DNA of 64,000 nt, from contig SHVZ01000001.1 in the NCBI GenBank assembly GCA_009694025.1, positions 1 to 64,000 on the forward strand. The letters run 5' to 3'. Every line of letters starts with the position of its first letter. Position 1 is the first letter of the stretch. Both the position numbers and the translations under genes were made by a program. The notes under the pieces were generated by a model. It was not told the origin of the DNA and ran no database searches. It worked only from the letters and a program-made list of their open reading frames with translations. This document shows positions 1 through 64,000 of the stretch, one piece after another. This DNA is from Alphaproteobacteria bacterium (GTDB taxonomy: Bacteria > Pseudomonadota > Alphaproteobacteria > SHVZ01).

Positions 1-82
1 CCGCGATCGTCCGCTGACCCTGGATCGCCTCGAGCGCCACCTTCGCCTTGAACTCGGCCGTAAACCGTCTGCGCGTCTTCAT
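1..82 (-). mobile_element. IS3-family transposase OrfA, N-terminal fragment (IS end near 143-150)
   Basis: Reverse complement from ATG at 82 reads MKTRRRFTAEFKAKVALEAIQGQRTIA, typical of IS3 OrfA; runs off the window edge. Leader TAGAGGTGGTCCCGGTTCCTGAGACAGGGGGC looks like an IS terminus. Confidence 0.8.
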
Positions 83-127
83 CGGGGATCTTCCTTCTCG
101 TCGTCAGATCCACCTTAGCCCCCTGTC

Positions 128-475
128 TCAGGAACCGGGACCACCTCTATCCGTGCCGAGGGGGAATAGCTTTTCGAAGATTTGAAGGTGGCCGTTGGCC
201 GCCTCTTGGTCCCTAAACCCTTCCCATCCGCGTTCCTTCTGGGAACCGACTTCTGTGATTCCGATGTAAAGATCGCCCCCGTCCGTGTTTGCAAGCGCCG
301 ATATGCCTTTGGTCAGGTTGCCGGGCGACACAAGGGTCGCCTTAACGTCGCTGAATTAGCCTTCTTCGGTCCCAAGAATGGCCGCGGCCTGAGTGGCAGT
401 CAGACGCTGCACCCCCAGGGTTATGGGTTTCCCCTTCGAAGGGCCGGAATACCCGAACAGATCTTCGGAAGTCAT
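128..475 (-). pseudogene. AlbA_2 / Schlafen-type DNA-binding domain protein remnant, with in-frame stop and truncated by the IS
   Basis: ATG at 475 reads MTSEDLFGYSGPSKGKPITLGVQRLTATQAAAILGTEEG*FSDVKATLVSPGNLTKGISALANTDGGDLYIGITE in one frame, with TAA at 358-356; the 'ANTDGGDLYIGI' segment is the AlbA_2 signature; frame ends in the IS terminus. Confidence 0.65.
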
Positions 476-505
476 TCGCTATCTCCTTCGAAGATCGAAT
501 TTCGT

Positions 506-757
506 CTATTTAACAGATACTTGTGATCCATTTTCCGGGTGAGCCAACTTTTCCGCCAGCTTTCGGTACCGCCCAGCGTGGGCTTCCGCTAATCGAGCGA
601 CAGCCCTTTCCCACCCCTGCGGGGGCGATCGGTGGGCGGTGGCCGCAGGGTTCAGTCGTGCTTGCCGGATAAGCGCCACTGAGACCCCGAGCGCCTTTGC
701 AAGCTCGGCGTGACTAAGGGGAGCGAACAAAGCGTCTGTAGCTTTTCGAAAATCCAT
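506..757 (-). CDS. Small helix-turn-helix (Cro/CI-like) protein, 83 aa
   Basis: MDFRKATDALFAPLSHAELAKALGVSVALIRQARLNPAATAHRSPPQGWERA...; HTH-like 'AELAKALGVSVALIRQARL'; GGAG upstream of ATG; divergent from the transposase-like gene. Confidence 0.65.
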   Translation of the reverse strand: MDFRKATDALFAPLSHAELAKALGVSVALIRQARLNPAATAHRSPPQGWERAVARLAEAHAGRYRKLAEKLAHPENGSQVSVK

Positions 758-808
758 GTATGCACTCCGATTGACAGACGGAATAAAATGTATATCATAG
801 TGCATACA
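757..808. promoter_or_regulatory. Divergent promoter/operator: inverted repeat TGTATGCACT (757-766) / AGTGCATACA (799-808) around TTGACA (771-776) - 16 bp - TATCAT (793-798)
   Basis: Direct reading; arms are exact reverse complements; the promoter elements for the + strand gene lie between the arms. Confidence 0.6.
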
Positions 809-826
809 AACACAAGGACTACCTCG

Positions 827-1687
827 ATGAACCGCCTCCCCCTCACTCGCCGGACCCAGATCATCAACTGCCTCGTCGAGGGCAACTCGATCCGGTCGAC
901 CGAACGGATGACCAACACGCACCGCGATACGGTCATGCGGTTGCTGGTTCAGGTCGGCAGCGGATGCGCTGCTCTGTCCAACGAGATGATGCGCGATCTC
1001 CCCTGCAAGCGCGTCGAAGTCGATGAGATTTGGAGCTACGTCGCGAAGAAGCAGCGCCAGCTACAGCCGGGCGATGACAAGTCGCGCATCGGCGATCAGT
1101 GGACGTTTGTCAGCATGGACCCGGAAACCAAGCTGGTCCCGTCCTACTTGGTCGGAAAGCGCAACGGGCGTACGGCAACGGTTTTCATGACCGATCTGGC
1201 GAGCCGTCTCAGCAATCGCGTGCAACTGACCAGCGATCAGTTGAACAGCTACATCGAAGCGGTCGACACGGCGTTTCGCGGCGAGGTCGATTACGGGCAG
1301 GCGGTTAAATTTTACGAGGCAGAAGTTGGTAGCGCCGGTCGCTATAGCCCGCCGCGCGTTGTTGCGTCGGAGCGCCGCCCCATCGTCGGCAATCCCGAGC
1401 CGCGCCACATTTCAACGAGCCTGATCGAGCGCCAGAACCTCACGATGCGGATGAGCATTCGTCGGTTCACCCGGTTGACCAATGCGTTCTCGAAGAAGAT
1501 CGAGAACCACCGGGCCGCCGTGGCGCTCCACTTCGCCAACTACAACCTCGTCAGGATGCACCGCGCGATCCGCTGCACTCCGGCCATGGCTGCGGGCGTT
1601 GTAAACCGGCTTTGGACGCTTGAAGAGTTGGTTGACCGCGTGACGGTCGGATATGGCCGCGAAGATCGGGGCCCCAGGTTCGACTAG
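827..1687 (+). CDS. IS1-like (DDE) transposase family protein
   Basis: MNRLPLTRRTQIINCLVEGNSIRSTERMTNTHRDTVMRLL...VDEIWSYV...LTSDQLNSYIEAV...HISTSLIERQNLTMRMSIRRFTRLTNAFSKKIENH; AAGGA SD at 814-818; ORF track extends too far upstream. Confidence 0.85.
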   Translation: MNRLPLTRRTQIINCLVEGNSIRSTERMTNTHRDTVMRLLVQVGSGCAALSNEMMRDLPCKRVEVDEIWSYVAKKQRQLQPGDDKSRIGDQWTFVSMDPETKLVPSYLVGKRNGRTATVFMTDLASRLSNRVQLTSDQLNSYIEAVDTAFRGEVDYGQAVKFYEAEVGSAGRYSPPRVVASERRPIVGNPEPRHISTSLIERQNLTMRMSIRRFTRLTNAFSKKIENHRAAVALHFANYNLVRMHRAIRCTPAMAAGVVNRLWTLEELVDRVTVGYGREDRGPRFD

Positions 1688-1723
1688 GTCTAAACTAGGA
1701 CACTACCCAAGCCGGTACCGTGG

Positions 1724-1752
1724 TTGACAGGGTCGCGAGCCGCCCGGATATT
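1724..1752 (+). promoter_or_regulatory. Putative sigma70 promoter for argD (TTGACA 1724-1729, 17 bp, GATATT 1747-1752)
   Basis: Motif and spacing read directly upstream of argD. Confidence 0.4.
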
Positions 1753-1811
1753 TGGCGGTTTCCGCCCTAGGGTCGCCGCCCGGGGTCCTATCCTTCCTGC
1801 AGGAGTCGACC

Positions 1812-2984
1812 GTGACCGCCGCCGTGATGCCGACCTACGGGCGCTATGACATCGCCTTCGAACGGGGCGAGGGACCCTATTTGTACGCCACCGATGGCCG
1901 CCGCTTCCTCGACTTCGCCGCCGGGATCGCGGTCAACGCGCTTGGCCATTCGCACCCTAGGCTGGTCAAGGCGCTGGCCGAACAGGGCGCCAAGCTCTGG
2001 CACGTCTCCAACCTCTACCGCATTCCCGAGCAGGAGACGCTGGCCGAGAAGCTGACCAAGAACACCTTCGCCGACCAGGTATTCTTCTGCAATTCCGGCG
2101 CCGAGGCGTTGGAAGGCGCGATCAAGCTGGTCCGCAAGTTCCACGACGAGACCGGGCATCCCGAGCGCTATACGGTGATCGGCTGCGCCGGCGCCTTCCA
2201 CGGCCGTACGCTCGCCACCCTCGCCGCCGCCGGCAATGAGAAGTACCTGAAGGGCTTCGATCCGGCGGTCGAGGGCTTCCGCCAGGTCGCCTTCGGCAAT
2301 CTCAACGAGCTCCGCGCCGCCATCGACGAGAAGACCGCGGCGATCCTGGTCGAGCCGGTCCAGGGCGAGGGCGGCATCAAGCCGGCGCAGCTCTCCTATC
2401 TCCGCGAGCTCCGCAAGATCGCCGACGAGTTCGGCATCCTGCTCGTCTTCGACGAGGTCCAGTGCGGCATGGGCCGCTCGGGCAAGCTGTTCGCCTATGA
2501 ATGGGCGGGTGTGACGCCCGACGTCATGTGCATCGCCAAGGGTCTCGGCGGCGGCTTTCCGGTCGGCGCCTTCATGGCGACCGACAAGGCCGCGGTCGGC
2601 ATGACCGCAGGTACTCACGGCTCGACCTTCGGCGGCAACCCGCTGGCGATGGCCGTTGCCAACGCGGTCGTCGATGTAATGCTCGAGCCGGGATTCCTCG
2701 AGCGCGTCGACAAGATCGCGCGCGTCCTCTGGAAGGAGCTGGAGGCGTTGGTCAAGCGCCATCCCAAGGTGTTCATCGAGGTGCGCGGCGCCGGTCTGAT
2801 GCTTGGGCTCCGCTGCCACGTCGTCAACACCCAGCTCGTCGACAAGCTGCGCGAGATCGGGCTCCTCGCCGTCGGCGCCGGCGAGAATGTGGTGCGCCTG
2901 GTGCCGCCGCTGATCATCGACGAACGCCACGTACGCGAGGCAGTCGAGAAGATCGACAAGGCCGCATCGCAACTCGCCGCCTGA
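1812..2984 (+). CDS. argD: Acetylornithine aminotransferase
   Basis: PLP class-III aminotransferase motifs ([59 protein letters not shown]); GTG start with AGGAG SD; next to argF. Confidence 0.9.
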
Positions 2985-2995
2985 CGAGCCCCCGC

Positions 2996-3907
2996 ATGTC
3001 CCCCAAGCATTTCCTCGACCTCGACGGGTTCGAGGCGAAAACCCTCCGTTCGATTCTCGACGACGGGCTGGCGATGAAGCGCGCGACCAAGGCGGGAAAG
3101 CGTGCCCGCCCGCTCGACGGCAAGATGCTGGCGATGATCTTCGAGAAACCTTCGACCCGCACCCGCGTCAGCTTCGACGTCGCCATGCGCCAACTCGGCG
3201 GCGAGTCGATCATGCTGTCGGCGGCCGAGATGCAGACCGGGCGCGGCGAGACCGTCGCCGACACCGCCCGCGTGCTGTCGCGCTACGTCGACGTCATCAT
3301 GATGCGGACCTTCCAGCCCTGGAAGCTGCACGAGATGGCACGCTACGCCACCATTCCGGTGATCAACGGGCTCACCGACACCAGCCACCCCTGCCAGCTC
3401 ATGGCCGACGTGATGACCTTCGAGGAGCATCGGGGCTCGATCGCCGGCCGGGTCGTCACCTGGTCGGGGGACGGCAACAACGTCGCGGCCTCCTGGGTCC
3501 ATGCCGCGGTCCGCTTCAACTTCGAGCTGCGCCTCGCCTGCCCGACCGAGCTCACCCCTCCGGACAACCTGATCCGCTGGGCCCACGATCAGGGCGGCCG
3601 GGTGGTCGTCACCGAGGACGTGGACTCGGCCGCCCGCGGCGCCGACTGCGTGGTCACCGACACCTGGATCTCGATGAACGACACGACCCAGGGCGAGACC
3701 CGCCACAACCTGCTGGCACCCTACCGGGTCGATGACCGGCTGATGAAGCTGGCCAAGCCCGACGCCCTCTTCATGCACTGCCTTCCGGCGCACCGCGGCG
3801 AGGAGGTCAGCGCCTCGGTGATCGACGGCCCGCAATCGGTCGTCTGGGACGAAGCGGAGAACCGGCTCCACGTCCAGAAGGCCATTCTCTCCTGGTGTCT
3901 CTCCTAG
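2996..3907 (+). CDS. argF: Ornithine carbamoyltransferase
   Basis: [21 protein letters not shown]...[16 protein letters not shown]...[17 protein letters not shown]. Confidence 0.95.
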
Positions 3908-3908
3908 G

Positions 3909-4799
3909 ATGGCGGCGAAGACCGATACCATCGGCGCCGGGCGCGCCGATGATGTCGTTCTGCCGTTCCATGTCGAGGGGCTGAACGTCCGCGGCCGCAT
4001 CGCCCGCCTCGGGCCGGCCCTCGACGCCATTCTTCGTCAGCGCGCCTATCCTCGCCCGGTGAGCCGGCTGCTCGGCGAAGCCCTGGCCCTCGCCGCGGCG
4101 GTCGGATCGTCGCTCAAGTACGACGGCGTCTTCTCGGTCCAGGCCAAGGGCAACGGGCCGATCCGGCTCCTGGTGGTCGACATGACCTCGGCCGGGCATC
4201 TGAGGGGCTATGCCCAGCTCGCCGAACGCCCGGTCGCCGCCGATGAGCGCCGCCTCGACCATCTGGTCGGCAGGGGCCAGCTCGCCTTCACCGTCGATCA
4301 AGGGCCCAACACCGAGTGCTACCAGGGCATCGTCGCCCTCGGCGCGGAGACGCTCGCCGACGCCGTCGACCACTATTTCCGCCAGTCCGAGCAGCTCGAG
4401 ACCCGCCTCGTGCTGGCATCCGGCCTCACGACGGCGTGGCGGTCGACCGCATTGATGATCCAGCGCCTGCCCGGCGAGGCGCCCGACCCCGACGCCTGGA
4501 ACCGCACGCTCCATCTTCTCGGCAGCGTGACCGAGGCGGAATTACTCGACCCGGGGCTCAAGAGCGAGGATCTGCTCTACCGCCTGTTCCACGTCGAAGG
4601 CGTCCGGGTTTTCTCGACCCGTCCGGTCGAAGCGAGATGCCGGTGCACGCGCGCGCGGGCCGAGGGCGCGCTTCGCCTGGTGCCGGATTCGGACCTGCCC
4701 GAGCTCATGGTCGATGGCCGGTTCATCGTCACCTGCCAATTCTGCAATGCCAGCAACATCTTCTCGGAAGAGGAGGTGCGCTCGCTCCGGGCGGGCTAG
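3909..4799 (+). CDS. hslO: Hsp33 redox-regulated chaperone
   Basis: C-terminal zinc motifs CRC ... CQFC; HSP33 fold sequence; follows argF. Confidence 0.9.
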   Translation: MAAKTDTIGAGRADDVVLPFHVEGLNVRGRIARLGPALDAILRQRAYPRPVSRLLGEALALAAAVGSSLKYDGVFSVQAKGNGPIRLLVVDMTSAGHLRGYAQLAERPVAADERRLDHLVGRGQLAFTVDQGPNTECYQGIVALGAETLADAVDHYFRQSEQLETRLVLASGLTTAWRSTALMIQRLPGEAPDPDAWNRTLHLLGSVTEAELLDPGLKSEDLLYRLFHVEGVRVFSTRPVEARCRCTRARAEGALRLVPDSDLPELMVDGRFIVTCQFCNASNIFSEEEVRSLRAG

Positions 4800-4912
4800 A
4801 GTCGGTGGCTGCGGGATACGGGGGTCGTTTTTCCGTGGCGCGACCGCCTTCTCAGGTTGACCCACGCCCACGCCGACGCCACATGTCGTTGGCAATTCGA
4901 GACGAGGCAACA

Positions 4913-5506
4913 ATGTCGCTCCTGAAGAGGCTCCCCTTTCTCGCCGTCGTCGTGCTCTCGGCCTGTGTCGCGCCGCCGCCGGCCCGCCTTCCCGACATGA
5001 CCTTCACCGACCGGCCGCGCTTCCTTCTCGACGTGGCCGAGGTGCAGGTCATCGATCAGTACCAGCCGCCGTTCCGGCTGCCGAACGTCGAGCATCAGGT
5101 GCCGGTATCGCCGGCGAAGGCGACGGAACGCTGGGCGCGGGACCGTCTGGTGGCGGTCGGCGGCAGCGGGCGTGCCATCGTGACGATCAAGGACGGGCGC
5201 GTGCTCGAAAGCTCGCTCCGGGTGACACCGGGCGTCCAAGGCGTGTTCACCCAAGACCAGGCCGCGCGCTACGAGGCGATCGTCGAGGTCACGGTCGAGA
5301 TCCGTCCGGGCGCCGGCGTCTTGACCGCCGATGCGATCGCGAGCGCCAGGGCAGAGCGGACCCGGACGGTGTCGGAAGGCATCTCTCCGAACGAGCTCGA
5401 CCGCGTCCACTTCGAGCTGGTCGAGGGGGTGATGCGCGACCTCGACCTGCAGCTCGACGCCAACCTCCGGCGCTTCCTGGTCGCCTACATCCGGGACATT
5501 CGCTAG
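4913..5506 (+). CDS. Putative lipoprotein, conserved hypothetical
   Basis: MSLLKRLPFLAVVVLSACVAPPP: lipobox LSAC; 197 aa; no recognised domain. Confidence 0.6.
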   Translation: MSLLKRLPFLAVVVLSACVAPPPARLPDMTFTDRPRFLLDVAEVQVIDQYQPPFRLPNVEHQVPVSPAKATERWARDRLVAVGGSGRAIVTIKDGRVLESSLRVTPGVQGVFTQDQAARYEAIVEVTVEIRPGAGVLTADAIASARAERTRTVSEGISPNELDRVHFELVEGVMRDLDLQLDANLRRFLVAYIRDIR

Positions 5507-6516
5507 AAACCGGAAAGAAACGCCGCCGCGTTGGCGCCGAGGCTGGCGGAGAGGTAGCCGCCCTCCTGGATCAGCACCGTCGGCAGGCCGAGGGCCGCGA
5601 TCTCAACGGCGATCCGCCGGAAGCCCGCGGTCGAGATCTTGAGGATGCCGAGCGGGTCGTCGGCCGACGCATCGAGCCCGAGCGACACCAGCAGCAGCGC
5701 CGGAGCGTAGGCGCGGATGCGGTCGAGCCCGCGCCCGAGCGCCTCGAGGTAGGCCTCGTCTCCGGTCCCGGGCGGCAGGGGCAGGTTGAAGGTGGTGCCG
5801 GCCCCGGCCCCTTCGCCGACCTCGTCGGCGTAGCCGGCGAAGAACGGGTAGTAGACGGCGGGGTCGGCATGCAGCGACACGAACAGCACGTCCGGGCGCC
5901 GCCAGAAGATCCCCTGGGTTCCGTTGCCGTGGTGAACGTCCACGTCGAGGACCGCGACACGCCCTTTGGTCCGGGCGGCGATATCGGCCGCCGCCGCCAC
6001 GTTGTTGAGGAAGCAGAAGCCTCCGGCCTGATCGGCGAAGGCATGATGGCCGGGCGGGCGGCAGAGGCCGTAGGCGGCGCGTTCGCCCGAGAGCACGACC
6101 TCGGTCGCCGAAAGTGCGCAGTCGACGGCGACAAGCGCGCCTTCCCAGGTGCCCTTGCCGATCGGGCAGGCGGTGTCCGCCTGGTACCAGCCGGCGCGGG
6201 CGACAGGATGGGCCGACGGTCGCGCCATGTTGCGTCCGGGGTGGATGTTGGGAATCACCTCGGCCGAGGCGCCCGGCAACCCACGCCACGCTTGGTATCC
6301 ATCCTTCAGGAACGCGAGATAGCCGGCGGCGTGGATCGCCTCGACCGCGGTTGTCCCATGGCGCCGAGGCGCCTCGATCCGATGCCCGGCGGCGGCGAGC
6401 GCCGCCAGCAGCACCTCGGCCCGCTCGGGCATCTCCGGGCTATCGACGATCTGTCCGCGGGCGATGAAAGTCTTAGGGGAGTGCCGGATATGATCCGGCG
6501 AGTGGAAGACGCGCAT
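5503..6516 (-). CDS. Histone deacetylase family (acetoin utilization/AphA-like) deacetylase
   Basis: RPPGHHAF, FCFLNNVAAAA, VLDVDVHHGNGTQGIF, LVSLGLDASADDPLG. Confidence 0.9.
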   Translation of the reverse strand: MRVFHSPDHIRHSPKTFIARGQIVDSPEMPERAEVLLAALAAAGHRIEAPRRHGTTAVEAIHAAGYLAFLKDGYQAWRGLPGASAEVIPNIHPGRNMARPSAHPVARAGWYQADTACPIGKGTWEGALVAVDCALSATEVVLSGERAAYGLCRPPGHHAFADQAGGFCFLNNVAAAADIAARTKGRVAVLDVDVHHGNGTQGIFWRRPDVLFVSLHADPAVYYPFFAGYADEVGEGAGAGTTFNLPLPPGTGDEAYLEALGRGLDRIRAYAPALLLVSLGLDASADDPLGILKISTAGFRRIAVEIAALGLPTVLIQEGGYLSASLGANAAAFLSGF

Positions 6517-6577
6517 GGCGCGGGAGTATCCGCCGGCCCTCCGCCGACTACAATGGGCAGGGACAGGAGACGAAGCG

Positions 6578-7816
6578 ATGAAACGAAACCTGGCGATCGA
6601 CGGCAGCCGGCTATGGGCGAGCCTGATGGAGATGGCGAAGATCGGGGCCACGGCCAAGGGCGGCAATGCGCGCCTGGCCGCGACCGACCTCGACCGCGAA
6701 GGCCGCGACCTCTTCGTCGGCTGGGCCAGGGCCGCCGGCTGCTCGATCTCGATCGACCGTATCGGCAACGTCTTCGCCTGCCGCCCCGGCCGCGATCCGA
6801 AGCGACCGCCCGTGGTCACCGGCAGCCATCTCGATACCCAGCCGACCGGTGGGCGCTTCGACGGCGTCTACGGCGTGCTCGCCGGCCTCGAGGTGGTGCG
6901 CACGCTCAACGAGCACGGGATCGAGACCGAGGCGCCGATCGAGGTTGCGGTCTGGACCAACGAGGAAGGCTCGCGCTTCTCCCCGGCGATGATGGGCTCG
7001 GGCGTCTTCGCCGGCATCTGGCCGGTCGAGGAGATCGAGGCCAAGCAGGACGTCGACGGAAAGCGGCTCGGCGACGAGCTCCGCCGCATCGGCTATGCCG
7101 GCGACGTTCAGCCCGGCGGGCGGCCCTTCGCCGCCTATTTCGAGGCGCATATCGAGCAGGGCCCGATCCTGGAGGCCGAGGGCAGGACCGTCGGCATCGT
7201 CACGGGAGCCCAGGGCCAGCGCTGGTACGAGGTGACGGTGACCGGGCAGGAGGCCCATGCCGGCCCGACGCCGATGCCGCGCCGCAAGGACGCGCTGGTC
7301 GGGGCATCCCGCATGATCGACCAGGTCAACCGCATCGGCCTCGCACACCCGCCGAACGCCTGCGCCACCGTCGGCTTCATCCAGTCGAGCCCCAACAGCC
7401 GTAACACCATTCCCGGCCGTGTCTTCTTCACCGTCGACTTCCGTCATCCTGATGACGCGACGCTGTCGGCGATGGATGCCGAGCTGAAGCAGGCCTGCCG
7501 GGAGATCGCGGCCGCCGCCGGCCTCACGGTCGAGATCGAAGACTTCTGGTACTTCCCACCGACGCCCTTCGACCCGGCTTGCGTCGACGCCGTCCGCAAG
7601 GCGACCGAGCGCCTGGGCTATCCGTCGCGCGAGATCGTCTCCGGCGCCGGACATGACGCGGTCTATGTCGCGCGGGTGGCGCCCGCCGCCATGATCTTCG
7701 TTCCCTGCGAGAACGGCATCAGCCACAACGAGGTCGAGAACGCGAAGCCAGAAGACCTGACTGCCGGCTGCAACGTGCTGCTCAGCGCGATCCTCGACCG
7801 GGCGATGACGGCCTGA
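6578..7816 (+). CDS. M20-family Zn-dependent hydantoinase/carbamoylase amidase
   Basis: GSHLDTQPTGGRFDGVYGVLAGLEVVR, WTNEEGSRFSPAMMGSGVFAG, AGHDAVYVA. Confidence 0.9.
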   Translation: MKRNLAIDGSRLWASLMEMAKIGATAKGGNARLAATDLDREGRDLFVGWARAAGCSISIDRIGNVFACRPGRDPKRPPVVTGSHLDTQPTGGRFDGVYGVLAGLEVVRTLNEHGIETEAPIEVAVWTNEEGSRFSPAMMGSGVFAGIWPVEEIEAKQDVDGKRLGDELRRIGYAGDVQPGGRPFAAYFEAHIEQGPILEAEGRTVGIVTGAQGQRWYEVTVTGQEAHAGPTPMPRRKDALVGASRMIDQVNRIGLAHPPNACATVGFIQSSPNSRNTIPGRVFFTVDFRHPDDATLSAMDAELKQACREIAAAAGLTVEIEDFWYFPPTPFDPACVDAVRKATERLGYPSREIVSGAGHDAVYVARVAPAAMIFVPCENGISHNEVENAKPEDLTAGCNVLLSAILDRAMTA

Positions 7817-8816
7817 GCCGGCCAGCCGTCCATACGGCGAGGCCGAACAGCGCGAGCGCGCCCGCCTGATGGGTGGCGGCGAGGCCGGTCGGGACCCCGA
7901 GGAGAAGCGTCAGGATGCCGAGGCCGACCTGGACCATCGCCATCCCCGCCAGGAGATCGAGCGGCGCGCGCTGCGCCGGAGCCAGCGGCTCGCGCCGGGC
8001 GACGGCCCAGAAGGCGAGGATCGACAACGCCAGCAGCGTCGCGAGCCAGCGATGCAGGAACTGTACTGCCGCCGGCGTCGAAAGGAAGGCGATGGCGTCA
8101 CCGACGAGCCGAACTTCGGCCGGGACCCAGGTGTCGCCCATCAGCGGAAAGGTGTTGTAGACAAGGCCGGCATCGAGGCCGGCAACCAGCGCGCCCGAGA
8201 GAATGACGACGAAGGCAAAGGCGACGAGCCCGGTCGATGCGCGGCTGAGCCAGCGCGGCGTCGGCAGACGCGACACCGGGCGAAGCCGCTCCGCCAACGC
8301 GAGCAGGAGGCCAAAGACGAGGACGGCGAGGCCGAGATGAGCGGCGAGACGGAAATGGCTGACGTGGGGATCGTCGACGAGGCCGGAGGCGACCATCCAC
8401 CAGCCGACCGCGCCCTGGAGCGCACCTAGTATCAGCGCCAGGAGGAGCCACGGGCGGAGCCAGGGTACGAGCTTCCCCCGCCACCAGAACCACGCGAGCG
8501 GCAGCGCGAAGACAAGCCAGATCAGCCGCCCCCAGAGACGGTGGACGTACTCCCACCAGAAGATGCCCTTGAAGTCGGCGAGATCCATCCACGCGTTCAG
8601 TTTCTGGAATTCGGGCGTCGCCCGGTACTCGTCGAAGAGCTTCCGCCAATCGGCCTCGGACAGCGGCGGGAGCGCACCGATCAGGGGCCGCCACTCGACC
8701 ATGGAAAGGCCGGATTCGGTCAGCCGGGTGATGGCGCCGATGACCGCCATGGCGAAGACCATGGCGGCCGTGAGGAGAAGCCAGACGACGACCGGGCGTT
8801 GGGATTTCTCCAGCAT
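7782..8816 (-). CDS. ctaA: Heme A synthase (COX15/CtaA)
   Basis: AITRLTESGLSMVEWRPLIGALPPL, EYVHRLWGRLIW, NTFPLMGDTWVP, HRWLATLLAL. Confidence 0.93.
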   Translation of the reverse strand: MLEKSQRPVVVWLLLTAAMVFAMAVIGAITRLTESGLSMVEWRPLIGALPPLSEADWRKLFDEYRATPEFQKLNAWMDLADFKGIFWWEYVHRLWGRLIWLVFALPLAWFWWRGKLVPWLRPWLLLALILGALQGAVGWWMVASGLVDDPHVSHFRLAAHLGLAVLVFGLLLALAERLRPVSRLPTPRWLSRASTGLVAFAFVVILSGALVAGLDAGLVYNTFPLMGDTWVPAEVRLVGDAIAFLSTPAAVQFLHRWLATLLALSILAFWAVARREPLAPAQRAPLDLLAGMAMVQVGLGILTLLLGVPTGLAATHQAGALALFGLAVWTAGRLRPSSPGRGSR

Positions 8817-8936
8817 GGCCGCACTATGAGGAGGGGCTTGAGGCTTCGCCAGAGCGACCAAGCGTCGCGCTGCCGAATCGGGGTGACGACTCCCCATGTT
8901 TCGCGCTAACTCCTCACCTTCCCCGAGCACGGATCC

Positions 8937-11900
8937 TTGCTTGTGACCGAGACGCTTCAGCTCGCCCATGGCTTCGCCTTTGCCGACCTCTACGATCGGG
9001 GCGGGCTCGTCCGCCTGGATGGCCGGTTCTGCGGTCATCTGAGGGACGCGGATACCAGCCTCTTCAACCGGCTGATGGCCGCGCGCGCCCAGCCGGATGC
9101 GCTGGCGGACAAGGACGAATCGCAGCTCGTCATCGATCTCGCCCCGCATCTCGAGGATTTCGTCGCCCGCCTCTTCCGCATCGAGGCCGAGGCGCGGGCG
9201 CTCGCCGCCCGCCACGACATGCTGGCCCCGCTCTACGAGGTGAAGCGCCTGTTCGTGCAGCGGCGCGCGGCCAAAGACATCGGCGCCGAGACGGCTGCCG
9301 CTCTCGACGGCGACGCGCTCGTCCGTAATCTCGAGGCGCTGATCGGCGGCACGCTGACCGAGGAGAGCTACGCCGCCGCGGTCATCCAGTGGCTTGCCGA
9401 CGAGGCCGCTCATCCGGAGGCGATCGAGATCGCCAAGAAATACGCCGCCTGGGCCCTGCATACCCCGAATGGCAAGGCCAGGCACCGGCGCGGCGTGCTG
9501 TTCCGTGTACCCCGCAAGGTCGATCCCGCTCGCCTTGTGCCAGCCGAGACCGTCGCCATTGACGGCGTCGAGATGCTGCACCTCGACCCGCGCCGCCGGC
9601 GGCGCCGCGACGGCTTCGCCCTGACTGACGCCGGCATGGACCTCAAGGGCGCGCTCGATCACGCGACTTACTGCATCTGGTGCCACAACCAAGGCAAGGA
9701 CAGCTGCTCGAAGGGCCTCAAGGACCGCAAGACCGGGCAGTTCCAGAAGAGCCCGTTCGGCATCACGCTGGCCGGCTGCCCGCTCGAGGAGAAGGTCTCG
9801 GAGATGAACCTGGTGAAGAGCCAGGGGCACTCGGTCGGCGCGCTTGCCATCGTCGCCATCGACAACCCGCTCTGCGCGGCGACCGGGCACCGGATCTGCA
9901 ACGACTGCATGAAGGCCTGCATCTACCAGAAGCAGGAGCCGGTCGACATCCCGCAGGTCGAGACCCGCACCTTGAAAGACGTGCTCGGTCTGCCGTGGGG
10001 CTTCGAGATCTATAGCCTGCTGACGCGCTGGAATCCGCTCAACATCCGGCGGCCGCTGCCTAGGCCGGAGTCGGGCTACAAGGTGCTGGTCGTGGGGCTG
10101 GGGCCCGCCGGCGTCAACCTCTCTCACCACCTGATCAATGACGGGCACGCGGTTGCCGCCATCGACGGGCTCAAGATCGAGCCGCTGCCGTCGGAGATCT
10201 CGGGCGTCGAGGCGCTGGGCCGCAGGGTGCCGTTCCGGCCGATCCGCGACCTCGCCGCGCTGACCGAGCCGCTCGACCATCGGGTCATGGCCGGCTTCGG
10301 TGGAGTCGCCGAATACGGCATCACCGTCCGCTGGGACAAGAATTTCCTCAAGATCATCCGCCTCCTGCTGGAGCGCCGCGCCAGCTTCGCCATGTATGGC
10401 GGCGTGCGCTTCGGCGGCACGCTCACCGTCGACGGCGCCTTCGCGCTGGGATTCGACCACATCGCGCTCTGCATGGGCGCCGGGCGGCCGACCATCGTGT
10501 CGATGAAGAACGGGCTCGCCCGCGGCGTCCGCGCCGCCTCCGACTTCCTGATGGGCCTCCAGCTCACCGGCGCCGCCAAGGACGAGAGTCTCGCCAATCT
10601 GCAGATCCGCCTTCCCGCCGTCGTCATTGGCGGCGGACTTACCGCCATCGACACCGCGACCGAGGTCAGGGCGTACTACCCGATCCAGGTCGAGAAGTTC
10701 CGCCGGCGCTACGAGGGGCTGGCCGCCGACCGCGGCGACGCCGCCGTCCGCGCCGACTGGACGCCCGAGGAGGCGGAGGTCGCCGAGGAGTTCCTGGCCC
10801 ATGCCCGCGCGCTGGCCGAGCCCGGCGCCGACAAGGACCGGCTGATCGACGCCTGGGGCGGGGTCACCATCGCCTACCGACGGCGGATGATCGACGCGCC
10901 GAGCTACACCTTGAACCACGAAGAGGTGGAGAAGGCGCTCGAGGAAGGCATCCGCTTCGCTGAGAACCTGACGCCGGTCGAGGTCGAGGTCGACGCGTAC
11001 GAGCACGCCCGCGCCGTCGTCTTCGAGCGCGACGGCACCCCGGTCCGCCTCCCCGCCCGCGCCGTGCTGATGGCCGCCGGGACCCAGCCCAACACCGTGC
11101 TCGCCCGCGAGATGTCGGGGACGATCGAGCTCGACGGCAAGTATTTCCGCGCCATCGACGAGGACGGCCGGCCGGTCACGCCCGAGCGCGTGGCGAAGCC
11201 CGAGACGCCGCACGTTCTCCTAGCCATCGAGGCGGACGGGCGGGCGCTCAGCTTCTTCGGCGACCTGCACCCGACCTTCTCCGGCAACGTGGTCAAGGCG
11301 ATGGGCAGCGCCAAGCAGGGCTACCCGGTGGTCAGCCGCACGCTGGCCAAGCGCGCTCCGACCGCGGTCACGCCGAAGGCGATGTTCGCCAAGCTCGATG
11401 ACGGGCTTCGCGCCCGGGTCCACGCCATCCACCGGCTGACGCCGGCCATCGTCGAGATCGTCATCAAGGCGCCTTTGGCCGCCGCTGCCTTCCACCCCGG
11501 CCAGTTCTACCGCTTGCAGAACTACGAGATGCGGGCCCGGCACGCCGGCTCGACGGTGCTGACCATGGAGGGTTTGGCGGTGACTGGCGCGTCGGTCGAC
11601 CGCAACCAGGGCCTGGTCTCGACCATCGTGCTGGAGATGGGGGGGTCTTCCGATCTCTGCGCCGAGCTTCAGGCGGGTGAGCCGGTGATCCTGATGGGAC
11701 CGACAGGCATGCCGACCGAGACGCCGGCCGGTGAGACCGCGATCCTGATCGGCGGCGGCCTCGGCAACGCCGTCCTCTTCTCGATCGGGACCGCGCTTCG
11801 CGCCCGGGGCTCGCGCGTTCTCTATTTCGCCGGCTACAAGCAGCCGGGTGACCGCTACAAGGTCGAGGAGATCGAGGCGGCGGCCGACGTCATCGTGTGG

Positions 11901-12383
11901 TCCTGCGACGAGGCGCCCGTTGCCCCGACCCGGCCGCAGGACCTCACCTTCGCCGGCAACATCGTCGAGGCGATGACTGCCTATGCCCGCGGCCGCCTCG
12001 GCCCGACGCCGATCGACCTCAAGGACGCCGACCGCCTGATCGTCATCGGCTCCGAGCGGATGATGGCGGCGGTCGCGGATGCCCGCGAGGGCACGCTCAA
12101 GGCGTATCTCAAGCCGAGCCTGGTCGCCATCGCCTCGATCAACTCGCCGATGCAGTGCATGATGAAGGAGATCTGCGCCCAGTGCCTGCAGACCCAGGTC
12201 GATCCGGCGACCGGCAAGGAGACGGTGGTGTTCTCCTGCTTCAACCAGGACCAGCCGCTGAACCGGGTCGACTTCGACATGCTGCGCCAACGTCTCTCCC
12301 AGAACGGCGCCCAGGAGAAGCTGGCCGCCCTCTGGATCGACAAGTGCCTGCGCGAGATCGGCCGGCGGCCGGTCGCCACCTGA
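8937..12383 (+). CDS. Large fused Fe-S flavoprotein: Cys-rich N-terminus + GltD-like NAD(P)H/FAD module + PyrK/NfnS-like FNR module with [2Fe-2S] motif
   Basis: 1148-aa ORF (TTG 8937 or GTG 8943). CIWCHNQGKDSC, AGCPLEEK, CNDCMKAC; VLVVGLGPAGVNLSHHL; FHPGQFYRLQNYE; GGGLGNAVLFSIG; NSPMQCMMKEICAQCLQ...FSCFNQDQPLNRVDF. Confidence 0.85.
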   Translation: MLVTETLQLAHGFAFADLYDRGGLVRLDGRFCGHLRDADTSLFNRLMAARAQPDALADKDESQLVIDLAPHLEDFVARLFRIEAEARALAARHDMLAPLYEVKRLFVQRRAAKDIGAETAAALDGDALVRNLEALIGGTLTEESYAAAVIQWLADEAAHPEAIEIAKKYAAWALHTPNGKARHRRGVLFRVPRKVDPARLVPAETVAIDGVEMLHLDPRRRRRRDGFALTDAGMDLKGALDHATYCIWCHNQGKDSCSKGLKDRKTGQFQKSPFGITLAGCPLEEKVSEMNLVKSQGHSVGALAIVAIDNPLCAATGHRICNDCMKACIYQKQEPVDIPQVETRTLKDVLGLPWGFEIYSLLTRWNPLNIRRPLPRPESGYKVLVVGLGPAGVNLSHHLINDGHAVAAIDGLKIEPLPSEISGVEALGRRVPFRPIRDLAALTEPLDHRVMAGFGGVAEYGITVRWDKNFLKIIRLLLERRASFAMYGGVRFGGTLTVDGAFALGFDHIALCMGAGRPTIVSMKNGLARGVRAASDFLMGLQLTGAAKDESLANLQIRLPAVVIGGGLTAIDTATEVRAYYPIQVEKFRRRYEGLAADRGDAAVRADWTPEEAEVAEEFLAHARALAEPGADKDRLIDAWGGVTIAYRRRMIDAPSYTLNHEEVEKALEEGIRFAENLTPVEVEVDAYEHARAVVFERDGTPVRLPARAVLMAAGTQPNTVLAREMSGTIELDGKYFRAIDEDGRPVTPERVAKPETPHVLLAIEADGRALSFFGDLHPTFSGNVVKAMGSAKQGYPVVSRTLAKRAPTAVTPKAMFAKLDDGLRARVHAIHRLTPAIVEIVIKAPLAAAAFHPGQFYRLQNYEMRARHAGSTVLTMEGLAVTGASVDRNQGLVSTIVLEMGGSSDLCAELQAGEPVILMGPTGMPTETPAGETAILIGGGLGNAVLFSIGTALRARGSRVLYFAGYKQPGDRYKVEEIEAAADVIVWSCDEAPVAPTRPQDLTFAGNIVEAMTAYARGRLGPTPIDLKDADRLIVIGSERMMAAVADAREGTLKAYLKPSLVAIASINSPMQCMMKEICAQCLQTQVDPATGKETVVFSCFNQDQPLNRVDFDMLRQRLSQNGAQEKLAALWIDKCLREIGRRPVAT

Positions 12384-12430
12384 CCTCACCGAAGTTTCAG
12401 GTTAGGCATCCGCCTCGGACGTGGCCCTCC

Positions 12431-13342
12431 TCACCGCCCGGCGGTGCGGAGCATCAGCAGGGTCGCCGCCAGCATGATCAGGGCGCCGACGCCCTCGGTC
12501 GCCGTGTAGCGCTCGCCGAAGATCAGCGCGCCGACCACGGCCGCGATCGCCGGCGAGACGAAGGAATAGCTGGCGGCTGCCGTCGGCCCCCACGTGTCGA
12601 GCAGACGAAGATAGATGGTGTAGGCGACGATCGAACCGCCGAGCACGAGAAACGCCCAGCCCGCGAGGAGTGCGGGATCGGCGAAGGCGGCGAACAGGGC
12701 GATCGACGGCCGCTCGATCGCGAGCGACAGGATTGCAAGCCCGGTTCCACCGAAGACGCAGTGCCAGCCGGCGACGACGAAGGGCGCGAGGTCGCGGGCG
12801 AGCGGCCGGGTCAGGACCGAGCCCAAGCAGAAGGCAAGCGTGCCCGCGACGATCGCCGCGGCGCCGGCCAGCGCCTCGGGCGACGGGTCGATCGCCGAGC
12901 GCCCCTCGAACATGATCGCGAGCCCGGCGACGCCGAGGACGACTGCGGCGAGCTTGAGCCGGCCGAAGCGCTCCTGGCCCAGGGCAATGCCGAGAACGAA
13001 GACCCCGACCGGAATGAGCGAGAGGTTGATGACCGCGGAGAAGCCGGTCGGCACGTGCTGCATGCCCCAAAAGACGAAGCCGTAGCAGGCGGTGTTGGAC
13101 AACATGGCGGTGAGGAGGAGCCGGCCCCAGCGACCAGGCACCGCCAGCCGATGTCCGCGGGCGGCAGCCAACATCAGCAGGATCGGCGCCGCCGCGAGGA
13201 ACCGGCAGGCGGCGAAGAACAGCGGGGGAAGCACCTCGACACCGACGCGGATGGCGATCCAGGTAAGCCCCCAGATCGCGCACATGACGGCGAAGAGGAA
13301 GATCATCCGGCCGCGAGCGGCGCTTGGCGAGGGATCGGTCAC
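12431..13342 (-). CDS. EamA/DMT family transporter
   Basis: Approx. ten hydrophobic segments; MCAIWGLTWIAIRVG... and C-terminal EamA repeat. Confidence 0.88.
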   Translation of the reverse strand: MTDPSPSAARGRMIFLFAVMCAIWGLTWIAIRVGVEVLPPLFFAACRFLAAAPILLMLAAARGHRLAVPGRWGRLLLTAMLSNTACYGFVFWGMQHVPTGFSAVINLSLIPVGVFVLGIALGQERFGRLKLAAVVLGVAGLAIMFEGRSAIDPSPEALAGAAAIVAGTLAFCLGSVLTRPLARDLAPFVVAGWHCVFGGTGLAILSLAIERPSIALFAAFADPALLAGWAFLVLGGSIVAYTIYLRLLDTWGPTAAASYSFVSPAIAAVVGALIFGERYTATEGVGALIMLAATLLMLRTAGR

Positions 13343-13363
13343 GGATTGTCCTAACCGTAATGA

Positions 13364-13393
13364 GGGTTGGGATGGGTGAGCCCATCCCGACCC
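13364..13393. terminator. 13-bp stem (one G:U), 4-nt loop hairpin between the EamA gene and the upstream gene
   Basis: GGGTTGGGATGGG-TGAG-CCCATCCCGACCC; outer CTAACC (13351-13356)/GGTTAG (13409-13414) can extend it; no U-tract. Confidence 0.45.
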
Positions 13394-13417
13394 GTCAACC
13401 GGATAATAGGTTAGATA

Positions 13418-13912
13418 TCAGCGGCTGATCCGCACCATAGGGCCGCGGCCGCCCGCAATGCGGTCGAAGGCAACGGCGAAGCCGCGGTCGTGGGCGGCAC
13501 CCTGGACCGCTTCGATCAGCGACAGCAGCGTCAGCCGCGCATCCAGATGCTCGTCCTCACGCAGATTCGACATGATCAGCCAGTTGCCGCTGCGGCGGTC
13601 ACCCTTGGCCCATGGCTTGCGGCCGATATAGAGCTCGAAATGGCGGTTGGCGAGCCAATGGACCTCGAGCACCGCCGGCACCAGGGAGGCCTCATCGGCG
13701 AGCAGCAGCACGTCGACGTAGGTCCGAAGGTACTCGGCGGCCGTCGACGTCGACTCGGCGACCTGAAGGAAGGAGGCGAGCCCGCGCGGCAGCACCGTCA
13801 GAAATTCCGGCCGCGCCGCGGACAAGCCGGGGCGGCGCCGGGCTCCGACATGCCAGCTCATGATCACGTGGCCGGGGTCGACCGATCCCAGGATCGGGTG
13901 ACGGATCACCAA
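13418..13912 (-). CDS. Conserved hypothetical protein (164 aa)
   Basis: Uninterrupted ORF with alphaproteobacterial codon usage; no family recognised. Confidence 0.55.
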   Translation of the reverse strand: MVIRHPILGSVDPGHVIMSWHVGARRRPGLSAARPEFLTVLPRGLASFLQVAESTSTAAEYLRTYVDVLLLADEASLVPAVLEVHWLANRHFELYIGRKPWAKGDRRSGNWLIMSNLREDEHLDARLTLLSLIEAVQGAAHDRGFAVAFDRIAGGRGPMVRISR

Positions 13913-13954
13913 GCGCCTCCGCCCCTCGTGTTCGAAGAGCGGAGATTAGCACTC

Positions 13955-14218
13955 TCAATGCAAACGAAGCTCGGCGCCGATCAGGCGGAACTCGGCCGGC
14001 TTGACGACAACGGTCGAGCACACCTTCACCGAATGCAGCTTGCCATCGAGGTTGCGGCTCCAGAAATCGAGGAAGCGCTCGAGGACCGGAAATTTCGGGG
14101 CGAGGTCGAGTGCCTACCAGATGTAGCCCTGGAGCAGCTTCGGGTGATCGGGCAGGTGGTAGAGGATCTCCGCCGTGGTCAGGCGGTAGCCAAACAGCTG
14201 ACGGGCCAAGTCATTCAT
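13955..14218 (-). pseudogene. usg: Usg-family protein interrupted by in-frame TAG (codon 35)
   Basis: MNDLARQLFGYRLTTAEILYHLPDHPKLLQGYIW*ALDLAPKFPVLERFLDFWSRNLDGKLHSVKVCSTVVVKPAEFRLIGAELRLH; TAG at 14116-14114 with intact frame on both sides. Confidence 0.75.
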
Positions 14219-14396
14219 CTCCGCCCCCTTCGCTCAAGGTACGTCGATACAACCTTCCGCACCCCGGAAGGATGCCACGGCGACGACCTGATCACAAATT
14301 ATTTCTCGTTATATCAATGCATTAGCAGCCACCCCAGGAGACTGCTGCCGACGATCGCTCCTGACCTTGACAGGGAGACCGGAGATGCCTACTTGC

Positions 14397-14423
14397 TTGG
14401 CACTCACCGAGGGCGAGTGCTAA
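14397..14423. promoter_or_regulatory. CIRCE (HrcA) operator upstream of groESL
   Basis: TTGGCACTC-ACCGAGGGC-GAGTGCTAA: 9-N9-9 with one arm mismatch; TTGACA at 14367-14372 upstream. Confidence 0.9.
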
Positions 14424-14470
14424 CAAAGCCTCGCCGTCAACACCCCGAAGAGAAATGACGGAGGGTCAAC

Positions 14471-14785
14471 ATGAAGTTCAGGCCGCTGCATGACCGCGTG
14501 GTCGTCAAGCGAGTCGACGGCGATAACAAATCGGCCGGCGGCATCATCATCCCGGACACTGTCAAGGAAAAGCCGATGGAGGGCGAGATCGTCGCCGTCG
14601 GTCCGGGCGCCAGGGACGAGAAGGGGCAGATCCAGGCGCTCGACGTCAAGGCGGGCGACCGGGTGCTGTTCGGAAAATGGTCGGGCACCGAGGTCAAGCT
14701 CGATGGGGTCGAGTACCTCATCATGAAGGAGTCCGACATCATGGGCATCATCGAAGGTGCCTTGGCCAAGAAGAAGGCCGCTTAA
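14471..14785 (+). CDS. groES: Co-chaperonin GroES
   Basis: [46 protein letters not shown]. Confidence 0.97.
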
Positions 14786-16462
<1,677 letters not shown>

Positions 16463-16488
16463 AAGTCCGTCCACGCTTCGGATGCTTC

Positions 16489-16523
16489 GAGAGGGGCCAC
16501 GGAGAAATCCGCGGCCCTTTCTC
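16489..16523 (+). terminator. Rho-independent-type terminator after groEL
   Basis: GAGAGGGGCCACGG-AGAAAT-CCGCGGCCCTTTCTC hairpin with T-rich stretch. Confidence 0.7.
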
Positions 16524-16561
16524 TTTGGCTCCGCCGGCCCGCTCGCGGCTAGGATGGACCG

Positions 16562-17500
16562 ATGGATGCGATCCTCAACGTCAGCCTTCCGGTCTTCGCC
16601 ATCATCCTCGGGGGATATCTGGCGGCGCGCTCCGGGCTCCTCGGCCAGGGCTCGACCGTGGCGCTCAACGCCTTCGTCTACTACTTCGCGCTGCCGCCGC
16701 TGCTGTTCCTGTCGATGGCGCGGGTGCCGCTGACCGAGATCTTCCACTGGCCCTATCTCGCCGCCTATGTCGGCGGCGTCCTCGGCACCCTTGCCCTCTC
16801 GCTCGCTGCCGGGTTCCTCGTCTTCGGCGGCCGACCGGCCGAGCTGTCGCTCCAGAGCATGACCGCCGTCTTCTCCAACACCGGCTATATGGGCGTGCCG
16901 CTGTTCCTGACCGCGTTCGGCGACACGGGCGTGTTGCCTGCCCTCATCCTCACGGTCTTCAACGGCGCCGTGGTGGTCGGCGTCGTCGTCTCGCTGATCG
17001 AGCTCGACCTGAGCAAAGGCGGCCACCCCTTCCGTATCCTCGGCGACGTCGGCCTCGCCCTCCTCAGGAACCCGCTGGTGATGGCGGCGGTCGTCGGCAT
17101 CGTGTGGTCGGCGCTCCACCTGCCGCTGCCGAAGCCGCTGTCCAACTTCTGCGAAATCCTCGGCGCCGCCTCAGGCCCCTGCGCCCTTTTCGCCATGGGG
17201 CTGTCGCTGGTCGCCCATGCCGGTGGCGGGCGGTTGGCCGAGGCCGGCTGGCTCGCCTTCCTCAAGCTCCTGGTGCAGCCCGCGATCACCGCCTGGCTGG
17301 CCTTCGGCGTGCTCGCCCTCGATCCGTTCTGGGCGATGTCGGCGGTGATCCTGGCCGCGATGCCGACCGGGACGCTGACCTTCGTCATCGCCCAGCGCTA
17401 CGGCCTCTATGCGACCCAGGCAACCCAGGCGACGCTGGTCTCGACCGTGCTCTCGGTAGTCACGGTTTCGGGCCTCCTCGCCTGGTTCAGGATCGGCTGA
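16562..17500 (+). CDS. AEC (auxin efflux carrier) family transporter
   Basis: MDAILNVSLPVFAIILGGYLAAR...; conserved NTGYMGVPL motif. Confidence 0.85.
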   Translation: MDAILNVSLPVFAIILGGYLAARSGLLGQGSTVALNAFVYYFALPPLLFLSMARVPLTEIFHWPYLAAYVGGVLGTLALSLAAGFLVFGGRPAELSLQSMTAVFSNTGYMGVPLFLTAFGDTGVLPALILTVFNGAVVVGVVVSLIELDLSKGGHPFRILGDVGLALLRNPLVMAAVVGIVWSALHLPLPKPLSNFCEILGAASGPCALFAMGLSLVAHAGGGRLAEAGWLAFLKLLVQPAITAWLAFGVLALDPFWAMSAVILAAMPTGTLTFVIAQRYGLYATQATQATLVSTVLSVVTVSGLLAWFRIG

Positions 17501-17569
17501 CGCCCATCCGGCCCGATCTGCTATGACTCCGCCCGCCCGGACTTCCGCCCCGCCCATCCGAGGATGCTC

Positions 17570-20203
17570 ATGACCGCCGCGCCGTATGCGATCCGCCGCG
17601 AAGACTACACGCCGCCGCCCTTCCTGATCGATTTCATCGACCTCAAGATCGACCTCGGCAAGGAGTCGACCGAGGTTGCCTCCCGGCTGGCCATCCGCCG
17701 CAACCCGGCAGCGGCCTCCCGGGTCGCCGACCTCGTCCTCGATGGGAAGAAGCTCGAGTTGGTCTCGGTCCTGCTCGACGACCAACCGCCGACCCACGAG
17801 GCAGGCCCGGAATCTCTGACCCTCCGCGACGTGCCCGACCGCTTCGTCCTCAACGTCACGACCCGGATCCGCCCGAAGGACAATACCGAGTTGACCGGGC
17901 TCTACGTCTCCAAAGACATGTACTGCACGCAATGCGAGGCCGAGGGTTTTCGCCGCATCACCTATTTCCTCGACCGTCCGGACGTGATGTCGCGCTACAC
18001 CACGACCATTGTCGCCGATCGAGCTGCGGTGCCGGTGCTGCTCTCCAACGGCAACCTGGTCGCCTCGGGCGACCTCGGCGAGGGCCGGCATTTCGCCAAG
18101 TGGGAGGACCCCTTCCCCAAGCCCGCATACCTTTTCGCGCTGGTCGCCGGCCCGCTCGAGCCGCTCGACGACCGCTTCGTCACCCGCTCCGGCCGCGAGG
18201 TCAGCCTGCACATCTACGTCCGTCCGGGCGACGTCAAGCGCTGCCGCCACGCCATGGACTCGCTTAAGAAGTCGATGAAGTGGGACGAGGATGTCTACGG
18301 CCTCGAATACGATCTCGACGTCTTCATGGTCGTCGCCGTCGACGACTTCAACATGGGCGCGATGGAGAACAAGGGCCTCAACATCTTTAACTCGAAGCTG
18401 GTGTTGGCCGATCCGGAGACGGCGACCGACGCCGACTACCATGCGATCGAGGCGGTGATCGCGCATGAGTATTTCCACAACTGGACCGGCAACCGGGTGA
18501 CCTGCCGGGACTGGTTCCAGCTCTCGCTCAAGGAGGGCCTGACTGTCTTCCGCGACCAACAATTCTCCGCCGACATGGGCTCGGCGGCGACCGGCCGGAT
18601 CGGCGAGGTCAAGAGCTTGAGGGCCAGCCAGTTTCCGGAAGATGCGAGTCCGATGGCGCATCCGGTGCGCCCCGACTCCTACATCGAGATCAACAATTTC
18701 TACACCGCGACCGTCTATCAGAAGGGCGCCGAGGTCGTCCGCATGCAGCACACGCTGCTCGGCCATGACGGCTTCCGCAGGGGAATGGATCTCTACATCC
18801 AGCGCCATGACGGCCAGGCGGTCACCTGCGACGACTTCGTCCAAGCGATGCAGGACGCCTCCGGCGTCGACCTCACGCAGTTCCGGCTGTGGTACGCCCA
18901 GGCGGGAACGCCGGAGCTGGAGGTCGACGGCGCCTACGACGCGGCGGCCAGGCGCTATACGATGACGGTCGGCCAGAATCTGGCGTCGGCTCCTGGCCAG
19001 CCGCACAAGAAGCCCCTGCATATCCCGCTCGCAGTCGGCCTCCTCGACCGGGCCGGGCGCGACCTGCCGCTGCGCCTCGCCGGCGAGACCGCCGCCACCG
19101 GCCTGACCCGGGTCCTCGACATCCGCGGCGAGCACGACGTCTTCACCTTCGAGGATGTGCCGGAGGCGCCGGCCGCCTCGCTGCTTCGGGGCTTCTCGGC
19201 TCCGGTCAAGCTGACCGCGCCGCGGTCTGACCAGGAGCTCACCTTCCTGATGGCCCATGACAGCGATCCGTTCGCCCGCTGGGAGGCCGGCCAGCAGCTC
19301 GCCGCCAAGCTGATCCTCGGCATGGTCGCGGATCGCAAGGCCGGGCAGCCGATGACGGTGCCCGAGGCCTTTGTCGGCGCTGTTCGCCGCACCCTCGACG
19401 ATCAGCGGCTCGACCGGGCGCTGGTCGCCGACGCCTCGACCCTGCCCGGCATCGCCTACCTCGGCGAGATGATGGCGGAGATCGACATCGACGGCCTCTG
19501 GGCCGCCCGCGAGCATCTGAGGAAGACCCTGGCGAAGCACCTTTCCGACCGCTGGGGGGGGCTCTACGAGGCCAATCGGGCGACGGGCGGCTACCGCTAC
19601 GCGGCCGAGGATGTCGGCCGCCGCAGCCTCCGCAACGTCTGCCTCTCCTATCTCACCGCCGAGGACGGGCGCGATGCGCGGCGACGCGCGGCCCTCCATT
19701 TCGAGACCGCCACCAACATGACCGACGCCGTCGCCGGGCTCGGACGCCTGACCGAGCTCGGGGGGATCGAGGGCGAAACCGCGCTCGCCCGCTTCCACGA
19801 CCGCTGGAAGGGCGAGGCCCTGGTGCTGGACAAGTGGTTCGCGATCCAGGCCTCGGCCGCGTCCGCCGACGCCCTCGACCGGGTGCGTAGACTGACCGGA
19901 CACCGGGCTTATGACGCCAGGAACCCGAACCGCATCCGCGCACTGGTCGGCACCTTCGCCAACGGCAACCCGGTCCGCTTCCACGATGTCTCCGGCGGCG
20001 GCTATCGGTTCCTTGCGGAGCAAGTGATCGCGATCGACAAGTTCAATCCGCAGGTGGCGGCCCGCCTGGTCGGCCCGCTCGGCCGCGGGCGGCGCTACGA
20101 CAAGGGCCGCCAGGCGCTGATGCGAGCCGAGCTCGAACGGATCGTCGCCGAGCCCGGCCTGTCGCGCGATGTTTTCGAGATCGCGTCCAAGAGCCTGGAC
20201 TAG
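17570..20203 (+). CDS. pepN: Aminopeptidase N (M1)
   Basis: GAMENKGLNIFN, VIAHEYFHNWTGNRVTCRDWFQLSLKEGLTVFRDQQF (HEXXH-18-E). Confidence 0.96.
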   Translation: MTAAPYAIRREDYTPPPFLIDFIDLKIDLGKESTEVASRLAIRRNPAAASRVADLVLDGKKLELVSVLLDDQPPTHEAGPESLTLRDVPDRFVLNVTTRIRPKDNTELTGLYVSKDMYCTQCEAEGFRRITYFLDRPDVMSRYTTTIVADRAAVPVLLSNGNLVASGDLGEGRHFAKWEDPFPKPAYLFALVAGPLEPLDDRFVTRSGREVSLHIYVRPGDVKRCRHAMDSLKKSMKWDEDVYGLEYDLDVFMVVAVDDFNMGAMENKGLNIFNSKLVLADPETATDADYHAIEAVIAHEYFHNWTGNRVTCRDWFQLSLKEGLTVFRDQQFSADMGSAATGRIGEVKSLRASQFPEDASPMAHPVRPDSYIEINNFYTATVYQKGAEVVRMQHTLLGHDGFRRGMDLYIQRHDGQAVTCDDFVQAMQDASGVDLTQFRLWYAQAGTPELEVDGAYDAAARRYTMTVGQNLASAPGQPHKKPLHIPLAVGLLDRAGRDLPLRLAGETAATGLTRVLDIRGEHDVFTFEDVPEAPAASLLRGFSAPVKLTAPRSDQELTFLMAHDSDPFARWEAGQQLAAKLILGMVADRKAGQPMTVPEAFVGAVRRTLDDQRLDRALVADASTLPGIAYLGEMMAEIDIDGLWAAREHLRKTLAKHLSDRWGGLYEANRATGGYRYAAEDVGRRSLRNVCLSYLTAEDGRDARRRAALHFETATNMTDAVAGLGRLTELGGIEGETALARFHDRWKGEALVLDKWFAIQASAASADALDRVRRLTGHRAYDARNPNRIRALVGTFANGNPVRFHDVSGGGYRFLAEQVIAIDKFNPQVAARLVGPLGRGRRYDKGRQALMRAELERIVAEPGLSRDVFEIASKSLD

Positions 20204-21135
20204 GGCTTGCCGCTGAAATGCCGATAGAGGCCGTCAAGAAGGGCGCCGCCTTTCTCGAGGCGGGTTTCGTCGGTGTCGTCGCCGGCGGCGATACCTGCGA
20301 AGGCGAGCGCCAGGCCGGCCGCCTCCGGGCGGCCGAACTTGCCGTCCTTCAGGTCGATGTCGTGGACGATCTCGGCAAGCGCCGTGAGCGCCAGATCGTC
20401 GCGACCGAGGCGAAGGGTCAACACCTCGAAGGTGCACCGATCGCCCTCGTGGGTGAACTCGCCGTCGTAGGTGTCGAAGCGGAGCTCCCCCGACTTCGGC
20501 GAATAGCCTTGGGGCGCGACGAACTTGAAGCGCGCCTTGGGATCGATGAACCGGCGGATCAGCCAGGCCGACGCGATGCGATCGACCTGGACGCCCCGCC
20601 GCGTCACCCACACGCGTTCGGTCAGGCCGGCGAGCGCATCGGGAACCGGTGACGGTCCGCCGCCGAGCCTCTGCTCGAGCTCGCCGAGAAGCCCATCGAC
20701 GGCCTCGCGGCCCTCGCTGCCGAAGAAGTCGATCCGACGGACCTCCTCGAAGCGCCGACGCAGCCGGGAGAGACGCCCGCGTGGGTCCTCGGCGCCCGCG
20801 TCCAGGCGCCGCGCCTCCTCGGCGATCTCGGCGTAGTCGGCGTCGCGGGCGGCGAGGAACAGGGCCCGGGCCTCGCCGTCGCCGATTCCGTCGATGAGGC
20901 GCGCCTCGCAGATCGATGCCTCACCGCCGCCCTCGACGATCTCGCGCCGGAGCCATTGCAGGTCTTCGAGCGCCTCGGCCGACGCCGGCAGGACGTAGAC
21001 CGCGTTCTTCAGCGAGACGGCGCCGATCGCTTGGAGCCGCCGCCAGGTCTTGACGCGCAGATAGGCCGGCTTCGGCGGAATCTGGTGGAACAGCAGGAGC
21101 CAGCGGAGATCCGCCGGCGGGTCGGCCTCGGGCAT
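20200..21135 (-). CDS. chrB: ChrB-type chromate resistance/regulatory protein
   Basis: Typical ChrB N- and C-terminal domains (WLLLFHQIPPKPAYLRVKTWRRLQ; WVTRRGVQVDRIASAWLIRRFIDPKARFKFV). Confidence 0.85.
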   Translation of the reverse strand: MPEADPPADLRWLLLFHQIPPKPAYLRVKTWRRLQAIGAVSLKNAVYVLPASAEALEDLQWLRREIVEGGGEASICEARLIDGIGDGEARALFLAARDADYAEIAEEARRLDAGAEDPRGRLSRLRRRFEEVRRIDFFGSEGREAVDGLLGELEQRLGGGPSPVPDALAGLTERVWVTRRGVQVDRIASAWLIRRFIDPKARFKFVAPQGYSPKSGELRFDTYDGEFTHEGDRCTFEVLTLRLGRDDLALTALAEIVHDIDLKDGKFGRPEAAGLALAFAGIAAGDDTDETRLEKGGALLDGLYRHFSGKP

Positions 21136-21208
21136 GGTGCCATTATAAGAGAAGCGTGGATGAAAGATACACTTGTATCTTGCGAGATACGTGTGCTATA
21201 TAGACGCC
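21136..21208. promoter_or_regulatory. Divergent chrB/chrC promoter region with palindrome AGATACA-CT-TGTATCT (21165-21180) and a third AGATAC (21185-21190)
   Basis: + strand: TTGTAT (21173-21178) - 18 - TATATA (21197-21202), 6 bp before ATG 21209. - strand: GTATCT - 17 - TATAAT (21147-21142), 6 bp before ATG 21135. Confidence 0.6.
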
Positions 21209-22129
21209 ATGACACACGCCATTACCCCCCTCGCCTTCAAGCCGAGCCGCCTCGACGGCCTCTCGGCCAAGCTGGTCTCTAGCCATTACGTCAACAACTA
21301 CGGCGGCGCGGTCCGTCGGCTGAACGCGATCGAGGCGAGGCTCGCGGCCCTCGATCTCGCCGCCGAACCCGGCTTTGTCGTCAACGGCATCGCTCGCGAG
21401 GCGCTGATCGCCCACAACTCGATGGTGCTGCATGAGGTGCATTTCGACGGGCTCGGCGGCACCGGCGCCCCGGGAGGAGCGGTCGCCGACGCACTCGCCC
21501 GCGACTTCCAGGGTGTGGAGCGCTGGCAGCGCGCCTTTGCCGCCATGGGCAAGGCGCTCGCCGGCGGCTCCGGATGGGTGATCCTCGCCTGGTCGCGGCG
21601 GGCAAACCGCCTGGTGAACCAATGGGCCGCCGATCATGCGCACGTGTTGGCCGATGCCGAGCCGATCCTGGCCCTCGACATGTACGAGCACGCCTATCAC
21701 CAGGACTTCGGCGCCGACGCCGGGCGCTATGTCGACACGGTCCTGCGCAACCTGCATTGGGGCCGGATCTCCGCTCGCTACGAGATGGCCCGCGCGCGGC
21801 GTACCGTGTCGCCTGCCGCTGCCGGCGTGCCCGTCGAGGCGGTCCTCGCCGATCGCGAATCGGTTCTGCTCGTCGACGTCCGCCTTCCCGACGACTACGC
21901 CGCCTCGGGCCTCCGCATGCCCGGTGTCGCCTGGCACGATCCGAGCAGGGTCGAAGAGTGGGGCCGGCACCTCTCGCGCGGTCGCCGGGTGGTCGTCTCC
22001 TGCGTCTACGGCTTCGAGGTCAGCCTCGAAGCCGCCGCCGCGCTCCGGCGCCTTGGATTCGATGCCGACATCCTGTCTGGAGGCCTCGCCGCCTGGCGGG
22101 CCGCCGGTGGCCCGGTCGAACCGATCTGA
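21209..22129 (+). CDS. chrC: ChrC-like Fe/Mn superoxide dismutase fused to C-terminal rhodanese domain
   Basis: SHYVNNYGGAVRRLN, LHEVHFDGLGG, LALDMYEHAYHQDFG (SOD ligands); C-terminal LLVDVRLPDDY...VVVSCVYGFEVS...GGLAAWRAAGGPVEP (rhodanese). Confidence 0.85.
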   Translation: MTHAITPLAFKPSRLDGLSAKLVSSHYVNNYGGAVRRLNAIEARLAALDLAAEPGFVVNGIAREALIAHNSMVLHEVHFDGLGGTGAPGGAVADALARDFQGVERWQRAFAAMGKALAGGSGWVILAWSRRANRLVNQWAADHAHVLADAEPILALDMYEHAYHQDFGADAGRYVDTVLRNLHWGRISARYEMARARRTVSPAAAGVPVEAVLADRESVLLVDVRLPDDYAASGLRMPGVAWHDPSRVEEWGRHLSRGRRVVVSCVYGFEVSLEAAAALRRLGFDADILSGGLAAWRAAGGPVEPI

Positions 22130-22147
22130 CAAAGTGGAGCGCATCCG

Positions 22148-22600
22148 ATGAAATGGATCACCCGCGAACGACCCAAGATCGACCGTATCGCCTGTCCATG
22201 GCTGGTCGAGCGCTTCATCGACAGGGAAGCGGAGTTCCTCTACGTGCCCGCGAACCAGGTCCGGACCATCGCGGCCGAAACCGGCGCCATCCCCTACGAT
22301 GTGCCCGACGTCGAGCTCAGCCACGTCGGTCCGCTCTGCAGCTTCGATGCCTTCCTCGAGAAGTACCGGCTCTACGACCCGGCGCTTCAGGATCTCGCCG
22401 TCATCGTCCGCGGCGCCGACACGGGCCATCCGGAGCTGTCACCGCAGTCGCCGGGGTTGCTTGCCGTCTCGCTCGGCCTCTCCCGCGTCTTCTCCGACGA
22501 TCACGAAATGCTTCGCCACGGCATGGTTCTCTATGATGCGCTCTATGCCTGGTGCCGCGAAGGACGAGGAGAAACCCATGGCTGGCCGCCCGCCGCATGA
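22148..22600 (+). CDS. Stand-alone ChrB C-terminal domain protein
   Basis: MKWITRERPKIDRIACPWLVERFIDREAEFLYVP; same signature as the C-terminal half of ChrB; inside the chr locus. Confidence 0.85.
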   Translation: MKWITRERPKIDRIACPWLVERFIDREAEFLYVPANQVRTIAAETGAIPYDVPDVELSHVGPLCSFDAFLEKYRLYDPALQDLAVIVRGADTGHPELSPQSPGLLAVSLGLSRVFSDDHEMLRHGMVLYDALYAWCREGRGETHGWPPAA

Positions 22601-23931
22601 CCAAACCTAGCTTCGGAGAGGCCTTCCGCCTCTGGGCCAAGCTCGGCTTCATCAATTTCGGCGGGCCTGCCGCCCAGATCGCGATGATGCACCGGATGCT
22701 GGTCGACGAGCGGCGCTGGGTCGGGGAGACCCGGTTCCTGCACGCCCTCAACTACTGCACGCTGCTGCCGGGGCCCGAGGCCCAGCAGCTCGCCACCTAC
22801 ATCGGCTGGCTCCTGCACCGGACCTTGGGCGGCATCGTCGCAGGCTCGATGTTCATTCTGCCGGGCTTCCTCTGCGTCATGGCGTTGTCCTGGCTCTATG
22901 CCGTCCATGGCGACGTTCCGCTCGTCTCCGCGCTCTTCTATGGCCTCCAAGCAGCGATCCTCGCCATCGTCTTCCAGGCGGTGGTCCGCATCGGCAAGCG
23001 CGCGCTCGGGAATCGGGCGATGGTGACGCTGGCGGCGCTCGCCTTCGTCGCCCTGTTCTTCCTTCAGGTGCCATTCCCGCTGGTGGTAGGCACCGCCGCC
23101 GCCGCGGGATTCCTTGGTCATCGCTTCGCGCCCGAGCTGTTCAAAGGATCTGGGCACGGCGGCGGCGGCGGCGCTGCCGACAAAGTGCTCGAGGACGGTG
23201 CCGACCATCTGACCCCGAGCACTGGCCATACCGTCGCCGTCGCCCTTATCGGAGGCGCTCTCTGGCTCGGCCCGGTCGCTATCCTGTGGATCATCTTCGG
23301 CTGGCAGTCGACCTGGACCCAGCTTGGCGTGTTCTTCTCGGAAATGGCGGTGGTGACCTTCGGCGGCGCCTATGCCGTCCTCGCTTATGTCGCTCAGGAG
23401 GCGGTCAACCAATACGGCTGGCTCGAGCCGGAGGAGATGCTGTCCGGCCTGGCGCTCGCCGAGACGACGCCGGGCCCGCTGATCCTGGTCGTCCAGTTCG
23501 TCGGGTTTCTCGCCGGATATCGCGACCCAGGCACCCTCGACCCGAGCCTTGCCGGCGCGCTGGCGGCGACGCTGGTCGTCTGGGTCACCTTCGTTCCGTC
23601 GTTTCTCTGGATCCTGGTCGGCGCGCCCTACATCGAGCGGCTGCGCGGGCTCCCTCGGCTCGATGCGGCGCTGACCGCGATCACCGCGGCGATCGTCGGC
23701 GTCATCCTCAACCTCGCCATCTGGTTCGCCCTCCATGTCGTCTTCGCCGAGGTGCGGTTCGTCGACATCGGCTGGATCCATCTGCCGCGGCCGAACTGGG
23801 CGACCCTCGACCCGGCGGCGGTCACACTCGCGCTCGCCTCGGCGATTGCCTTGTTCCGCTTCAACCGCGGCGTCGTGGAGACGCTGGCGGGAGCCGCCGT
23901 CCTCGGGATGGCGTGGCGCCTGCTGGTCTAG
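22597..23931 (+). CDS. chrA: Chromate transporter ChrA
   Basis: FGEAFRLWAKLGFINFGGPAAQIAMMHRMLVDERRWV...LPGPEAQQLATYIGWLLHR...FGGAYAVLAYVAQEAV; 4-nt overlap with upstream gene. Confidence 0.93.
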   Translation: MTKPSFGEAFRLWAKLGFINFGGPAAQIAMMHRMLVDERRWVGETRFLHALNYCTLLPGPEAQQLATYIGWLLHRTLGGIVAGSMFILPGFLCVMALSWLYAVHGDVPLVSALFYGLQAAILAIVFQAVVRIGKRALGNRAMVTLAALAFVALFFLQVPFPLVVGTAAAAGFLGHRFAPELFKGSGHGGGGGAADKVLEDGADHLTPSTGHTVAVALIGGALWLGPVAILWIIFGWQSTWTQLGVFFSEMAVVTFGGAYAVLAYVAQEAVNQYGWLEPEEMLSGLALAETTPGPLILVVQFVGFLAGYRDPGTLDPSLAGALAATLVVWVTFVPSFLWILVGAPYIERLRGLPRLDAALTAITAAIVGVILNLAIWFALHVVFAEVRFVDIGWIHLPRPNWATLDPAAVTLALASAIALFRFNRGVVETLAGAAVLGMAWRLLV

Positions 23932-24116
23932 GACGCGCGGCGTCCGATCTCGGTCCGCAGTGTGTCCGGTACGTCGACTCCGTCGGCCCGCGCCTTCTTG
24001 CGCAGCTTCAACCGCCGGTCGCCGGGGAGGCGGACGCCCGGCTGCCCGGCCATCGCCTGGAACAGGATCTCCGCCTGGGCGGCGACCATGATCTTGCCGC
24101 GGGTGACCTTGCTCAA
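23928..24116 (-). pseudogene. Possible C-terminal remnant of an Ldh2-family (malate/L-lactate) dehydrogenase
   Basis: AEILFQAMAGQPGVRLPGDRRLKLRKKARADGVDVPDTLRTEI resembles the conserved Ldh2 C-terminus (VRLPGxRR ... DGVxVPxxL); only 62 aa. Confidence 0.4.
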
Positions 24117-25298
24117 TGACAGATCTCTGACGAGCGGTGGCCGAAGGACTCGGCACAGGTCAGCCGCCCGTTCGCCACCCAGGGGGTGATGTCGATGAGG
24201 GCGCCACCGGCCTTGTCGAAGTTCATCTGGCCGCGAAGGATGGCGGAGACGTCGAGGTCGATGTGCTCGCTCATCGGCCGGACGGTCCGCAGGTTGCCGG
24301 TACGCTTGATGACTGGGACGATCGGGTTGCCGATGACGTTGCCCTGCCCGGTCGGAAACAGGTGGACGGCGAACCCGGCCGCCGCCGACGTGTTCATGAA
24401 ATAGAGGCCGGGCCCCTCGGCCGGCGTCTCGCGGTCGGCCAGGACATCGACGAACTTGGCCTTCCGGCCGATCTTCTCGAGGTTGCCGACCGCCTTCCCT
24501 TCGACGGTGGTCAGCCCTCCGGCGATGTTGCCCTTGGTCGGCTGGCTGTCAGAGAGGTCGCTGGTCTTGTTCTTGAGGATCAGGTCGTTGTAGTCGGACC
24601 AGGTATTGAGGAACTTCTCCCGCACCTGCCTGGTGGCGGCGCGGCTGGCGCAGACTTGCTCGGACCCGGTCAGCTCCGAGGTCTCCCCGAAACAGGTGGT
24701 CATGTCGACGGCGTCGACCTTGTCGATGAAGTTGCCGACGGTCGGGTTGGCGGCAAGGCCGGAGGTCGTATCGCTCTCGCCGCACTTGACCGCGACCCAA
24801 AGATCGTCGGCGTTGCAGCGCTCGCGTTGGGCCTCGCCCGCCTCTTTCAGGAATTCCTCGGCCCGCCGGCTGGCCGCCGCGATGGTCTGGAGGTCGCCGT
24901 TGCCCTCGATCGCGAAGCCCTCGACCGGCTTGCCCGAGGCGCGGATGCCGTCGACGATCCGCTTGGTCCAGCCCGGCTCGGTGCCGACGACGCCACCGCG
25001 GCGACGTTCGGGTTGGTGCCCGTGCCGATCAGGGTGCGGAAATGGGGTTTCGGTCCGCGCCGAACTGCAACCGGCGGTGGCCGTGCGGGATCGCGAGGAC
25101 GCCTTTGATATTGTTGGCCACCGCCTCGCAGGCCGCGTTCGACAGGTCGTCGACCGGCAGCGCGATGGCGTGGCTACGGACCCCGACGCCGCCGTTCTCG
25201 CGCCGATAGCCCAGAACCGAAAGCACACCGCCGGGGCGCGCTTTCGCGGCACCCCGGCGGCTTGTTGCGGACACGGCGCTTGCGCGCCGAGCCGCCAT
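24113..25298 (-). pseudogene. UxaA-family (altronate/galactarate-type) dehydratase large subunit with two frameshifts
   Basis: Homology passes through three frames: [53 protein letters not shown] / [16 protein letters not shown] / VVGTEPGWTKRIVDGIRASGKPVEGF...KCGESDTTSGLAANPTVGNFIDK...FGETSELTGSE. Breaks near 25044-25047 (CCCC) and about 24989-25003. Confidence 0.8.
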
Positions 25299-25319
25299 TG
25301 TCGAAGGCTGAAGGGCCTA

Positions 25320-25439
25320 CTACTTCTTCTTCGCGGCCTTCCGCTTCGCCGGCTTCTTCTTCGCAGCGGCCTTCTTCTTGGCCGGCTTCTTGGAAGCGGC
25401 CTTCTTCGTGGATTTCTTCGCCTTCTTCTTAGCAGCCAT
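25320..25439 (-). CDS. 39-aa Lys/Ala-rich basic protein (histone H1-tail-like)
   Basis: MAAKKKAKKSTKKAASKKPAKKKAAAKKKPAKRKAAKKK*; starts 2 nt after the upstream stop with AGGTGG as SD; below the ORF-track length cutoff. Confidence 0.6.
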   Translation of the reverse strand: MAAKKKAKKSTKKAASKKPAKKKAAAKKKPAKRKAAKKK

Positions 25440-25441
25440 GA

Positions 25442-25726
25442 TTACCACCTCTTTGTCTTGACGTTGTGGACGTGAACGTGACGGCCGAGGGTGATCGGAG
25501 CGACGGCGCGCCCGATGTTGTGGCCGTACTTAACGACGGTTTCATTGTTCTTGATATTTTCGAGCGCGATCCTGTGACCGAGGGGAACGTCGTCGAGGGC
25601 TTTGAGGGTGACGGCGTCTTCAGTGTCCATCACCAGGCCCGTGAGACTCTGTCCCTTGCGCACGTCTTCGACGACGATGACGCCAACTGTGTCAGCGCAA
25701 TTGTGCACAAGGAACGGAGGACCCAC
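25442..25726 (-). CDS. UxaA N-terminal-type SAF domain protein (dehydratase small subunit)
   Basis: TVGVIVVEDVRKGQSLTGLVMDTEDAVTLKALDDVPLGHRIALENIKNNETVVKYGHNIGRAV: SAF domain signature. Confidence 0.88.
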   Translation of the reverse strand: MGPPFLVHNCADTVGVIVVEDVRKGQSLTGLVMDTEDAVTLKALDDVPLGHRIALENIKNNETVVKYGHNIGRAVAPITLGRHVHVHNVKTKRW

Positions 25727-25959
25727 GCCGTCTTTCTCCCCGCGATCACGTCGAGACGTATGACAAGACGCAACAATTTTTCGTCTCGACAGGGGCAGCC
25801 TTACGTCGCATGCGCGCCTCTGTCAACGATTCGCAATGAAAGACCGGCGGCGGCAAGATGGTGTCAAGAACTGGCGGGTGCGACCGAGCGACCTCGTGAC
25901 GCGCGCATCGAACGATCCGCGATGAACCGCGACGAGATGTGGCATGATCGATCGAACAT

Positions 25960-25992
25960 CGAAGAAATCCGCATGTGATGCGGATTTCTTCG
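25960..25992. repeat. Perfect 15-bp inverted repeat with 3-nt loop
   Basis: CGAAGAAATCCGCAT-GTG-ATGCGGATTTCTTCG, exact reverse-complement arms. Confidence 0.9.
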
Positions 25993-26197
25993 TACTCGCG
26001 TGTGCGCAAGGTGCATCGATGGCTAAGTCGATCGCGGGACACCGATGGCCGCATGTACTTGGTGTGATCGTGCGACAACACTCGCCGCAAAATTCTTTGC
26101 CGGAACAAGCCTCAGGCGATTGACGGAGCGGCCGTTCGCAGCCGATTTCTCCACCGATTCGGAATCGCGACCGCCCGCGCCCTGCTAGAGTCCTCCC

Positions 26198-27280
26198 ATG
26201 CCGCGCCGCCCAGAGGGTTCGCTTCGCCACGGATGGACGACCGGCGCGTGCGCCGCGGCGGCGGCGCGCGCCGCCTTCGAGGCGCTTCACACCGGCCGCT
26301 TTCCAGATCCGGTAAGCATCGCGCTGCCGCGCGGCGAGCGCCCGGCCTTCGCACTCGCGAGACATGAAAGGGGAAGCGGGTGGGCCGAGGCGGCGGTCGT
26401 CAAGGATGCGGGCGATGACCCGGACGTCACCCATGGCGCGCTGATCGTCGTCCGCGTCGCCGACAACCCGGCCGGCGGCATCGCCTATCGCGCCGGCGAA
26501 GGCGTCGGCACGGTCACCCGCCCGGGTCTGGCACTGGCGGTCGGCGAGCCGGCGATCAATCCGAAGCCGCGTGAGATCATCGCGCGTGCGCTCGCGGACG
26601 CCGCCACCGACCTCGGCCGCCTGGCGGACGCGGTGGTCACCATATCCATCCCAGGCGGGGAGGAGATCGCCAAGCGCACCCTCAACAGCCGGCTCGGCAT
26701 CATCGGCGGCCTCTCGATCCTCGGCACCACCGGCATCGTCATCCCCTATTCCTGTTCATCTTGGATTCATTCGATCCATCGCGGTATCGACGTGGCCCGC
26801 GCCGCCGGCCTCGCCCATGTCGCCGGATCGACCGGGCGCGTGTCGGAAGAGGCGGTGCAGCGCCTCCATCGCCTGCCGGAGGAGGCGCTGATCGACATGG
26901 GCGACTTCGCCGGCGGCATGCTCAAGTATCTCCGCGCGCACCCGGTGCCGCGCCTCACGCTGGCCGGCGGCTTCGGCAAGCTCGCCAAACTCGCCTCCGG
27001 CCATCTCGATCTCCATTCCGGGGCGAGTCAGGTCGACCTCGACGGGCTGGTGACCGCCCTCGCGTCGCTCGGCGCCGACCCGGACCTGGTGGCGAAGGCG
27101 CGGGAGGCCGGGTCCGGCGGAGCCGTCCTGGCTCTCGCCGACGAGGCCGGACTCCCGCTCGCCGACCTCATCGCCCGGCGCAGCCGCGAGGTGGCGCTCG
27201 CCACGCTTGCCGGCGGCGTCGCGATCGACGTCGCCGTCTTCGACCGCGGCGGCCAGCTCCTCGCCCATGCCGGACCTTAA
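26198..27280 (+). CDS. cbiD: Cobalt-precorrin-5B C1-methyltransferase CbiD
   Basis: LRHGWTTGACAAAAARAA...NSRLGIIGGLSILGTTGIVIPYSCSSWIHSIHRGIDVARA. Confidence 0.93.
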   Translation: MPRRPEGSLRHGWTTGACAAAAARAAFEALHTGRFPDPVSIALPRGERPAFALARHERGSGWAEAAVVKDAGDDPDVTHGALIVVRVADNPAGGIAYRAGEGVGTVTRPGLALAVGEPAINPKPREIIARALADAATDLGRLADAVVTISIPGGEEIAKRTLNSRLGIIGGLSILGTTGIVIPYSCSSWIHSIHRGIDVARAAGLAHVAGSTGRVSEEAVQRLHRLPEEALIDMGDFAGGMLKYLRAHPVPRLTLAGGFGKLAKLASGHLDLHSGASQVDLDGLVTALASLGADPDLVAKAREAGSGGAVLALADEAGLPLADLIARRSREVALATLAGGVAIDVAVFDRGGQLLAHAGP

Positions 27281-28016
27281 GGTCCTGATCCTCGGAGGAA
27301 CCGCCGAGGCGTCGCAGCTGGCCGCTTCCGTCCTTGGTCGCCACGGCGAGCGGATCGATCTCGTCTCTTCCTTCGCCGGACGCGTCGAGGCCCTGCGGCC
27401 GCCGCCGGGGCGGATCCGCATCGGCGGTTTCGGCGGCGCCGAGGGCCTTCAGCGTTATCTCATGAGCGAGCGGATCGATCTGGTGATCGACGCCACCCAC
27501 CCCTTCGCCCGGCAGATGAGCCGGAACGCACGCGAGGCGGCCGACCGGACCGGCATTCCGCGGCTGGTGCTGTGGCGCTTGCCGTGGCCGCGCCACCCCC
27601 TGGATCGCTGGATCGAGGTCGACGGCCTCGAGGCCGCGGCCCTGGCGCTTGCCCGTCTCGGGCGGCGGGTATGGCTGACCGTCGGCGCCGCCGAGCTCGC
27701 GCCCTTCGCCGCCCTCCCCGACCGCTGGTACCTGGTCCGCCTGATCGAGGCGAAGGCGCCGCTACCGCTCGCCGATTGCACGGTGATTGAGGCGAGAGGC
27801 CCCTTCCCGCTCGAGAACGAGCGGGCCTTGATCCGCCGCCATCGCATCGACGTCCTGGTGAGCAAGGCGTCCGGGGGTGATGCCACCTACGCCAAGATCG
27901 AGGCGGCGCGCGAGGCCGATCTGCCGGTGGTGATGGTGCGCCGGCCGCTGCCCGAGCCGGGCGAGCGGGTCGAGAGCGTCGCAGACGCTGCCGACTGGAT
28001 CTCTGCGCGCCTCTAG
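27267..28016 (+). CDS. cobK: Precorrin-6A reductase (CobK/CbiJ)
   Basis: LILGGTAEASQLA...IDATHPFARQMSRNA...VSKASGGDATYAKIEAAR. Confidence 0.93.
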   Translation: MPDLKVLILGGTAEASQLAASVLGRHGERIDLVSSFAGRVEALRPPPGRIRIGGFGGAEGLQRYLMSERIDLVIDATHPFARQMSRNAREAADRTGIPRLVLWRLPWPRHPLDRWIEVDGLEAAALALARLGRRVWLTVGAAELAPFAALPDRWYLVRLIEAKAPLPLADCTVIEARGPFPLENERALIRRHRIDVLVSKASGGDATYAKIEAAREADLPVVMVRRPLPEPGERVESVADAADWISARL

Positions 28017-28771
28017 CGCCTGGGCCGCAATACGTGGCTGTGACCGGCGTCGTAGAGCCGGCTGTCGGCGAAATCCGCCTCGCCGAGCGCCCGGCCGACC
28101 AGGATGAGCGCCGTGCGGGTCACGCCGGCGGCCTTCACCTTGTCGCGGATGTCGGCGAGCGTGCCCCGGATCAGTTCCTGGTCGGGCCAGCCGACACGGA
28201 CCGCCACCACCACCGGGCAGTCGGCTCCTCGTTCAGGCGTCAACGTGCGCACCACGCGGGCCAAGTTGTTGACCGAGAGGTGGATAGCGAGAGTCGCATC
28301 GCCGGCCGCGAAGCGGCCGAGGTCTTCGCCCTCAGGCATCGGCGAGGCGCGGACGGCAGTGCGGGTCAGCACGATCGTCTGGGCGACGCCCGGCAGGGTC
28401 AGCTCCTGCCTGAGGGCGGCCGCGGCGGCGGCGAAGGCCGGGACGCCCGGCGTCACCTCATAGGGAATGCCGAGGGCGTCGAGGCGGCGCATCTGCTCGC
28501 CGATCGCGCCGTAGAGCGACGGATCGCCGGAATGGACGCGGGCGACGTCCTCGCCCCTGGCATGGGCCGTCCGCATCTCCTCGACGATGGCATCCAGCGT
28601 CATCGGCGCGGTGTCGAGCACACGCGCACCGGCCAGCGCCTCGGCGACGACCTCGCGCGGGACCAGCGAGCCGGCATAGAGCACGACCGGGCAGCGGCGG
28701 ATAAGCGCCAGCCCGCGGACCGTGATCAGGTCGGGCGCTCCCGGACCGGCGCCGATGAAATGGACGGTCAT
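28013..28771 (-). CDS. cobM: Precorrin-4 C11-methyltransferase
   Basis: MTVHFIGAGPGAPDLITVRGLALIRRCPVVLYAGSLVP...VARVHSGDPSLYGAIGEQ. Confidence 0.93.
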   Translation of the reverse strand: MTVHFIGAGPGAPDLITVRGLALIRRCPVVLYAGSLVPREVVAEALAGARVLDTAPMTLDAIVEEMRTAHARGEDVARVHSGDPSLYGAIGEQMRRLDALGIPYEVTPGVPAFAAAAAALRQELTLPGVAQTIVLTRTAVRASPMPEGEDLGRFAAGDATLAIHLSVNNLARVVRTLTPERGADCPVVVAVRVGWPDQELIRGTLADIRDKVKAAGVTRTALILVGRALGEADFADSRLYDAGHSHVLRPRR

Positions 28772-30543
28772 CGCCGGCCCGGCGCGTCGAGATAGCCGCG
28801 AGGCGTATAGACCCAGCGCCGGCGGCCCCGCGTCGTCACCCGTGTGGTCGGCGCTCCGATCAGCAGGAGCGTCAGCATGTCGATCCGGTCGGGGTCCAAG
28901 GTCGCAAGCGTCACGATCTCGACGGCCTCGTCGGCGCGGCCGAGATTGCGGGCGACGACCACCGGCGTCTCGGGCACGCGATGCCCGGCCAGGATGGCGA
29001 GGGCACGGCTGAGCTGGGCCCGGCGCTTGGCCGAGGCCGGGTTGTAGAGGGCGATGACGAAGCCGCCCTCGGCGGCAGCACGGAGCCGGCGCTCGATTGT
29101 CTCCCAGGGCGTCAGCAGGTCGGAGAGCGAGATCGCGGCGAAATCGTGGCCGAGCGGAGCGCCCGCTCGCGCCGCCGCCACCTGCAACGCCGAGAGGCCG
29201 GGCAGCATGGCGATCTCGACCCGGTTCCAATCGGCGCGGTCCTCCCGATCGAGCAACTCCATTGCAAGAGCCGCAAGACCGTAGATGCCGGCGTCGCCGG
29301 AGGAGACCAGCGCGACCTCGGCGCCCTCCGCCGCCAGGTCGAGGGCGAGGCGCGCCCGCTCCTCCTCGGCGCCGAGTGGTAGCCGGTGCTGGCGCGCATG
29401 GGCGATCGCGGATCCCAGGAGATCGAGATAGAGGTCGTAGCCGACGACCTCGGTCGCCGCCGCCAACGCCCGATCGACCTCCGGCGTCCGCCATAGCGGT
29501 GTTCCCGGCCCGATCCCGACGACCGACAGCCGCCCCCGCGGGCGCCCGACCGACGCCGCCCCGATCGGGCGGGCGGCGCGCGCGATCGCGACGGTGCAGC
29601 GCTCGCTCTTCTGCTTCGGCACGAGCAGGACGCCGTCGGCGCCGACCGCGGCCAGGGCTGCCCCCTCGGCGACGCCGTGGCAGCCGACTTCGCGGAACAC
29701 CACTTCGGACGGGTTGGCGAGTCGGGGCGTCTCCGCTTCCAGTTCGCACGCGGCAAAGAAGCAGGCGGGCACGCCGAGGTGCTGGGCGAGCGCCAGCACC
29801 GCCGGCTCGTCGGACTTGAGATCGACGGAGACGACGCAAGCGACCGCTTCCGACGCCAAGCCACCCTCGACGAGAGCCTGCATCGCAAGGTCCCGCAGCT
29901 CGTCCACCGGCACATCGCGCTCGGTGCCGACACCGAGGGCGAGGACCGGCGGATGCAGGACCAGCGTCGCCGGCGGATACGACGCGCGCTCGGTCACGAG
30001 GACGCCAAGACGGCCGCTCGGCGAAAACCGGGAGGCGTCGAGCCAAGCCGCCTCGCCTTCCAGGCGGACGGGTTCGCCCGCGAGCAGCGCGGCCGCCACC
30101 GATTTCGCCATCTCCGGGTTGGCGAGGCGCCAGCCGTCGGGCGGGTCGTCGAGGGCGAAACCGAGGCTGACGTCGCTCGCCGTGGTCATAGCCGGGGCGA
30201 TGCCGAGGCGCACGGCGATGGTCCGAGCGAGGTCGTTGGCGCCGCGATGACCGCCGAGCAAAGGGACAACGGCGCTGCCGTCCTCGGCGACGACGACCAC
30301 CGGGGGTTCCGCACGCTTGTCGGCGAGCACCGGCCCCAGGGCACGAACGACGATGCCGGCCGAGCAGACGGCCACGATCGGCGTTCCGTCCGCAAAGAGC
30401 CGCCGGAGATGCCCGGCCGCGTCGGCGAACGCCACGTCCGGCGCCGCGACACGGCCCGCTCGGCCGTGCAGACGCATCCCCGGTAGAGCGAGCCGGCGCC
30501 CGAGCGCGGCCCCGGCCTCGGTCAGCGCCACCAGCACGATCAC
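28768..30543 (-). CDS. cobJ: CbiG-CobJ fusion (cobalamin biosynthesis CbiG + precorrin-3B C17-methyltransferase)
   Basis: N-terminal CbiG features (VPLLGGHRGANDLA, LGVGTERDVP) and C-terminal methyltransferase (LSVVGIGPG, VALVSSGDAGIYGLAALAMEL, GFVIALYNPASAKR). Confidence 0.9.
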   Translation of the reverse strand: MIVLVALTEAGAALGRRLALPGMRLHGRAGRVAAPDVAFADAAGHLRRLFADGTPIVAVCSAGIVVRALGPVLADKRAEPPVVVVAEDGSAVVPLLGGHRGANDLARTIAVRLGIAPAMTTASDVSLGFALDDPPDGWRLANPEMAKSVAAALLAGEPVRLEGEAAWLDASRFSPSGRLGVLVTERASYPPATLVLHPPVLALGVGTERDVPVDELRDLAMQALVEGGLASEAVACVVSVDLKSDEPAVLALAQHLGVPACFFAACELEAETPRLANPSEVVFREVGCHGVAEGAALAAVGADGVLLVPKQKSERCTVAIARAARPIGAASVGRPRGRLSVVGIGPGTPLWRTPEVDRALAAATEVVGYDLYLDLLGSAIAHARQHRLPLGAEEERARLALDLAAEGAEVALVSSGDAGIYGLAALAMELLDREDRADWNRVEIAMLPGLSALQVAAARAGAPLGHDFAAISLSDLLTPWETIERRLRAAAEGGFVIALYNPASAKRRAQLSRALAILAGHRVPETPVVVARNLGRADEAVEIVTLATLDPDRIDMLTLLLIGAPTTRVTTRGRRRWVYTPRGYLDAPGRR

Positions 30544-31253
30544 CGCCGCCGCCGCCCCGGCACGAGAACCATCGAGAAGTAGGGCGCCGAGGCCGGCGCC
30601 TGGCCGAGCGGCGACAGGCGCTGCTGGGGCAAGGTCGCGCGCTCGACATAGAGCGCGTCGTCGGCACGGCCGATCCGGGCCAGCACGCGGCGCACCTTGT
30701 CGAGATGGCGGCCGAGCTTGACGATCGCCAGCGCGTCGCTGCCGGCGAGCCGCGCGGCCAGGGCCTCCTCCGCCAGCGTCGCCGGCACCACCGCCAGCGT
30801 CTCGTTGCGGGCGACCAAAGGCCGGCCAGCAGCAGCAGCGGCCGCGGTCAGCGAGGTGACGCCGGGCACCACCTGGACCGCAAAGCGGTCGGCGAGACGC
30901 TCGTGGAGATACATGAAGGAGCCATAGAGGAAGGGATCGCCCTGGCAGAGTACGGCGACATCATGCCCGGCCGAGAGCTCAGTCGCGATTTCTGCCGCCG
31001 CGCGGTCGTAGGCGCCAAGCGCCGCCGCCGGATCGGGGCTCATGGGGACGCGGACGGCGATCTCGCGGATTCCGGCCGGCAGATAGGCGGCGACGATGGC
31101 GCGGGCGAAGCTGTCGCCCTCCTCCAACGCCGGATATGCCACGACCGGAACCCGTTTGAGGATGCTGAGGGCTTTGAGCGTCAGGAGCTCGGGATCGCCG
31201 GGGCCGACGCCGAGACCGTAGAGGCGGCCGCTCACGGCTTGACCGTCGCCCAT
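30540..31253 (-). CDS. cobI: Precorrin-2 C20-methyltransferase
   Basis: LYGLGVGPGDPELLTLKALSILKRVPVVAYP...VAVLCQGDPFLYGSFMYLHERL. Confidence 0.93.
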   Translation of the reverse strand: MGDGQAVSGRLYGLGVGPGDPELLTLKALSILKRVPVVAYPALEEGDSFARAIVAAYLPAGIREIAVRVPMSPDPAAALGAYDRAAAEIATELSAGHDVAVLCQGDPFLYGSFMYLHERLADRFAVQVVPGVTSLTAAAAAAGRPLVARNETLAVVPATLAEEALAARLAGSDALAIVKLGRHLDKVRRVLARIGRADDALYVERATLPQQRLSPLGQAPASAPYFSMVLVPGRRRR

Positions 31254-32437
31254 TGCATGACCGGCCTCAGCGCCCGCCAGGCGGCCCCACCGGCCAGCGG
31301 CTCGGCGCGCGACACCGAGAGGCGTGTGAGATCGCCGCCCAAGGCGGTGTGGCGTGCGAGGAGCGCCGCCTCGCCCGCCACCGTCACCGCATTGGCGACC
31401 AGGCGTCCGCCGGGCCTGAGCGCCTCCCAGCAGCGCCCGAGCACGCGGTCGTCGCCAGTGCCGCCGCCGATGAAGGCGGCGGCGGGCGCATCCAGATCGG
31501 CAAGCGCTTCCGGTGCCTCGCCCGTGACAATCTCGAGCCGGCGAGAGACCCCCAGCGAGGAGGCGTTGCGGAGGATGCGGGCGACACGATCAGCATCGCG
31601 CTCGATCGCGACCGCGCGCGCCGTCGGCTCGGCCCTGAGCCACTCGATCGCGATCGAGCCAGACCCGGCGCCGACGTCCCAGAGCAGGCCCTGCGGCTCG
31701 GGCATAAGCCGGGCGAGCGTGACGGCGCGGACCTCGCGTTTGGTGATCTGCCCATCATGCTCGAAGGCATCGTCGGGCAGGCCCGGCGTCCGTGGCCGCC
31801 ACGCCGCACCCGGAGCGAGTCGGCATTCGACCGCGACCGTGTTGAGGTCGTGGGGATTGCCGCGCCACGTCGCGGCCGTCGCCTCGGCGACATGCTCGGA
31901 AGCCCCCCCCAAACGCTCCAGCACGACGAAGCGGCTGTCGCCGAAGCCGCGTGCGGCGAACCAGTCGGCGATCTTCGCCGGCGTCGTCCCGTCGTGGCTG
32001 AGGACGATCAGCCGCGCGCCCGGCCGGGCGCTGGCGGCCAGAAGCGCGATCGGGCGACCGTGCAGGGTCACCACCTCGACCTCGGCCGAGGGCCACCCGA
32101 GACGCGCGCAAACGAGGCCGACGCAGCCGGCCGACGGCACCACCACGGTCTCGGCTATCGGCACGTGGCGGGCGAGGGTCACGCCGACGCCGTAGCAAAA
32201 GGGATCGCCGGTCGCGAGCACCACTACCCGCCGGCCGCGGCGGGCAACGACGGCCGCCATGGTGTCGGAGAGCGGCGTCGCCCAGGTCAGCCGCTCGGCG
32301 GCGCCCAGCGGCACCATCGCCAGGTGGCGCTCACCGCCGACCAGCACCTCGGCCCGCTCGACCAGCGTGCGGGCGGATCGCCCGAGACCGTCCAGGCCAT
32401 CCTCGCCGACACCGACGATCGAGAGCCAAGGCGTCAC
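31232..32437 (-). CDS. cobL: Precorrin-6Y C5,15-methyltransferase (decarboxylating)
   Basis: CobE-like N-terminal and CobT-like C-terminal methyltransferases (LLWDVGAGSGSIAIEWLRAEP). Confidence 0.92.
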   Translation of the reverse strand: MTPWLSIVGVGEDGLDGLGRSARTLVERAEVLVGGERHLAMVPLGAAERLTWATPLSDTMAAVVARRGRRVVVLATGDPFCYGVGVTLARHVPIAETVVVPSAGCVGLVCARLGWPSAEVEVVTLHGRPIALLAASARPGARLIVLSHDGTTPAKIADWFAARGFGDSRFVVLERLGGASEHVAEATAATWRGNPHDLNTVAVECRLAPGAAWRPRTPGLPDDAFEHDGQITKREVRAVTLARLMPEPQGLLWDVGAGSGSIAIEWLRAEPTARAVAIERDADRVARILRNASSLGVSRRLEIVTGEAPEALADLDAPAAAFIGGGTGDDRVLGRCWEALRPGGRLVANAVTVAGEAALLARHTALGGDLTRLSVSRAEPLAGGAAWRALRPVMQWATVKP

Positions 32438-33102
32438 GGCGCGTCGCTCGCCAGCGCATTGACGGCGGCGGCGGCCAGCGCGCTGCCGCCACGCCGGCCG
32501 AGCAGCGTGATGAAGGGCAGGCCGCTCGCCGCCAGCGCCGCCTTCGATTCCGCTGCGCCGACGAAGCCGACGGCGAAGCCGAGCACGAGGGCGGGCCGCG
32601 GCGCACCGGCCTCGATCAGCTCCAGCAGCCGGAACAGCGCGGTCGGCGCGTTCCCGATCGCCACCACCGCACCGGCGAGCCTTTCGCCCCAGAGCTCGAC
32701 GGCCGCGGCCGAGCGCGTGATCCCGCCCTTCTTCCCGAGATCGGCGGCACGCGGATCGTTTAGCGTCACCACCACGTCGTTGCCGGCCGGAAGGCGGGAC
32801 CGGGTGATACCGGCAGCCGTCATTTCGGAATCGCAGAGGATCGGCGCCCCCGAGGACAGCGCGCCACGGCCGGCCGTCGCCGCGCCGGGCGAGGCCCGGA
32901 GATCGGCGACGACCTCCGGCATGCCGGTTGCGTGCACCAGCCGCAGCGCCACCGCCGCCAGGTCCCGGGCCAGGCCGGAAACGTCGGTTTCCGCCTGGAT
33001 CAGCTCCCAGGACCGAGTGACGATCGCCCGCGGGTCCTTGAGATAGGTCTCAGTGGCGATGGGAGCCGTCCCCGTCGTGATGGTGGTGATGATGGTCGGC
33101 AT
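32434..33102 (-). CDS. cobH: Precorrin-8X methylmutase (start uncertain: ATG 33102 or 33123)
   Basis: YLKDPRAIVTRSWELIQAETD...ILCDSEMTAAGI...GNAPTALFRLLELIEAG.PRPALVLGFAVGFVGAAESK. Confidence 0.92.
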   Translation of the reverse strand: MPTIITTITTGTAPIATETYLKDPRAIVTRSWELIQAETDVSGLARDLAAVALRLVHATGMPEVVADLRASPGAATAGRGALSSGAPILCDSEMTAAGITRSRLPAGNDVVVTLNDPRAADLGKKGGITRSAAAVELWGERLAGAVVAIGNAPTALFRLLELIEAGAPRPALVLGFAVGFVGAAESKAALAASGLPFITLLGRRGGSALAAAAVNALASDAP

Positions 33103-33976
33103 CGGTGCCGATGCCGCGGACATGGTGGTGGTGCCCAGCCTGGGGCGCGCCGACCTCGGCCTCGTAGCCGATCACCTGCTCGCGGTACTTGCAGAGCTGG
33201 CAATTCATCTTGTTCTCGCCGACCAGGATCTCCTGGATGCGATCGATGAAGGCGTCGAGCACCAACGGATGGCTATTGAGGTAGTCGGCCTTGAGGAATT
33301 CGATCGCCGGATGACGCGCCGCCACCTCGTCGGTCTGCCCGTAGATCCGCTTCACCAGGATGCCGGTAAAGAGGAAATACGGGAAGACGACGATGCGCCG
33401 GAAGCCCAGCTTGACCGCCTTCTCCAGCGCCACGTCGACCCGGGGATGGGCGACGCCGGAATAGGCGGTCTCGGCCCAGCCGAAGCCCATGCCCTCCCAC
33501 AGCATCCGCGCCACCTTCGAGACGTTGGAGTTGGCGTCGGAATCGTTGGTGCCGCGGCCGACCACCAGGAGCAGCGTATCGGCCCTCGGGAGGTCGGCCT
33601 GGGAGCGGAGCTCGGCAGCGGTAATGCGCTCGGCGGCGACCTTGAGCAGCTTCGGCTCGATCGCAAGCTCGCGCCCGAAGTTGACGGTGACACCGGGATG
33701 CGCGGCGGCGAAGGTGTTGAGCTCCCAGGGCAGGTCGTTCTTCACATGCGCGGCAGCGAACAGCATGCCGGGCACCGCGAGGATCCGCTTGGCGCCGCGC
33801 TCCACCAGCTTCGCCAGGCTCTCTTGGATCACCGGCTTGGCGAACTCGAGGTAGCCCGATTCGAGGTCGTAGTGAGCGAGCCGTGCCTTCAGGCCGGTCG
33901 CCAGCGCCTGGAACTCGCGGATCGCATCGGGATCGCGGCTGCCGTGGCCGCAAACCATGACGGCGGTATCGTTCAT
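33050..33976 (-). CDS. cbiX: Sirohydrochlorin cobaltochelatase CbiX, long form with CxxC and His-rich tail
   Basis: MNDTAVMVCGHGSRDPDAIREFQ...; C-terminal MNCQLCKYREQ and HHHHVRGIGTDADHHHHHHDGDGSHRH. Confidence 0.9.
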   Translation of the reverse strand: MNDTAVMVCGHGSRDPDAIREFQALATGLKARLAHYDLESGYLEFAKPVIQESLAKLVERGAKRILAVPGMLFAAAHVKNDLPWELNTFAAAHPGVTVNFGRELAIEPKLLKVAAERITAAELRSQADLPRADTLLLVVGRGTNDSDANSNVSKVARMLWEGMGFGWAETAYSGVAHPRVDVALEKAVKLGFRRIVVFPYFLFTGILVKRIYGQTDEVAARHPAIEFLKADYLNSHPLVLDAFIDRIQEILVGENKMNCQLCKYREQVIGYEAEVGAPQAGHHHHVRGIGTDADHHHHHHDGDGSHRH

Positions 33977-34037
33977 TTCCTCACAAGCTCCTGTCGCGTG
34001 AATTGACGGGCGGACGGCGCCTCTCCATGGTCGCATC

Positions 34038-35039
34038 ATGCTGACCTTCTCCGGCCACGGCGCCGAAACCATCGGACTCCTGCTGCTCGCGCTCGTGCTC
34101 GATGCGGTGTTCGGCGAGATGCCCTGGCTCTTCCGCTTCGTATCCCACCCGGTCGTGCTGATCGGGCGCACGATCGCCTTCTTCGACGGCCGGCTCAACC
34201 GTATCGAGCGGTCGAATCGCTCGCGACTCATTCGCGGCGGGATCCTGGTGGCGCTGCTGGTGACGGCGGCGGCGGCGGTCGGAACGACCGTTCACTGGGT
34301 CGCCGTCACCGTTCCCTTCATGTGGTTCGCCGAGCTCCTGGTGATCACCACGTTGATCGCGCAGCGGAGCCTCTACGACCATGTCGCCGCGGTGAAGACG
34401 GCGCTCGAAGGTTCCGGCCTCGCCGCCGGACGGCAGGCGGTCTCGCAAATCGTCGGCCGCGATCCCAACGCCCTGGATGACCATGGCGTCTGTCGGGCGG
34501 CGATCGAGTCGCTGGCGGAGAACTTTTCCGACGGCGTCGCCGCCCCGGTGTTCTGGACCCTGGTCTTCGGCCTGCCCGGGCTGCTCGCCTACAAGACCAT
34601 CAACACGCTGGACAGCATGATCGGCCACAAGACGCCGCGCTATCTCTACTTCGGCCGTGTCGCGGCGCGTCTCGACGACGCCGCCAACTGGATCCCCGCC
34701 AGGATCTCCGGCCTGATCCTGGCGGCGGCTGCGATCTTCGCCCCCGGCGCCCAGCCGTGGGCGGCGCTCCGCACCATGTGGACCGATGCGAAGAAGCACA
34801 AGTCGCCGAACGCCGGCTGGCCCGAGGCGGCGACGGCCGGCGCGCTCGATCTCGCGCTCGCCGGGCCCCGCCGCTACCCGGAGATGGTGGTCAACGACCC
34901 TTGGATCGGCAGCGGTCGCGCGCGGGCGACGACCGCCGACATCGGCGCTGCGCTCCGCCTCTATGTGGTCGCCTGCCTGATCGACGCCGGGCTGGTGGCG
35001 GCGGCGCTGGTGGCGGCCCTGACGTTCCGGCTCACCTAG
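34038..35039 (+). CDS. cbiB: Adenosylcobinamide-phosphate synthase CbiB
   Basis: [36 protein letters not shown]...[36 protein letters not shown]. Confidence 0.94.
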
Positions 35040-36516
35040 CACGGGCGATCTCCAGCAGACGGTCGGTGTCGACCGCGCGGGCCACATGCTCGGACCAGCG
35101 GTCGAGCACGTCCTCGATCACCTGGTCGTAGGCGACTGTCGAGGCATGCCCCGGACGCAGAGCGCCGAGGAAGCGCCGGCGGAAGGCATCGGAGGCGAAG
35201 AGGCCGTGCACATAGCAGCCCTCGACCCGGCCGTCGGCGCTGCGGGCGCCGTCCTCGCCCGGTCCCAGCAGCAGGAGGACGGCGCGGGCCCGGTCGGGCC
35301 CCTCGGTGCGGCCGATATGCATCTCGTAGCCGTGGACCGGCGCACCGGTCGAAAGATGGGTCCCCACGACCTTGCGGAGCGTCTTCGCCGGCGTCAGCTC
35401 GGTCGCGACGTCGAGCAGGCCGAGGCCGGGCACCGAGCCGGCTCGGCCCTCGATGCCGTCAGGGTCGGCGACCTGACGACCGAGCATCTGGTAGCCGGCG
35501 CAGAGGCCGAGGATGCGTCCGCCGCGGCGCCGATGCGCGAGGATGTCGATGTCCCAGCCCTGGGCGCGGAGGAAGGCGAGGTCGGAGAGCGTCGCCTTGC
35601 TGCCCGGCAGCAGGATCAGGTCGGCGACCGGCAGCGCCTTCCCGGGCGGCACCAATTCGACAGCGACATCCGGCTCCGCCCGCAATGGATCGAGGTCGTC
35701 GAAATTGGCGATCCGCGGCAGGCGTGGCACGACGATGCGGATCGGGCCATGGCCGTTGACGGCGACGCGGTCGAGGCCGAGCGCGTCTTCGGCCGGCAGC
35801 AGAGCCGCATCGGCGAAGTACGGGACGACGCCGAGGCAGTCGAGCCCGGTCTCGGCCTTGAGCGGCGCGAAGGCCGAGGCGAAGAGCGAGACATCGCCGC
35901 GGAACTTGTTGACGAGATAGCCCTTGAGGCGGGCCCGCTCGCTCTCGCCTAAAAGCCGACAGGTGCCGACCAGGCCGGCGATGACCCCACCCCGGTCGAT
36001 GTCGCCGACCAGCACCACCGGGAGGTCGGCGGCCTCGGCGAAGCCCATGTTGGCGATGTCGCCATCCCTCAAGTTGATCTCGGCCGGGCTGCCGGCGCCT
36101 TCGACCAGCACGAGGTCGGCCTCGGCGGCGAGCCGGTCGAAGCTTTCGAGCACGCGCGGCAGGAGCTGGGGCTTCATCGCGTGATAGGCCCGTGCGTCCG
36201 CCCGGCCGGCGACCTTGCCCTGGACGACGACCTGGGCGCCGGTCTCGCCTTCCGGCTTCAGCAGGATCGGGTTCATGTCGACCGAGGGCGCCACCCCGGC
36301 GGCCCGTGCCTGGAGGGCCTGGGCGCGGCCGATCTCGCCGCCGTCGTCGGTGACCGCGGCGTTGTTCGACATGTTCTGGGGCTTGAACGGCCTGACGCCG
36401 AGGCCTCGGCGCGCGTAGTGGCGCGCCAGAGCCGTCAGAAGGAGGGACTTTCCGACATCCGATCCCGTACCCTGCAGCATCAGGGCCGGCGTGCGATTGC
36501 GTTCAGCCCGCCCCAA
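35032..36516 (-). CDS. cobQ: Cobyric acid synthase
   Basis: [45 protein letters not shown]...[10 protein letters not shown]. Confidence 0.95.
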
Positions 36517-37159
36517 GCGCCCTCCTCAACCCGTCCGCGCCCGGATTGTTGACCGTGCGATCGATCAGGATCTGCTTCGGTGTCACGGGCTTGCCGTAGT
36601 AGGACTCGTTGAAGTCGCTCTTTGGCCGGATCACCGAGCCTTCGAGCGCGGCGCCGCCGAACAGCCCCTGGGACTTGGAGAAGGCGACGATGTCGGTCGC
36701 GGGCGAGCCGGTGGTCGAGGCTTCGACCCCGGCGCCGACCGGGCCGACAGAGATGCTGGCGTCGGCGCCGAGCTTGGCCTGGGCGGAGAGGAGCGAGGCC
36801 ATGCCCTTATCGGTGACGACGAGAAACAGCACCTCCTTGGCCTCGACGCCGATCTGGAACCCAAAGGAGGCGCCGGCGACGGAGACGAAGGCCGGCTGCG
36901 ACCAGCGCCCTTGGGCGTCCTTCGACAGCAGCACCCCGGGGCCCCCCTCGCCGCCGATGACGAAGCCGGCCTTGATGAGCTGGGGAACGACGAGGACGCC
37001 CTTGGCATTCCTCAGACGCGCCTTGGCGGCGGCGAAGTTTGGGTCTTTGAGGATGCTTTCGACCGAGAGCCGGGCGCGGTCGACGAGGGCCTGGGGCTCC
37101 TCGGCCGATACCGCCGGAGCGAGCAAGAGGGCAAGAAGCAACGTCGTCAGGATTTTCAT
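36503..37159 (-). CDS. SYLF/Ysc84-domain lipid-binding secreted protein
   Basis: Signal peptide [48 protein letters not shown]...[21 protein letters not shown]. Confidence 0.88.
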
Positions 37160-37173
37160 GTCAGGGGCTCCGA

Positions 37174-37779
37174 TCAAAACTCGATTCCTATCTGCGCCTT
37201 AACGCCCGCGTCGAAGTGGTGTTTCAACGGCACCATCTCCGTGACCATGTCGGCCGCCTCGATCAGTTCTTTCTTAGCGTTCCGACCGGTGACCAGCACA
37301 TGCAGCCCGGGCCGGCGGGCCTGAAGGCCGGCGACCACGTCCGCGACCGGCAGGTAATCGTAGCGCAGCACGATGTTGAGCTCGTCGAGCAGGACGAGGC
37401 CGAGCGCCGGATCGGCGAGCATCTCCGTGGCCGCTGCCCAGGCCTTTTCCGCGGCGGCGACGTCGCGGGCGCGATCCTGGGTCTCCCAGGTGAAGCCCTC
37501 GCCCATGGTGGCGAAGCGGACCTGGTCGCCGAAGCGCTCGAGGGCGCCCCGCTCGCCGGTCTTCCACTTGCCCTTGGTGAACTGGACGACGCCGACCTTG
37601 AGGCCGTTGCCGAGCGCCCTCAAGACCAAGCCGAAGGCGGCAGTCGATTTCCCCTTCCCCTTGCCGGTATGGACCATCAGAAGACCCTTCTCGATCGTCT
37701 TGGTCGCGATCTTCTTGTCGCGAAAGGCCTTCCGCTTGGCCGCCTTGGCGGCGTGGCGGGCGAGGTCGTCGTCGCTCAT
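37174..37779 (-). CDS. cobO: Cob(I)yrinic acid a,c-diamide adenosyltransferase
   Basis: GLLMVHTGKGKGKSTAAFGLVLRALGNGLKVGVVQFTKG...LVLLDELNIVLRYDYL. Confidence 0.95.
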   Translation of the reverse strand: MSDDDLARHAAKAAKRKAFRDKKIATKTIEKGLLMVHTGKGKGKSTAAFGLVLRALGNGLKVGVVQFTKGKWKTGERGALERFGDQVRFATMGEGFTWETQDRARDVAAAEKAWAAATEMLADPALGLVLLDELNIVLRYDYLPVADVVAGLQARRPGLHVLVTGRNAKKELIEAADMVTEMVPLKHHFDAGVKAQIGIEF

Positions 37780-40700
37780 GCCGCAGCTTCCCGCGTTCCG
37801 TGCAGCGACGCCAGCAGAGCCGGCCGCCGGTTGCCGCCCGGCTGCCAGAGCTCGCGCGTCCGCGCCTCCTCGAAGCGCCCGATGATGTCGCGGAGCGCCG
37901 CCGGATTGGCCTCGGAGAGGAAGCCGCGTACACGCTCATCGGCGAGATAGGCGTCGAAGAGCAAGTCGAACTGGTCGTCACGGACCGCACTGGTGGTCGC
38001 GGCGAAGGCGAACAGGTAGTCGACCGTCGCCGCGATCTCGAAGGCGCCCTTGTAGCCGTGGCGCATCACGCCGGCGATCCACTTGGGATTGGCCGCCCGG
38101 CCGCGCACCACCAGGGCGATCTCTTCCGCCAGCGTCGAGATGCGCGGGCGCTCGGGGAGCGAGTGGTCGTTGTGGTAGACGACCGGTGCCGCGCCCGACA
38201 GATGGGCGACGGTGACCGCGAGGCCGCCCTCGAACTGGTAGTAGTCGTCGGAATCGAGCAGATCGTGCTCGCGGTTGTCCTGGTTGTGGACGACCGCCTC
38301 GACCTGCTCCAGGCGCTCGGCCAGCATCGGTTCCGACGCCCCCTCCTTTCCGGCCGCATAGGCGAAACTGCTCCAGGCCAGGAAGGCGCGGGCGAGGTCG
38401 GCCGGCGTCCGCCAGCCGCGCTCGTCGATCAGCGCCTGCAGTCCGGCGCCATAGGCGCCGGGCTTGGAGCCGAAGACCCGAAAGCCGGCGCGGAGCTCGG
38501 CGGTCGCCGCATCGAGGCCCCGGCCGACCAGCGTCGCGCGATCGCGGCGGAAGGCGGCGGCGAGCGGATTGTCGGCTTCCGGCTCGTCGAGACGGGCGAC
38601 GGCGCGGGCCGCCGAGTCGACCAGGTCGATGAGGCCGGGGAAGGCATCGCGGAAGAAGCCGGAGACCCGGAGAGTGACGTCGACGCGGGGCCGGCCGAGG
38701 ACCGAAGCGGGCATGATCTCGAAGCCGGTGACGCGGCGGGAGCCCGTGTCCCAGGTCGGGCGCACGCCCATGAGGGCCAGCGCCTGGGCGACATCGTCGC
38801 CGCCGGTCCGCATGCAGGAGGTGCCCCAGGCCGAGAGCGCGATGCGGCGGGGATAGTCGCCATGCTCCTGGGCGTGGCGCTCGACCAGAAGCGAGGCCGA
38901 GTGCCAGCCGAGGGTCCAAGCCGCCGGCGTCGGCACCGAACGCGTGTCGACCGAGTAGAAGTTGCGCCCTGTCGGCAGCACCTCCGGCTTGCCGCGAGTC
39001 GGCGCACCCGATGGACCGGGGTCAACGAAGCGGCCGTCGAGGCCGGCCAGCAGCGCCTGCCGCTCGGCCGGACCGGAGGCGATCACCGCCGGACGCAGGC
39101 GCGTCTCGATCTCGCCCAGAACGGCCGAGGTGCGCGTCCATGCCGGATCGCAGGCGCGCTTTCCGGCGACGAGGTCGAGCGCCTCCGCTTCCAGGCGGTC
39201 GACGATGCGTCCGGCGCCGTCGTCGGTCAGCGGGTCGACGCCGAGCGCCTGATCGTCGGCAAGCGCGCGGATCAGCGAGGCGTCCTCGGCCCGCGCGCCG
39301 CGGGGCACACGCGCCAACGCCACCAGCAGCGCATCCAGGCGCTCACCGTCCGGGGAGCAGCCGAGCACATGCAGCCCGTCGCGGATCTGCAGGTCCTTGA
39401 TCCGGCAGAGATGGCGGTCGAGCTTCTGCAGCGCCGCCTGCCGGTCATCGTCGGCGCCGATGCCGCAGTCGCGGTCGAGCCCGGCCTTGCGGCAGCGGTC
39501 GAGGATGTCGGAGGCCAGCGGGTCGAGGCGGCGTGGATCGAGGGTGGCGGCGTGATAGTACTCGTCTATCAGGTGCTCGAGATCGGCTTGCGGGCCATAG
39601 CTGCCGGCACGGGTGAGCGGCGGCGTCAGGTGATCGATGATCACAGCGGCCGCCCGCCGCTTCGCCTGGGTCCCCTCGCCCGGGTCGTTGACGATGAACG
39701 GATAGAGGTTGGGCATCGGCCCGAGGGCCACTTCGGGCCAGCAGAGCGAGGAGAGCGCCGTCGCCTTCCCTGGCAGCCACTCCAGGTTCCCATGCTTGCC
39801 GAGGTGGATGACGGCATGAGCGCCGAACACCTCGCGGAGCCAGAGGTGGAAGGCAAGGTAGCCGTGCGGCGGCACCAGGTCGGGGTCGTGGTAGGTGGAC
39901 TCCGGGTCGATGTTGTAGCCGCGGGCCGGCTGCACGGCGACGACGACGTGGCCAAACCGGTGGATCGCCAACGCGAAGGCGTCACCGCGGACGAAGGGGT
40001 CGGCCGCCGGATCGCCCCAGCGCTCGGCAAGCGCTTCCCGCGTCTCCCTGGCCTGGGCGACGAGCCAGGCGCGGTAGCGGGCGAGCGGCAGCGTCACCGT
40101 CGCGGCGCGCGTGGACGGCGCGTTGGTCGGGCCGGCGAGAAGTCGCGCCATCAGTGCCGCCCCATCGGTAGGGCGGCCCTTGACGCGGTACCCCGCCGAC
40201 TCCAGCGCCGACAGCACCTCCACAGTCGATGCCGGAGTGTCGAGACCGACGCCGTTGCCGATGCGGGCGTCGCTGTTCGGATAATTGGCGAGAACGATGG
40301 CGATGCGGCGCGCCGGCGCCGGCGTCCGCCGAAGCCGGACCCAGGCCGAGGCCAGGTCGGCGACGAAGGCGATGCGATCAGCCACCGGCTGGTAGTCGAG
40401 GATGTCCGCCTCGGTCAGCGGATCGCGGCGGCGCAGCGTTTTGAACGAGACGGCGCGCGACAACAGGCGGCCGTCGACCTCCGGCATCGCCACGTTCATG
40501 GCGAGGTCGGCCGTGCGCAGCCCGCGGGCGTCGGCCTGCCAGGCCGCCTCGGTCGAGCCGGAGAAGACGACCTGCAGCACCGGACGATCGAGCCCGTCGA
40601 TCACGCCGGCGGAGAAGGCGGTGGCGTTGAGGACGATGTCGGGTTTCGCCGCGACGACGAGCGCCCTCGCCTCCTCGTCCTTGAGCGAGGCGGCGAAGAT

Positions 40701-41360
40701 CGCCTGCGTTTCCAGCCCCACCCGATCCAGCGCCGCGATCAACGCATCGACCGGTGCCAGGGTCCCGGACTGGACGAGGGCGCGATAGAAGACGAGGGCG
40801 GCGACCGGACGATCGCCCGAGGCCGCCCGGTAGATGCCGGCCCGCGGCAACGCTTCCGCCGGCAGCGGCCTCTCGCCCCTGCCGATCAGATGCGCCGCGG
40901 CGGCGAGGAAACGCTCGGCATTGGCGAGGCCGCCTTCGATCAGGTAGCGCCAGAGCCGCGTCGACGCCTCCGGCGGCACCGTCGACAGCGAGGCCAGATC
41001 CGGGTCGGGCCGGTCGTCGCCGGGCAGCAGCGCCAGCGGGATCCCCTTGGCACGGCAGACCTCGACGATACGGTCGACGCCATAGGGCCAGTAAGCACGG
41101 CCGCCGAGCAGCCGCACGACCACCAGCCGCGCTTTAGCGACGACCTGCTCGACATGGATATCGACCGACAGATTGTGCTGGAGCCGCGTCGGGTTGGCGA
41201 GGCGCAACGAAGGCCCGTCGCCCTGGCGCTGCCGGGCGGCGGCCAGCGCCGCGATTTCCGTGTCGGCCGCCGTGAGCACGACCACGTCGCCGGGGCTCTG
41301 GCCGAGGTCGACGGCCTCGGCCCCGTCGATGCGTCCGGGTTCGGCGACGAGCAGGTGCAT
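37776..41360 (-). CDS. cobN: Cobaltochelatase subunit CobN
   Basis: 1194 aa; VIHLGKHGNLEWLPGKATALSSLCWPEVALGPMPNLYPFIVNDPGEGTQAKRRAAAVIIDHLTPPLTRAG. Confidence 0.95.
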   Translation of the reverse strand: MHLLVAEPGRIDGAEAVDLGQSPGDVVVLTAADTEIAALAAARQRQGDGPSLRLANPTRLQHNLSVDIHVEQVVAKARLVVVRLLGGRAYWPYGVDRIVEVCRAKGIPLALLPGDDRPDPDLASLSTVPPEASTRLWRYLIEGGLANAERFLAAAAHLIGRGERPLPAEALPRAGIYRAASGDRPVAALVFYRALVQSGTLAPVDALIAALDRVGLETQAIFAASLKDEEARALVVAAKPDIVLNATAFSAGVIDGLDRPVLQVVFSGSTEAAWQADARGLRTADLAMNVAMPEVDGRLLSRAVSFKTLRRRDPLTEADILDYQPVADRIAFVADLASAWVRLRRTPAPARRIAIVLANYPNSDARIGNGVGLDTPASTVEVLSALESAGYRVKGRPTDGAALMARLLAGPTNAPSTRAATVTLPLARYRAWLVAQARETREALAERWGDPAADPFVRGDAFALAIHRFGHVVVAVQPARGYNIDPESTYHDPDLVPPHGYLAFHLWLREVFGAHAVIHLGKHGNLEWLPGKATALSSLCWPEVALGPMPNLYPFIVNDPGEGTQAKRRAAAVIIDHLTPPLTRAGSYGPQADLEHLIDEYYHAATLDPRRLDPLASDILDRCRKAGLDRDCGIGADDDRQAALQKLDRHLCRIKDLQIRDGLHVLGCSPDGERLDALLVALARVPRGARAEDASLIRALADDQALGVDPLTDDGAGRIVDRLEAEALDLVAGKRACDPAWTRTSAVLGEIETRLRPAVIASGPAERQALLAGLDGRFVDPGPSGAPTRGKPEVLPTGRNFYSVDTRSVPTPAAWTLGWHSASLLVERHAQEHGDYPRRIALSAWGTSCMRTGGDDVAQALALMGVRPTWDTGSRRVTGFEIMPASVLGRPRVDVTLRVSGFFRDAFPGLIDLVDSAARAVARLDEPEADNPLAAAFRRDRATLVGRGLDAATAELRAGFRVFGSKPGAYGAGLQALIDERGWRTPADLARAFLAWSSFAYAAGKEGASEPMLAERLEQVEAVVHNQDNREHDLLDSDDYYQFEGGLAVTVAHLSGAAPVVYHNDHSLPERPRISTLAEEIALVVRGRAANPKWIAGVMRHGYKGAFEIAATVDYLFAFAATTSAVRDDQFDLLFDAYLADERVRGFLSEANPAALRDIIGRFEEARTRELWQPGGNRRPALLASLHGTREAAA

Positions 41361-41362
41361 GC

Positions 41363-42388
41363 TTATCCTCGGATCTCCGCTTCGATGCCTCTGCGGTCGA
41401 GGCCCTTAAGGCCGATGACGACGAGACGCCCGTCCCGGGCTTCGCCTTGCTTCCACGGCCGGTCGAAGTGACGGACGAGACGCGGGCCGACACCCTGGAT
41501 GACGTGGCGGAGCGGTTTTCCCGGCACCTCGACGAAACCTTTGACCCGGAGCACGCCGAACTTCTCGACGGCCTGAAGAATGCGGGCCTCCAGAGCCTGA
41601 GGATCGGCGGCGGGCGCCAAGGCGACCGCGAAGCTTTCGAAGTCCTCGTGGTCGTGCTCGGTCTCGTTGTCATGGTGAGAGGGGCGGTTCGAGAGATCAT
41701 CCTCGGCCGCCGCCGCTAGCCCCAGCAGCGCCGAGGCCGGGAGATTGCCATGGCGCGATTCGACGATCTTCACGCCCGGCCTCAAGACCGCCGTCACCTC
41801 CGCGCGCACGCGGGCGAGGTCTGCGGGCGACACCAGGTCGCTCTTGTTGAGGATGACGAGATCGGCGCAGGCGAGCTGATCTTCGTAGACCTCCTCCAGA
41901 GGATTTTCGTGGTCGAGATTCGGATCGGCGGCGCGCTGGCGTGCGACCGCTTCCGGATCGTCGGCGAAGCGGCCGCCGGCGACCGCGGCGGCATCGATCA
42001 CCACGATCACCCCGTCGACGGTCGATCGCGCCTTCACCTCCGGCCAGTTGAAGGCCTGGACCAGCGGCTTCGGCAGGGCAAGTCCCGAGGTCTCGATGAT
42101 GATGTGCTCCGGCGGCTCCGGCCGCTCGATCAGCTTCTTCATCGACGGCAGGAAGTCGTCGGCGACCGTGCAGCAGATGCAGCCGTTGGCCAGCTCGACG
42201 ATGTCGTCGTCCTCGCAGCCCTCGATGCCGCAGCCCAAGATCAGCTCGCGGTCGATGCCGAGCTCGCCGAACTCGTTGATGACGAAGGCGAGGCGACGTC
42301 CGCCCGCCGTGCGCAGCAGGTTCTGGATCAGACTGGTCTTCCCGGCCCCGAGAAAGCCGGTAACCACGGTCGCGGGAATGCGGTTCAT
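41363..42388 (-). CDS. cobW: CobW GTPase (G3E family)
   Basis: TVVTGFLGAGKTSLIQNLL; VELANGCICCTVADDF; His/acid-rich SHHDNETEHDHEDFE. Confidence 0.94.
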   Translation of the reverse strand: MNRIPATVVTGFLGAGKTSLIQNLLRTAGGRRLAFVINEFGELGIDRELILGCGIEGCEDDDIVELANGCICCTVADDFLPSMKKLIERPEPPEHIIIETSGLALPKPLVQAFNWPEVKARSTVDGVIVVIDAAAVAGGRFADDPEAVARQRAADPNLDHENPLEEVYEDQLACADLVILNKSDLVSPADLARVRAEVTAVLRPGVKIVESRHGNLPASALLGLAAAAEDDLSNRPSHHDNETEHDHEDFESFAVALAPAADPQALEARILQAVEKFGVLRVKGFVEVPGKPLRHVIQGVGPRLVRHFDRPWKQGEARDGRLVVIGLKGLDRRGIEAEIRG

Positions 42389-42951
42389 GAAGATCCTTGC
42401 GGCTTGAGGACAAGAGGGAGACCGGCGACGACCAGCTCGACCCGGTCGACGGCGCCGGCGAGCCGCCGATGCAGCCGTCCGGCATGGTCGCGGAAGGCGC
42501 GGGCGAGAGCGTTGTCCGGGACAATGCCCATGCCGACCTCGTTCGAGACCAGCACGACCGGCGCGGATCTGGCTGCAACGGCGGCGGCGAGACGCTCGCC
42601 TTCGCCGACGACGTCCCGTCCGGCGACCATCAGATTGGAGAGCCAGAGCGTCAGGCAGTCGACCAGCACCGGGCGAGCCTCGCCGGCGAGCGTGCCGACG
42701 AGATCGAGCGGCACCTCGCGGGTGACCCAGCGCCGGCCGCGACGGGCCTGGTGCTCGGCGATGCGATGGGCCATCTCCGCGTCGCCGGCCTCGGACGTGG
42801 CGAGATATACGACTTCACCAACACCCGCGGCGGACAGCGCCAGTTCCTCGGCACGCGCGCTCTTTCCCGAGCGCGCCCCGCCTAAGATCAACGCCCGCGT
42901 GAACGGCGGGAGCGAGGCCGCGGCCGAGCGGGCCGGTACGGTCATGGTCAC
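42385..42951 (-). CDS. cobU: Adenosylcobinamide kinase/guanylyltransferase
   Basis: ALILGGARSGKSARAEELAL...VLVSNEVGMGIVPDNALARAFRDHAGRLHR. Confidence 0.93.
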   Translation of the reverse strand: MTMTVPARSAAASLPPFTRALILGGARSGKSARAEELALSAAGVGEVVYLATSEAGDAEMAHRIAEHQARRGRRWVTREVPLDLVGTLAGEARPVLVDCLTLWLSNLMVAGRDVVGEGERLAAAVAARSAPVVLVSNEVGMGIVPDNALARAFRDHAGRLHRRLAGAVDRVELVVAGLPLVLKPQGSS

Positions 42952-42989
42952 GGCAGGCCCTCCACCCGAGGAGCAAGCACCGTTGCGGG

Positions 42990-43150
42990 CGACGTCGCGG
43001 AGGTCTCCTGGCTCCGGGGTCTTTGGCGACGAAGCCTTCCCAACCGTTGCCGGTCAGTGGCTCTCGCTCGTCGCCTCGCCCGTCACAGTTGCGGGGGCAG
43101 CGCCGGTCTCGCGGTGAACCCGCCTACCGAACTTCCCTGTCTCGACGTCT
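42990..43150 (-). ncRNA. Cobalamin riboswitch
   Basis: Reverse complement contains AGGGAAGTTCGGTAGGC, CTGCCCCCGCAACTGTGACGG (43081-43100), GAGCCACTGACCGG (43055-43061 core) and B12-box-like GAGCCAGGAGACCTCCG (42999-43014), just upstream of cobU. Confidence 0.93.
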
Positions 43151-43185
43151 TGGAGCCGACCCTAGCACGGCGCGCCGGGAGGGGG

Positions 43186-43827
43186 CTACCGCGGCGCCTG
43201 ATTGATGGCGACCGCCCGCCAGGCAGGCGGGTGGCGACTGGTCCCGGCGAAATGATCGAGCCGGGTCAGGTGGGTATTGAAGACGTCGACCCGGAGCGCC
43301 GCCTCCGGATCGAGCCTGAGCGCGTGCGCCACGGCGGCCCGGATGGTGCCGCCATGGGTGACGGCGACGATGTCCTTGCCGGCCAGCTCGAGGTTGAGCC
43401 GCTCGATGCCGACGGAGACCCGGGCCATCAGGTGCTCGAAGCTCTCGCCGCCCGGCGGCACCGCCGCCGCCGGCGCGAGCCAGAAGCGGTGGTAGCCCGA
43501 TTCCGGACTCGCCTTCAGCTCCTCGTAGGTGCGGCCCTGCCAGTCGCCGAAATGCTGCTCGATGAAGTCCGGGACAACCCGCATCTCCGGCAGCCGGTAG
43601 CCGGCGGCGCCGATGGCGAGCGCGGTCTCGCGGGTGCGCCGGAGCGGCGAATGCACCCAGACGGCATCCTTCGGCAGGAGCTTGGCCCAGCACTCGAAAT
43701 GCTCCGACGCCGAGGTGTCGCAGGGATGGTCGGTCTGGCCGTAAGCACGGCCTTTGTTCACTGTGACCGGCGCGTGCCGGATCCACCACCAGCGCGTCGA
43801 GAGGCCGGGGTCGAAGATCGTGCTCAT
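43186..43827 (-). CDS. cobC: Histidine phosphatase family (alpha-ribazole phosphatase-like)
   Basis: WWWIRHAPVTVNKGRAYGQTD...VHSPLRRTRETA...VTHGGTIRAA; cobalamin context. Confidence 0.85.
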   Translation of the reverse strand: MSTIFDPGLSTRWWWIRHAPVTVNKGRAYGQTDHPCDTSASEHFECWAKLLPKDAVWVHSPLRRTRETALAIGAAGYRLPEMRVVPDFIEQHFGDWQGRTYEELKASPESGYHRFWLAPAAAVPPGGESFEHLMARVSVGIERLNLELAGKDIVAVTHGGTIRAAVAHALRLDPEAALRVDVFNTHLTRLDHFAGTSRHPPAWRAVAINQAPR

Positions 43828-43836
43828 GGCGCCTGT

Positions 43837-44580
43837 CTAGGGGATCGTCGTCAACGCGAGGAGGGCCCCGATCTCCGCCGCCTGCTCGGTGGCGCCCAGG
43901 GTGTCCCCGGTATAGCCGCCGAGGCGCCGGCGCGCCAGCGCCGCGACCGCCGCGGCGGAACCGGCGGAGACCGCGGCGGCAAGTAGCGCCGGGCCGGGGC
44001 CGAGCGCGATGACGGCGATCGTAATGCCGAGGCCCGCCGCCCAGTAGACACCGTCGGCCTCCGGCTTCCCGGCGGCAGCCGCGAGCCCGTCGGTGCGGGC
44101 CGGCGCGTCGATCCGCATCAGCCAGGGGAGCCAGCCCCGGGACAGCGCGTGCACGGCGATCAGCGCCGCAGCGCCGTCGGCAAGAGCGGCGAGCGATCCA
44201 GCGCGCAGCCCGACCGACAGGATGAGGGCCAGTGCCCCGAAGGTGCCGATACGGGAATCGCGCATGATTTCGAGAACGCGCTCGCGCGCCGCGCCGGAGA
44301 AAAGCCCGTCGGCCGAATCGGCAAGCCCGTCCTCATGCAGTGCGCCGGTCGCGGCGACCGCCGCACCGACCGCGAGCACGGCCGCCACCAGCGGCGGGAT
44401 GCCAACCCCATGGGCGAGCGCCAGCACCGCCGCGGCGATGCCGCCGACCAGCGCTCCTGCCAGCGGAAACCCGCGTGCCGCCGCCGCCAGCGGCAGTGTC
44501 GCATCCAATCGAATCGGCAGCCGCGTCAGGAAGGCGACAGCGGTCACGAGCTCGAGGCGAAGGGCGGCGATCCAGATCAT
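43837..44580 (-). CDS. cobS: Adenosylcobinamide-GDP ribazoletransferase
   Basis: FLTRLPI...[43 protein letters not shown]. Confidence 0.94.
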
Positions 44581-44648
44581 GTCCCTTTTTCGCTTGGCCG
44601 GCGCCAAAAATCCAGCGATGAAGGCGCCCCTCTCCGGAAGGGCACCCC

Positions 44649-45665
44649 ATGGCCGAGCCGATCGCCACCCTGGACGAGATCCGAAAGATCCTCCGCGCGC
44701 TGCCCGGACCGGACCTGGAGGCGGCGAGCGCGGTCGCGACCCGCGAGGCGCAGCTGACCAAGCCGCCTGGCGCGCTCGGCCGGCTCGAGGAGGTCTCGGC
44801 CTGGCTCGCCACCTGGCAGGGCCGCGCACGACCCCGCCTCGATCATCCGCGGGTCGCGGTGTTCGCCGGCAATCACGGCGTCGCGGCCCTTGGGGTCTCC
44901 GCCTTTCCGGCGTCGGTAACCCAGCAGATGGTGCAGAACTTCATCGCTGGCGGTGCAGCGATCAACCAGCTCTGCACGACCTTCGATGCCGATCTCCGCG
45001 TCTATGAGATGGCGCTGGAGACCCCGACCCTGGACTTCACCCAAGGACCGGCCATGGACGAAGAGGAGGCCGCCCGCTCGCTTGCCTACGGCATGATGGC
45101 GGTCGAGCCCGGCCTCGACGTGATGTGCCTCGGCGAGATGGGCATCGCCAACACGACCTCGGCGGCAGCGCTCGCCTGCGCGCTGTTCGGCGGCACCGCC
45201 GCCGACTGGGCCGGTCCCGGAACCGGCGTCGTCGGCGACGCCCTGAGGCGCAAGACCGAGGTCATCGCCGCCGGCGTCCTCAGGCACAAGGACGCCAAAG
45301 ACCCCTTGGAGATCCTGGCCAGGCTCGGCGGCTTCGAGCTGGCGGCCATCACCGGGGCGGTGATCGCCGCAAGGCGGGCGCGGACGCCGGTGGTGCTCGA
45401 CGGATTCGCCTGCACCGTCGCCGCCGCGGTGCTCCACCGCATCGATCCGCGATTGCTCGACCACTGCCTCGTCTCGCATGTCTCGGCCGAGCCCGGCCAT
45501 CGCCGGCTGCTCCAGACGATCGGCAAGACCGCCCTCTTCGACTTCGGCATGCGCCTCGGCGAAGCCTCCGGCGCCGCCCTCGCCCTCGGCGTGCTCAAAG
45601 CGGCGGTCGCCTGCCACACCGGCATGGCCACATTCGCCGAGGCCGGGGTCGACGGGAAACCCTGA
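44649..45665 (+). CDS. cobT: Nicotinate-nucleotide-dimethylbenzimidazole phosphoribosyltransferase
   Basis: [21 protein letters not shown]...[27 protein letters not shown]...[15 protein letters not shown]. Confidence 0.95.
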
Positions 45666-45668
45666 CGC

Positions 45669-46499
45669 CTACTCGCCCTGCTGCAGCAGCTTCCCCTGGC
45701 GCCTAGCCCAGCGGAAGGCGATGAGGAAGAGGAAGAGGCCGACGGCTATATAAGCGGCATCGGTGATCAGCGCACCGGCGAGCAGATCCCAGCGGAAGAC
45801 GCCTTCGTACATGACCGCGCGCATACCCTCGAAGACATAGGCTGCGGGCGTCCCCCAGGCGACCGGCTGCAGCCACCAGGGGAGCGTCGAGATCGGGTAG
45901 TAGATACCGCTGATCGGCGCGAAACCGAAGACCGTCGCCCAGGCCAGCCCCTCGGCGCCGGCGCCGAAGCGCAACACCAGGCCGCAGACCGCGAGCCCGA
46001 TGCCCCAGCCCATGATCATCAGGCAGACGAAGAACGGGATCAGCGGCAGGCCGAGATCGAAGATCGAGAAATGATAGAGCGGGATCGCCAGCAGCACCGC
46101 CGGGCCGACGCCGATCGCCGTCCTGATGATGCTCATCACCATCAGGGCGACGGCAAATTCGCTCGGCTTCAGCGGCGTCACGAACAGGTTCGCCAGGTTC
46201 CGCGACCACTGCTCTTCGAGGAAGGAGACGGTGATGCCGATCTGGGCACGGAAGACGATGTCCCACAGCAGCACGGCCGCCAGCAGCACGCCGGTCGCCT
46301 GGGCGACCCAGCTCGAATGGCCGATGAAGAACTGGGTGGTGAAGCCCCAGATGATCATCTGCACCGTCGGCCAATAGGCGAGCTCGAAGATCCGCGCCCA
46401 GGAGCCCTTCAGGAGATAGTAGTGGCGGAGCACGATGGCGCCGATGCGGCCGATGGAAAGGCCGACGGGGGCATTCTGACGAAGCGCGCGCGCGGTCAT
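45669..46499 (-). CDS. ABC-2 type transporter permease
   Basis: Multiple TM segments; FGFAPISGIYYPISTLPWWLQPVAWGTPAAYVFEGMRAV. Confidence 0.88.
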   Translation of the reverse strand: MTARALRQNAPVGLSIGRIGAIVLRHYYLLKGSWARIFELAYWPTVQMIIWGFTTQFFIGHSSWVAQATGVLLAAVLLWDIVFRAQIGITVSFLEEQWSRNLANLFVTPLKPSEFAVALMVMSIIRTAIGVGPAVLLAIPLYHFSIFDLGLPLIPFFVCLMIMGWGIGLAVCGLVLRFGAGAEGLAWATVFGFAPISGIYYPISTLPWWLQPVAWGTPAAYVFEGMRAVMYEGVFRWDLLAGALITDAAYIAVGLFLFLIAFRWARRQGKLLQQGE

Positions 46500-47236
46500 T
46501 GCGCGGCCTCGCGGCTCCTGGCGATGTCCAGGAAGACCTGCTCGAGCGTCGAGCGGCCGTAGCGCTGGATCAGGTCCGCAGGCGACCCCCGATCGACGAT
46601 GCGGCCCTGGCGCAGCATCAGCACGTGGCGGCAGAGGCGCTCGACCTCGCCCATGTTGTGGGATGCGAGCAGAATGGTGGCGCCGAGCCGCCGCTGATAG
46701 GCCTCGAGATAGGACCTGACCCAGTCGCCGGTGTCGGGATCGAGGGACGCCGTCGGCTCGTCCAGCAGCAGGAGCTCGGGTTCGTTGATCAGCGCCTTGG
46801 CGAGCGCCACCCGGGTCCGCTGTCCTGCCGAGAGCGCCCCGACCGGTCGGTCGGCGAAGCCTACGAGATCGAGGTCCTCGATCAGGCCGGAGATGCGGTC
46901 GCCGACATCCTCGATGCCGTAGAGGTGGCCGTAGACACGGAGGTTCTGGCGGGTGGTCAGGCGATGCGGCAGATCGACATAGGGCGAGGAGAAGTTCATC
47001 CGCGGCAGCACATGGGCGCGCTCGTGCCGCATGTCGCGGCCAAGAACGCGAACCTCGCCCGCCGTCGGCTCGAGCAGGCCGAGCAGCATGGCGAGCGTCG
47101 TCGTCTTGCCGGCGCCGTTGCCGCCGAGCAGCGCCACGGTGGTACCGGCCGCGACCGTAAAGGAGATGCCGTCCACCGCCGTCACCCGCTCGAAGCGTTT
47201 GGTGAGGCCGTCGACTTCGATTGCCGTAAGAGCCAT
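46496..47236 (-). CDS. ABC transporter ATP-binding protein
   Basis: Walker A GGNGAGKTTT, signature LSAGQRTRVALAKALI, Walker B LLLLDEPTASLD; 4-nt overlap with permease. Confidence 0.93.
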   Translation of the reverse strand: MALTAIEVDGLTKRFERVTAVDGISFTVAAGTTVALLGGNGAGKTTTLAMLLGLLEPTAGEVRVLGRDMRHERAHVLPRMNFSSPYVDLPHRLTTRQNLRVYGHLYGIEDVGDRISGLIEDLDLVGFADRPVGALSAGQRTRVALAKALINEPELLLLDEPTASLDPDTGDWVRSYLEAYQRRLGATILLASHNMGEVERLCRHVLMLRQGRIVDRGSPADLIQRYGRSTLEQVFLDIARSREAAQ

Positions 47237-47276
47237 CGAGGGAATATAGGGAGGGACCGACGACGAGGCCAACAGC

Positions 47277-48599
47277 GTGACCGCTCGCGTAGACCCGATC
47301 CGGCCCAGCCCGGCCCGCGCCCTCCCCCGGTCCGTCCCGTCCGGTCCCGTCCGCTTCCGCACGCTGATGCTGATCCGCTGGATCGGCGTGATCGGCCAGG
47401 CTGTCGCCCTCTTCGTCGTGCATATCGGCTTCGGTCTCGAGCTGCCGATGGTGTTGGCGATCGCCATCGTCGGGGTCTCCGCCCTCCTCAACCTGGTCCT
47501 GCAACTGAGCCCACCGACCGGCGGGCGTATCGACCACCGCCAGGCGACGCTGTTCCTCACCTACGACCTCCTGCAGCTGGCCGCCCTCCTGTTCCTGACC
47601 GGCGGGCTCTACAACCCCTTCGCCGTGCTGATCCTGGCGCCGGTCACCATCTCGGCGACGGTGCTCTCCCGACACACGACCGTCGCGCTCTCGGTACTGG
47701 CGGTCTTCCTCGTCTCGGTGCTGGCGTTCTGGCACCTGCCCCTGCCGTCGCCCTTCGTCTGGGCCGAGCCGTCGCGCATGGTTGCGCTCGGCCTCTGGGT
47801 GGCGCAAGTCTGCGCCATCGTGTTCACGGCGAGCTATACCTTCGCGGTCGCCGAGGAGGCCCGGCGCATGTCGGACGCGCTCTCGGCGACCCAGATGGCG
47901 CTCGCGCGCGAGCAGCGGGTCTCGGCGCTCGGCGGCCTTGCCGCGGCGGCGGCGCACGAGCTGGGCTCGCCGCTTTCGACCATTGCGGTCGCTGCCAAGG
48001 AGCTGGCGCGCGACGTCCCGCCGGATTCGCCCTATGCCGACGATGTCCGTCTGCTGGTGAGCCAGAGCCAGCGCTGCAGCGACATCCTGGCCCAGATCGC
48101 CCACCTGCCGGAGGAAGCCGATCCGGCGACGCCGTTCGAACGCCTGCCGATCTCGGCCCTGGTCGAGCTCGCCGCCCTCCCCTACGAGAAGGATGACATC
48201 GAGGTCGACTTCCGCCAGCCCGCCGAGGGCGGGGACGCCGAGCCGGTGGTTCCGCGGACGCCGGAGCTGCTGCACGGCCTCGGCACGCTGATCCAGAACG
48301 CGGTCCAATTCGCCAAGTCCCGAGTCGCGGTCGAAACCTCATGGGACCAGGCCGAGGCCAGGATCGCCATCCTCGATGACGGCCCCGGGTTCTCACCGAT
48401 GGTCCTTGCCGAGCTCGGCGAACCCTACGTCTCCAGCCGCTCCGGGGGCGGCGGCCATATGGGCCTCGGCGTCTTCATCGCGCTCTCGCTCCTCGATCGC
48501 GGCGGCGCCGCCGTCGCCTTCGACAACCGGCCGGAGGGCGGTGCCCGGGTTGTGGTCCGCTGGGATCGCGCCATACTGGAGGGAGTCCGCACCCCTTGA
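47277..48599 (+). CDS. regB: Redox sensor histidine kinase of RegB/ActS/PrrB family
   Basis: Quinone-binding-type GGLYNPF, H-box LAAAAAHELGSPLSTIAVAAKEL, redox-Cys region SQRCSDILAQI; next to regA homologue. Confidence 0.88.
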   Translation: MTARVDPIRPSPARALPRSVPSGPVRFRTLMLIRWIGVIGQAVALFVVHIGFGLELPMVLAIAIVGVSALLNLVLQLSPPTGGRIDHRQATLFLTYDLLQLAALLFLTGGLYNPFAVLILAPVTISATVLSRHTTVALSVLAVFLVSVLAFWHLPLPSPFVWAEPSRMVALGLWVAQVCAIVFTASYTFAVAEEARRMSDALSATQMALAREQRVSALGGLAAAAAHELGSPLSTIAVAAKELARDVPPDSPYADDVRLLVSQSQRCSDILAQIAHLPEEADPATPFERLPISALVELAALPYEKDDIEVDFRQPAEGGDAEPVVPRTPELLHGLGTLIQNAVQFAKSRVAVETSWDQAEARIAILDDGPGFSPMVLAELGEPYVSSRSGGGGHMGLGVFIALSLLDRGGAAVAFDNRPEGGARVVVRWDRAILEGVRTP

Positions 48600-49156
48600 G
48601 CGCGAGCGCATCGATGACCACGGCGGCGGGTGACCAGACGCTCCTGATCGTCGATGACGACGAACCCTTACGCACACGGCTCGCCCGTGCGCTGGAGAAG
48701 CGCGGCTTCCTGGTCGCGACCGCCGAATCCGTTGCCGCCGGCAAGGCTCATGCGGCCGCTTCGCCGCCCGCCTTCGCCGTTGTCGACTTGCGGCTTGGCG
48801 ACGGCAGCGGCCTCGACGTCGTCCAGGCCTTGAGGAGCGCGCGGCCCGACGTGCGCGTGGTCGTGCTGACCGGGTACGGCAACATCGCGACCGCGGTTGC
48901 CGCCGTGAAGGCAGGTGCGGTCGACTACCTGCCGAAGCCGGCGGACGCCGACGCGATCGAAGCGGCGCTGAGGGCTCGCACCCAGACCATGGCGCCACCG
49001 CCGGAGAACCCGATGTCGGCCGACCGGGTTCGCTGGGAGCACATTCAGAGGGTCTTCGAACAATGCGACCGCAACGTCTCGGAGACGGCGCGGCGGTTGC
49101 GCATGCATCGGCGAACGCTTCAGCGCATCCTCGCCAAGCACGCGCCGAAGGACTGA
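48596..49156 (+). CDS. regA: Response regulator of RegA/ActR/PrrA family
   Basis: LLIVDDDEPLRTRLARALEKRGF...ADRVRWEHIQRVFEQCDRNVSETARRLRMHRRTLQRILAKHAPKD. Confidence 0.92.
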   Translation: MSASASMTTAAGDQTLLIVDDDEPLRTRLARALEKRGFLVATAESVAAGKAHAAASPPAFAVVDLRLGDGSGLDVVQALRSARPDVRVVVLTGYGNIATAVAAVKAGAVDYLPKPADADAIEAALRARTQTMAPPPENPMSADRVRWEHIQRVFEQCDRNVSETARRLRMHRRTLQRILAKHAPKD

Positions 49157-49262
49157 GCCGCCGAGAATGGGCCGACCGCCGGCGCGGCGAAGCCAGGGAA
49201 CGCGCGACCGGGTCTACCGTCGAACGGAGAGGGTGCGAGGCGAAGCGGCGTGGGTGAGGGAA

Positions 49263-49283
49263 AGCGCCTCCGTAAGAGGCGCT
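49263..49283 (-). terminator. Hairpin terminator for the minus-strand EAL-like gene
   Basis: AGCGCCTC-CGTAA-GAGGCGCT, perfect 8-bp stem; TTT follows on the minus strand. Confidence 0.6.
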
Positions 49284-49286
49284 GCG

Positions 49287-50534
49287 TCAGCCGACCCGGC
49301 GCTCGGATTGGATCATCTTGTCGATGATCCGGCCCTGGAACATGGTGATGCCCATCGACTGGCCGAAGCGGATCGCTTCCTCTGAGTCGCAGCGGCAGAG
49401 GATGATGCGGGCTCGGCCGGAGCGGTCGATGTGCTCCTTGATCTCGGTCTGGCGGCGCCCGCTCGCGTCGTCGTTCATGTCCGGCGACCAGATCAGCTTG
49501 ATGAGATCGAGGCCGAGCCGTTCGCGATCGATGAACTGCAGCGTCAGGTGGTTCATGCCGTCGAGGCAGATGCGGTAGCCGCGCTCGCGCATGAAGTCGC
49601 GGGCGAACATGAAGGCGCCCATGTCGCCGAAGATGTCGATCTTCTGCAGCTCGATCACCACCGTGCCGCGGGCCACCGCCTTCAGCGAGGAGTCGAAGTT
49701 GAGGAAAGCCGGCGACAGGATGGTACCGACGTTCATGTTGATCGAGAACGAGCTGGCGATCGTCGTATCGTCGTTGCGCATCAGGAGAGACAGCATGCGC
49801 TGATCGAGCACTTGGGTGAGGTGCTGGAACAGCCAGATGTTGCCGGCAAGGTCGAAATCCGGGAGCACGGTCTGCTGCAGGTCGGCGATCGAGATGTAGA
49901 GCTCGCGGAACACCGGCTGCGGCGTGGTCGATCCCGGCGCGATCGCACACACCGGCTGGCGGCGCATCAGGTTCGAGAGGTCGGCGCGCAGAAGAAAGCC
50001 TTCGAGCTTGCCGAGCTGTTCGGGGTCGATCGACTTTCGCTGCGCCTTGCCCCTGCTCTCGGCCGCGACCTCCGCGGCAACCGACAGCCTGGACTTCCGC
50101 TCGCGCTCCCGGTGCGACTGCTGCACCATCTGGAAGACTTCGTCGTACTGGAGTTCGAGACTGTACCAGGTGCAGAACCGCGCCAGATCCTCCTCGTCCT
50201 CGCCTTGGCTGAGCGGATCCTCGCTGAACAGGAACCGAACCTTCATCACCGCGGTGTCGATGTCGGTGACCGAGGCGCCCTTGCAGACGAAGAAGATGTC
50301 GGAGTTCGAGAGGATGAAGGTCTGACCCTCGAAGTTCTGCACGATGCCTTCGAAAGTCGCCGCCGCGATCTTGATGTGGTAGTCGCGCCGATTCTGGGGC
50401 CTGAGCCGCGACAGATGTATGTGGACCGCGCGACGGCCCTCCAGGTTCTTGCCAAGCCGCTGGAGGTAGTCCAGCAGCATGTACTCCTGGCTAGGAGCGC
50501 GCGAACCTGAGATCTGTGTTTTGGCCGTGGTCAT
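49287..50534 (-). CDS. Degenerate EAL-like domain protein
   Basis: INMNVGTILSPAF, VIELQKIDIFGDMGAFMFARDFMRERGYRICLDGMNH, RLGLDLIKLIWSPDM match EAL positions without the full catalytic set. Confidence 0.65.
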   Translation of the reverse strand: MTTAKTQISGSRAPSQEYMLLDYLQRLGKNLEGRRAVHIHLSRLRPQNRRDYHIKIAAATFEGIVQNFEGQTFILSNSDIFFVCKGASVTDIDTAVMKVRFLFSEDPLSQGEDEEDLARFCTWYSLELQYDEVFQMVQQSHRERERKSRLSVAAEVAAESRGKAQRKSIDPEQLGKLEGFLLRADLSNLMRRQPVCAIAPGSTTPQPVFRELYISIADLQQTVLPDFDLAGNIWLFQHLTQVLDQRMLSLLMRNDDTTIASSFSINMNVGTILSPAFLNFDSSLKAVARGTVVIELQKIDIFGDMGAFMFARDFMRERGYRICLDGMNHLTLQFIDRERLGLDLIKLIWSPDMNDDASGRRQTEIKEHIDRSGRARIILCRCDSEEAIRFGQSMGITMFQGRIIDKMIQSERRVG

Positions 50535-50795
50535 GGCACGGGCGCCTCGATCAAAATGGCCACCCCATAGTGCATCAACCCCGTGTCGGACCTTAACGCC
50601 GCGCCCCGGTTCCGTCTATGCGGCCACCGCCGAGCCTCAGCCTATGCAAGGATTGGATAACAAAACCCAACAATTTGTCTATAACAATCCGGGGCTTGGC
50701 CATCAGAAGGCCATTGTTTGCAGCGCAGCTTGGCGGCGGCCCGGGCTTCGGTTAGTGGCTTGACCCGGTTCCTCGCTTGGGGAGATTCGGACGCG

Positions 50796-51737
<942 letters not shown>

Positions 51738-51750
51738 TTCGGACCGCCGC

Positions 51751-53220
51751 ATGACCGAACGCTCCGACCTCGCCCAGCGCGTCGCCGATTTCGCCAAGGC
51801 GCGGATCCTCTGTGTCGGCGACGTCATGCTCGACCGCTATATATACGGAACGGTCGACCGCATCTCGCCGGAGGCCCCGATCCCCATCCTCTCGGTCACC
51901 CGCGAGATGGCGATGCTCGGCGGCGCCGGCAACGTCGTCCGCAACCTCGCCGCGCTGAAAGCGAGCTGCTGCTTCGTCTCGCTGATCGGCGAGGACCCGG
52001 CGGGACGCGAAGTGACGCAGCTGATCGCGGCGGAACCCTCGGTCGAGCCCAACCTGCTGCCCGAGCCCGACCGGGTCACCACCATCAAGGTCCGCTACGT
52101 TGCAGGATCCCAGCAATTGCTTCGCGCCGACCGCGAGACCGTCCGGCCGGCCAAGCCGACGACCGAGTCCGAGCTGGTCCGCCGCGCCGGTGACGACCTC
52201 AAGCACTGCCAGTCCGTCGTCCTCTCCGACTACGGCAAGGGCGTCTTGTCCGATGACGTCATCGGCCGGATCATCGCCGCCGCCCGGGCCCAAGGCCGCC
52301 CGGTGGTGGTCGATCCGCGCGGCAACGACCCCCGTCGCTATGCCGGAGCCACCGTCATCACGCCGAACCGCCGCGAGCTCGGCGAGCTTGCCGGACGGCG
52401 CATCGGCACCGCCGACCAGATCCGCGAGGCGGCCCACGAGGTCATGGGCCAGGGCGCCATCGAAGCGGTCCTGGTGACGCTGAGCCAGGACGGCATGGCC
52501 CTGTTCACCGCGTCGGGCGAGGAGCATCATTTCCGCGCCGAGGCGCTCGAGGTCTACGATGTGTCCGGCGCCGGCGACACGGTGGTGGCAGTCGTCGCCT
52601 GCGCGCTCGCCTCCGGCCTCTCCCTCGCCGACGCGGCACGGCTCGCCTCGGTCGCCGCCGGGATCGTCGTCGGCAAGATCGGTACCGCGGTGGTCCACCC
52701 GGAGGAGCTGGTCTTCGCGCTCCGCGCCGAGGACCTGAGATTCAGCGAGGCCAAGGCCGCGACCATGGAGCAGGCGCTGGAGCGGGTCGCGACCTGGCGC
52801 CGCCAGGGCTTTCGGATCGGCTTCACCAACGGCTGCTTCGACCTGCTCCATCCCGGCCACGTGTCGCTGTTGGGCCAGGCGCGCACCCGCTGCGACAAGT
52901 TGATCGTCGGCCTCAATTCCGATGCGTCGGTGGCGCGCCTCAAAGGACCGGACCGGCCGGTACAGTCGGAGGCGGCCCGCGCCGCCGTGCTGGGATCGCT
53001 CGCCAGTGTCGATCTCGTCGTCGTCTTCGGCGAGGACACCCCGCTCGAGATCATCCGGGCGCTCAAGCCCGACCTGCTGGTCAAGGGCGCCGACTACACC
53101 GTCGACGCGGTGGTCGGCGCCGACGTGGTCCAGGCCTATGGCGGTCAGGTGTATCTGGCCGAACTCGCGGAGGGCCATTCGACCAGCAACGTCATCCGCC
53201 GGATGGCGGGCAAGGGCTAG
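51751..53220 (+). CDS. hldE: Bifunctional heptose 7-phosphate kinase / 1-phosphate adenylyltransferase
   Basis: ILCVGDVMLDRYIYGTVDRISPEAPIPIL...VSGAGDTVVAV...GFTNGCFDLLHPGHVSLL. Confidence 0.94.
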   Translation: MTERSDLAQRVADFAKARILCVGDVMLDRYIYGTVDRISPEAPIPILSVTREMAMLGGAGNVVRNLAALKASCCFVSLIGEDPAGREVTQLIAAEPSVEPNLLPEPDRVTTIKVRYVAGSQQLLRADRETVRPAKPTTESELVRRAGDDLKHCQSVVLSDYGKGVLSDDVIGRIIAAARAQGRPVVVDPRGNDPRRYAGATVITPNRRELGELAGRRIGTADQIREAAHEVMGQGAIEAVLVTLSQDGMALFTASGEEHHFRAEALEVYDVSGAGDTVVAVVACALASGLSLADAARLASVAAGIVVGKIGTAVVHPEELVFALRAEDLRFSEAKAATMEQALERVATWRRQGFRIGFTNGCFDLLHPGHVSLLGQARTRCDKLIVGLNSDASVARLKGPDRPVQSEAARAAVLGSLASVDLVVVFGEDTPLEIIRALKPDLLVKGADYTVDAVVGADVVQAYGGQVYLAELAEGHSTSNVIRRMAGKG

Positions 53221-54740
53221 ATCAGTGTTCCCTGCTCGGCAGCGGCCTTGGCCTTACGCCTGGACTCGCCTTCGGCGATCGCCGTCCGCTCGCCGTCGGC
53301 GAAGCGGAGGCTGAGCCGCTCGCCGGCTTTGAGGTCGGAAGCCTGGGTCACCGGCGCGCCGGCGCGGTCGCGCACCAGAACGAATCCCCGCTCCAGCACA
53401 CGCTCATAGGAGTAGCTGTCGAGGAGCTGCCCAAGCCGGGCGAGGTCGCCGGTCGCCACGGTCACCGCTTGCCCGCCGAGGCGCCCAAGGCGCTGACCGA
53501 GGTCAGCCGACCGACGGCGGCCGTCTTCGATCGCCACCGTCAGCGGCCGTGGCCTCAGCCCGCCGGCCGCGACAGCGAGGCGGCGCACGCGCTCGGCCGT
53601 CGCCTTCGCTTCCGCCCCGACGAGCTTCTGCATGACAAGCTTCAGGTGCTGACCGGCCGCTTGCACGAGTTCGCGCGGACTCAGCAGCCTGGCGCCCAGG
53701 CGCGCGAGCATCGCCGTCCGTTCGTCGATCAGGCGCGGCATCGCCAGGCGGAGACGCTCGGCCCGGTCGTCGAGCCGCTGGGCCGACGCCCCCAGGACCT
53801 GGGCCGGATCGCCGAGGCCCCGTCCCAGGCTCTTCAGATGCTTCGACTGGTCCTCGAGTCCGCGCTGAATACTCCCGGCAAGGCGCGCGCCGATCTCGGC
53901 GAGGCGCGTCGCCAGCTCGGCGCGGACGGGCACCGCCAGCTCGGCCGCGGCGGTCGGCGTCGGCGCCCGAAGGTCCGAGGCGAAGTCGATCAGAGTGGTG
54001 TCGGTCTCGTGGCCGACCGCCGAGATCAGCGGAATCTCCGAAGCGGCGGCGGCCCGCACCACCGCCTCGTCGTTGAACGCCATCAAGTCCTCGAGGCTGC
54101 CGCCGCCACGGGCGACGATCAGCAGGTCGGGGCGGGGGATCGGGCCGCCGGCCGCGATACGATTGAAACCCTGGATCGCGGCGGTCACCTGCTCGGCCGC
54201 GCCCTCGCCCTGGACCAGGACCGGCCAGACCAGCACATGGCGGGGGAAGCGGTCGGCGAGCCGGTGCAGGATGTCGCGGATCACCGCCCCGGTCGGCGAG
54301 GTGATGACGCCGATCACGGCGGGCAGCGTCGGGATCGGGCGCTTGCGCCCGGGGTCGAACAGGCCTTCGGCGGCGAGGCGCTTCCTGCGGTCCTCGATCA
54401 GCTTGAGGAGCGCCCCTTCGCCGGCCAGCTCCATCTGCTCGATCACCATCTGGTACTTCGAGCGGCCGGGATACGTGGTGAGCTTGCCGATGCAGATCAC
54501 CTCCATGCCGTCCTCGGGCTTGACTCCGAGTCGGCCGGCGGTGCCCTTCCAGCAGACGGCGTCGAGAACCGCCTCCGCATCTTTGAGGGTCAGGTAGAGG
54601 TGGCCCGAGGCGGCGCGCTTGAACCCGGAGATCTCGCCCCGGACCCTGACCCGCTCGAAGGCCTGCTCGACCGTGCGCTTCAGCGCATGGGACAGCTCCG
54701 AGACTGAAAATTCCGGCAGGTTGTGAGTCGTCTCCGACAT
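53217..54740 (-). CDS. xseA: Exodeoxyribonuclease VII large subunit
   Basis: EFSVSELSHALKRTVEQAFERVRVRGEISGFK...IVARGGGSLEDLMAFNDEAVVRA...SAVGHETDTTLIDFASDLRAPTPTAAAE. Confidence 0.95.
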   Translation of the reverse strand: MSETTHNLPEFSVSELSHALKRTVEQAFERVRVRGEISGFKRAASGHLYLTLKDAEAVLDAVCWKGTAGRLGVKPEDGMEVICIGKLTTYPGRSKYQMVIEQMELAGEGALLKLIEDRRKRLAAEGLFDPGRKRPIPTLPAVIGVITSPTGAVIRDILHRLADRFPRHVLVWPVLVQGEGAAEQVTAAIQGFNRIAAGGPIPRPDLLIVARGGGSLEDLMAFNDEAVVRAAAASEIPLISAVGHETDTTLIDFASDLRAPTPTAAAELAVPVRAELATRLAEIGARLAGSIQRGLEDQSKHLKSLGRGLGDPAQVLGASAQRLDDRAERLRLAMPRLIDERTAMLARLGARLLSPRELVQAAGQHLKLVMQKLVGAEAKATAERVRRLAVAAGGLRPRPLTVAIEDGRRRSADLGQRLGRLGGQAVTVATGDLARLGQLLDSYSYERVLERGFVLVRDRAGAPVTQASDLKAGERLSLRFADGERTAIAEGESRRKAKAAAEQGTLI

Positions 54741-54786
54741 GGCCCGATGATATATGAGCCGCGCCCTAGCAGGTAAGGAGAGCAGG

Positions 54787-56058
54787 ATGCGCATCCTGGT
54801 GGTCGGCAGCGGCGGACGCGAGCATGCGCTGTGCTGGAAACTGGCATCCTCGCCGCTCTGCGAAGCGCTCTACTGCGCGCCTGGAAACGCCGGAATCGCC
54901 GAGGAGGCGACCTGCGTGCCGGTGGCGGCGAGCGACCTCGACGGCATCGTCGACCTCGCCCGGAAGGAGCGAATCGACTTCGTCGTGGTCGGACCGGAGG
55001 ATCCGTTGTGCCTCGGCCTGGTCGATCGGTTGGAGACGGCCGGCATCCCCGCCTTTGGGCCCAGCAAGGCCGCGGCCGAGCTGGAGGGATCCAAGGGGTT
55101 CATGAAGGACCTTGCCCGGCGGGCCGGGATCCCGACCGCGGCCTACGAGCGCTTCACCGACGCCGAGGCGGCCCGCGCTTACATCCGAAAGCAAGGCGCG
55201 CCGATTGTGATCAAGGCCGACGGGCTTACCGCCGGCAAGGGCGTGGTGGTGGCCGCCATCGTCGAGGAGGCGCTGGCCGCCGTCGACGAGATCATGGGCC
55301 GGCGCCGATTCGGCGCCGCCGGCGCCGAGGTCGTCGTCGAGGAGTTCCTCGACGGCGAGGAGGCGAGCCTGTTCGCGCTCTGCGACGGCAAGACTGCCCT
55401 CCTGCTCGGCGTCGCCCAGGACCACAAGCGGGCTTTCGACGGCGACAAGGGAGCGAACACCGGCGGCATGGGCGCCTATGCGCCGGCGCCGATCCTGGAC
55501 GACACCATGGCCCGGCGCGCCATGCGCGACTTCGTCGACCCGACCTTGAAGGCGATGGCCGAGGCCGGACGGCCGTTCAAGGGCATCCTTTTCGTCGGCC
55601 TGATGGTCGGCAAGGAGGGACCGAAGCTGCTCGAGTACAACGTCCGCTTCGGCGATCCCGAATGCCAGGTGCTGATGATGCGACTCCGCTCCGACCTCTT
55701 GCCGGCGCTCATCGCCGCCCGCGAGGGCGAGCTGGACCAGGTCGACCTTCGCTGGCACGCCGAGCCGGCGATCACCGTGGTCATGGCCGCCCGGGGCTAT
55801 CCGGAGGCGCCGGAGAAGGGCTCGGAGATCCGGAACCTCGGGGCCGCCGGCAAGGAGCCGGGCGTCGTCGTCTTCCATGCCGGCACCCGGGCGGAAGGCG
55901 GGCGCATCCTCGCCAATGGCGGGCGTGTGCTCGGCGTGTCGGCTGTCGGCCGCGACTTGAAGGAGGCGCGCGAGCGCGCCTACCGCGCCGTCGATCTGAT
56001 TGACTGGCCGGAAGGCTTTTGCCGCCGCGACATCGCGGCAAGAGCGCTTGGGCGCTAG
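54787..56058 (+). CDS. purD: Phosphoribosylamine-glycine ligase
   Basis: [20 protein letters not shown]...[13 protein letters not shown]...[14 protein letters not shown]. Confidence 0.96.
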
Positions 56059-56507
56059 CGTCGTTCGCGGAAGAAGCGCTTCAGCATCTCGCCCGCCCGC
56101 GTCTCCTCGATCCCACCGACCAGCTCCGGCCGGTGGTGGCAGGTCGGATGGTCGAAGACCCTGGCGCCGTGCTCGACGCCGCCGCCCTTCGGATCATAGG
56201 CGCCGAAATGCAGCCGGCGGAGGCGGGCGAGCGCGATCGCCTGGGCGCACATGGCGCAGGGCTCGAGCGTGACATAGAGATCGCAGTCGGCGAGCGCCTT
56301 CTCCGCCCTCAGGCGGGTCGCCGCGCGGATCGCCAGCATCTCGGCATGCGCGGTCGGATCGTTCAGCTCCTCGACCCGGTTGCCGGCGGCGGCGAGGACG
56401 GTGCCGCCGGCATCGACGACGACGGCGCCGACCGGGACCTCGCCGCGGGCGGCGGCGGCCTCGGCCTCGGCGAAGGCGAGCTGCATGGGCGTCGGCGATG
56501 GCGACAT
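56055..56507 (-). CDS. tadA: tRNA adenosine(34) deaminase
   Basis: [36 protein letters not shown]. Confidence 0.94.
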
Positions 56508-56592
56508 GGTCGCACCATCGGGAGCCGGCCCGCGGCCGTCAAGCCTGGCCGACGTTGCGTTCGGGTGCCCTGCCCGCCTATACCCTCGGCCC

Positions 56593-57345
56593 ATGGCCGA
56601 AAACCCCGAGCGCGAACGCATCGCCAAGCGGATGGCGCGTGCCGGCGTCGCCTCCCGCCGGGACGCCGAGCGGCTGATCCTGTTCGGCCGGGTCACCGTC
56701 AACGGCGAGGTCCTGACCACGCCCGCGGTGCTGGTCGGCGCCGACGACGTCATCACCGTCGACGGCAAGCCGCTGCCGGGCATCGAGCCGGCCCGGCTCT
56801 GGCGCTACCACAAGGCGCGCGGAGTCATGACCACCCACCGCGATCCCGAGGGGCGACCGACCCTGTTCGAGAGCCTGCCGAAGACGTTGCCGCGGGTGAT
56901 CTCGGTCGGCCGCCTCGATTTCGGCTCCGAGGGCCTCATCCTCCTCACCAACGACGGCGGGATCGCCCGCAAGCTGGAGCTGCCGGCAACCGGCTGGACC
57001 CGCCGCTACCGGGTTCGCGTCCATGGCCGCGTCGATCCGGCCCGGCTCGCCGAGCTCGCCGATGGCGTCACCGTCGAGGGCGTGCGCTACGGCCCGATCG
57101 AGGCGGCACTCGACCGCGAGCAGGGCACCAACGCTTGGCTCACGCTCGCGCTCAAGGAGGGCAAGAACCGCGAGGTGCGGCGGGTGATGGAGCATCTGGG
57201 ACTGCCGGTGACACGCCTCATCCGCACCGCCTATGGCCCCTTCCAGCTCGGCCAGCTCGCCGCCGGCGAGCTGAGCGAGGTGCAGAAGAAGGTGCTGCGC
57301 GAACAGCTCGGCGAGGCCGCGCCCGATGCGCGTCGTCGGCGGTAG
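56593..57345 (+). CDS. rluB: RluB-type pseudouridine synthase
   Basis: S4 domain RMARAGVASRRDAERLILFGRVTVNG; VGRLDFGSEGLILLTNDG; KEGKNREVRRVMEHLGL. Confidence 0.92.
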   Translation: MAENPERERIAKRMARAGVASRRDAERLILFGRVTVNGEVLTTPAVLVGADDVITVDGKPLPGIEPARLWRYHKARGVMTTHRDPEGRPTLFESLPKTLPRVISVGRLDFGSEGLILLTNDGGIARKLELPATGWTRRYRVRVHGRVDPARLAELADGVTVEGVRYGPIEAALDREQGTNAWLTLALKEGKNREVRRVMEHLGLPVTRLIRTAYGPFQLGQLAAGELSEVQKKVLREQLGEAAPDARRRR

Positions 57346-57910
57346 CCTCAGGCGCCGGGCGCTGACGGCGCCGGAGGGTCTGGACGTCCGGCCGACCTCC
57401 GACCGCGCCCGCGAGGCCCTCTTCAACATCCTCAGCCACCGCGACGAACGGCCGCTTGTCGATGCTCGCGTCCTCGACGTCTTCGCCGGATCGGGCGCGC
57501 TCGGCATCGAGGCGCTGTCCCGTGGCGCGGCGCACTGCACGTTTCTGGAGGCGCTGGCGCCGGCGCTCGCCGCCATCCGCCTCAACCTCGGCAAGCTCGG
57601 CCTTTCGGACCGGGCGACGGTCCTGACCCGCGACGCGGTTCGCCCGGGACGGGCGATCACCGGGCCGAGCCTGCCGGCGAGTCTCGTCTTCCTGGATCCG
57701 CCCTACCGCTCCGGGCTCGCCGCCCCGGCGCTGGTCGCCCTATCGGCCGGCGGCTGGATCGCCGCGGGCGCGCTGGTCTCGATCGAGGTCGGCGCCAAAG
57801 AGGATTTCGCGCCGCCGGAGGGATTCACGGTTCTGGACGAGCGCCGCTACGGCGCGGCGCGGCTGGTGCTGGCGACGGCGCCGGGCGAGCTCAGCCCATC
57901 ACTTCCTTGA
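57326..57910 (+). CDS. rsmD: 16S rRNA (guanine(966)-N(2))-methyltransferase
   Basis: MRVVGGSLRRRALTAPEGLDVRPTSDRAREALFNIL...VLDVFAGSGALGIEALSRGA...LVFLDPPY. Confidence 0.94.
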   Translation: MRVVGGSLRRRALTAPEGLDVRPTSDRAREALFNILSHRDERPLVDARVLDVFAGSGALGIEALSRGAAHCTFLEALAPALAAIRLNLGKLGLSDRATVLTRDAVRPGRAITGPSLPASLVFLDPPYRSGLAAPALVALSAGGWIAAGALVSIEVGAKEDFAPPEGFTVLDERRYGAARLVLATAPGELSPSLP

Positions 57911-58319
57911 CATAGATCGACTTGATCTTGTCCTTGAAGCGGATATCGAGCTTGGCGCCGACTTCCTTCTTGAACGTCTCGATCCTGGACGGTGTCGGGC
58001 GGCCCTGCTCGAACAGCTTCACCGCCAGCGGCTGGAGGATGCCGTTCACCAGCTGCTTGTTGGACCAGATGACGCCGCGCGCGGGAACGTCGATCGCCTC
58101 GATCGCGATGGAGACGCGGCCCTCGAAGAACTGGCCGCCCTGGTAGTTGGTGACGGTGTAGGGACCGAAGGGCGCGAAGTTGGGCGGCAGCTTCCGCTCG
58201 TAGGTCATCTCGGTCTCGAGGCCCTTCTTCTTTTTCTTCTCCTGGGCGGCGGCGTCGGCGGGAAGCAGCGCTCCGGCAGCGACGGCCAGAGAAAGCATCG
58301 GGATCAAGAGCTTTCGCAT
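57891..58319 (-). CDS. Conserved hypothetical secreted protein
   Basis: MRKLLIPMLSLAVAAGALLPADAAAQ signal peptide; family not recognised. Confidence 0.6.
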   Translation of the reverse strand: MRKLLIPMLSLAVAAGALLPADAAAQEKKKKKGLETEMTYERKLPPNFAPFGPYTVTNYQGGQFFEGRVSIAIEAIDVPARGVIWSNKQLVNGILQPLAVKLFEQGRPTPSRIETFKKEVGAKLDIRFKDKIKSIYVKEVMG

Positions 58320-58332
58320 CGCCACCCTCCTC

Positions 58333-60093
58333 TCATCTCCGTCCGAACAGGCGCTCGATGTCCGCGAGCTTGAGCTCGACGTAGGTCGGCCGTCCGTGGT
58401 TGCACTGGCCGGCGTGGGGGGTGACCTCCATCTGGCGCAAAAGCGCGTCCATCTCCGCCGGCGCCAGACGTCGGCCGGCGCGGATCGAGCCGTGGCAGGC
58501 AAGCGTGCCGCAGACATCGGCGAGGCGGTCCTTCAGCGACAGCGCCTGGTCGAACTCCTGCAACTCGTCGGCCAGATCGCGGACGAGGCCGGCGACATCG
58601 GCCTGGCCGAGAAGCGCCGGCGTTTCGCGGACCACCACCGCTCCCTGGCCGAAGGCCTCCAGCACCAGGCCGAGCTCGGCCAGCTCCGCCTGCCGCTCGA
58701 CCAGCCGCGTCGCGCCCGCATCGCCCAGCTCGACGACTTCCGGAAGCAGAAGTCCCTGGCGCTTGATCCCGCCATTGGCGAGCGCCGCCTTCATCCGCTC
58801 GTAGACCAGCCGCTCGTGAGCGGCGTGCTGGTCAACGATGACAAGCCCGTCCGCCGTCTGCGCCACGATGTAGGTGCCGTGAACCTGGCAGCGGGCGGCG
58901 CCCAGCGGCTGCTCGGTCGCGCTCAAAGAAGGCTCGGGCGCCGAAGGCGGCATCGAGGCGCCGGAGTTCATCAGCGGCGCCTGGTAGATAGCCGCGGCTT
59001 CGGCCAGCGCCCGCGGCGGCGGTGCCGACGAGGCGTAGCCGCCGCCATAGGGGCCATGGCGGAAGGAGGCGAGCGCGGCCCCGGAGACGGTGGTGGCGGC
59101 ACGATGACCGGCCGCAGCGAGCGCGTGCTTGAGCGCGCCGACGACGAGACCGCGCACCGATCCGGACTCGCGAAAGCGCACCTCGGTCTTGGCCGGATGG
59201 ACGTTGACGTCGACAGCGGCCGGCGGGAGTTCCAGGAACAGCGCCACCACCGGGTGCCGGTCGGATGCCAGGAAGTCCATGTAAGCGGCGCGGATGGCGC
59301 CCAGGAGCTGCTTGTCGCGCACGGCACGGCCGTTGACGAAGAGATACTGCTCGCGGCTGGTCGGCCGATTGAGGGTCGGCAGGCTGGCATGGCCGGAGAG
59401 CCTGATCCCGTCGCGCTCGGCCTCGATCGTGAGCGCGTTCTCGGCGAAGTCGCGCCCGAGGATCTGGGCGAGGCGATCGAGCCGGGAGAGCGCAGCCGAA
59501 AGACGGATCGGCGTCCGCGTCCCGTCGGTCAGCGCGAAGGCGACCGACGGGTGCGCCATCGCCAGGCGATGGACCCAGTCGACGGCATAGTCGAGCTCGG
59601 TCCGCGGCGACTTCAGGAATTTGAGCCGGGCCGGCGTCGCGAAGAACAGATCGCGCACCTCGACCCGCGTGCCCTCGGCCATGGCCGCCGGTTCGACCTC
59701 GCCGACGCGACCGCCCTCGACCGCGATCTTCCAGCCCTCGCTCGCCCCCTTGGGCCGGCTCGCCAGGGTGAGCCGACTGACCGAGGCGATAGAAGGCAGC
59801 GCCTCGCCGCGGAACCCCAGGGTCGAGATCGACAAGAGATCGTCGTCCGGCAGCTTCGAGGTGGCATGGCGCTCGAGTGCAAGCGCAAGCTCGTCGCGGA
59901 CGATGCCGAAGCCGTCATCGGCGATGGCGATCAGGCTCTGGCCGCCGTCGCGGACGACGATGTCGATGTGCAGGGCGCCGGCATCGAGCGCGTTCTCGAC
60001 CAGCTCTTTGACCGCGCTTGCCGGCCGCTCGACCACCTCGCCCGCCGCGATGCGGTTGACGATCGACTCCGAAAGGCGGCGGATCGCGGTCAT
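58333..60093 (-). CDS. mutL: DNA mismatch repair protein MutL
   Basis: [54 protein letters not shown]-terminal [12 protein letters not shown]...[11 protein letters not shown]. Confidence 0.96.
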
Positions 60094-60106
60094 GCCCTCG
60101 GTCTCA

Positions 60107-61432
60107 TCAGCCGCGGGCCGGCGCCGGCCGGGTCGGGGTCACGCCCTGCGGCCGCCCGACGATGGAGAACATCAGCTTGTCCGGCTCGACCAGCCGATTC
60201 GCCACCCGGTTGATGTCGGCGAGCGTCACCGTCTCGATCATTCCGTTCCGGCGCTTGAAGTAGTCGATGCCAAGCCCCTCTTCCTGCCAGCCGACGAGCT
60301 GGCCGGCGATGCCCCGCGATGTCGCGAACCCGCGGGCGTAGGCGCCGGTCATGTAGCGCTTGGCGTCGTCGAGCTCGGCCGCGGTCACGCCGTCGTCCTT
60401 GAGGTGCTGCCAGGACTCGCGGATGAGCCGGATCACCTCGGCGACCTTGGCGTTCTCGGCCGAGACCGAGCCGAGCCAGAGGCCGGAGCTCTTGGGCGTC
60501 GAGAGGTAGGTGTAGATGCCGTAGGTGAGGCCGCGTTTCTCGCGGATATCCGTCATCAGCCGCGATCCCAGGCTGCCGCCGCCGACGATCTGGTTGAGGA
60601 GGTTGGCCGCCATGAAGTCGGGGTCGCTGCGGGCGATGCCCGGCTGGCCGAACATCACCACCGACTGCGGCACCGGTCGCTCGATCACCAGCACGTCGCC
60701 GCCTGCCGCCGGCGGCGTCGACTTCGACTCGGCTGGCGTCGCCTTGGCGGGAAGCCGACCGAAGGTCTCGTCGAGGAGGCGGGCGACCGTGGTGGCGTCG
60801 ATGTCGCCGACCACGCCGATCTTCAGGTTGTCGCGCGCAATGCGCGCCTTGGCGAAGTCGACGATGTCCTCCCGCGTCAGCCCAGCGACCGATTTCTCCG
60901 TGCCCTTGGACGAGCGCCCATAGGGGTGCTCGGGAAAAGCCGCCGCGTACCAGGCGCGGCTCGCCAGCGTGCGCGGATCGCGTTCCTCCCGGCTCAAGCC
61001 GCTCATGTGCTGTTGGCGCACCCGGTCGATGTCGGCGGCGGCGAAGCGCGGCTCGGCGAGCGCCAGGCCGAGAAGCCGGAACGCCTCGGCGGCGTTCTGC
61101 GACGGCGCCCGGAAGCCGCCGCGGATGAAGTCGCTGCCGGCGTTGAGATCGAGGCCGATCGAGGCGTCCTCGAGCTTGGCGGCGAAGGCCTGGCTGTCAT
61201 AGGGCCCGGCCCCTTCGGTCAGGAGATCGGTCGCGATGACGGCGAGCCCCTCCTTGCCGACGGGATCGGCGACGGCACCGCCGCCGAGCGAGATCGAGAC
61301 CGCGACCACCGGGATGGTCGGATCGTGGACGAACCAGGCGACGAGGCCCGACGGGCTCTGGACCCGCTGCACGTCCATCGCCGAGACCGGCGGCGAGACG
61401 AGAAGCCCAAGGAGAACCAGGATGAAACGCAT
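60107..61432 (-). CDS. M16-family peptidase partner without catalytic HXXEH
   Basis: M16 C-terminal features ([32 protein letters not shown]) but no HXXEH in the N-terminal half. Confidence 0.9.
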
Positions 61433-61442
61433 GTCTGTCCCC

Positions 61443-62774
61443 TCAACTCGTCGGCTTCGGCAGCAGGATCGATGTCACCGAGGATTCCGGCCTGAGCACG
61501 GCCCGGGCGGCCGCGATCACCTCATCGCGCGTCACCGCCTCGATGCGGCGCGGCCAGGACTCGACGTCCGCGGTGGCGCGCCCGATGGCGAGCGCGGCGC
61601 CGAGCGCCATCGCCGGCCCGCGCAGCGAATCCCGGGCGAAGGCCGAGGCCGCGGCGAGCCGCCGCTTCGCCCGCGCGACCTCGTCTTCGGTCGGTCCTTC
61701 GGAGAGGAGCTTTTCCAGCGCCTGATCGAGCGCCGCCTCGACGTCTTCGACGGTGCGGCCCTGGCGCGGCGAGGCATAGAAGCCGAAGCTGCCCGGGCCG
61801 ATGGTCGAAGCCTCGTAGTAGGCGCCGGCGGATGTGGCGAGCGGCTGGTCGACCACCAGCAGGCGATAAAGCCGGCTGGTGGCGCTGCCGCCGAAGAGCT
61901 CGGCCAGCACCTGCAGCGCATAGGGCTGCTTGGCGTCGCCGTAGCGGTGGCTCGGGGCCTGGTAGGTCCGTGACATCGACGCCGTGCCGACCTGCTCGCT
62001 CTTCATCGTGAGGCGACGGGCGGCGCGTGCCGGCGGCTCGTCCGGCCGCCAGCGCTCGGGCATGGCTCGCGACGGAATCGGGCCAAAGTACTTCTCGGCA
62101 AGCGGCTTCAGCCGATCGACGCTGACATCGCCCGCAACCACCAGGATCGCGTTGTTGGGCGCGTAGTAGCGCCGGTACCAGGCGAGCGCGTCGTCGCGGC
62201 TCAGCTTCTGGATCTCGTGTCGCCAGCCGATCACCGGCAGCCGGTAGGGGTAGTGCTGATAGAGAAGGCCGCGCGCCTGCTCGCCGAGCTGGGAGGACGG
62301 CCTGTTGTCGACCACCTGCGAGCGCTCCTCGAGGATCACGTCGCGCTCCGAGGTCACCTGCGCCTCGGTCAGCTCGAGGTTGACCATGCGGTCGGCCTCC
62401 AGCTTCAGCACCATCTCCAGGCGGTCGGATGCCGCCTCGGCCCAGTAGGCGGTGTAGTCGTAGGAGGTCAGCGCGTTCTGGGTGCCGCCCTCGCGGCCGA
62501 TGAGGCGGGCATATTCGCCGGGGCCGACCGTCGGCGTGCCCTTGAACATCAGGTGCTCGAGGAAATGCGCGATCCCGCCCTTGCCGATCGGCTCGTCGGC
62601 CGATCCCGCGCGGTACCAGACCATGACGGCGACCGCCGGCACGCGCGGATTGTCGACGACGACGACCTCGAGCCCGTTGGCGAGTTTGAAGGTTTCCGGC
62701 TGGTAGACCTGCGCCGACGCGCCGCCCACGAGGCCCACGGCCGCGAGCACGAGGAGTGACCTGAGAGTCCGCAT
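61443..62774 (-). CDS. M16-family zinc metallopeptidase (catalytic)
   Basis: GIAHFLEHLMFKGT (HXXEH); secretion signal MRTLRSLLVLAAVGLVGGASA. Confidence 0.94.
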   Translation of the reverse strand: MRTLRSLLVLAAVGLVGGASAQVYQPETFKLANGLEVVVVDNPRVPAVAVMVWYRAGSADEPIGKGGIAHFLEHLMFKGTPTVGPGEYARLIGREGGTQNALTSYDYTAYWAEAASDRLEMVLKLEADRMVNLELTEAQVTSERDVILEERSQVVDNRPSSQLGEQARGLLYQHYPYRLPVIGWRHEIQKLSRDDALAWYRRYYAPNNAILVVAGDVSVDRLKPLAEKYFGPIPSRAMPERWRPDEPPARAARRLTMKSEQVGTASMSRTYQAPSHRYGDAKQPYALQVLAELFGGSATSRLYRLLVVDQPLATSAGAYYEASTIGPGSFGFYASPRQGRTVEDVEAALDQALEKLLSEGPTEDEVARAKRRLAAASAFARDSLRGPAMALGAALAIGRATADVESWPRRIEAVTRDEVIAAARAVLRPESSVTSILLPKPTS

Positions 62775-62817
62775 GTGACTGGAGCTCCTGGCCGCCTCCC
62801 CCGACGCGGCCGTTCTG

Positions 62818-63516
62818 TCAGAAGAGACCGTCGAAGATCCCCTTGTTCTTGCGTTTGATCGTCGGCGTATCGCCTTCGGTCGCGGGCTTGCCGAGGGCGG
62901 CGTTCTCCTGGAGGCGCTGGTTCTCCTTGCGGGCATCCAGCACCGAGGCCGGCGCCTCGTTCTTCCGCCAGACCAGAAGCTTGTCGATGAACCGCGAGTC
63001 CGCGGAGGCGAGCTTGGTCAGATCTTCGTTGATCACCGAGCGGATATTGGGGACCGACTTGTCGGCTCCGGCCTGTCTGAGCAGCACCAGCTCGGCCTGG
63101 CTCGGCCCGGCGGGGTCGGTCGCAGGCGCCGGGCGCACGACCGCCGCCTGGAGGGAGGCAGGCGGCGACGCCGGGGCGGCCCCGCCGAGGGTGCCGGCGG
63201 CGACCGGACTGCGCGGGCTCGCCGACGGCGCCGCCGGATCGACCGGTGGCGCGGCCGAGGCCTGGCCCAGGATGGATGACCGGGCCTGATCGGTGGCCGA
63301 GACTTCCTGGGGCCGGGTGGCGCCCGGCTGCGGCGGCCTCAGCGAGAAATCTGGGGGCAGGCTCAAGGGGGCGCGGCGCACGACTTGGAATTCGTCGGGG
63401 GCGCTCTTGCCGAGCCCGAACGACTTCCGCATCTCGTCGCCGCAGCCGCCAAGCAGCACCAGCGCGGGCAGGAGCGCTCGTAGGCACGATCGAATGGGGC
63501 GGCCGTTCCTGGACAT
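62818..63516 (-). CDS. DUF3035-type lipoprotein
   Basis: ALVLLGGCGDEMRKSFGLGKSAPDEFQVVRRAPLSLPPDFSLRPPQPG. Confidence 0.85.
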   Translation of the reverse strand: MSRNGRPIRSCLRALLPALVLLGGCGDEMRKSFGLGKSAPDEFQVVRRAPLSLPPDFSLRPPQPGATRPQEVSATDQARSSILGQASAAPPVDPAAPSASPRSPVAAGTLGGAAPASPPASLQAAVVRPAPATDPAGPSQAELVLLRQAGADKSVPNIRSVINEDLTKLASADSRFIDKLLVWRKNEAPASVLDARKENQRLQENAALGKPATEGDTPTIKRKNKGIFDGLF

Positions 63517-63524
63517 TGAACCCC

Positions 63525-64000
63525 TTATTTAGGCTGGTCGGCAGGTTGGGACAAGCGCCCCGCCACCAGGCTCGAGAAGACGAGCCCGGCCGCCCCGACG
63601 GTGATGGCCGAATCGGCCAGGTTGAAGGCCCAGAAATGCCATCCAAAGGCGTGAAAATCGAGGAAATCAGCGACGGCGCCGAAGCGGACCCGGTCGACCG
63701 CGTTGCCGGCCGCGCCCCCGAGGACGAGGCCGAGGGCGACGGCGACCCCGGGGGTCTCGGCCCGGCTGAGCCAGCGCAGCAGGAAGCCGCCGATCGCCGC
63801 CGCCAGCGCCGCCAGGATCCAGGGCGCCCAGGCCGATTCATGGGCCAGCAGGCCGAAGCTCACCCCGCGGTTCCAGGCCGGCACCAGATTCAAGAACGAT
63901 GTGACCTCCAGGAGCCGCGGCGGGTCGAAGGCGAGCTTCAGCATCCAGGCCTTGAGCGCCTGGTCGAGCGAGGCGACGGCAAGGGCGACGCCGAGACCGA
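63525..64000 (-). CDS. lspA: Lipoprotein signal peptidase, 5' end beyond the window
   Basis: SLDQALKAWMLK...NLVPAWNRGVSFGLL...LVLGGAAGNAVDRVRFGAVADFLDF...FNLADSAITVG; frame open to position 64000. Confidence 0.93.
   Translation of the reverse strand, partial: GLGVALAVASLDQALKAWMLKLAFDPPRLLEVTSFLNLVPAWNRGVSFGLLAHESAWAPWILAALAAAIGGFLLRWLSRAETPGVAVALGLVLGGAAGNAVDRVRFGAVADFLDFHAFGWHFWAFNLADSAITVGAAGLVFSSLVAGRLSQPADQPK

Follow-up and report, generated by a model that had tools for sequence, protein, structure and literature searches.

How can two oppositely facing genes, chrB and chrC, be transcribed and regulated from a 73-bp gap (21136-21208) in which a -10 box stands six nucleotides before each start codon? 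The question is raised by a locus within the window, by which we mean the whole 64,000-nucleotide stretch of alphaproteobacterial DNA analysed here. The explanation that we favour as a whole, and regard as highly probable, is that this gap controls a chromate-resistance locus at which ChrB would repress a divergent gene pair, chromate would relieve that repression and both messages would be leaderless.

Organisation of the locus

The genes on either side of the gap are:

20200-21135, minus strand: chrB, a regulator of 311 aa with ChrB_N and ChrB_C domains (Pfam)
21209-22129, plus strand: chrC, 306 aa, with an Fe/Mn superoxide dismutase C-terminal domain and a rhodanese domain (Pfam, NCBIfam)
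22148-22600, plus strand: a stand-alone ChrB_C domain protein, downstream of chrC (Pfam)
22552-23931, plus strand: the chrA chromate efflux transporter ORF (Pfam, NCBIfam)

ChrB scored 51.6 bits for PF20229 (cut-off 23) and 146.3 bits for PF09828 (cut-off 25) in Pfam, and the NCBIfam search gave no match to a ChrB model for this protein. The linked chrA scored 241.8 bits for Chromate_transp over 22552-23931 and matched TIGR00937 in NCBIfam; on inspection, its true start is probably the ATG at 22597, which overlaps the preceding stop. The chrB ATG at 21135 is the sole in-frame start between the preceding stop and the conserved W12, with M1 aligned in all orthologues, and the position of the chrC ATG is conserved in relatives.

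Two smaller features of these genes can be recorded here. An ATGA at 22597-22600 probably joins the end of the ChrB_C-like gene to the start of chrA, an overlap that suggests translational coupling. The rhodanese domain of chrC is ChrE-like and is fused here to the superoxide dismutase domain; in one relative (G050, locus L089) the rhodanese part alone seems to lie beside chrB.

Predicted promoters in the chrB/chrC gap

The signals recognised in the gap are:

21142-21147, minus strand: chrB -10 box TATAAT, six nucleotides (GGCACC) from the ATG at 21135, its position conserved in orthologues
21165-21170, minus strand: chrB -35 region GTATCT, a weak match within the palindrome, 17 bp from the -10 box
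21165-21180, no strand: palindromic operator AGATACACTTGTATCT (arms AGATACA and TGTATCT around CT), a predicted ChrB dimer site over both -35 regions
21173-21178, plus strand: chrC -35 region TTGTAT, a weak match that overlaps the palindrome's right arm, 18 bp from the -10 box
21185-21190, plus strand: AGATAC, a third half-site lying 20 bp beyond the first, its GATAC core conserved in the related loci L001 and L002
21197-21202, plus strand: chrC -10 box TATATA with an extended -10 TGC (21194-21196), six nucleotides (GACGCC) from the ATG at 21209

The original prediction had described a leaderless promoter pair around a palindromic operator, and on re-reading the sequence its boxes, spacings, palindrome and coordinates all proved correct, including -10 boxes that end exactly 6 bp before each ATG; inspection likewise found no Shine-Dalgarno before the chrB or chrC start. 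The solid part of the promoter evidence is this -10/ATG spacing and not the -35 regions, whose identity to TTGACA is poor (2/6 for GTATCT, 3/6 for TTGTAT). Because both -35 regions are weak, a strict sigma-70 scan of the window called neither promoter. The chrC TATATA is a 4/6 match to a -10 box, aided by the extended -10 TGC, and chrB orthologues carry a TTGCAT-like sequence at the position of GTATCT. When the same 73 bp were shuffled, both -10 boxes fell at their observed positions in 0.025% of shuffles, and a palindrome with 7-bp arms (gap 0-6) arose in 1.6%. Folding of the 5' ends gave z-scores of -1.9 for chrB and -1.0 for chrC, which do not form a consistent picture.

A measured counterpart to this spacing is found in Cupriavidus metallidurans, where start sites mapped with a clustering window of 5 bp include TSS_52146 and TSS_410991, listed as '0 bp upstr.' of chrB1 and of chrB2 respectively (PMC9045368). 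As the chrB1 coding sequence on pMOL28 occupies 51172-52146 on the minus strand, TSS_52146 is the A of its ATG, within the 5-bp clustering. Upstream of chrB1 lies TGTAGAGATCTCTACA, followed by TTGAAG-17-TAAGCT-gtctgc-ATG, and upstream of chrB2, read from another strain of the species, TTGCAA-17-TATGCT-gccttc-ATG. Both genes combine the 6-nt spacing of the window with a mapped 0-bp start, so this spacing predicts a measured start, and we infer that transcription of chrB and chrC in the window begins at the A of each ATG or right beside it. The likeness extends to a palindrome upstream near the -35 region, but the C. metallidurans operator is GTAGAG-type whereas that of the window is GATACA-type, and the divergent gene near chrB1 is chrI rather than chrC. 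Our literature search on ChrB and leaderless messages found only this start-site paper, which tabulates the chrB starts and does not discuss leaderlessness.

Predicted leaderless starts among relatives

We collected 80 chrB loci from public genomes and assigned their starts by a rule blind to promoters, taking the in-frame ATG closest to the conserved W-L-L-L motif on its upstream side. Dereplicating the loci at 80% identity over the upstream 60 bp left 54. In 22 of these 54 upstream regions a TAnnnT starts at exactly -12; the other offsets average 0.98 and none exceeds 4, the counts being dereplicated with kinship ignored. As a background from the window's own genome, the same motif stands at this position before 3 of 317 gene starts, placed roughly (5'-most ATG) in 400 kb of its contigs. 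A held-out set of distant ChrB proteins, for which the motif filter missed many loci, gave a weaker signal that is still present: 6 of 24 have it at -13/-12, compared with about 0.8 per offset. Exceptions to the rule exist, since chrB in L074/L166 has an SD-bearing AGGAGG leader; in some gamma-type chrB genes the -10 box lies at 7 nt and a GTAG...CTAC operator reaches the ATG.

Among 32 dereplicated divergent chrC/chrB pairs, a Shine-Dalgarno-like motif precedes chrC in 30 and chrB in 1; the window itself, where neither gene has one, is outside this count. The match in L002, counted among the 30, falls within the operator by chance, and the one before chrB (L066) results from the start rule picking a downstream GTG. 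The missing Shine-Dalgarno is therefore specific to chrB and not a habit of these genomes, and for the same reason leaderless chrB looks ancestral, old and widespread in Proteobacteria.

The chrC side has a narrower distribution. Its leaderless anatomy is present in three sequences only, those of the window, L001 (L085 seems to be this locus too) and L002, and elsewhere among relatives chrC has a leader with a Shine-Dalgarno-like motif. In L001 and L002 the chrC -10 box is TATAAG, at 6 and 5 nt from the ATG respectively; the gap measures 70-73 bp in the three sequences as opposed to mostly 91-128 bp in other divergent pairs, and all three have the third half-site, at the same 20-bp distance towards chrC. 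Leaderless chrC, seen only in these three, is probably of recent origin in the window's clade, whose gap has become shorter. Of the leaderless pair as originally predicted, the chrB part is supported by the recurrence of a -10 box six nucleotides before the ATG and by the 0-bp starts of C. metallidurans; the chrC part is limited to the closest relatives.

L002 belongs to a MAG labelled Burkholderiales, and its ChrB is 78% identical to that of the window, with the same leaderless pair; this mismatch of label and locus would reflect either mis-binning or horizontal transfer.

The predicted GATAC operator

Across the 3.28-Mb assembly of the window's genome the exact 16-bp palindrome is found a single time, and matches with two mismatches are at about the level of a reversed-pattern control; with up to three mismatches, 0.20 matches are expected per window. 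The palindrome, the third half-site and both -10 boxes are kept in L001 and L002. GATAC is found at -44 and -14 in many alphaproteobacterial chrB upstream regions, most of which read TGATACAAGTGTTGCATTT, about 11 bp, TGATACGGT, 6 nt and ATG, the element at -44 lying over the -35 region and that at -14 making an extended -10 (TGA-TACGGT). At the same -44 position the window has GATACA-AG-TGTATC (chrB strand), as a perfect palindrome. The original prediction had staked itself on conservation of the palindrome beside chrB orthologues, and a GATAC operator at -44, together with the -10 box six nucleotides before the ATG, does recur across Alphaproteobacteria. L089/L171 differ in that a perfect GATACATATGTATC lies directly against the ATG, and TACATA again ends 6 nt before it. 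From such comparisons the GATAC elements appear to be ChrB half-sites.

Beta- and gammaproteobacterial chrB promoters (L105, L106, L107, L112, L152) carry a GTAGAG-AT-CTCTAC-type palindrome and not GATACA-NN-TGTATC, which suggests that ChrB may have two operator codes.

Conserved residues and predicted fold of ChrB

The ChrB of O. tritici binds its own promoter in EMSA and controls it in response to chromate, R18A and R23A leading to constitutive expression and R180A, R187A and H229A blocking induction (PMC3817168). These residues correspond to R27, R32, R179, R186 and H229 of the window protein, all five of which are kept and are invariant across 31 orthologues; the mapping used Klebsiella ChrB as a ruler in place of the O. 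tritici sequence itself, and the Klebsiella protein has the expected R, H or C at each checked position where an R, H or C was mutated in O. tritici. The window ChrB thus retains the residues needed in O. tritici for control at the DNA (R18, R23) and for the chromate response (R180, R187, H229). Autoregulation of chrB, as predicted for the window, agrees both with the O. tritici work (PMC3817168) and with the conserved functional residues. The window resembles the chrB-led operon of TnOtChr in these DNA-contact and chromate-sensing residues (PMC3817168), in an operator close to the chrB start and in autoregulation, which is predicted for the window. Unlike the window, with its divergent pair and GATAC palindrome over both -35 regions, O. 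tritici has a different operator sequence and a chrB-chrA-chrC-chrF determinant. The O. tritici operator is itself not fully settled, because ChrB still bound a mutated inverted repeat by EMSA (PMC3817168).

Within an AlphaFold2 model of ChrB (mean pLDDT 83.8, pTM 0.51), residues 12-78 form a beta-alpha-beta-beta-alpha-beta unit, with R27 and R32 on its first helix (24-36). The best Foldseek match to the model was E. coli PaaX (E 0.007, probability 1.00), followed by many Cas2 proteins with TM-scores by target of about 0.5-0.6. At E<=0.1 the Pfam PaaX_M 'central Cas2-like domain' matched 24 of 31 ChrB proteins, with 4e-6 as the best value, and the match of the window ChrB fell below the curated cut-off. 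Pfam gave no helix-turn-helix family for ChrB at E<=10, the modelled N-terminus shows no recognisable helix-turn-helix or winged helix, and sequence searches of the PDB with ChrB and with a ChrB profile returned no relatives. The N-terminal domain therefore looks Cas2/PaaX-like, the modest Foldseek E-values making this a lead and not proof, and it raises the question of how ChrB reads DNA. No published link of ChrB or PaaX to Cas2 was found in the freely accessible literature searched, a weak sign of novelty.

Discussion

In the mechanism that we favour, ChrB would be made from a leaderless message and would bind the palindrome as a dimer, probably engaging the third half-site as well. Bound ChrB would keep RNA polymerase from both of the overlapping -35 regions and so shut off chrB as well as the divergent chrC-chrB_C-chrA operon, until chromate binding to the ChrB_C domain relieved the repression. 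Transcripts would then begin at, or immediately beside, the A of the two ATG codons, and chrB and chrC would be translated by ribosomes without a Shine-Dalgarno. That the dimer binds the window palindrome and represses both promoters simultaneously is what we infer from the arrangement. More tentatively, and with rather less than even confidence, we suggest that ChrB might be a sequence-specific repressor whose dimer reads the palindrome with a Cas2-like ferredoxin fold, the one seen in the middle domain of PaaX, though with no winged helix, and that across Proteobacteria its message might be ancestrally leaderless, with the start codon tied to the operator-promoter.

It seems unlikely that chrB alone is leaderless and that chrC is expressed from an upstream in-frame start (TTG 21173 or GTG 21191) or a longer transcript. 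These codons do exist upstream of the chrC ATG, the chrC of most relatives is leadered with an SD-like motif, and TATATA is an imperfect -10 box; but the upstream starts lie within the operator/promoter, have no SD and are not kept in L001 or L002, whereas the chrC ATG aligns in relatives and the -10 box at 5-6 nt is conserved in the clade. The palindrome could also serve another regulator, with ChrB acting elsewhere, for example at the -10 region, which is the site proposed for O. tritici. In that species the inverted repeat (-37 to -4) differs in sequence and was still bound when mutated (PMC3817168), and many relatives have a second GATAC at the -10, both of which would fit this reading. 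We nevertheless hold it to be decidedly unlikely, as GATAC sites occupy a fixed position at the chrB promoters of many genera, the exact palindrome is unique in its own genome and no other regulator gene was recognised in the 16.5-25 kb part of the window. Very improbable, in our view, are short real leaders, with starts a few nucleotides upstream of the ATG and messages that are not strictly leaderless: start-site choice does vary by a few nucleotides and gamma-type chrB has its -10 box at 7 nt, but the C. metallidurans starts were mapped at 0 bp and short leaders would leave no room for an SD anyway.

A leaderless, ChrB-repressed divergent pair would have known relatives, since an autoregulated repressor gene comes first in a leaderless transcript in both Rhodobacter acuR-acuI-dddL (PMC3017554) and Mesorhizobium nreAXY, where nreA is another metal-responsive repressor with its operator inside the promoter (PMC12724321). 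Those regulators are of the TetR and CsoR/RcnR types, unlike ChrB, and their leaderless promoters are described as single and not divergent. Because acuR and nreA are leaderless repressor genes, operons of this kind are already known; what is new is the predicted family-wide leaderless chrB and two-sided leaderless pair. The family-wide rule would be that the gene for the chromate-resistance sensor starts transcription at its start codon, the divergent resistance gene in most relatives being normally leadered. The leaderless repressor gene of the acuR operon is poorly translated (PMC3017554), and a leaderless chrB would likewise hold ChrB at a low level compared with the resistance proteins, an effect measured for acuR. 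With the operator sequences, ChrB sites can be sought elsewhere and chromate biosensors designed, and the window's clade offers a natural experiment in which the partner gene, chrC, seems to have lost its leader too.

A further arrangement occurs in the same genus, where in L003 (=L086; 1-313) an ORF resembling a transposase C-terminus stops some 34 bp before chrB. This locus has lost the palindrome and kept TATAAT-6 nt-ATG, so that its chrB may have escaped its operator.
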